Shown: one piece after another, positions 1 through 27,227 of the stretch
Layout of the letters: every line of letters starts with the position of its first letter
Numbering within the stretch: position 1 is the first letter of the stretch
IMG/VR virus record: IMGVR_UViG_3300030117_004190
Span: 1-27,227 of that record
Length of the DNA stretch: 27,227 nt
From: a virus
Direction: 5' to 3' (one strand)
The notes under the pieces: model-generated
The model's database searches: none
What the model saw: only the letters and a program-made list of their open reading frames with translations
Told to the model about the DNA's origin: nothing
Program-made: the position numbers and the translations under genes

Positions 1-2
1 CT

Positions 3-203
3 GTTGCAGATGGTGGTATTGGACCTAATACATTAAAAACACTTGAAGAGTATATACGCCATCATGGATTAGAAACAACGATTGAAAATTACAAAGATAT
101 TAGACAGGCGTTCTATCGTAGCTTATCTACGTTTAATACTTTTGGAAAAGGCTGGACAAGAAGAAACAATGAAACATTAGAAGCTGCATTAAAAATGATT
201 TAA
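3..203 (+). CDS. GH108-type endolysin, C-terminal part (5' end outside the window)
   Basis: This is an open frame from the window edge to TAA at 201-203, 66 residues, lacking its start. The visible part reads as the peptidoglycan-binding domain that closes glycoside hydrolase 108 muramidases (PG_binding_3 type): DGGIGPNTLKTLEEYI, then FYRSLSTFNTFGKGWTRR. The 'FYRSL...F..FGKGW..R' signature is characteristic of that family as I recall it. In such enzymes a catalytic Glu near the N-terminus cleaves the glycan backbone; that region is not in the window. The gene runs rightward, which fits a lysis gene at the end of the late transcript. Its last 15 bases overlap the 3' end of the opposing gene at 189-380. 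Family recognition is by eye. Confidence 0.8.
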   Translation, partial: VADGGIGPNTLKTLEEYIRHHGLETTIENYKDIRQAFYRSLSTFNTFGKGWTRRNNETLEAALKMI

Positions 204-380
204 TAAATATGAATAATTTGGGTCTTTCATCTCATTCCACCATGTGTCTAAGTCATCACCAGCAAGACCTTGATCGTTAAAAATTTCAATTACTTTTTCT
301 AGTTGTTCCTCTGTGGCAAATGCAAACTCAGACATTTCATTTTTTGCAAATTCTACTAATTGTTCAATTGTATATTTCAT
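189..380 (-). CDS. Small acidic protein of unknown function
   Basis: 63 residues, starting MKYTIEQLVEF and rich in Glu and Asp, probably helical in its first half. I do not recognise the family. The ATG at 380 sits 4 bases after the Shine-Dalgarno GGAG, and that GGAG lies inside the last codons of the upstream gene, so translation is probably coupled. It is the last gene of a three-gene leftward unit (712 to 189). Its 3' end overlaps the converging endolysin by 15 bases. Confidence 0.6.
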   Translation of the reverse strand: MKYTIEQLVEFAKNEMSEFAFATEEQLEKVIEIFNDQGLAGDDLDTWWNEMKDPNYSYLLNHF

Positions 381-396
381 GTTATTTGTTCTCCAT
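378..396 (-). repeat. Coupled stop/RBS/start junction, copy 1
   Basis: Leftward reading ATGGAGAACAAATAACATG: end of one gene (MENK, stop), with GGAG placed as Shine-Dalgarno for the next ATG. 18 of 19 bases are shared with 6349-6367. Confidence 0.6.
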
Positions 397-579
397 CTTT
401 GTTAATTGTGTATGATTTGATCCATCATTATCCCAATATGCTATGTATGGTTCTTCACCATCTATGCTGCAATCAATGTAAAAAACTTTATTATCTATTG
501 TTATGTAGCAGCTTTCATCAGATGAAATTTTAATTTCTGGAATTATTTTATGTCCAAAAGCATATTTTTTATTCATCAT
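382..579 (-). CDS. Small protein of unknown function
   Basis: 65 residues (64 if the second ATG at 576 is used); the sequence looks beta-rich (CYITIDNKVFYIDCSIDGEE). No family is recognised. It starts within the stop region of the 47-residue gene upstream (ATG at 579, stop of the upstream gene at 569-571) and ends MENK followed by TAA. Its last codons contain the GGAG that serves the next gene. The same MENK/stop/start junction recurs at 6349-6367 in another leftward operon. Confidence 0.6.
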   Translation of the reverse strand: MMNKKYAFGHKIIPEIKISSDESCYITIDNKVFYIDCSIDGEEPYIAYWDNDGSNHTQLTKMENK

Positions 580-712
580 TATCCCTTTCTTTAATTTTTT
601 CAGCTGTAATCAAGTCTTCTAAATCTGTTTGTCTTTCACCTGGTTCATGGCTAATATCAGCCATGTCAAACAAATCTAAAATAACTTTTTTGGGGGTTTC
701 GGAGTTATTCAT
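569..712 (-). CDS. 47-residue acidic miniprotein, first gene of the 712-189 unit
   Basis: ATG at 712, preceded by a strong Shine-Dalgarno GGAGG with 6-7 bases spacing, runs to TAA at 569-571. The product begins MNNSETPKKVILDLFDMADI and is strongly acidic overall. It overlaps the start of the next gene by about 11 bases, as is typical of compact phage operons. A promoter with a TTGACA box lies about 20-45 bases upstream. No family is recognised; the coding call rests on the ribosome binding site, the tight overlap and the promoter. Confidence 0.6.
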   Translation of the reverse strand: MNNSETPKKVILDLFDMADISHEPGERQTDLEDLITAEKIKERDNDE

Positions 713-730
713 TTTATTACCTCCATAACT

Positions 731-759
731 TATATGGGGTCTGTGACATATATTGTCAA
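731..759 (-). promoter_or_regulatory. Leftward promoter for the 712-189 unit
   Basis: Reading leftward, a perfect -35 box TTGACA (759-754) is followed after 17 bases by CATATA (736-731); the same segment offers ATATAA at 18 and TATAAG at 19 bases. The operator palindrome at 744-758 overlaps the -35 box and the start of the spacer. It lies just upstream of GGAGG and the ATG at 712. Confidence 0.6.
744..758. promoter_or_regulatory. Operator palindrome 1 (TGACA-N5-TGTCA)
   Basis: TGACA TATAT TGTCA, a perfect 5-bp-arm palindrome around a symmetric spacer. The 20-base context CTGTGACATATATTGTCAAG (741-760) matches the one at 7001-7020 except in the central spacer. It overlaps the -35 box of the leftward promoter, a classical repressor position. 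Confidence 0.65.
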
Positions 760-817
760 GCTTTGTAAAAAAAATATTTAATAATATATTTAAAAGGTGT
801 TAAAATTATTAACCATC

Positions 818-1018
818 TTAACTTGAGCCACTATTATTGTGGCTCTTTTTTTCTTTTTCTATAAATCTTTTTGGTACGTATGGTAAAGTTATACCCCTGT
901 GTTTTTCTTTTTTGTGTTTGTCATTGTATGACCATCTACACTCAGGGGCGCAATATTTTTTATTTGGCTGTGGAGAGTAAAAAAATGACCCACAGTTTTC
1001 ACAAACTTTTTTATTCAT
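818..1018 (-). CDS. Cys4 zinc-ribbon protein
   Basis: 66 residues. The N-terminal half shows four cysteines in two pairs, CENC (residues 6-9) and CAPEC (residues 23-27), separated by a short loop with a KKYC context, as in small zinc ribbons that bind nucleic acid or protein partners. The C-terminal half is lysine-rich. It is the last gene of the leftward recombination operon and overlaps its upstream neighbour by 8 bases. Its 3' end holds a hairpin that works as a terminator in the opposite direction. The metal-binding role is inferred from cysteine spacing only. Confidence 0.65.
   Translation of the reverse strand: MNKKVCENCGSFFYSPQPNKKYCAPECRWSYNDKHKKEKHRGITLPYVPKRFIEKEKKSHNNSGSS
825..852 (+). 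terminator. Rightward intrinsic terminator inside the 3' end of a leftward gene
   Basis: Perfect 7-bp stem GAGCCAC / GTGGCTC with a 7-base loop, followed on the + strand by seven T (846-852). Leftward, the hairpin is not followed by a T tract. It should therefore stop rightward read-through coming from the endolysin side before it reaches the recombination operon. Confidence 0.7.
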
Positions 1019-1217
1019 TTTGTAAATTTTTTTGAACGTGTTGTATGTCTTTTTGTTTTCTTAATTGCATAGCAGCACGTAAAGAATTAAGTGCTAATCT
1101 TTGTAAATGATATTCATCCTCAACATTTACAACGTACCTTTTTCCATCAATTAAAATGTTTATGTGTGTAGGATGCGGATCAATATAAATATTTTGATTA
1201 AAAAGGTACTTGGTCAT
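1011..1217 (-). CDS. Small basic protein of unknown function
   Basis: 68 residues, MTKYLFNQNIYIDPHPTHIN, then IDGKRYVVNVEDEYHLQRLA, ending in a helical Lys/Gln-rich tail. I do not recognise the family. Its start overlaps the end of the SSB-like gene by 20 bases, in another frame, so the codons for the SSB acidic tail also encode its first residues. It lies in the recombination operon between the SSB-like protein and the zinc-ribbon protein. Confidence 0.6.
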   Translation of the reverse strand: MTKYLFNQNIYIDPHPTHINILIDGKRYVVNVEDEYHLQRLALNSLRAAMQLRKQKDIQHVQKNLQNE

Positions 1218-1617
1218 CTATATCATCCTCTTCTTTTATAACATCTGAACTAGAAAAAATTTTATCAATATCATCATCTTGTATTTCAACTTTGTTTTCT
1301 GTTGGCAATGTTATAGGTGTATCAAATGTCTTTTGTTTATAATCAAAATTAGGATTGTTTGGATATAAGATGCAACTTGTCATTTGTGTGTAATTAGCAA
1401 CGTCATTTGTACCATGCTTGTCTTGCAAAGATATAGATAAATAAACGTCATGTTTAACCATAAGATCTAATATTTCTTTTATCTTTTCATCATATCTAAT
1501 ATCATCTTTGTTTTTTAATTTTATCCATCCTGACGATGCAAGAACATGACCTTGAGGATTAGGATTTAGTTTTGTATTATTATTGTTTAGTTGTGGTTTT
1601 GTTGCTTTAAAACTCAT
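1198..1617 (-). CDS. SSB-like single-stranded DNA-binding protein
   Basis: 139 residues. The clearest feature is the C-terminus: an acidic stretch (EEDDIDDQVPF, residues 129-139) ending in the Pro-Phe tip that bacterial and phage SSB proteins use to recruit partner proteins. The middle (roughly residues 28-90, SGWIKLKNKDD to TSCILYPNNPNF) could be a compact OB fold, but it does not look like canonical E. coli-type SSB. The first 25 residues are Asn- and Gln-rich. The gene lies directly behind the Rad52/Erf-like annealing protein (TAATG junction at 1617), the expected neighbourhood for an SSB. The SSB role is inferred from tail and context; the fold is not verified. Confidence 0.65.
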   Translation of the reverse strand: MSFKATKPQLNNNNTKLNPNPQGHVLASSGWIKLKNKDDIRYDEKIKEILDLMVKHDVYLSISLQDKHGTNDVANYTQMTSCILYPNNPNFDYKQKTFDTPITLPTENKVEIQDDDIDKIFSSSDVIKEEDDIDDQVPF

Positions 1618-2336
1618 TATTTATTCCTTCCTTGCTGCACTGCATTTTCTTTAAATGTTTTAAAATTTTTAAATATAGTTTCAATCATTACTTTTTGCTT
1701 TTCATTACCAGCTTTATATAAGTGTATTCCTGTTTTGTAATTTTCGTAATGCCACTTATTAAAATCTTCAACATGATATAAATCTTTTGTTACCTGGTCA
1801 TATTTACCTTTTATCCATTGATCATACGTAAGTGATCCAGCATCTTCATAAGATACAAACTTATCATTTATTTTTTGTACTTGTTTTTTTTCTGGTGGAT
1901 CTTTTTTAACAGCTTTTTGCTTTTGTTCTATCTCATTATTTATCTTTATGTTTTTTTCAAGTGCTGCATTAAGTTCATCAGCTGATGCTATTTCTGTACC
2001 ATGTAAGCCTAAGTTAGCAAGACATCTGCCCCAAGCTGATGACTCTCCATTTTCAATTGCAGATGCAATATTTACACCGCTGTTTCTTACTTCTTCAGCA
2101 TGACCATTAGCAATAACAAAACCATCTTTGTTTGTTATTGTCGCTTTCATAACAATTCTTTCTGGTGTATTTACAAGAATTTCTGTTGTCATGCCATAGT
2201 CAAATCCAAACATTTTTCTAAAAATATTTATCCTATCTTTAACCATAAGATATTTTTTACCTTTAAGATTTATTGAAGCTGTGCCTTTTGTCAGTTGTTC
2301 AGCTTGCTCAATAGCTTTTAAAATATTTTCTTGCAT
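1617..2336 (-). CDS. Rad52/Erf-like single-strand annealing protein
   Basis: 239 residues. Residues 91-122 (ASAIENGESSAWGRCLANLG, then a LHGTEIASADEL segment) match the signature of phage annealing proteins in the Rad52/Erf superfamily, where a 'E..S..GRALA.LG' helix is followed by 'IASADE'. Residues 20-90 look beta-rich, consistent with that core. The C-terminal third is Lys-rich, then has a YDQWIKGKYDQV segment. Such proteins anneal complementary strands resected by a partner exonuclease; a PD-(D/E)XK nuclease is two genes upstream and an SSB-like gene is next. Start and stop overlap the neighbours by one to three bases, implying one transcript. Confidence 0.8.
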   Translation of the reverse strand: MQENILKAIEQAEQLTKGTASINLKGKKYLMVKDRINIFRKMFGFDYGMTTEILVNTPERIVMKATITNKDGFVIANGHAEEVRNSGVNIASAIENGESSAWGRCLANLGLHGTEIASADELNAALEKNIKINNEIEQKQKAVKKDPPEKKQVQKINDKFVSYEDAGSLTYDQWIKGKYDQVTKDLYHVEDFNKWHYENYKTGIHLYKAGNEKQKVMIETIFKNFKTFKENAVQQGRNK

Positions 2337-2683
2337 TACCTTACCTCTAATGTTTTGTAATGTTCATAACCAGCTGGTGTAAGTACCCAAACAATTTCAT
2401 CATTATCATAAGCGTTTTTTCTTTTTACTCCATCTGGATGTTCTTGAACATAAGGTACGCTTGCTCTTGATAAGTCAGCTGTTCTAGGTTGTATGCTATT
2501 TGGATTACCACCAATAATTGCAACTAATTCACTATTTGTTGCGCCATAAAACCCACGTATTTTTAAATGAAAAATTACTTGGTTTGACAATGTTAATCTT
2601 TTTACTTTTGCAAAAGCATCAACAGATGTATCTTTTGGCTCTTTGTGTAATGGTGTATAGTCAAGGTTTAATTGTGAACTCAT
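2336..2683 (-). CDS. Putative winged-helix-like protein
   Basis: 115 residues from the ATG at 2683, chosen because GAGAGGG lies just upstream; a TTG at 2698 would add five residues. The segment QVIFHLKIRGFYGATNSELV followed by PRTADLSRASVPYV and VWVLTPAGYEHY resembles small phage winged-helix proteins: helix, 'GATNSEL', recognition helix, then a wing ending in 'VLTPAG'. DNA binding is inferred from that pattern. It sits between exonuclease and annealing protein, and the exonuclease start-to-stop frame overlaps its 5' end by about 23 bases. Confidence 0.6.
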   Translation of the reverse strand: MSSQLNLDYTPLHKEPKDTSVDAFAKVKRLTLSNQVIFHLKIRGFYGATNSELVAIIGGNPNSIQPRTADLSRASVPYVQEHPDGVKRKNAYDNDEIVWVLTPAGYEHYKTLEVR

Positions 2684-3653
2684 TTTGTACCCTCTCAAAT
2701 TCAGTTTGTTTTGTTTGTGTTTCGTATTCTACTTGATCTGATATTAGTTTGTAATATTCTAAAACAGATGGTGGTTGATGCCAGGCATAATCATTTAAAT
2801 TAGCTGGGTTCATTCCAAGTAACCAAAATTTATTTGGTGCTGCTTTGATTTGCATTTCGATTGCTTTTAATCTTTTTTTTATATCTGCAATAACATCATC
2901 TAAAAAATCATCTTTCATTTCATCGCAAGTATGTTTATTAAAAATTCTGTATTCATCTTTATTAACATACAAGGCAATAGGTGATTTTCCTGTCATCATT
3001 TTAAAACCAGCGAACTGATACAGATTTGGTAAAAGAAATTGTGATGTTAATCTTGATGGTAAGCTGCCTTTTTCAATCCCTGCTTTTGTTCTTTGTGATG
3101 GTTTTGACCATTTAGTCTTTAGATCAACACAATTAATATAGTCTGGTATTGTGTAATATTTTAAATCAAGACCATCAACATAATCAAGAAAGTGTGTTTG
3201 TGCTACAATTTCTTCATTTCTACCGCTAAATATCTCTTTTAGGCCTTCAATAGCTACATTTGTCACTTGAAAAACCTCATCTGCGACCAGCTCTGTTTTA
3301 AGCTTGTCAGAGCCGTCATCCCAATTTCGTGGCTTATAGTTCATAAAATCTTGATATGCATAGTCACAGGCTAAATCTAGGGGTCGATTTTCTAAAAAGT
3401 GTTCGTCACATCCACGTTCTACCGCTTTTCCACCCATCATAGGTGCAGATGCACTACCATTTATATTGTGATCTAAATTTCTTAATGTTTCTCTAGCTAT
3501 TTGTATTTCTTTCGCTCCGCTTTCGTAATGCTTAATAACATTTTTAGCATCCTCGACTAAAGGTCTAACAAAAAACTTTTGAAAAAATACCCAAGACAAT
3601 GGATTTTGTATTGGATTGCTATGATGTCTGTATTCTGTTTCTCTTATATTCAT
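2661..3653 (-). CDS. PD-(D/E)XK exonuclease (RecB/Cas4/YqaJ-like)
   Basis: 330 residues from ATG 3653 (an in-frame ATG at 3665 adds four). The motif GGKAVERGCDEHF (residues 74-86) fits the 'G...H/E' helix that precedes the core of RecB-like nucleases. DYINCVDLKTKW (171-182) fits the PD-(D/E)XK active site, with D171 and D177-L-K179 as likely metal ligands and catalytic lysine. It is followed by a Q-rich helix with LYQFAGFKMMTG, as in phage exonucleases. With the annealing protein and SSB downstream it forms a Red-alpha/beta-like recombination module that would resect dsDNA ends. No clear Shine-Dalgarno is seen; the ATG follows the stop of the 28-residue gene by one base, so coupling is likely. 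Confidence 0.8.
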   Translation of the reverse strand: MNIRETEYRHHSNPIQNPLSWVFFQKFFVRPLVEDAKNVIKHYESGAKEIQIARETLRNLDHNINGSASAPMMGGKAVERGCDEHFLENRPLDLACDYAYQDFMNYKPRNWDDGSDKLKTELVADEVFQVTNVAIEGLKEIFSGRNEEIVAQTHFLDYVDGLDLKYYTIPDYINCVDLKTKWSKPSQRTKAGIEKGSLPSRLTSQFLLPNLYQFAGFKMMTGKSPIALYVNKDEYRIFNKHTCDEMKDDFLDDVIADIKKRLKAIEMQIKAAPNKFWLLGMNPANLNDYAWHQPPSVLEYYKLISDQVEYETQTKQTEFERVQNEFTIKP

Positions 3654-3654
3654 T

Positions 3655-3741
3655 TTAAGCAACATAAATTATAAAAGATACAAATAAGATAACAGCTAGT
3701 GCTGCTAAACATTCTGATAAATAATATTTAAATTTTTGCAT
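3655..3741 (-). CDS. 28-residue single-span membrane miniprotein
   Basis: ATG at 3741, TAA at 3655-3657. The product starts MQKFKYYLSE and continues as one hydrophobic segment (residues 11-28, CLAALAVILFVSFIIYVA) long enough to cross a membrane, with positive residues only before it. GGAG lies about 10 bases upstream within the preceding gene. It fills the only gap in the operon: it overlaps the stop of the upstream gene by 14 bases and ends one base before the exonuclease start. Function unknown; the coding call rests on position and the clean hydrophobic pattern. Confidence 0.5.
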   Translation of the reverse strand: MQKFKYYLSECLAALAVILFVSFIIYVA

Positions 3742-3895
3742 TTGCCTTTTTCTCCTTTTTTTTCTTTTTTTTATTTGCTGATTCAACTGCTGTATTAAAA
3801 ATATATACAAACATACTTTCTCTTTGCGCGTCAGCTATTCTATCAATAAAACCTCTATGTCGTAAAATATTTGTAATTTCTTTATCTTTTGCCAT
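3728..3895 (-). CDS. Small lysine-rich protein, first gene of the recombination operon
   Basis: 55 residues from ATG 3895, chosen because AAAGGAG sits 5-8 bases upstream; the frame is open to a GTG at 3931, but that would start inside the operator. The sequence opens MAKDKEITNILRHRGFIDRI and ends in a run of lysines (ANKKKKKKEKKANAKI). The N-terminal half looks helical. No family is recognised; the basic tail suggests nucleic acid contact. It is the promoter-proximal gene of the leftward unit. Confidence 0.6.
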   Translation of the reverse strand: MAKDKEITNILRHRGFIDRIADAQRESMFVYIFNTAVESANKKKKKKEKKANAKI

Positions 3896-3919
3896 TTTTC
3901 TCCTTTCTATTGATTTGCC

Positions 3920-3956
3920 TTGCAATGACACTAAATGTCATTTATTATTTTTGCAA
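3920..3956. promoter_or_regulatory. Divergent promoter pair between recombination operon and regulator gene
   Basis: Rightward: TTGCAA (3920-3925), a 17-base spacer, then TATTAT (3943-3948), about 46 bases before the regulator ATG. Leftward: a mirror TTGCAA (3956-3951), 17 bases, then the weaker TAGTGT (3933-3928). The two CTTGCAA/TTGCAAG boxes face each other with the operator between them, so one bound repressor could block both directions. Confidence 0.55.
3926..3940. promoter_or_regulatory. Operator palindrome 2 (AATGACA-N5-TGTCATT core)
   Basis: TGACA CTAAA TGTCA; the symmetry extends to 7-bp arms (3924-3942), the longest of the four sites. It lies exactly in the spacer of the rightward promoter and over the leftward -10 box, upstream of the Cro-like gene, so autoregulation is likely. 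Confidence 0.65.
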
Positions 3957-3966
3957 GAAAAAAATG

Positions 3967-3981
3967 TGACATATTAAGACA
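3967..3981. promoter_or_regulatory. Degenerate operator half-site
   Basis: TGACA TATTA AGACA: the left half matches the operator and its flank (TGTGACATAT) matches site 1, but the right half is broken. It lies in the leader of the regulator gene and may be a weak second site. Confidence 0.25.
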
Positions 3982-3993
3982 AAGGTAAATAAA

Positions 3994-4212
3994 ATGACGT
4001 TAAAAGATTATATGCTTGAAAAAAAAATTAAGAGTTATGGAAGGTTAGCACAGCTTTTAGGAATAAAACATAGTAAAATTGTGCAAAGGTGGTGCTTGCC
4101 TTTTGACCATAAAGAACGTGTTATTCCAAGTCCTGTATACATGGATAGGATTATAAAGGCTACACAAGGTGCGGTTATGCCAAATGATTTTTACATACAG
4201 AAAGAAGAATAA
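3994..4212 (+). CDS. Cro/YdaS-like transcriptional regulator
   Basis: 72 residues, ATG preceded by AAAGG at a good distance. A helix-turn-helix is visible in residues 14-35 (SYGRLAQLLGIKHSKIVQRW), and the C-terminal part ends IIKATQGAVMPNDFY, the 'G.V.PNDFY' ending seen in small phage Cro-like and YdaS-type repressors. It is the first gene of the rightward early unit and faces the recombination operon across a shared promoter region. It is the best candidate in the window to bind the TGACA-N5-TGTCA operators; that link is inference from position and from site symmetry, which suits a dimer. Confidence 0.75.
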   Translation: MTLKDYMLEKKIKSYGRLAQLLGIKHSKIVQRWCLPFDHKERVIPSPVYMDRIIKATQGAVMPNDFYIQKEE

Positions 4213-4664
4213 TGCAAGAATTGTATGCATCAGAAGCCCATTTACAGAAAAAAGTATGTCAGTATTTAGATATTGTCTTACCTGATTTTAGCATTTACCA
4301 TCATTCTGCAAACGAGGGAAGAGGTAATAAGGTGCAGTTTTATATGAAGCTTTATTTGATGGGTTTTAAATCTGGCTGGCCTGATTTAGAAATATTTGTA
4401 CCTGATTGCAAACCCATTTTTTTAGAACTTAAAAGACCAGGTAATTACGCAACACCAAAACAAAAAGCCATACACAAGCTTTTAGAATATGCTGGTACGC
4501 ACGTATTTATTTGCAAATCATTACAAGATGTTTATCAATCGCTTGTTAATATTGTGCCATTAAAAAAACATCAAGCAGCTACAAACATGATTTTGCATGA
4601 ACAAACGCTTGAAGCTAACATAAAGAAAATGAAAAGACTGAAAAAAGAAAGAGCAAAAAAATAA
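4212..4664 (+). CDS. VRR-NUC domain nuclease
   Basis: 150 residues. GWPDLEIFVP (residues 55-64) followed by PIFLELKRPG (68-77) and TPKQ (81-84) is the VRR-NUC type PD-(D/E)XK core, with D58 and E72-L-K74 as likely catalytic residues and E35 in the NEGRG helix as the upstream acid. Standalone VRR-NUC proteins in phages are small structure-specific or nicking-type nucleases; the substrate here is unknown. The C-terminal 30 residues are lysine-rich. TAATG overlap with the regulator implies co-translation. Confidence 0.85.
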   Translation: MQELYASEAHLQKKVCQYLDIVLPDFSIYHHSANEGRGNKVQFYMKLYLMGFKSGWPDLEIFVPDCKPIFLELKRPGNYATPKQKAIHKLLEYAGTHVFICKSLQDVYQSLVNIVPLKKHQAATNMILHEQTLEANIKKMKRLKKERAKK

Positions 4665-4864
4665 TGTATCTTGCAACTTTATTATTGGAGTTTGATTCAC
4701 TAGAAGAATGTTTTAAGGCAATACATTTTCTTAAAGAATTTCTACACCATGAGTTTTATAATTGTTCATTACATGATGAAACCTATGCCTTTTTCTTTGA
4801 ACATTGGGCTAGGCACAACCATTTTAGCAAGCCCCCACTAGGTAGACCAGGAATATTGGAATGA
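4664..4864 (+). CDS. Small protein of unknown function
   Basis: 66 residues, hydrophobic and aromatic, with several His and Phe (FLHHEFYNCSLHDETYAFFF). It starts MYLATLLLEFDSLEECFKAI. No family is recognised. It starts in the stop of the VRR-NUC gene and its stop overlaps the ATG of the following zinc-ribbon gene, so it is clearly within the same operon. Confidence 0.6.
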   Translation: MYLATLLLEFDSLEECFKAIHFLKEFLHHEFYNCSLHDETYAFFFEHWARHNHFSKPPLGRPGILE

Positions 4865-5019
4865 GATGTGAAAACTGCGATAGCTGCATTACCTGGCAAG
4901 GCGATAGAGATGCGCACGACATGGATTTTGATCAAGAAAAATATATGTTTGTGCGAGTATATTATTGTAAAAAATGTGGCTGTGTTACACACATATATTA
5001 CGCAAAACAACCAAAATGA
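4861..5019 (+). CDS. 52-residue zinc-ribbon miniprotein
   Basis: ATG at 4861 overlaps the previous stop by 4 bases (ATGA); TGA at 5017-5019. Two cysteine clusters, CENCDSC (residues 3-9) and CKKCGC (36-41), about 27 residues apart, fit a zinc ribbon. It ends two bases before an operator palindrome. Function unknown; roles in DNA or RNA binding are typical of such proteins but not shown. Confidence 0.6.
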   Translation: MRCENCDSCITWQGDRDAHDMDFDQEKYMFVRVYYCKKCGCVTHIYYAKQPK

Positions 5020-5048
5020 TTGACAATCTATGTCATGGTATTTTGTTA
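5020..5048 (+). promoter_or_regulatory. Rightward promoter with overlapping operator
   Basis: TTGACA (5020-5025), 17 bases, then TTGTTA (5043-5048), a weak -10. The operator at 5021-5035 overlaps the -35 box exactly as at the leftward promoters near 750 and 7010. It would drive the genes at 5072 and 5382. Confidence 0.45.
5021..5035. promoter_or_regulatory. Operator palindrome 3 (TGACA-N5-TGTCA)
   Basis: TGACA ATCTA TGTCA, perfect 5-bp arms, inside a short gap between two genes of the rightward early unit, overlapping the TTGACA box. Confidence 0.65.
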
Positions 5049-5071
5049 CAAATGCATTTTAGGGGTTGACA

Positions 5072-5395
5072 ATGCAAAATTCAAATCGCAATAATCCTTG
5101 TTGTAGTAACAATAATAGTTACAACAATAAGCAGTTGAGAAATAATATCCAAAAAATTATTTCTCGAACTGCTAAAAGATGTAATAGCAATTATATTGCT
5201 GCAACAACGGCTAACAACTTGGATAACGAAGAATTACGTATAGAATACTTGCAACAAAAAGTATTAAAGTTATCTGAACGAATGATGTCACGCATTGACC
5301 ATAATAAGATTATTGATCAAGTTATGAAATTAGATACATCACAAAAAAAAGTTTTCTTAGAACAACTATTTAAAAAATTAAATGCTGCAAGGTAA
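5072..5395 (+). CDS. Coiled-coil-like protein of unknown function
   Basis: 107 residues from ATG 5072, chosen because AGGGG lies at 5061-5065; a TTG at 5066 would add two residues. The first 30 residues are Asn-rich (NSNRNNPCCSNNNSYNN), then long helices follow, with ELRIEYLQQKVLKLSERMMS (residues 60-80) and a Lys/Leu-rich end that could form a coiled coil. No family is recognised. It overlaps the next gene by 14 bases. Confidence 0.6.
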   Translation: MQNSNRNNPCCSNNNSYNNKQLRNNIQKIISRTAKRCNSNYIAATTANNLDNEELRIEYLQQKVLKLSERMMSRIDHNKIIDQVMKLDTSQKKVFLEQLFKKLNAAR

Positions 5396-5822
5396 TGTTC
5401 AACAATTAGATTATTGGATTATGGAAGCAGCTGAAACAGAAAGGCGTTTACCACCAGCTTTTCGTAAGCAAAAATTAGCCAGCTGGCCTAGTTATAAAAC
5501 AGATTGGCTTGCTTATAGCGATGTTGTTTATAATCCAAGCTTAACAAAAGCAACAACAGTGCAAATAACAAGATACGAAAAGATATTAGATTTATTAATT
5601 GATTGTTGTAACGAGAAAGATAGACAACTATTGTGGAGTGTAGCACATACATCAGCATTTAGACAACGTGGCCCTAAATGGACATTGTTAGCAAAGAGAT
5701 ACCACAAAGATAGAAGAACGATAAAGATGGATTATTTAGATGCTTTAATACGATTGCATTACAGAATAAAAGAAAAGCAGCCGAAGCTGCTTTATCCTGT
5801 AAATGATGCTGTGTTACATTAA
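5382..5822 (+). CDS. DUF6362-like protein with helix-turn-helix-like end
   Basis: 146 residues. The order MEAAETERRLPPAFRKQKLA-SWPSY, then a middle helix 'ITRYEKILDLLI...DRQLLWSVAH', then WTLLAKRYHKDRRTIKMDYL resembles DUF6362 proteins, where a charged N-terminal 'EAA.T.RRLPP' precedes a C-terminal HTH that looks like a sigma- or terminase-type recognition helix. The role of the family is not known to me; DNA binding is likely. A second in-frame ATG (MEAAETE) could be the true start. The 3' end contains a hairpin that terminates the opposing operon. Confidence 0.6.
   Translation: MLQGNVQQLDYWIMEAAETERRLPPAFRKQKLASWPSYKTDWLAYSDVVYNPSLTKATTVQITRYEKILDLLIDCCNEKDRQLLWSVAHTSAFRQRGPKWTLLAKRYHKDRRTIKMDYLDALIRLHYRIKEKQPKLLYPVNDAVLH
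5761..5793 (-). terminator. Leftward intrinsic terminator inside the 3' end of a rightward gene
   Basis: Read leftward: perfect 8-bp stem AAAGCAGC / GCTGCTTT closed by the stable TTCG tetraloop, followed by TCTTTTATTC. It is well placed to end the leftward operon 6960-5819, whose last stop is at 5819. Rightward, it is only followed by ATCCTG. Confidence 0.7.
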
Positions 5823-6010
5823 TTTAATTTATAATCAAATTCTATGCAATTGCCACAAATTGAACAAACAAATCCTTCATCAATAATTATATCATTATCG
5901 CTGTTTGTTAATTCTTGAGTGTATGGTTTAGCATGATCTAAACAATTATGATCTTTTTTGTCATATTTCATAACATCTGCCAAACTACAAAAAAATGGTA
6001 ATTTTTTCAT
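5819..6010 (-). CDS. Small cysteine-containing protein of unknown function
   Basis: 63 residues. It starts MKKLPFFCSLADVMKYDKKD, has C23, and ends with CSICGNC near residue 49-55, so it may bind zinc. No family is recognised. No clear Shine-Dalgarno is visible near the ATG at 6010; the upstream gene ends 5 bases away, so reinitiation is possible. Last gene of a four-gene leftward operon; its stop overlaps the converging DUF6362-like gene by 4 bases. Confidence 0.55.
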   Translation of the reverse strand: MKKLPFFCSLADVMKYDKKDHNCLDHAKPYTQELTNSDNDIIIDEGFVCSICGNCIEFDYKLN

Positions 6011-6015
6011 TTAAA

Positions 6016-6351
6016 TTAATTTAAATACCTTGGGCCTGTCCACTGTATGTTGTAAGTTTCAAAAATATTACCTCTAGCCTGGTTAAGTGCTGGTTGATGC
6101 CAGCTACTAGCTTTTAATATGTCACCACGCTTAAAATGTTTGAAATCATTTTTAACAATAAATCCCCATGCGCTACCATGATTATCTGTTGTTATTTTTA
6201 TGTACTTAGGCCCAACTTTGTAACCTAAGCCATCGTTAAATCTTTCTATCATTCCTTTGACATGATCAGAAAAATTAACATTTTCAACCTTGCATTGTTT
6301 AGCATAATCAAGTTTTATATTTTCAAGTAACTCTTCAATTTTATCAATCAT
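6016..6351 (-). CDS. Conserved phage protein of unknown function
   Basis: 111 residues. The C-terminal half (GSAWGFIVKNDFKHFKRGDI, then SWHQPALNQARGNI and IQWTGPRYL) looks like a pattern I associate with uncharacterised phage proteins in which a 'GDILKA..W..PA.N.ARGNI' segment ends in 'WTGP'. The N-terminal 40 residues are helical. Function unknown. Start coupled to the upstream gene through the GGAG-containing junction at 6349-6367. Confidence 0.65.
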   Translation of the reverse strand: MIDKIEELLENIKLDYAKQCKVENVNFSDHVKGMIERFNDGLGYKVGPKYIKITTDNHGSAWGFIVKNDFKHFKRGDILKASSWHQPALNQARGNIFETYNIQWTGPRYLN

Positions 6352-6367
6352 ATTATTTGTTCTCCAT
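6349..6367 (-). repeat. Coupled stop/RBS/start junction, copy 2
   Basis: Leftward reading ATGGAGAACAAATAATATG, again MENK, stop, next ATG. The flanking genes differ from those at 378-396, so only the junction is shared. Confidence 0.6.
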
Positions 6368-6619
6368 AATTGTTGCTGCTTTAATCATGCCTTTTGCAAG
6401 GTATTCAAAAAAATGCATTGGATCACCATTACAAAAATCAATCTTTACAAAATTACTTTTAATTTTTGCTTTTGCAGCTGCATTTAAATTTTTAATCCAG
6501 GCAACCACACAAGCTGTTTCTACTAAGTGAGTCATACCATTTTCTTTGAACTCAAATTCAGTATGTGTATCAATACCTTTTTCTTTGATAAAAGTGTCTA
6601 ACCAAGAGTTAAAACTCAT
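6353..6619 (-). CDS. Small protein of unknown function
   Basis: 88 residues from ATG 6619, chosen because GGGAG lies 7 bases upstream; the longer frame to 6640 would overlap the previous gene. It begins MSFNSWLDTFIKEKGIDTHT and ends TIMENK. No family is recognised. Its last codons carry the Shine-Dalgarno for the next gene, in the same arrangement as the gene at 382-579. Confidence 0.6.
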   Translation of the reverse strand: MSFNSWLDTFIKEKGIDTHTEFEFKENGMTHLVETACVVAWIKNLNAAAKAKIKSNFVKIDFCNGDPMHFFEYLAKGMIKAATIMENK

Positions 6620-6633
6620 ATTTTTCTCCCTAT

Positions 6634-6960
6634 TTACCAATCAATTTCTCTGTCGTGTATTGCAACTGCACCATAAAAGTCTTTTCCAGTAATTTTTTTA
6701 ATAGCCTCTGCAAACCTACTGTCTGAAGTAGCACCATAATTGCCCCCAAATGTGACACCTTTATTGATTAATTCGTCTGGAACAATTTTTACACTATTGA
6801 AAGCATTTTCTACTAATTTAACTGGTGGGCAATCCTCTGAGGGGTCAAATGGCCCATCAACATTAGTTACACATAATCTGCTAAATCTTTTTGATACACC
6901 ATTTTTTGTACAATCACTGCTATCGTGTGCATCTCTATATACTGTTATAATTAAACCCAT
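6634..6960 (-). CDS. Conserved phage protein of unknown function
   Basis: 108 residues, starting MGLIITVYRDAHDSSDCTKN, with VTNVDGPFDPSEDCPPVKLV in the middle and GGNYGATSDSRFAEAI then FYGAVAIHDRE at the end. This pattern recurs in uncharacterised phage and bacterial proteins as I remember them, but no biochemical role is known to me. First gene of its leftward operon; AAAGGA precedes the ATG at 6960, and a strong promoter lies about 35-60 bases further upstream. Confidence 0.7.
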   Translation of the reverse strand: MGLIITVYRDAHDSSDCTKNGVSKRFSRLCVTNVDGPFDPSEDCPPVKLVENAFNSVKIVPDELINKGVTFGGNYGATSDSRFAEAIKKITGKDFYGAVAIHDREIDW

Positions 6961-6990
6961 TTATTTCCTTTCTTATTAACATCTATTATT

Positions 6991-7019
6991 TATATAATTA
7001 CTGTGACAATATTTGTCAA
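6991..7019 (-). promoter_or_regulatory. Leftward promoter for the 6960-5819 operon
   Basis: TTGACA (7019-7014), 17 bases, then TATATA (6996-6991), followed by an A/T-rich leader and AAAGGA before the ATG. The operator palindrome overlaps the -35 box. Confidence 0.7.
7004..7018. promoter_or_regulatory. Operator palindrome 4 (TGACA-N5-TGTCA)
   Basis: TGACA ATATT TGTCA. Its flanks (CTG before, AG after) are the same as at 741-760 although the genes served are unrelated, which argues for selection or duplication of a control cassette. Confidence 0.65.
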
Positions 7020-7047
7020 GGTATTTACATAAAATAATAATATTTAG

Positions 7048-7076
7048 TTGACTTAATGATCTAAAATACTAATTAT
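7048..7076 (+). promoter_or_regulatory. Possible late promoter upstream of small terminase
   Basis: TTGACT, 17 bases, AATTAT on the + strand; a TATAAT at 7083-7088 is present but lacks a good -35. No TGACA-N5-TGTCA operator lies on it, so it would escape the early regulator. Tentative. Confidence 0.35.
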
Positions 7077-7085
7077 AGTGTTTAT

Positions 7086-7112
7086 AATAGCTGCATTTTG
7101 CCTACAGCTATT
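7086..7112. other. Perfect 8-bp inverted repeat in the late leader
   Basis: AATAGCTG / CAGCTATT around an 11-base loop. No T tract follows, so it is not an obvious terminator. It may be an RNA hairpin in the leader of the late transcript or a protein site. Confidence 0.4.
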
Positions 7113-7136
7113 CATAAATTACAAATACAATAACTT

Positions 7137-7197
7137 GCGGTTGCTGTTTCGTATTTTTTCTATCTTATTTTATATTTTAACATCTAGCAGTAACCGC
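7137..7197 (+). other. Long-loop stem upstream of the small terminase start
   Basis: GCGGTTGCTG (7137-7146) pairs with CAGTAACCGC (7188-7197) over 10 bp with one G-U pair; the 41-base loop is T-rich. The stem ends 16 bases before the ATG and just ahead of the Shine-Dalgarno AGGAA, so it could influence translation of the terminase gene. Confidence 0.4.
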
Positions 7198-7213
7198 CAT
7201 TTGTAGGAACATA

Positions 7214-7606
7214 ATGAAAAGTATTGTTACAAAAGAAATGATGATTGAAATTAATGATCGCATTTGCGATGGTGAAAGCTTGACGCAAATATGTAAGGAT
7301 AGTCATTTACCTTGTCGTAGAACGATTGCTAGACACATACAGAGGAATGAAGAAGCTTATGAAGAGCATAGTAAGGCAAGAGCAATACAAGGCCATTATT
7401 ATGAGGATTTAGTAGCTGATATTGCAAAGAGTCCGTTACCAGCTGATCCTAAGATGGCAATGGCAGAAGCAACCTGGAGAAGAATTAAGATGGATAATCT
7501 TGATAAGCTTAAACGACAGTTGCAGCCACTTGGAGGGATAAGAAACAAGAAAGAAGATGTGCCGCAAGGTGTGCCGTCTAAGATAACATTTGAATGGGAT
7601 GGTTAG
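7214..7606 (+). CDS. terS: Terminase small subunit
   Basis: 130 residues. The N-terminal 45 residues form a helix-turn-helix (KEMMIEINDRICDGESLTQI, CKDSHLPCRRTIARHI) like those of phage small terminases that recognise the packaging site. The region AMAEATWRRIKMDNLDKLKR (about residues 82-101) is the oligomerisation-type helix seen in this class, and LQPLGGIRNKKED follows. It forms a ring that delivers viral DNA to the large subunit. First gene of the rightward late region, preceded by AGGAA. The large terminase lies about 1 kb downstream, separated by a non-coding segment and five small genes. Confidence 0.8.
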   Translation: MKSIVTKEMMIEINDRICDGESLTQICKDSHLPCRRTIARHIQRNEEAYEEHSKARAIQGHYYEDLVADIAKSPLPADPKMAMAEATWRRIKMDNLDKLKRQLQPLGGIRNKKEDVPQGVPSKITFEWDG

Positions 7607-7846
7607 GTTCTTATGTTGTGTCCTTGTCGCTGATCACGCGTACATTTTGTAGAAAAATAGGCAAATAGTTACATAATAGGGATTATGCGAATAGGATATT
7701 GTTATAAATCAATAACTTACACAGGTGTTGCAGTATTATGTAACTTTTGTGGTAGATTTTTGCAAAAAAAACTGCACCCTACCCCCCAAAAACCTGGGGC
7801 GCGCGTATATGCTATAACACACATATAAAAAAAACACACATTTACA
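7607..7846. other. Non-coding segment with dense symmetry after small terminase
   Basis: 240 bases without a supportable gene, unusual in this tightly packed genome. It holds a 12-bp perfect inverted repeat (7667-7678 with 7734-7745), a nested 6-bp one (CATAAT-AGGG-ATTATG, 7672-7687), and a GC-rich island in otherwise AT-rich DNA (7774-7805, CCCC...GGGGCGCGCG). Position beside the terminase genes suggests a packaging (pac/cos) or replication site, but this is inference. Confidence 0.4.
7667..7745. repeat. 12-bp perfect inverted repeat
   Basis: AGTTACATAATA (7667-7678) and TATTATGTAACT (7734-7745), 55 bases apart. The left arm partly overlaps a second, shorter palindrome (7672-7687), so alternative hairpins are possible. 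Confidence 0.55.
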
Positions 7847-8002
7847 ATGTTAACAAAAAAACAAAAACAAGCTATGTCAAAGCACAAAGATCATCATAGT
7901 AAGAAACACATGGATGAAATGGAAAAGGCAATGACTAGAAAGACTAAACCATTGACGTTTACACAAGCGCATCGTTTAGCTATGAGGAAGGTAGGCAAGT
8001 GA
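7847..8002 (+). CDS. Small Lys/His-rich protein between the terminase genes
   Basis: 51 residues from ATG 7847 to TGA 8000-8002. It begins MLTKKQKQAMSKHKDHHSKK, has a central helix HMDEMEKAMTR, and ends FTQAHRLAMRKVGK, a pattern I associate with tiny basic proteins near terminases in marine phage genomes. Very rich in Lys, His and Arg. Its stop overlaps the GTG of the next gene by 4 bases. Function unknown; nucleic acid binding is likely from charge alone. Confidence 0.65.
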   Translation: MLTKKQKQAMSKHKDHHSKKHMDEMEKAMTRKTKPLTFTQAHRLAMRKVGK

Positions 8003-8295
8003 GTACACCAGCTTGGCAGCGTAAGGCTGGTAAATCCCCTACAGGTGGCTTAAATGAGCGTGGAAGGGAATCTGCTAGAAAGCAAGGCATGAATTTAAAA
8101 CCGCCTGTTCGTTCTGGTGATAATCCACGTAGAGCGTCTTTTTTAGCTAGAATGGGTAATATGCCAGGGCCAGAATATAAGGATGGCAAACCCACAAGAT
8201 TATTACTTTCTCTGAGGAAATGGGGAGCGAGTAGTAAAGCGGATGCTAGAAGTAAAGCAGCCAATATATCGAAACGAAACAAAGCGAAAGGATAG
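7999..8295 (+). CDS. DUF6321-like basic protein
   Basis: 98 residues, starting at GTG 7999 (upstream AGGAAGG, overlap GTGA). The order PAWQRKAGKSPTGGLNERGR, LKPPVRSGDNPRRASFLARM and TRLLLSLRKWGASSKADAR corresponds to the phage protein family annotated DUF6321 as I remember it ('KAGK...GGLN.KGR', '..K.PV', 'SFCARM', 'SLRKW'). Strongly basic and Gly/Ser-rich, probably extended on its own. Role unknown. Located in the series of small genes between small and large terminase. Confidence 0.7.
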   Translation: MSTPAWQRKAGKSPTGGLNERGRESARKQGMNLKPPVRSGDNPRRASFLARMGNMPGPEYKDGKPTRLLLSLRKWGASSKADARSKAANISKRNKAKG

Positions 8296-8298
8296 GAT

Positions 8299-8349
8299 AT
8301 GCCAGGAAAGAAAAAGCCTAAAGGCAAAGGTGGCAAAGGCGGTTACTAA
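8299..8349 (+). CDS. 16-residue Lys/Gly peptide
   Basis: ATG 8299 preceded by AGGATAGG; the product is MPGKKKPKGKGGKGGY, then TAA at 8347-8349. Its stop overlaps the start of the next gene. Tiny, but it carries a good ribosome binding site, sits exactly in the gap of a tight gene series, and short Lys/Gly-rich peptides ending GGY are familiar to me from this position in related phages. Function unknown. Confidence 0.45.
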   Translation: MPGKKKPKGKGGKGGY

Positions 8350-8480
8350 TGATGACACCTAAGAAAAAGAAGTTAGCAGCTATGTATGGTGATCCCAATA
8401 AGATAACGAGGGGTGATGTTATTGCTGCTGCTAAGAAAAACCAAAACAAGCAAAAACCTAAGAGAAAGACGTTAGCATGA
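8349..8480 (+). CDS. 43-residue basic protein
   Basis: Two ATGs in tandem at 8349 and 8352; stop TGA 8478-8480. The product runs MMTPKKKKLAAMYGDPNKIT, then RGDVIAAAKKNQNKQKPKRK. Basic ends flank a central 'MYGDP.KITRGD.I.AA' segment that I associate with small phage proteins. It overlaps both neighbours by a few bases. Function unknown. Confidence 0.6.
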   Translation: MMTPKKKKLAAMYGDPNKITRGDVIAAAKKNQNKQKPKRKTLA

Positions 8481-8632
8481 GTTTGTATGAGAATATTAAT
8501 CGTAGAAAGCGTTTAGGTATATCGAGAAGTAAAAAGAAGTCTACGATTACTGATAAGGCTTATAAGAATATGCAAGCTGGTTTTCCTGATAGTAAGAAGA
8601 ACAAGGCTAAACGCAAGCGTATGATGGCCTGA
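8477..8632 (+). CDS. 51-residue basic protein (SLYENINRRK family)
   Basis: ATG 8477 overlaps the preceding stop by 4 bases; its own TGA at 8630-8632 overlaps the ATG of the large terminase by 1 base. The sequence MSLYENINRRKRLGISRSKK, then STITDKAYKNMQAGFP, resembles a small protein found near packaging genes in many tailed phages. Lys/Arg-rich throughout. Function unknown. Confidence 0.65.
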   Translation: MSLYENINRRKRLGISRSKKKSTITDKAYKNMQAGFPDSKKNKAKRKRMMA

Positions 8633-9915
8633 TGAAAATTACTATTCCTTATGCGCCAAGGCCTTTGCAAAAGGAATTGCATAAGCAATTAAGTAAACAT
8701 CGTTGGTCGGTTGTTTTGTGCCATCGTAGGTTTGGCAAGACAGTTATGGCGATTAATCATTTATTGAGAGAAGCGATAATTTGCGACAAACCTAATCCTC
8801 GTATGGCGTATATTGCACCTACCTACCGACAGGCCAAGCAAGTAGCTTGGGATTATTTAAAGGAATACACGCGAAATATTCCAATGGTTCGTTACCATGA
8901 AACAGAATTACGTTGTGATTTGCCAAATGGTAGTCGTGTATTTTTGCTGGGTGGTGAAACGCCTGATGCCTTACGTGGTATTTATATTGATTTATGTGTT
9001 ATTGATGAAACAGCGCAAGTAAGCAGTAGTTTGTTTTCAGAAGTTGTAAGACCAGCTTTGTCGGATCGTAAAGGTGGCTGTATATTTTTGGGTACGCCAA
9101 ATGGTATGCAGAATACTTTTTATGAGGTTTGGGAATCTGCAAAAGGTCAGAAGGATTGGTTTAGCGCAAGATACAAAGCAAGTGAAACTAATATTTTGGA
9201 TGCTGAAGAACTTGATAGTGCAAAACAATCAATGTCTGAGGATCAGTATAATCAGGAATATGAATGTTCTTGGGTTGCTGCTATACCAGGTGCGATTTAT
9301 GCCAAGGAGTTGGAAAAAATTGATGGTAAGGATCAAATAACAAGTGTACCTTATGATCCTACTGTAAAAGTAGATACATTTTTCGATTTAGGTGTTAATG
9401 ACAGTACGGCAATCTGGTTTGTACAAAAGGTTGGTCACGCTGTACATATCATTGATTATTATGAAGCTAGAAACGAAGGCCTACCCCATTACGCAAGAGT
9501 ATTGCAGGAAAAAGATTATTTGTATGGTTCTCATTATGCACCGCATGATATTGAGGTAAGGGAGCTTGGATCAGGTAAGTCGAGAAGAGAAGTCGCTTAT
9601 GATTTAGGTTTACATTTTAGAGTTGTTCCAAAGTTACCATTAGAAGATGGCATTCATGCAGCTAAGATGCTCATACCTCGTTGTTATTTTGATAAATCCA
9701 ACTGTAAGGTTGGTTTAGAGGCCTTACGACATTATCATCGTGCCTGGAATGATCGTATGAAAACATTTAGAAATAGTCCTGTTCACGATTTTTCGAGTCA
9801 TGCAAGTGATGCTTTTCGTTATTTAGCGGTAGGTATTCGAGAAGGCACAGGAGATGCAAGGCCTAGACAGCATAGGGCTGAAATGAGTTATAACCCATTT
9901 GAAGCGAGATTATAA
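8632..9915 (+). CDS. terL: Terminase large subunit (ATPase and nuclease)
   Basis: 427 residues. ATPase half: Walker A HRRFGKT (residues 31-37), Walker B VIDE (123-126), coupling motif GTPNG (154-158). Nuclease half, RNase H-like: DTFFDLGVNDSTA (248-260) with D252, a second acidic site around D306 (APHDIEVRE), and SSHASDAFRYLA near residue 390 with the last Asp. It pumps viral DNA into the procapsid through the portal and cuts it. Length is on the short side but all motifs are present. It directly follows the small basic genes and overlaps the next gene by one base. Confidence 0.95.
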   Translation: MKITIPYAPRPLQKELHKQLSKHRWSVVLCHRRFGKTVMAINHLLREAIICDKPNPRMAYIAPTYRQAKQVAWDYLKEYTRNIPMVRYHETELRCDLPNGSRVFLLGGETPDALRGIYIDLCVIDETAQVSSSLFSEVVRPALSDRKGGCIFLGTPNGMQNTFYEVWESAKGQKDWFSARYKASETNILDAEELDSAKQSMSEDQYNQEYECSWVAAIPGAIYAKELEKIDGKDQITSVPYDPTVKVDTFFDLGVNDSTAIWFVQKVGHAVHIIDYYEARNEGLPHYARVLQEKDYLYGSHYAPHDIEVRELGSGKSRREVAYDLGLHFRVVPKLPLEDGIHAAKMLIPRCYFDKSNCKVGLEALRHYHRAWNDRMKTFRNSPVHDFSSHASDAFRYLAVGIREGTGDARPRQHRAEMSYNPFEARL

Positions 9916-10436
9916 TGGCAACATTTATGGAAAGGCTTGAAAAAGCTATAAAAGATTTTGGTCGTAATTTTTCAGATCCTGTTGGATTGGCACAAGAGAT
10001 GGGTGCAGCTGAAAAAGATAAGCCAGAAAGTGAAAAGCGTTTTGCTGTTGCAGAATATGATATGAATAAAGACATTAAAAAAGGTATGTTTTACACAAAG
10101 CCTATGGACATATCTAAATCTGAAGGTGAACAAAGGCGTGATGATCGTGATGCTGCAAAAAAGCAACAACAAAAGACACTTGTTACACAAGCTACAACAG
10201 ACACAAGTGGTGGTGATACTGCTGCGGAAAAAACAGATGTTGAATTAGCTGCTGATAAAATGGCAGCAGCTGCCAATACGACTAATCAATCTGTAAATGT
10301 TACAGAAGCTGTATCAGAAGCACAAAAGCCTAAGAAGAAAGGTTTAAAGGGCGGTACAATAGCAACATCACCGAGAGGTCTGTTATCTACCGATACATCT
10401 GTATTAAGGCCTAGAAGGGGCTTATTGGCTGGCTGA
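9915..10436 (+). CDS. Virion-region protein of unknown function
   Basis: 173 residues, hydrophilic and mostly disordered in appearance: a Lys/Glu-rich first third, a Gln/Thr-rich middle (AAKKQQQKTLVTQATTDTSG) and an Ala-rich helix (residues 105-135). It ends GLLSTDTSVLRPRRGLLAG, a basic Gly/Leu tail. No family is recognised. Position between large terminase and portal suggests an assembly or minor head role. It overlaps neighbours at both ends by one base. Confidence 0.6.
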   Translation: MATFMERLEKAIKDFGRNFSDPVGLAQEMGAAEKDKPESEKRFAVAEYDMNKDIKKGMFYTKPMDISKSEGEQRRDDRDAAKKQQQKTLVTQATTDTSGGDTAAEKTDVELAADKMAAAANTTNQSVNVTEAVSEAQKPKKKGLKGGTIATSPRGLLSTDTSVLRPRRGLLAG

Positions 10437-10621
10437 TGTACACAATGAAGAAAAAAAAGAATATTGCTGGCGATATGGGTGCAAAAAGTAACCAAACCAT
10501 AAGAGGTTTTCGATTTTCTATGAATATTGACCCATTGGAAAGATTAAATCAGCGCATGGCTGGTCGAACCCAAGGCCGAGGTTTGACAGGTTTAAAAAAG
10601 AAAAAGACATTGTTAGGATAA
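10436..10621 (+). CDS. Small basic protein of unknown function
   Basis: 61 residues, MYTMKKKKNIAGDMGAKSNQ to the end GLKKKKTLLG. Basic runs at both ends and GRTQGRGLTG near the C-terminus; the Gly/Leu/Arg ending resembles that of the preceding gene. The ATG shares bases with the previous stop (TGATG). No family is recognised. It ends 4 bases before the portal gene. Confidence 0.55.
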   Translation: MYTMKKKKNIAGDMGAKSNQTIRGFRFSMNIDPLERLNQRMAGRTQGRGLTGLKKKKTLLG

Positions 10622-10625
10622 ACGC

Positions 10626-12239
10626 ATGGCAATAGATCAAATGGTTGCGGATTTAGATCGCAGATATTCTAAATTACTAACAAAGCGTAGTAATTGGGAA
10701 AGCCTGTGGCAAGAGTTAGGCGATTATGTTTTACCTAGAAAAGCGGAAATAACAAAAAAACGCATACAAGGTGGTAAAAGGACAGAATTAATTTTCGATA
10801 GTACAGCGGTTCATGCTGTAGAATTGTTAGCATCTAGTTTGCATGGTATGTTGACAAATGCAGCGATGTCTTGGTTTTCTATGCAATATAGGGATATTGA
10901 GCTTGCTAAAGATGACAAGGCAAATGAATGGCTGGCAAAATGCACAAGATTGCTTGATAAGGCCTTAAAAAGATCAAATTTTAATCAGGAAATACATGAG
11001 TTGTATTTTGATTTAGTTGTATTTGGTACAGGTTGTTTATTTATTGAGTATGACGAAGAGGGATTAAGGTTTTCTGCAAGGCATATTGGTGAAATAACAA
11101 TAAGTGCAAATGGCAAGAATAAGATTGATACTGTATATCGAACTTTTAAAATGACCGCACGACAAATAGCACAAAAGTTTGGCAAGGAAAATCTACCTGA
11201 CCGCGTACAAAAGGATTTAATGAAAGAGCCTTATAATGAACATGAGGTTGTTCACGTTGTTTATCCAAGTTCTGACGCTATACAAAACGTATTTAAGAAG
11301 CCTGTAGCTTCCTGTTATTATCATAAGGATAGCAAAGCTGTGTTGCAGCGTGGTGGATTTGATGAATTTCCTTTTTGTGTTCCTCGTTTTAACTTAGATA
11401 GTACAAGTATTTATGGGCGTTCTCCAGCCATGAGTTGTTTAGCAGATGTAAAAATGGTAAACAAAATGTCTGAAGTGTCTATAAAAAGCGCGCAAAAGCA
11501 ACTAGACCCTCCCTTATTAGCCCCTGATGATGGATTTTTCGCGCCTATACGTACCACACCAGGGGCGTTGAATTTCTATCGTAGTGGCACTAGGGATCGT
11601 ATAGAACCCTTAGTTGCTGGTACGCAAACGCCAATACCTTTGCAAATGGAAGAGCAAAGGCGCAATGCTATACGTGCAGCGTTTTATGTTGATCAGCTAC
11701 AGCTGCAACAAGGGCCACAAATGACAGCAACAGAGGTATTGCAAAGAAACGAAGAAAAAATGCGATTACTTGGGCCTGTAATGGGAAGGTTGCAAACAGA
11801 ACTTTTACAGCCATTAATCAATCGTTCTTTTCAATTAATGCTTAGAAATGGACAATTACCTGATGCACCACCAGAATTACAAGGCAGGGATATAGATATT
11901 GAATATGTATCACCATTAGCTAAAGCGCAAAAAACAACAGATTTACAAAGTGTTTTACGTGGTTTAGAAGCCTTTATTGGATTAAGGGAAATAGCACCTG
12001 GTGTTATGGATTACATAGATGATCAAGGTTTAGTTAAATATGTTGTTGATGTAGCTGGTATTCCAGCTGAAATTATACGTTCTGATAGTGAGGTTGAAGA
12101 AATACGTGAGGAGCAAGCAGAAATGCAAGCTATGCAATTAGAGCAACAGCAGCAAATGATGGCAGCTGAGCAAGCACAAAAAGCTGCGCCTATGATGAAA
12201 GTATTAACAGAATCAGAAGCAACTGAAAGTGCTGCATGA
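10626..12239 (+). CDS. Portal (T7-like head-tail connector)
   Basis: 537 residues, the usual length for this family. RSNWESLWQELGDYVLPRK (residues 21-39) followed by FDSTAVHAVELLASSLHGML (about 58-77) is the typical N-terminus of the phage head-to-tail connecting protein family. The middle carries the clip/stem region (FPFCVPRFNLDSTSIYGRSP), then NEEKMRLLGPVMGRLQTELL (helical crown part). The last 50 residues are Gln- and Met-rich. Twelve copies should form the ring through which DNA enters and leaves the capsid and which seeds procapsid assembly with the scaffold downstream. Confidence 0.95.
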   Translation: MAIDQMVADLDRRYSKLLTKRSNWESLWQELGDYVLPRKAEITKKRIQGGKRTELIFDSTAVHAVELLASSLHGMLTNAAMSWFSMQYRDIELAKDDKANEWLAKCTRLLDKALKRSNFNQEIHELYFDLVVFGTGCLFIEYDEEGLRFSARHIGEITISANGKNKIDTVYRTFKMTARQIAQKFGKENLPDRVQKDLMKEPYNEHEVVHVVYPSSDAIQNVFKKPVASCYYHKDSKAVLQRGGFDEFPFCVPRFNLDSTSIYGRSPAMSCLADVKMVNKMSEVSIKSAQKQLDPPLLAPDDGFFAPIRTTPGALNFYRSGTRDRIEPLVAGTQTPIPLQMEEQRRNAIRAAFYVDQLQLQQGPQMTATEVLQRNEEKMRLLGPVMGRLQTELLQPLINRSFQLMLRNGQLPDAPPELQGRDIDIEYVSPLAKAQKTTDLQSVLRGLEAFIGLREIAPGVMDYIDDQGLVKYVVDVAGIPAEIIRSDSEVEEIREEQAEMQAMQLEQQQQMMAAEQAQKAAPMMKVLTESEATESAA

Positions 12240-12487
12240 GAAAAATTACAGAGTTAAGAAATGAAGAGCTTTCTGGTTATTATCGTAGGATATTTGCCAG
12301 CGAAGATGGTCAAGTTTTTTTAGAGCATTTAAAACTTTGCCATAATTTTTATAAAACAAGTCAAGTAACAGGTGATCCTTATGAAAGTGCTTTTCAAGAA
12401 GGACAGCGATTTGTTGTTTTAAATATACTTAAAATGCTTGAAGATAAACCAAAAGATCAATTTAAAAAAGGAATGACCAATGAGTGA
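12236..12487 (+). CDS. Bbp19-like small protein
   Basis: 83 residues. The string YYRRIFASEDGQVFLEHLKL followed by CHNFYKT, then GDPYESAFQEGQRFVVLNIL, matches the Bbp19-type phage domain ('F.S.DG..VL..L...C', 'GDPY..AF.EG.R.V...I'). Its role is not established to my knowledge; it usually lies between portal and scaffold genes, as here. Overlaps the portal stop by 4 bases (ATGA) and the scaffold start by 8 bases. Confidence 0.65.
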   Translation: MRKITELRNEELSGYYRRIFASEDGQVFLEHLKLCHNFYKTSQVTGDPYESAFQEGQRFVVLNILKMLEDKPKDQFKKGMTNE

Positions 12488-13289
12488 AGGGGCAACCCAG
12501 CAAGAGGCTGGATCTCAACCAGAAGCTAGTGAAACAGCTTCCGTTAGTTTTCTTGATACTTTACCAGAAGATATTAGAGGAGAACCAAGTTTAAAAAATT
12601 TTACAGATACTGCTGCATTAGCAAAATCTTACATTAGCGCGCAGAATATGATTGGTAAAGATAAGATACCAATCCCAGGACAATCAGCAACAGAAGAGGA
12701 ATGGAATGAAGTATATTCGAAACTTGGTCGGCCTTCTCAATCCGCTGACTATAATTTTAAAAATGTGGAAAATTTTGAAGAAGCTGGGCTGGAGTTTTTT
12801 AGGGATATTGCTTTTGCCAATGGTCTTAGTGCAAAGCAAGCTGAAGGCATTGCAAAAAGCCTTACTGAAAAAACAAGTGAAGCAGATCAAGAATACCAAA
12901 CCCACACAGAAACCCTCGTTAACGAAGGGATTGCGGAACTTGAAAAAGAGTGGGGGCAAGCGTATGACCAAAAAATAACACTTGGTTTACAAGCTGCAAA
13001 AACACTTGATGCACAGCAAATGTTAAGTAATTTAGTTTTACAAGATGGTCGTAAACTTGGTGAAGTACCTGAGATTATACGATTGTTTGTAGATCTGGGC
13101 GGTAAATTAGCAGAAGATAATTTAATAGGTGAAGTTGATCAATCGTTGCCAACGCCAAAAGAATTACAAAAAGAATATGAAGAAATAACACGCAAGGATG
13201 GGCCTTATTGGGATGCTAAACATCCTTTGCATGAGAAATACGTAGATCAGGCGCAAGAAATAAACCGCCAGATTTATAATGAAGGATAA
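12480..13289 (+). CDS. Scaffold / capsid assembly protein
   Basis: 269 residues, acidic. LDTLPEDIRGEPSLKNFTDT followed by AALAKSYISAQNMIGKDKIP, then EEEWNEVYSKLGRPSQSADY, is the pattern of phage capsid assembly proteins of short-tailed phages. A long helical part (residues 95-215) and a charged C-terminus (PYWDAKHPLHEKYVDQAQEI) follow; scaffolds commonly bind the coat through such C-terminal helices. It lies immediately before the major capsid gene, as expected for a protein needed in quantity but removed on maturation. Confidence 0.8.
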   Translation: MSEGATQQEAGSQPEASETASVSFLDTLPEDIRGEPSLKNFTDTAALAKSYISAQNMIGKDKIPIPGQSATEEEWNEVYSKLGRPSQSADYNFKNVENFEEAGLEFFRDIAFANGLSAKQAEGIAKSLTEKTSEADQEYQTHTETLVNEGIAELEKEWGQAYDQKITLGLQAAKTLDAQQMLSNLVLQDGRKLGEVPEIIRLFVDLGGKLAEDNLIGEVDQSLPTPKELQKEYEEITRKDGPYWDAKHPLHEKYVDQAQEINRQIYNEG

Positions 13290-13413
13290 TCGATAGACCC
13301 TTCTGCAAGTTGTAAGTCAACAGGTTCGGTTCGGCTTTAAAGAACAAGTTAGATCCATGTGGACAACCTAGCGAAAAAACCAAAATTGAAACTAAACTAA
13401 GGAGTGTGATTTT
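13290..13413 (+). promoter_or_regulatory. Leader of the major capsid gene, possible structured RNA
   Basis: 124 bases without a gene. Possible nested pairing: AGGTT (13322-13326) with AACCT (13365-13369), and GTTC (13329-13332) with GAAC (13342-13345). An A-rich stretch and a strong AAGGAG (13399-13404) precede the ATG. It may boost capsid expression; no promoter consensus was found. Confidence 0.35.
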
Positions 13414-14271
13414 ATGTCTACACAAATCACGACAGCCTTTGTTCAACAGTATTCGTCTAATGTACAAATGTTATCACAGCAGATGGGTTCTCTTTTGCGT
13501 GATACTGTTAGTGTTGAAACGATTAATGGTGACAAGGCTTTCTTTGAGCAAGTTGGTCAAGCAGCAGCACAAGCAAGAACAAGCCGTCATGCTGATACAC
13601 CGCTCATGGACACACCCCATGCAAGACGCATGGTAACATTAACTGATTATGAGTACGCTGATCTTATCGATGACCAAGATAAAATTAGATTACTGATTGA
13701 TCCAACATCAAGTTACGCTAAAGCAGCAGCAGCTGCTATTGGTCGTTCAATGGATGATGTTATTATTACAGCTATGGGCGGTTCTGCGTCTACAGGTGTA
13801 ACAGGTAGCACATCTACAGCTTTACCATCTGCACAAAAGATTGCTCATGGTAGTGCTGGTTTGACTATTGCAAAGCTCGTAACTGCTAAGAAAAAACTTG
13901 ATGAAAAATCAGTTGATCCATCAATACCGAGATATATTGTTGTTTCACCAGAGCAAATTGAAGATTTGTTAAATAGTACAACAGTTACTAGTGCAGATTT
14001 CAATTCTGTAAAAGCACTTGTGCAAGGTGAAATTGACACTTTCTTGGGCTTCAAATTTATCACAAGCAACAGATTAACAGATGATGGCACAAGCCGTCTT
14101 TGTTATGCATGGGCTGAAGATGGTATGAAGCTGGCTATTGGTAAAGAGCCAACAGCTAGAATTGAGGAGCGTTCCGATAAATCATATTCAACGCAAGTTT
14201 ACTATTGTTCTTCTTTTGGTTCTACCAGAATGGAAGAGGAAAAAGTAGTACAAATTGCGTGTAACGAATAA
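13414..14271 (+). CDS. Major capsid protein
   Basis: 285 residues with a strong AAGGAG. The N-terminal VQQYSSNVQMLSQQMGSLLR, the TPHARRMVTLTDYEYADLID segment (about residues 66-87), and RIEERSDKSYSTQVYYCSSF near the end are typical of the phage capsid family common in short-tailed phages related to T7 in gene order; it should adopt the HK97-type fold. No signal or protease domain is seen, so the shell probably matures by scaffold release without N-terminal cleavage. It is followed by the putative decoration protein and a terminator. Confidence 0.85.
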   Translation: MSTQITTAFVQQYSSNVQMLSQQMGSLLRDTVSVETINGDKAFFEQVGQAAAQARTSRHADTPLMDTPHARRMVTLTDYEYADLIDDQDKIRLLIDPTSSYAKAAAAAIGRSMDDVIITAMGGSASTGVTGSTSTALPSAQKIAHGSAGLTIAKLVTAKKKLDEKSVDPSIPRYIVVSPEQIEDLLNSTTVTSADFNSVKALVQGEIDTFLGFKFITSNRLTDDGTSRLCYAWAEDGMKLAIGKEPTARIEERSDKSYSTQVYYCSSFGSTRMEEEKVVQIACNE

Positions 14272-14283
14272 GGAGGTTAGACA

Positions 14284-14745
14284 ATGGCTACAGTTTATTC
14301 CGTTGGTCGAACCAACAATCGCGCAACGCCTACTGTTATGAACCCTGTTAACAAGCACAAAGGAAGAATAAGAGTTATGCACGATGTGTATGAAGCTTCT
14401 TCTTTAGCTAGTGGTGATGTTATTGAAATGTTTATAATGCCAAACAATGCAAGGTTGCTTGAGGGATCATTAGCGCATGATGCGTTAGGTTCATCAACAA
14501 CTTTATCTGTTGGGTATGCTGAACATAAAAATGCAGCTGGTACTACAGTAAGCGCGTCAGCAGCAGCTTATAAAGCAGCAGCAGCGTCAACATCCGCACA
14601 AAAAGTAGATATTCTTGCTACCTTGGCTTTAGGGTCAGGTACAACAATAGATGCTAATGGCGATGGGATGCCTGTTACTGTTACGATGGGCGGTGCAGCT
14701 GGCACAGGCACTATAGAACTTACGATTAAGTACGTTCTTGATTAA
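14284..14745 (+). CDS. Putative capsid decoration or head-fibre protein
   Basis: 153 residues, Ala/Thr/Gly/Ser-rich and beta-like, with AGGAGG just upstream of the ATG. Segments VGRTNNRATPTVMNPVNKHK, then IEMFIMPNNARLLEGSLAHD and a C-terminal GTIELTIKYVLD resemble small structural proteins encoded right after the capsid gene in marine podoviruses. Two low-complexity Ala tracts lie around residues 95-110. Structural role is inferred from position and composition; a strong terminator follows at once. Confidence 0.6.
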   Translation: MATVYSVGRTNNRATPTVMNPVNKHKGRIRVMHDVYEASSLASGDVIEMFIMPNNARLLEGSLAHDALGSSTTLSVGYAEHKNAAGTTVSASAAAYKAAAASTSAQKVDILATLALGSGTTIDANGDGMPVTVTMGGAAGTGTIELTIKYVLD

Positions 14746-14751
14746 TTAGTT

Positions 14752-14776
14752 GGGGGGGGAAACCCCCCTGCTTTTT
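14752..14776 (+). terminator. Strong intrinsic terminator after the capsid genes
   Basis: A run of eight G (14752-14759), AAA, six C (14763-14768), TG, then C and five T. At least 6 bp of pure G-C stem with a tiny loop followed by T5. It would end or attenuate the high-level capsid transcript before the tail genes. Confidence 0.8.
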
Positions 14777-14781
14777 GTACC

Positions 14782-14833
14782 TGACATAAGTGACAGAAAT
14801 GACAGAAATATGTCAGTTGTGTCAGTTGTGTCA
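14782..14833. repeat. Mirrored half-site array, three TGACA then three TGTCA, 9-bp period
   Basis: TGACA at 14782, 14791 and 14800; TGTCA at 14811, 14820 and 14829. Each set has a strict 9-bp period, and the two sets form an overall inverted repeat around a 6-base centre. The half-sites equal those of the four early operators. It lies between terminator and tail gene; it could be a protein-binding array or an RNA hairpin with interrupted stem. Confidence 0.7.
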
Positions 14834-14878
14834 GGGGTATTTTATTATTTTGCCTATAAAAACATTGTAGGAGTTATT

Positions 14879-15484
14879 ATGGCATCAAAAGTTGATATAG
14901 CCAATTTTGCACTAAACATTATTGGAGCAAGTACGATTTCTAGTTTAACTGAAAACGTAAAAGCAGCTATTGTAATCAATCAAAGGTTTGATAGCATACG
15001 CGATGCGGTTTTTCGTTCTCATCCTTGGAATTGTTTAATTAATCGTGCAGCTTTATCGCAAGATAGTTCTACACCAGCTTTCGGTTATGAAAAACAATAT
15101 ATACTACCTACTGATCCATTGTGTTTAAAAGTTTTAGAATTTAGCAATGGAACTTTAACCTATCCATACGATAATATGGCTAATACTGATGGTTCACCTG
15201 TTTTTGTTATTGAAGGTAGAAAATTACTTACAAACGAAGGCACAGTGAAAATAAAATATGTAGGTCAGGTTACAGATACAACATTATATGATTCTACTTT
15301 AGTTGAAACATTAGCAGCAGCAATTGCATCAGAAGTTGCTTATGCATTATCAGGTAGCAGTACGTTAATGAATACGACTTATCAATTGTATCAGGAAAAA
15401 TTACGTGCTGCACGTTTTGACGATGCAACAGAAGGACAACCACAACGTATAGAGGCTTCAGACTTTCTTGAGGTACGTCTATAA
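14879..15484 (+). CDS. Tail tubular protein A-like
   Basis: 201 residues from ATG 14879, chosen because AGGAG lies at 14869-14873; the longer open frame beginning at 14750 runs back through the terminator and is not credible. The opening MASKVDIANFALNIIGASTI, then IVINQRFDSIRDAVFRSHPW and YILPTDPLCLKVLEF, match the T7 gp11-like tail adaptor family ('D.ALR..PWNFA', 'YQLPSD.LR'). It should form the ring connecting portal and nozzle. It overlaps the tail B gene by one base. Confidence 0.85.
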   Translation: MASKVDIANFALNIIGASTISSLTENVKAAIVINQRFDSIRDAVFRSHPWNCLINRAALSQDSSTPAFGYEKQYILPTDPLCLKVLEFSNGTLTYPYDNMANTDGSPVFVIEGRKLLTNEGTVKIKYVGQVTDTTLYDSTLVETLAAAIASEVAYALSGSSTLMNTTYQLYQEKLRAARFDDATEGQPQRIEASDFLEVRL

Positions 15485-17844
15485 TGGCAAAATCTGCGCC
15501 ATCTTTATCTTCCTTTACAGGCGGTGAACTTTCACCACGTTTGTCAGGAAGAGTAAATATAGCCAAGTATACCGAAGGATTATCTGACTTAACGAATTTT
15601 CTTGTTCTTCCGCAAGGTGGTGTTACACGTAGACCAGGCACGGAATTTTTAGGTGAAGTCAAAGATAGTGCTGACACAACAAGGTTGATACCTTTTCAGT
15701 TTAAAACAAGTGACACGTATATTCTTGAATTTGGTGATCAGATTATGCGTGTGTATAGAAGTGGTCTGCAAGTATTAACAGGATCTGCCAAAACTCTTAC
15801 AGCTATGACAAATGCTAATCCAGGTGTTTTTACTAGTAGTAGTCATGGGTTAAGTAATGGTGATGAAGTATTTTTAAATATTTTTGGTATGGGTGATACT
15901 TATTTAGCTGATTTGCAAAATAGAAATTTTAAAATTGCAAACGTAACAACAAATACTTTTACGTTAACAGACTTGTTTGGAAATGCAGTTGATACAACAA
16001 GTATTGGTACATTTACAGCTGGAGAAACGCAAACAGTTGACAAAATATTCGAGGTAGCAACGCCTTATACGTCTGCACAATTAGCAGATGTAAACTTTGC
16101 ACAAAGTGCTGATACTATGTATTTAGTGCATCCTAGTCATGCTATTCGCACACTTACAAGATCAGCAGACAACAATTGGACTTTCGCAACGCCTACTCTT
16201 ACTAGCCCCCCACTAAATTTAAATGCAAGCACAGATAATTATCCATCTGTTGTTACTTTTTTTGAACAGCGATTAGTATTTGCTGCAACTAATAATAATC
16301 CACAAACATTATTTTTTAGTAAAAATGGTGATTACACTAATTTTACTGTAGGTACAAATGATGACGATGCTTTAAGTTATACCATTGCGTCTAATACAGT
16401 TAATGAAATTCGCTGGATGTCAGCAACTAGGGTTTTAGTTATTGGTACATCTGGTGGAGAATACGTACTTGCAACATCTTCTGAAGGGCCAGTTACGCCA
16501 ACAACAACCTTAATTAGAAAATACAGTAATTATGGTTCAGCAAAAATACCACCTGTGCAAGTTGCTGATGTAACTTTATTTCTGCAAAGGAACAAAAGAA
16601 AATTAAGAGAATTTAGATACGTAGGTGATGTAGATCAAAGTGGTTATCAAGCTCCTGACATGACTATATTATCTGAGCATATTACAGATGGTGGCATAAC
16701 TGATTTAGCTTATCAGCAAGAGCCTGACAGCGTTGTATGGTGTTTAAGAGCAGATGGCACGTTGTTAGGGATGACATACAGGCGTGAAGAGCAAGTTGTA
16801 GCATGGCACAAACACGTTATTGGTGGAGTGTTTGGCACAACAACAGTAACTTTAGGAAGCATAACATCTTCGTTTCCAGGTAAAACAGTGACGTTAACAA
16901 AAGGTGATGGTACAAGTGTTACATTTACAGCTGATGCATTAGGCGCATCGTCAGCGTCATCTACATTACATTTTATTCCTGTAATTAGTGACATTGTTAC
17001 AACAGCTACAAATTTAGCGACAGTAATCAATAATCATGATGATTTTACAGCTTCATCAAATGGAACAATTGTAACTGTTAAGTCTGCTATTGGTCAAGTA
17101 GTGACGGCAACATCATCAGATGATCATAATCTAAGGTGTTCATCACAAACAAGTTCAGTTGTAGAAAGCATTGCCACTTTACCATCAGATACATCAGAAG
17201 ATGAATTATACATGATTGTCAAAAGAACAATCAATAGTGCTACTAAGAGATATATTGAAAGATTAAAATTAATTGAATTTGGGAATACAACAGAAGAAGC
17301 TTTCTTTTGTGATAGTGCTTTAACCTTTCCATCTGGATGGCCTACCCCACTTGATTTTGCTACGCAAAGAACAACAGCCATGACAGGATTATATCATTTA
17401 GAAGGTCAGGTTATTTCTATAACAGCTAATGGTGCAGCCCATGCTGTGCGTACAGTATCATCTGGTGATGTAACATTATCATTTGAAAGCACATTGGCGG
17501 TCATGGGTTTAGGATATAATTCAAGTATGCAAACATTAAGATTAGAAGCTGGTAGTGCAGATGGCACATCACAAGGCAAGCCTAAAAGATTACATGGCGT
17601 TACAGTACGATTGTTAAATACTGTTGGTTTAGATGTTGGGCCTGATGCAGACACATTAGAAAGCATACCTTTTCGCGATAGTTCAATGGCAGCAAGTGAA
17701 GCTGTGCCTTTGTTTACAGGTGATAAAACAGTAGAATTTACAGGCACATACTACGAAAACGACACTATTCACATAAGACAAACACAAGCATTACCAGCAA
17801 CAATATTGGCTATATACCCAAGATTAACAACTTTTGATATTTAG
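15484..17844 (+). CDS. Tail tubular protein B-like (tail nozzle), with extra domains
   Basis: 786 residues. The N-terminus, SFTGGELSPRLSGRVNIAKY then GLSDLTNFLVLPQGGVTRRP, is typical of tail tube protein B / nozzle proteins of short-tailed phages. Around residues 103-165 (VFTSSSHGLSNGDEVFLNIF ... FTLTDLFG) lies a small beta domain of the type annotated as FCCH-like in phage proteins. The nozzle core resumes (FEQRLVFAATNNNPQTLFFS, then IGTSGGEYVLATSSEGPVTP). About residues 452-556 (TVTLTKGDGTSVTFTADALG ... ) look like an inserted Thr/Ser-rich domain, because the family motif 'ELYMIVKRTINSATKRYIER' comes only after it. It closes the tail and gates DNA release. Confidence 0.85.
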   Translation: MAKSAPSLSSFTGGELSPRLSGRVNIAKYTEGLSDLTNFLVLPQGGVTRRPGTEFLGEVKDSADTTRLIPFQFKTSDTYILEFGDQIMRVYRSGLQVLTGSAKTLTAMTNANPGVFTSSSHGLSNGDEVFLNIFGMGDTYLADLQNRNFKIANVTTNTFTLTDLFGNAVDTTSIGTFTAGETQTVDKIFEVATPYTSAQLADVNFAQSADTMYLVHPSHAIRTLTRSADNNWTFATPTLTSPPLNLNASTDNYPSVVTFFEQRLVFAATNNNPQTLFFSKNGDYTNFTVGTNDDDALSYTIASNTVNEIRWMSATRVLVIGTSGGEYVLATSSEGPVTPTTTLIRKYSNYGSAKIPPVQVADVTLFLQRNKRKLREFRYVGDVDQSGYQAPDMTILSEHITDGGITDLAYQQEPDSVVWCLRADGTLLGMTYRREEQVVAWHKHVIGGVFGTTTVTLGSITSSFPGKTVTLTKGDGTSVTFTADALGASSASSTLHFIPVISDIVTTATNLATVINNHDDFTASSNGTIVTVKSAIGQVVTATSSDDHNLRCSSQTSSVVESIATLPSDTSEDELYMIVKRTINSATKRYIERLKLIEFGNTTEEAFFCDSALTFPSGWPTPLDFATQRTTAMTGLYHLEGQVISITANGAAHAVRTVSSGDVTLSFESTLAVMGLGYNSSMQTLRLEAGSADGTSQGKPKRLHGVTVRLLNTVGLDVGPDADTLESIPFRDSSMAASEAVPLFTGDKTVEFTGTYYENDTIHIRQTQALPATILAIYPRLTTFDI

Positions 17845-17845
17845 T

Positions 17846-18370
17846 ATGATTACATTTTTTCAAGCATTGTCACTAGGTGCAACACTTCTAGGCTCATTAC
17901 AACAAAAAAAGCGTTATGATAGTGCAGCAAATGCAGCGCAAGAAGTTGGAGAGTTTAACGCACAATTAATAGAAAGAGATATAGGTTTATTAGCAAAACA
18001 ACAAGACATAGTAAATCGCAATCACTCTATTTTTAAAACAAGAAGAAAAATTGATTTAGACAGAGTACAAGGTTCTGTAAAGGCATCAACAGCTTATGCT
18101 GGCATTGACATAGCAAGTACAACAACAGCTGAAAACCTAGAAAGAAATGCGCGTGAATTTGATTATGAAATGGCAACAGCTGATTTTAATAATGCTGTTG
18201 CAAATATGCAAATTGAAGATGCAAAAGAGGATAAGAGATTGTCAGCGGAGTTATCGCGCATGGAAGGTGGTCAGCAAGCAGCATCACTTAGATCACAAGG
18301 TACAACCGCGCTTGTACGTGGTTTAAGCACAGGAGTTAGACAAGCAGATGAATATGGATTATTTGGATGA
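17846..18370 (+). CDS. Internal virion protein, small (gp14-like)
   Basis: 174 residues from ATG 17846, one base after the previous stop; a TTG at 17834 would add four residues and neither has a clear Shine-Dalgarno. The N-terminal segment ITFFQALSLGATLLGSLQQK is hydrophobic. Then long charged helices follow, with QGSVKASTAYAGIDIASTTT typical of the small internal (ejection) protein of podoviruses ('G...A..A..G....SGS'). It should sit in the capsid core above the portal and leave first during ejection to form an outer-membrane pore. Confidence 0.7.
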   Translation: MITFFQALSLGATLLGSLQQKKRYDSAANAAQEVGEFNAQLIERDIGLLAKQQDIVNRNHSIFKTRRKIDLDRVQGSVKASTAYAGIDIASTTTAENLERNAREFDYEMATADFNNAVANMQIEDAKEDKRLSAELSRMEGGQQAASLRSQGTTALVRGLSTGVRQADEYGLFG

Positions 18371-20913
18371 GAATACCTTTTTATAATGCTAGAGTACAAC
18401 CAACGAGCGAAGCTCCAGGTCGATCTATTACATCAAGAAAAAACTCAAGTTTAGCAGTGCAAACAGCTTTAGATAAAGGTGCGCCTGTGTCAGAAGCATT
18501 AACGCAAATAGGAGAATATTCTCGTATGCGTTATGAAATGGCGCGTGAAAATTTATTAAATGAAGCGACACTTGGTGCAGAAGAACAAATATTTAATGCC
18601 TACAGAGAATTTCAACAATATGGATCACCTAATACACAGTATGCTGGTTTAAGCTTTAATAAAGTCTTAGATGGTGATGACCCTCTTTGGAATAAGAGGA
18701 TGAATAAAATAAAAAAAGAAATGAAAACAAAGCTTGGTAAAGACAAATATACCAATAATAAGTTTGATGCTTTTTTTGCACAAAGTGAATTAAGAAATAA
18801 ATTTAAATTACGTGGTGTTATTGACACTAAGGTAAAAGCTGCTGCTGCAAAACATAGGTCTATGAAATTGCAAAATGCAGTTACAAAACATGGCAATAAA
18901 AATATTGATTATAATGATTTTGTGTTTGAGCGTAGAATGTTGGCTACAGACCGAAACACAATGTTAAAATTTAAAATTGATGGTAAAACTGTTTACAATG
19001 AGGCAGATTTATCTAATCAAGAAAAAGCAATTACATACGATGTTGCTGAGTTAGCTCTTACTGATTATGCCTTTGATCCTAATAATGATAATCCACTTAC
19101 GCCTATTGAAGATTTGCGTACAGTAGTATTTGCTAACCAAAAAGAAAATATCGATGTTAAATTTAGTGATTTGGATAATAAAGGAAAAGAAATCGTTAAA
19201 TTATTAAATGATTTACCTACCAAGCAAAAAATTAAAATTTTTAGTGACGTATCAAGATTAGCTGGTGTTGTAAACGCTCCAACATTTGAAGAAATTGAAG
19301 CTGAAAATGAAGCAAAATTATTAGCTAAATTAGAAAAAGAATCAAAAAAAGAAGAAAAAGAAACAACAAAAAATTTGCGAGAAGTTAGCAATGTAGAACT
19401 CACAAACATAAATTTGCAAATTGATAATTTAACAACAGATTATACAGAGCTAAATGAAAATGATATTGAACAATTTGAAGATACTTTAATAGCATTACAG
19501 GCAAAAGCAGAAGTTTACGAAAAAACACTTGGAGAGCCATTTCAATCAAGCACGTTGTATCAAAATATAAGAAAAGCAAGAATACAGTTAAATGAACAAA
19601 AAACATTATTGCAATCTCATAATCAATTTTATTCTCTTAATAATTTTAATGAAATGACAGTTGCAGCTAACAATGAAGAGCTTGCAAAAACAAGCTTTGG
19701 TCAAAAGGTGCAAAAACTTTTTGTTGATGAATTACAATCTACAGTAAAAGCTGCTACAGATGGTGATTTAATTGATCATATTGTAAACAAAAAACGTATA
19801 AAAGAGGGTATGGGTTTTGGGGGTGCAGAGTATCAAAAGTTTAATATGTCAATGTTGCAAGATGAAAATGAACAAAATTTATTAGGTTTTGCAAAAAAAG
19901 CTAGAACTTTTGGCAGATTTATTCACACTCAATATCATCCTGATGCTAGTAATTCTAATACGCCAATACAATTTTTAGATAGTGAAAGCGCAACAAATAT
20001 AAAAAATTTGTATCATAATGAAACTGCTAGTGGCAAAATGTCATTACTTAAAAAATTAATTGGTGCTTTTGATAATGATTTTGATGATGTGTTAGAGCAA
20101 ATTGGAGTTAATCCAAATATGTTTGTTGCAGCTAGATTAGTACAAGAAAATACAAGAACAGCAATAGAAACAGCAAATCATATTATGATCGGATCAGAAA
20201 GAAGGTCTAATAATCAAAAAAATTCTTTTATAACGCCTTCTGTAAAAAATGACGTTCTTCATGTTTTACGTTCAGCATTTTTGCCGTCAGGCCATGATAT
20301 GTTGCCAAATTGGTTAGATGCAGCAGAAAGTCATGCAACAAGTTATTTTGATAATATATCACTTGAGAATTTTGAAGATGCAGCACTAACTGAGGATGAT
20401 AAAAAAACAACAGGCAGAAATCAAATATTATTTTCAATGAGTAAAATATTTGATGCTACTATGTCAGAAGAAATTGCAACATCAACGAATTTGCAAGACA
20501 TTGATAGTTTGCCTTTTGCAGATGCTGGTGGGTTTCAGACTTTAAATAATAGAATTATTTTTGTACCTAATGGAATTTCCGCTGAAAATATAAGTAACAA
20601 TTTAGAAAATTTAACTAAATTTCATTTAGAAAAATCAAGTATTTCAGATGTAAAATTAGATGGGTCTTTTGTGTACCATGATGAAACAGGTGGTATATTA
20701 TTATCAGATAAAGCATTAAAAGATATTAAAGACAATTCTGATCAATATTTTTTACTTGCTGATACGCAAGGTAGATCTATGCTAGTGCGTTCTGCCAATA
20801 CATCAAAAGGATATACACATCAAAGAGATGCAAATGGCGATCCTATATTTTTAGATCTTAATAGGTTTGGGAAAGAAACAATGTTTGTTGATAGACTTGC
20901 TGGAATAGATTAA
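18367..20913 (+). CDS. Internal virion protein, middle (gp15-like)
   Basis: 848 residues, predominantly helical and Lys/Glu/Asn-rich. It begins with a short extended stretch (MRIPFYNARVQPTSEAPGRS) as in internal virion proteins, then MARENLLNEATLGAEEQIFN. A probable coiled coil covers about residues 305-390 (IEAENEAKLLAKLEKESKKE). No enzyme motif is seen. Between the small and the giant internal proteins and overlapping the former by 4 bases, it corresponds in position to T7 gp15, which builds the ejection tube across the periplasm. Assignment is by position and composition. Confidence 0.65.
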   Translation: MRIPFYNARVQPTSEAPGRSITSRKNSSLAVQTALDKGAPVSEALTQIGEYSRMRYEMARENLLNEATLGAEEQIFNAYREFQQYGSPNTQYAGLSFNKVLDGDDPLWNKRMNKIKKEMKTKLGKDKYTNNKFDAFFAQSELRNKFKLRGVIDTKVKAAAAKHRSMKLQNAVTKHGNKNIDYNDFVFERRMLATDRNTMLKFKIDGKTVYNEADLSNQEKAITYDVAELALTDYAFDPNNDNPLTPIEDLRTVVFANQKENIDVKFSDLDNKGKEIVKLLNDLPTKQKIKIFSDVSRLAGVVNAPTFEEIEAENEAKLLAKLEKESKKEEKETTKNLREVSNVELTNINLQIDNLTTDYTELNENDIEQFEDTLIALQAKAEVYEKTLGEPFQSSTLYQNIRKARIQLNEQKTLLQSHNQFYSLNNFNEMTVAANNEELAKTSFGQKVQKLFVDELQSTVKAATDGDLIDHIVNKKRIKEGMGFGGAEYQKFNMSMLQDENEQNLLGFAKKARTFGRFIHTQYHPDASNSNTPIQFLDSESATNIKNLYHNETASGKMSLLKKLIGAFDNDFDDVLEQIGVNPNMFVAARLVQENTRTAIETANHIMIGSERRSNNQKNSFITPSVKNDVLHVLRSAFLPSGHDMLPNWLDAAESHATSYFDNISLENFEDAALTEDDKKTTGRNQILFSMSKIFDATMSEEIATSTNLQDIDSLPFADAGGFQTLNNRIIFVPNGISAENISNNLENLTKFHLEKSSISDVKLDGSFVYHDETGGILLSDKALKDIKDNSDQYFLLADTQGRSMLVRSANTSKGYTHQRDANGDPIFLDLNRFGKETMFVDRLAGID

Positions 20914-23900
20914 ATGGATTTATTCTACAAAAGAAAAAAAACATCTGAACTAGATATAGCTTTTGACGAAGGTTATGGTGAAGAAGATATAGGTGGTAGT
21001 TTTATAGATAATTTTAATGCTGCTTATAACAACATGATTAATTTAGAGCGTTCAGATAGTATGTCTACTTTGCTTAAAAACGCTTACGATCCTGTTATGA
21101 CACACGTAGACAAAGTTATGAAAGCAAATGGCAGAGGTACTTTAAACTTTTCAAATATTTTTATTGATCCACTTGGAATAGGGCCAGATAAACCTTTATC
21201 TAATGGTATAGTTAATAAAGAGTTAAAAAATCCAGCATCACATTTAGATATGATGTTTGGTGGTTTTATTGGAAAAGATAATGCTTATCATGCTAAAGCA
21301 GATGCTTTATTTAAAACAATAAAAGAAAATAGTGATATTTTTCCAGAACTAAAAGTTCTTACTAAAGATCAGATAGAAAAACAAGCAGTAGAAACAGCTT
21401 TAAAGTCGCATTTAGAATTACAAGGTATAACAGAAAATAGTCCTGGTTTTATTAATTCCACAGCAAGATTTGCTGGTTCAATGGCTGGGGCTGGTACTGA
21501 TCCAATCAATGTAGCTGCAATGGCTTTAGGAATAAACCCACAAACAGGGTTACTTAGATTAATGTTAAGAGAAGCTATCATTGGTGGTTCTTCTGAAGCT
21601 TTAATTCAAGGCGGTGCTGTTATGAAATGGTACGATGAATTAGGCCTTGATTATTCATTTGAAACATTTGCAAAAAATGTAGCAGCAGCAAGTGCTTTTA
21701 GTTTTGTATTGCCAGGAGCTTTTGATATAGCTGGTCAATCAGTAAAAATGTCATCTGAATGGATTAAAAAAGGTTTAAAAGTTCTTGGTGTTCAAAACAA
21801 AAAAAAGAGTCCTTTGCTGCATGGTTCAGAAGAGTTGCAAGCAAGTATTGATGATATAGTTAATAGTAATCCGCAAGATAATAGTGAACTTACAGGTATT
21901 ATTGCAAAACACGAAGAAAATTTAGAAAAAGCCAATCAATCTTTATTAGATGAAAAACCTGTAGAAATAGAGCCTATACCTGTTGAGTCTTTGTCAGATG
22001 ATCAAATACTTAATGCTTTAAATAAATCTAATATTTCCATAGAAACTTTTGAACCAGAAGATATTTTGGTAGATGCAAAAACATTTCAATTTAAAGAAGG
22101 CGGTGATGAGTTTGGTGTTTTGCCAAAACTACAAGGTACAAAAGATTGGAATCCTATAGCAGCTGGTACAGTAACTATTTATGAAAATGCACAAGGACAA
22201 AAATTTATTGCTGATGGTCATCAAAGACTAGGTTTAGCAAAAAGACTTAAAGCAGATGATCCATCTAAAGATATTAAAATAAATGCTTTTGTTTTAAGAG
22301 AAACAGACGGCATTACGCCAGATATGGCTATGGTAAATGCAGCGGTTACAAACATAATACGCGGTACAGGATCTACACTTGATGCAGCAAAATTATTACG
22401 TGGTCGTAGAGATGTTATAGAAAAAGCGTATGGTGATGTTATACCGCCACAATCTTTAATGTATAGAAGGGCAAGCGAGCTTGTAAATCTTGGTGATGAG
22501 CCTTGGCGAATGATTATTAATGGCGTTGTTAAATCTGAATATGGTGCAATTGTTGGTCGATTAATTCCTGATGACGAAGCAGCACAAAAAGCAGCAATAC
22601 AAGTTTTATCAAGAACAAATCCAGCAAATGCATTTCAAGCAGAAGCTATAGTTCGACAAGTTCGGTCAACAGATATGGATAAGAGCGTACAAGAAACATT
22701 GTTTGGCCTTGAGGAAAATGTTGAAAGTTTAGTAGCAGAAAGAGCAAAAGTTTTAGATAGTGCAAAAAATATAATTAAAAAAGAAAAATCAGCATTTAAC
22801 ACATTGGTAAGAAATGCGTCTAAATTTGAGCAAGAAGGTAATGCGCTTGCAAGGCAAGCAAACGAAAAAAAAGTGATTGATGATGGTACGATGTTAGCGA
22901 TGCTAATGTCTAGTGCTGATAAAAAAGGAGAACTTAGTAATGCGCTTACGCAAGCAGCAAAAGAAGCAAAAGCAACAAACAAATACGGAGAGGCTGCAAG
23001 GAGCTTTGTCGAGGCTCTCCGACAATCAGTTGAGAGAGGCGATTTCATTGGCGATGAACTTAGCTACACTAGACGGCCTATCAATGTTACAGAAGAAATC
23101 AGCAATGTCAAACCTGATGCAAAAACAGAAGAAGATTTAGAATTATTTAGCGATCCTGTTAGTAATGCTGCACAAAGAGAAAGTAATCAATTAGAAGAAG
23201 AAATTTTTCCACAAAATCAATCTGAGTCGTTTCAAAGCGATATTGATTTAAGAAATGATTTAAATAAAATTATAGATGAAGGAGCAGACGAAGCAACTGT
23301 TGATGCACATCCAGCAGTTACAAAAGCCATTGAAGATGCACAAAAATTACCAGAAACCATTTCTTTAAAAGATTATGGTACTGAAAAATTTATGAATGAA
23401 CGTGTTATGAATTTTGATGGCGAAACTGTTGTTGGTTACAAAGACGCAGTGTTAAGACTATATGATCAAGCTAAAAAATTGCCTTATGGTGATAAAGCTT
23501 TTTCTAATGTATTAAAACAAAAAAAGGCTGTAATTGTTCTTGGCCCACCAGCAGCAGGCAAAAGTTCTATTGCAGATCCTGTTGCTAGAAATATACGCGC
23601 TGCTGTTATTGATGCAGATGAAGCAAAAAAAGTATTACCAGAATATAAAGGTGGAATAGGTGCAAACGCTGTACATGAAGAAAGTAGTGCTATTGCTGAT
23701 TTTGTTTTACAAACAGCTGTTAATCAAGGTGATAATATTGTCATACCAAAAGTAGGTGGTAATGCAAAAAGCATTAGAAATTTAATTAATAGGTTGAAAG
23801 ATAGTGGTTATGATGTTAATTTAATGGATATGAAGGTTGATTACAGCGAAGCGCGTAATCGTATGTATAAAAGGTTTGTAAAAACAGGCCGACTTATAAA

Positions 23901-24303
23901 TCCAGATTATGTGCGTTCTGTTGGCAACAATCCAACTAAAACTTATAATACACTTAAACAGGAAAATGCAGCAAATGGTTATACGCAAATCGACAACAAC
24001 GGAGCAATCAACGAGCCAAAACCTGTCATCGAAGATACAACAAAAATCCTCGAAGGGGCTGATTTACGATTACGATCAGGGAGAAGAGAGGGGGATACAG
24101 ATGGCCCAATCTCCAGCAGGGAAAAAGATGATGTCGAAAATTTTAGCGGAATTGAAGAACTAGATCCTGATTTAAAAATTCCTTTTGGTCGTACTGATGA
24201 ACAAGGGAATGAAATATTTGAATTTCAAAATTTATCTAATTTAAAAGAAGAACTTGATGTTGATAAAAGAATTATCAAGCGTTTGGAGTATTGTAATATA
24301 TGA
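20914..24303 (+). CDS. Giant internal virion polyvalent protein with ParB-like and zeta-toxin-like domains
   Basis: 1129 residues, ATG directly after the previous stop. Residues 1-160 unknown. Residues 177-285 are Ala/Gly-rich and mildly hydrophobic (TARFAGSMAGAGTDPINVAA; ASAFSFVLPGAFDIAG), a possible membrane-interacting part. Residues 385-500 contain ADGHQRLGLAKRL (433-445), the ParB/sulfiredoxin-like motif, followed by MAMVNAAVTNIIRGTGSTLD. Residues 865-1050 carry a zeta-toxin-type P-loop: VLGPPAAGKSS with Walker A G877-S885 and the AAVIDADEAKKVLPEY strand with D900/D902, the place of the catalytic Asp in zeta kinases, then NPDYVRSVGNNPTKTYNTLK. Such domain strings are known from 'polyvalent proteins' that phages inject with their DNA. 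Target and activity are unknown. Confidence 0.75.
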   Translation: MDLFYKRKKTSELDIAFDEGYGEEDIGGSFIDNFNAAYNNMINLERSDSMSTLLKNAYDPVMTHVDKVMKANGRGTLNFSNIFIDPLGIGPDKPLSNGIVNKELKNPASHLDMMFGGFIGKDNAYHAKADALFKTIKENSDIFPELKVLTKDQIEKQAVETALKSHLELQGITENSPGFINSTARFAGSMAGAGTDPINVAAMALGINPQTGLLRLMLREAIIGGSSEALIQGGAVMKWYDELGLDYSFETFAKNVAAASAFSFVLPGAFDIAGQSVKMSSEWIKKGLKVLGVQNKKKSPLLHGSEELQASIDDIVNSNPQDNSELTGIIAKHEENLEKANQSLLDEKPVEIEPIPVESLSDDQILNALNKSNISIETFEPEDILVDAKTFQFKEGGDEFGVLPKLQGTKDWNPIAAGTVTIYENAQGQKFIADGHQRLGLAKRLKADDPSKDIKINAFVLRETDGITPDMAMVNAAVTNIIRGTGSTLDAAKLLRGRRDVIEKAYGDVIPPQSLMYRRASELVNLGDEPWRMIINGVVKSEYGAIVGRLIPDDEAAQKAAIQVLSRTNPANAFQAEAIVRQVRSTDMDKSVQETLFGLEENVESLVAERAKVLDSAKNIIKKEKSAFNTLVRNASKFEQEGNALARQANEKKVIDDGTMLAMLMSSADKKGELSNALTQAAKEAKATNKYGEAARSFVEALRQSVERGDFIGDELSYTRRPINVTEEISNVKPDAKTEEDLELFSDPVSNAAQRESNQLEEEIFPQNQSESFQSDIDLRNDLNKIIDEGADEATVDAHPAVTKAIEDAQKLPETISLKDYGTEKFMNERVMNFDGETVVGYKDAVLRLYDQAKKLPYGDKAFSNVLKQKKAVIVLGPPAAGKSSIADPVARNIRAAVIDADEAKKVLPEYKGGIGANAVHEESSAIADFVLQTAVNQGDNIVIPKVGGNAKSIRNLINRLKDSGYDVNLMDMKVDYSEARNRMYKRFVKTGRLINPDYVRSVGNNPTKTYNTLKQENAANGYTQIDNNGAINEPKPVIEDTTKILEGADLRLRSGRREGDTDGPISSREKDDVENFSGIEELDPDLKIPFGRTDEQGNEIFEFQNLSNLKEELDVDKRIIKRLEYCNI

Positions 24304-26774
24304 GTTTTAAAGAGTGTATTGCTGAAGGTGTTACAGATGGTAGTTTTTCAGAAAACCAGGCAAAAGAAATTACTGATTTGTTTGATAGCCTTGAAGCAGA
24401 ATATCAAGGAAAAATGTCAGCTGGTGCTGCTATGTCACAAGCTGCAAAAGATACTTTAGAAAGCATTAAATATGAAAAGTTGTTAAAGAAAAAACAAAAA
24501 CTACAACAAATACAAGCTATTAAAAAATTATTAGTTGATGAAAAAAAATATAGAAATGCTTTAGGTATAAATGATGAATTTGATTTTTTAGAAGCTGTTT
24601 ATACAAGAGATAACTATAGTAATATTTCTTCACTTGAGCAAAGAATTGATGCAACGACAAATTTATATTTATCAGAAGTAAATGAGTTTTTGTATAATAA
24701 TAGAAAACGTGTTGGTGGATTTGCAAGAAACAAAGCACAAAGCAACAACATTGTAAAATCAATGCTTGGCGATAATGTTGACGATGTTGCAGCTGTAGAA
24801 ATGGGAAAGTCATTATCAACAGTTTTTGAAAAAATGCGAAAAAGATTTAATCGTTTAGGTGGTAATATTGGCAAAATGGAAGGCGGTTATTTTCCTGTAT
24901 CTCATAATTCTTATGCGGTGAAAAATACTGATGTTGATGAATGGATTGAATTTGTAAGAGAGCGTGTTGATAAGACAAAAATGATTGATAATAAATCTGG
25001 ATTACCTTTTACAGATGAAACATTGGAATTAGCATTAAGAGAGGTGTACGAAACAATAAGCACAAATGGATATAACAAGTTAAATCTTGGTGGTGCTGTA
25101 CAAGGTAAATCAATAGCAAATAGAAGGTCTGATCATAGATTTTTGCAGTGGAAAGATGCTGATGCTTTCTTAGAATATAATCAACGCTTTGGCGTTGGTG
25201 ATCCTTTTGATATAGCTATTGGACATATAAAATCAATGTCAAAAGATATAGCAACAATGGAAAGATTAGGGCCAAACCCAACAGCAACCCACAATTTTTT
25301 AAAGAATAAAATTATTAATAAATACAATGTAAAAGGTACTGATGCAGAAAGTGCTAGAGCGGAAAAAATAGCAAATCGTATTGATGGGTATTATGGTATG
25401 CTCAATGGTACATTAAATCAACCAATAAACACTTGGTGGGGTAATTCTTTAGCTGGTTTAAGAAGTTTGTTAACAGCAGCGCAGTTAGGTGGTGCTTTTA
25501 TATCAGCTGTAAGCGATTTAAATTTTAATCGTATGACAAGATCAATGAATGGCTTGCCACAAATAAACACGATAAATAGTGTTTTAAAATATATGAACCC
25601 ATTAAAATTAGAAGAAAGATCCAAAGTTGCAGTAAGATTAGGCTTGATAAGCGAAGGTCTAACAACGATAGCTATGCACCAGCAACGTATGTTAGGAGAG
25701 GTAACAGGGCCAGAAATTACAAGTCGTATTGCTGACGCTGTTATGAAAGTATCTTTGCTTTCTCCTTGGACACAAGCTGGAAGATGGGCTTTTGGCACTG
25801 AGTTTTTAGGATTTATTGCAGATAATTCAAATGTGGCTTTCAAAGATTTAAATCCAAAATTTAAAAATACATTACAAAAATATGGCATTGAAGAAGGCAA
25901 GTGGAATATTATTCGTGCAACAAAAAAGTATGAACATGAAGGCGCAGATTTTTTTGATGTAAACGCTTTAGCTAATCGCTCTGATTTAACAGAAGATGCA
26001 AGAGAAGATTTAGCAAAACAAGTATTAGAAATGATTAATACAGAAACAAATTTTGCTGTACCTTCTGCAAGTTTAAAAGGAAGATTGTTAGTTGGTGGTG
26101 AAGCAAAAGCTGGAACATTGATTGGAGAATTGTCTAGGTCTGTTTTAATGTATAAAAATTTTGGTATTACATTAATATACACACACATGATGCGTGGATT
26201 AGCACAAACAAGTTTAACATCAAAAGCTGGTTATTTTGCTAGTTTTTTAATTGGAACAACTGTAATGGGTGCAGCAGCTATGCAATTAAAGGAAATAGCA
26301 AAAGGTAGAGATCCAAGAGAAATGACTACTAAAGAGTTTTGGGGTGCTGCAATGCTGCAAGGTGGTGGATTAGGTATCTTTGGTGATTTTTTAAGTAGTA
26401 ACGTAAATCGTTTTGATAGCTCTATAAGTAAAACACTTGTTGGGCCTGTTGGTGCTTTTTATGATGATTTTTCAAGGTTAACACTTGGCAACATTTTAGA
26501 ATACACAGCTGGCAAAAAAACGAATGCTGTAGATGAGGGTATTAATTTTGTGTCAAGATATTTACCTGGTTCATCATTATGGTATTCTCGTTTAGCAATG
26601 GAAAGGTTAGTTGTTGATCAATTAAGATTGTGGAATGATCCTAGAAGAACAAGAAAAAAATTTAGTAGAAGAGAAAAAAGATATAGAAAAGATTATGGCC
26701 AAAGATATTGGTGGAAACCTGGAAAAACAAATCCTAATAGAAATCCAAATTTTGAAGCAGCAATAGGTAATTAA
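24300..26774 (+). CDS. Large internal virion protein (gp16-like position)
   Basis: 824 residues, helical, overlapping the previous gene by 4 bases. A region around residues 185-345 (MEGGYFPVSHNSYAVKN, NRRSDHRFLQWKDADAFLEY, GVGDPFDIAIGHIKSMSKDI, ATMERLGPNPTA) follows a pattern seen in large internal virion proteins of short-tailed marine phages. Further on, QLGGAFISAVSDLNFNRMTR and FASFLIGTTVMGAAAMQLKE (near residue 645) are hydrophobic stretches that could pass the membrane. The C-terminus is very basic (RKKFSRREKRYRKDYGQRYW). It probably completes the ejection machinery. No transglycosylase motif was found. Confidence 0.7.
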   Translation: MSFKECIAEGVTDGSFSENQAKEITDLFDSLEAEYQGKMSAGAAMSQAAKDTLESIKYEKLLKKKQKLQQIQAIKKLLVDEKKYRNALGINDEFDFLEAVYTRDNYSNISSLEQRIDATTNLYLSEVNEFLYNNRKRVGGFARNKAQSNNIVKSMLGDNVDDVAAVEMGKSLSTVFEKMRKRFNRLGGNIGKMEGGYFPVSHNSYAVKNTDVDEWIEFVRERVDKTKMIDNKSGLPFTDETLELALREVYETISTNGYNKLNLGGAVQGKSIANRRSDHRFLQWKDADAFLEYNQRFGVGDPFDIAIGHIKSMSKDIATMERLGPNPTATHNFLKNKIINKYNVKGTDAESARAEKIANRIDGYYGMLNGTLNQPINTWWGNSLAGLRSLLTAAQLGGAFISAVSDLNFNRMTRSMNGLPQINTINSVLKYMNPLKLEERSKVAVRLGLISEGLTTIAMHQQRMLGEVTGPEITSRIADAVMKVSLLSPWTQAGRWAFGTEFLGFIADNSNVAFKDLNPKFKNTLQKYGIEEGKWNIIRATKKYEHEGADFFDVNALANRSDLTEDAREDLAKQVLEMINTETNFAVPSASLKGRLLVGGEAKAGTLIGELSRSVLMYKNFGITLIYTHMMRGLAQTSLTSKAGYFASFLIGTTVMGAAAMQLKEIAKGRDPREMTTKEFWGAAMLQGGGLGIFGDFLSSNVNRFDSSISKTLVGPVGAFYDDFSRLTLGNILEYTAGKKTNAVDEGINFVSRYLPGSSLWYSRLAMERLVVDQLRLWNDPRRTRKKFSRREKRYRKDYGQRYWWKPGKTNPNRNPNFEAAIGN

Positions 26775-26775
26775 A

Positions 26776-27227
26776 ATGTCAGTATCATCAACAAATAATG
26801 TTGTCATCTTAAATGCAGATGGTAGCACACACTCCTTTACATTTAATTTTAAGATTTTTGCTGCAAGTGATTTAAAAGTTATTGTTAGATCATCAGCTGG
26901 TGTAGAAACAGATCAAACACTTAATTCACAATATATTATTCCAGATAGTTCTGTAGATAATGCTAGTGGTGGAAATATTTTATTTAAATTTAATACAGGT
27001 ACTAGTTCAGACGCACACTATTCTACTACCGATTTTAGACCAGCAAACGGATCTAAGGTTATTTTAAGGCAAAATATACCTCTTACTCAAACACTAGACT
27101 TAGTAAACAATGATCCATTTGATGCTGAAACTTTGGAAAGCAGCCTGGATAGAATAGTTTTACAAGTGCAATCTGTAAAAGAAGCTGTAGATAGATCTAT
27201 TAAATTTAGTCGTTCTAATCTTCTTGA
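26776..27227 (+). CDS. Tail fibre protein, N-terminal part (T7 gp17-like; 3' end outside the window)
   Basis: 150 codons are visible before the window ends. The start MSVSSTNNVVILNADGSTHS followed by FTFNFKIFAASDLKVIV, then PANGSKVILRQNIPLTQTLD and NDPFDAETLESSLDRIVLQV, is the N-terminal tail-attachment domain of T7-type tail fibres. The following helix (QVQSVKEAVDRSIKFS) begins the rod. This part binds the tail nozzle; the receptor-binding end, which sets host range, is outside the window. AGG lies about 9 bases upstream of the ATG. Confidence 0.9.
   Translation, partial: MSVSSTNNVVILNADGSTHSFTFNFKIFAASDLKVIVRSSAGVETDQTLNSQYIIPDSSVDNASGGNILFKFNTGTSSDAHYSTTDFRPANGSKVILRQNIPLTQTLDLVNNDPFDAETLESSLDRIVLQVQSVKEAVDRSIKFSRSNLL

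Follow-up and report, generated by a model that had tools for sequence, protein, structure and literature searches.

What is the function of the palindrome TGACA-N5-TGTCA, which occurs four times in the 27,227-bp stretch of viral DNA analysed here (the window), and which protein recognizes it? The sequence-only reading, which had located the palindromes correctly, took them for operators of one phage regulator. The four are the sole exact matches in the window, whereas shuffled sequences contained 0.06 on average and never more than 1. Relaxation to one mismatch added no further site, and relaxation to two mismatches added 20, each with exactly two mismatches, against 16.9 expected by chance. 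As these extra sites stay close to the chance level, the exact four stand apart. In a scan of intergenic against coding sequence, all four fell between genes, in a window of which 7.1% is intergenic (p = 2.5e-5). The centres of the half-sites are 10 bp apart, roughly one turn of DNA. The putative operators, including one degenerate copy, are the following.

744-758, no strand: putative operator TGACATATATTGTCA, including the -35 TTGACA (759-754) of a leftward promoter
3926-3940, no strand: putative operator TGACACTAAATGTCA in the divergent nuclease/regulator gap, within TTGCAA/TATTAT, the predicted promoter of the regulator gene
3967-3981, no strand: putative degenerate companion operator TGACATATTAAGACA, just 5' of the regulator start; counterpart in the relative L112, TGGCATTAAAAGACA
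5021-5035, no strand: putative operator TGACAATCTATGTCA in the gap separating the 4861-5019 and 5072-5395 genes; L112 version, TGGCATAAAATGTCA
7004-7018, no strand: putative operator TGACAATATTTGTCA in the pre-TerS gap, over the -35 of a leftward accessory unit; kept in L112 and L015

The companion site, overlooked in the earlier reading, reads TGACA-TATTA-AGACA, at a centre-to-centre distance of 41 bp from the 3926 site.

The proposed placement of the palindromes at promoters was borne out. The -35 hexamer TTGACA was found on the minus strand at 744 and 7004, towards leftward units, and on the plus strand at 5021, where the -10 is poor (best 3/6). At 3926 the palindrome makes up the whole 17-bp spacer between TTGCAA and TATTAT, a layout repeated in L112 as TTGAAA-[TGGCAATTAATGTCAAA]-TAGAAT. 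Promoter-like matches were no denser than in shuffles (48 versus 42), and therefore promoter calls alone are weak evidence. Control of every early transcription unit, as first proposed, was an overstatement: the recombination genes and the regulator use a single divergent gap, and about 270 bp separate the site from the nuclease start. The statement that the late promoter region lacks the site is also doubtful, since the 7004 site lies within the pre-TerS gap, about 65 bp 5' of a TATAAT kept in two relatives, and rightward genes follow the corresponding site in many relatives. One further conserved element is placed 5' of TerS.

7048-7090, plus strand: putative late-promoter element, conserved (TTGACnnAATG...ACTAA...TATAATAG)

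The window comes from a relative of the HTVC010P pelagiphages. Its TerL matches HTVC010P-type TerL at 57-58% over 98%, and DNA-level similarity to cultured phages is next to nil. With HTVC010P, HTVC034P and Skadi (proposed Ubiqueviridae) the window shares, besides the related TerL (about 57%), a related portal and the early gene order, in which nuclease and SSAP genes are divergent from a small regulator. The genes concerned are listed below.

1617-2336, minus strand: putative single-strand annealing protein (SSAP), from isolate synteny; PHROG 11717, of unknown function
2661-3653, minus strand: putative recombination nuclease, first large gene of the leftward recombination unit, from the nuclease annotation in syntenic isolates
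3994-4212, plus strand: REG, 72-aa Cro/YdaS-like HTH regulator and probable binder, from predicted fold and family
5382-5822, plus strand: DUF6362-like protein with a sigma-region-4-like C-terminal half, a rival candidate binder or activator

The exact palindrome was present in only four of 30 related records, because relatives carry a variant arm; the wider pattern TTGWC-N7-GWCAA, with unchanged spacing, resolved this scarcity. With at most one mismatch allowed, 79 of 86 distinct loci had this pattern within 160 bp 5' of REG (about 2 in shuffles), and 31 of 66 had it 5' of the nuclease (about 1 expected). Its density was 9.7/kb upstream of REG and 2.9/kb upstream of the nuclease, compared with 0.02-0.33/kb in the coding controls (TerL, portal, VRR). 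The REG promoter is thus the densest place, with 134 sites in the 86 upstream regions, and relatives commonly carry two sites there, 39-41 bp apart. The interval from the DUF6362 gene (g5382) to TerS carried the motif in 28 of 43 cases (2.6 expected). Across 91 contigs, themselves 11% intergenic, 65% of the TGWCR-type sites were intergenic, and these intergenic sites numbered 52 against an average of 2.8 for 119 permuted-arm palindromes.

The closest well-covered relative is the L112/L017 contig, of which REG is 62% identical to that of the window. Four sites, each with at most one mismatch, were found there at all four syntenic places: the left end, the REG spacer, the g4861-g5072 gap and the pre-TerS gap. 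The left-end site, counterpart of 744-758, sits just before the integrase gene, and the distance from operator to integrase ATG was 16-37 bp in 6 of 6 loci checked. Recurrence at corresponding positions across dozens of relatives upholds the earlier proposal of an operator set, and the identification of the palindromes as operators is well supported by these comparisons. Pairing of -35 boxes by chance in AT-rich sequence might be suspected, given that TTGACA is a common -35 hexamer and that promoter-like matches are at shuffle density. The excess of four sites over 0.06 and the syntenic conservation in relatives leave this explanation a negligible probability, and conservation alone refutes a chance origin.

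As to the binding protein, the AlphaFold model of REG (pLDDT 90.5) has five helices in a compact lambda-repressor-type HTH fold, with YdaS, SinR, Cro and P22 c2 as the nearest folds, in support of the Cro/YdaS-like assignment made from sequence. VIA Z was 7.5 to P22 c2 and 7.6 to YdaS, values that are modest for folds of this small helical kind; YdaS was the top Foldseek match at a weak E of 0.29, with Foldseek E-values of 0.3 or worse. Against Pfam HTH models the window REG reached no cut-off. Among 33 members of the REG family, 19 matched HTH_3 (E<=0.1), the window REG not among them, and two matched the YdaS model (PF15943; best E 0.0019). The family is large in uncultured marine phages, and a search for REG relatives in bacterial genomes found none. 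At the family loci compared, the inverted repeat stands, conserved, in the promoter of REG itself. Base 6 of the operator arm agrees only in part with the REG helix (no G with the Q/H type and mostly G with the R type, but A/T in the CRRW clade), a comparison that is partly circular for the window and L112, where sites were chosen with A at this base. Altogether, REG is likely to bind the palindromes, and the location of the sites at -35 or in the spacer suggests that it represses from them. Of the original single-regulator proposal, the operator set stands, and the 72-residue protein is a likely binder and repressor.

The 146-residue DUF6362 protein (5382-5822) could instead bind the sites, which would then act as elements of activation or of promoters and not as operators for a repressor. 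A TTGAC-type -35 sequence is the target of sigma region 4, and the C-terminal half of this protein weakly finds the region-4 structures of SigK, SigD4 and sigmaA, albeit with Foldseek E-values above 1. Its gene accompanies REG wherever contigs of the uncultured family cover both, and its putative helix also differs from lineage to lineage. However, L018/L029 combine a DRR-type DUF6362 helix, like that of the window lineage, with CG-type operators; followed by lineage, the operator letters show one exception to REG and one to DUF6362. The palindrome is symmetric, of the dimer type, and reaches its highest density at the REG promoter, as predicted for an autoregulator. We thus regard binding by the DUF6362 protein as unlikely, and retain REG as the candidate.

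In 54 of 65 family loci a CI-like gene of the HTH_3/HTH_31 type separates the nuclease gene from REG; the window has none at this locus. The integrase domain PF00589 gave no match in the 27-kb window record. Among 24 records screened, it was present in 14 other uncultured records and HTVC028P, and a second screen was positive for 8 of 12 records, one of them common to both screens. Genomes of this family measure about 35 kb and the window record is a fragment, so that CI and integrase could lie elsewhere, but their syntenic places are covered by the window and are empty. The window phage appears to have lost, or never had, both genes; we infer loss from these absences. That relatives have a CI/Cro-like immunity region, in which integrase is under operator control, had escaped the sequence-only reading.

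The sites might chiefly serve the CI-like repressor of temperate relatives, with REG secondary and the window holding remnants, as for instance if the window phage encounters CI produced by related prophages. The adjoining CI-like gene in most family loci is in line with this view, as is CP-933P, in which CI-like PaaR2 and Cro-like YdaS both bind overlapping operators (PMC8630535). Operators nevertheless persist in the CI-less lineages of the window, L018 and L074/L145, and therefore CI alone cannot account for them; the motif was missing when sought in the CI-less relatives L049, L089, L117 and L119. In the window and L018 the operators are near-perfect at syntenic places, which counts against a CI-centred function because sites lacking a resident binder should decay. 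We consider such a function improbable, and REG remains the preferred regulator.

The arrangement resembles known switches. In CP-933P of E. coli O157:H7, the small Cro-like YdaS is divergent from CI-like PaaR2, palindromic operators overlap both promoters, and another operator is found at a distant promoter (PMC8630535). The likeness lies in the divergent Cro-like and CI-like genes with palindromic operators, and in YdaS heading the Foldseek matches of REG. Operators in CP-933P are palindromes of 18 bp with the half-site GTTTAGTAA, in contrast to the core TGACA-N5-TGTCA here; unlike CP-933P, operators here also stand before the recombination genes, before integrase (in relatives) and in the pre-TerS gap, and the window is without the CI half.

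In the lambda CI/Cro switch (OR, OL), operators lie between the divergent genes and more are found at other early promoters. In relatives of the window, too, a CI-like gene diverges from a Cro-like gene, operators are paired between the two, and more are found at other early promoters; two operators 39-41 bp apart take the place of three. Unlike lambda, integrase itself is an operator target, and the CI-like proteins lack a peptidase S24 match (no S24-type CI peptidase domain in the 24 records). Stoperators, the dispersed operators of mycobacteriophage repressors, are asymmetric and numerous and stop elongation, in contrast to the few symmetric sites at promoters here. As would be the case for REG, one mycobacteriophage repressor binds several dispersed sites (PMC9283540).

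HTVC010P-type phages encode 'two transcriptional regulators' of unknown action (PMC10504331). Their REG homologue is divergent, 30-40% identical to REG and with an insertion. Their cultured genomes differ in that neither TTGWC-N7-GWCAA nor, in de novo searches, any other recurrent intergenic palindrome convincingly above simulation was found. This absence, in phages without this REG type, speaks against a host-regulator binding site exploited by the phage, like CtrA in other alphaproteobacterial phages. Use of host regulators by alphaproteobacterial phages is reported (PMC9437464), yet the motif shows a strong association with two phage genes, REG and integrase, and the arm letters differ among phage lineages. 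A host regulator is thus very improbable.

We propose that the palindromes are operators of a CI/Cro-type immunity and early-control switch, with REG as a Cro-like autorepressor kept without CI and integrase, a reading that we hold to be probable. A REG dimer would bind TGACA-N5-TGTCA at the -35 or within the -35/-10 spacer and thereby keep host RNA polymerase off the REG promoter and off those of the leftward accessory units and the second rightward unit. Accumulation of REG would then turn down early expression. The ancestral system was probably a CI/Cro-type lysogeny switch, because the operators of relatives precede integrase and flank a divergent CI-like repressor. The window phage would retain the Cro-like half and the operators, CI and integrase being lost or never present. 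More tentatively, the lineage may have shed CI and integrase while keeping the Cro-like half and all operators as a timer of the lytic cycle. If so, a prophage of a temperate relative with a CI still able to recognize the sites would block such lytic-timer phages, and ocean metagenomes would carry a readable immunity code in the form of the operator sequence.

HTVC010P-type phages rank with the most abundant marine viruses, and the literature searched held no description of the timing of their gene expression. The conserved operator motif together with a named candidate regulator offers a testable handle on early control. It also allows temperate members to be told by sequence from those that appear non-temperate, and may predict which uncultured marine phages confer superinfection immunity against one another.

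Scanning of all 27,227 bp, which is the entire IMG/VR record, detected the palindrome TGACA-N5-TGTCA at only four places, against 0.06 expected. The four palindromes had been placed there by the sequence-only reading and were thus confirmed; in the intergenic versus coding comparison that it proposed, all four exact sites were intergenic. No one-mismatch sites were found in the window, and two-mismatch sites occur at chance level.

744-758: operator; right half is the minus-strand TTGACA, -35 of a leftward promoter
3926-3940: operator; occupies the whole 17-bp spacer of the promoter of the 72-residue regulator gene (3994-4212, plus strand)
3967-3981: degenerate fifth site, TGACA-TATTA-AGACA; centre 41 bp from that of the 3926 site
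5021-5035: operator; left half is the plus-strand TTGACA, with a poor -10
7004-7018: operator; right half is the minus-strand TTGACA, -35 of a leftward promoter

Just to the right of the 744 operator, a plus-strand terminator-like hairpin (825-845) followed by a T-run is a possible end point for a very short transcript running rightward; terminator-like matches in that region show no excess over shuffles.

Conservation in relatives, also proposed as a check, was borne out by the closest well-covered relative, L112/L017 (regulator 62% and TerL 81% identical), where 12.7 kb contain just four sites with at most one mismatch to TGACR-N5-YGTCA, at matching places.

Site 1: left end, 18 bp before the integrase start
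Site 2: spacer of the regulator promoter, TTGAAA-TGGCAATTAATGTCAAA-TAGAAT
Site 3: gap corresponding to 5021 in the window
Site 4: gap corresponding to 7004 in the window

The pre-TerS site is also present in a further relative, L015. In the wider family the motif becomes TTGWC-N7-GWCAA with its centre unchanged. Of 86 distinct loci, 79 have it within 160 bp upstream of the regulator (about 2 expected; 134 sites in all), the sites often lying in pairs spaced by 39-41 bp. It was also found before the nuclease in 31/66 and in the DUF6362-TerS interval in 28/43 (2.6 expected). These counts are not independent events, many of the loci being closely related. Motif density was 9.7 and 2.9 per kb upstream of regulator and nuclease, respectively, versus 0.02-0.33 in TerL, portal and VRR coding controls. 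In a set of 91 contigs, totalling 1.19 Mb and 88.5% coding, TGWCR-type sites numbered 80, of which 52 were intergenic, while 119 permuted-arm palindromes gave a mean of 16 sites, 2.8 intergenic. Upstream of the regulator, L111, L112 and L034 also carry imperfect CCAG-NN-CTGG palindromes, possibly the site of a second regulator; none was seen in the window.

Homologues of the regulator were fetched from more than 100 viral loci, and occur also in HTVC010P, HTVC034P, Skadi and HTVC204P; Pfam HTH_3 was matched, weakly, by 19 of 33 family members. For the AlphaFold model of the regulator (pLDDT 90.5), the nearest solved folds by Foldseek included YdaS of CP-933P, SinR, Xfaso1 Cro and P22 Cro, none significant, and by VIA P22 c2, CylR2 and YdaS (Z 7.5-7.6). 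The Cro/YdaS-like label is sound as a statement of predicted fold. The densest sites at its own promoter, the Cro-like fold and the retention of operators without the CI-like repressor favour this protein as the binder, short of proof, and the absence of CI in the window makes it the simplest resident one. The letter at arm position 6 tracks the regulator helix in part only, a comparison partly circular for the window clade. Another candidate binder is the DUF6362-like protein (5382-5822, plus strand), conserved before TerS, which shows a weak resemblance to sigma region 4 over its C-terminal half and whose gene accompanies the regulator wherever contigs cover both.

Alignment of the window, L112 and L015 indicated a conserved rightward element before TerS (7048-7090, TTGACnnAATGnnCTnAAnnACTAA...TATAATAG), a possible late promoter as judged from sequence, with TATAATAG at its end (about 7083-7090). 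Its TTGAC to TATAAT spacing, 29 bp, is unusual. The claim that the late promoter region lacks the site is doubtful: the 7004 operator lies in the pre-TerS gap, about 65 bp upstream of TATAATAG, and from there may affect the late promoter.

The window TerL is 57-58% identical to those of HTVC034P, Lederberg and HTVC204P, and its early region follows the HTVC010P-type order, putative nuclease (2661-3653) and putative SSAP (1617-2336) leftward and small regulator rightward; at the nucleotide level it resembles cultured phages hardly at all. One contig with an identical TerL (IMGVR_UViG_3300030116_001444), 55 kb and without integrase, well exceeds the family's roughly 35 kb, and is either chimeric or an extended form of the window genome.

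Tyrosine integrase is encoded by 15 of 24 records in a first set (the window, 22 uncultured relatives and cultured HTVC028P) and 8 of 12 in a second, one common to both. A CI-like gene, leftward and encoding 210-275 aa with an N-terminal HTH_3/HTH_31 domain, lies between nuclease and regulator in 54 of 65 non-redundant family loci, and at each of the six integrase loci examined a site stands 16-37 bp before the start codon; relatives thus possess a CI/Cro-like region whose divergent genes have operators in common. Neither gene was found in the window by profile or tblastn, although both syntenic places lie within it; that the two were lost, and not missing from the start or encoded beyond this fragment, is an inference. 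Operators are retained in some other CI-less phages (L018, L074/L145) and absent from CI-less L049, L089, L117 and L119. The records of L018, L049, L089 and L145 contain no integrase, and these members also lack the CI-like gene (L145 judged via its close relative L074), so a lysogeny-free state may have arisen more than once. The literature searched names regulators of HTVC010P-type phages but gives no operators for them (PMC10504331), and the nearest described analogue is YdaS/PaaR2 of CP-933P (PMC8630535). Loss of CI and integrase, if real, would be a notable twist on a known type of switch.
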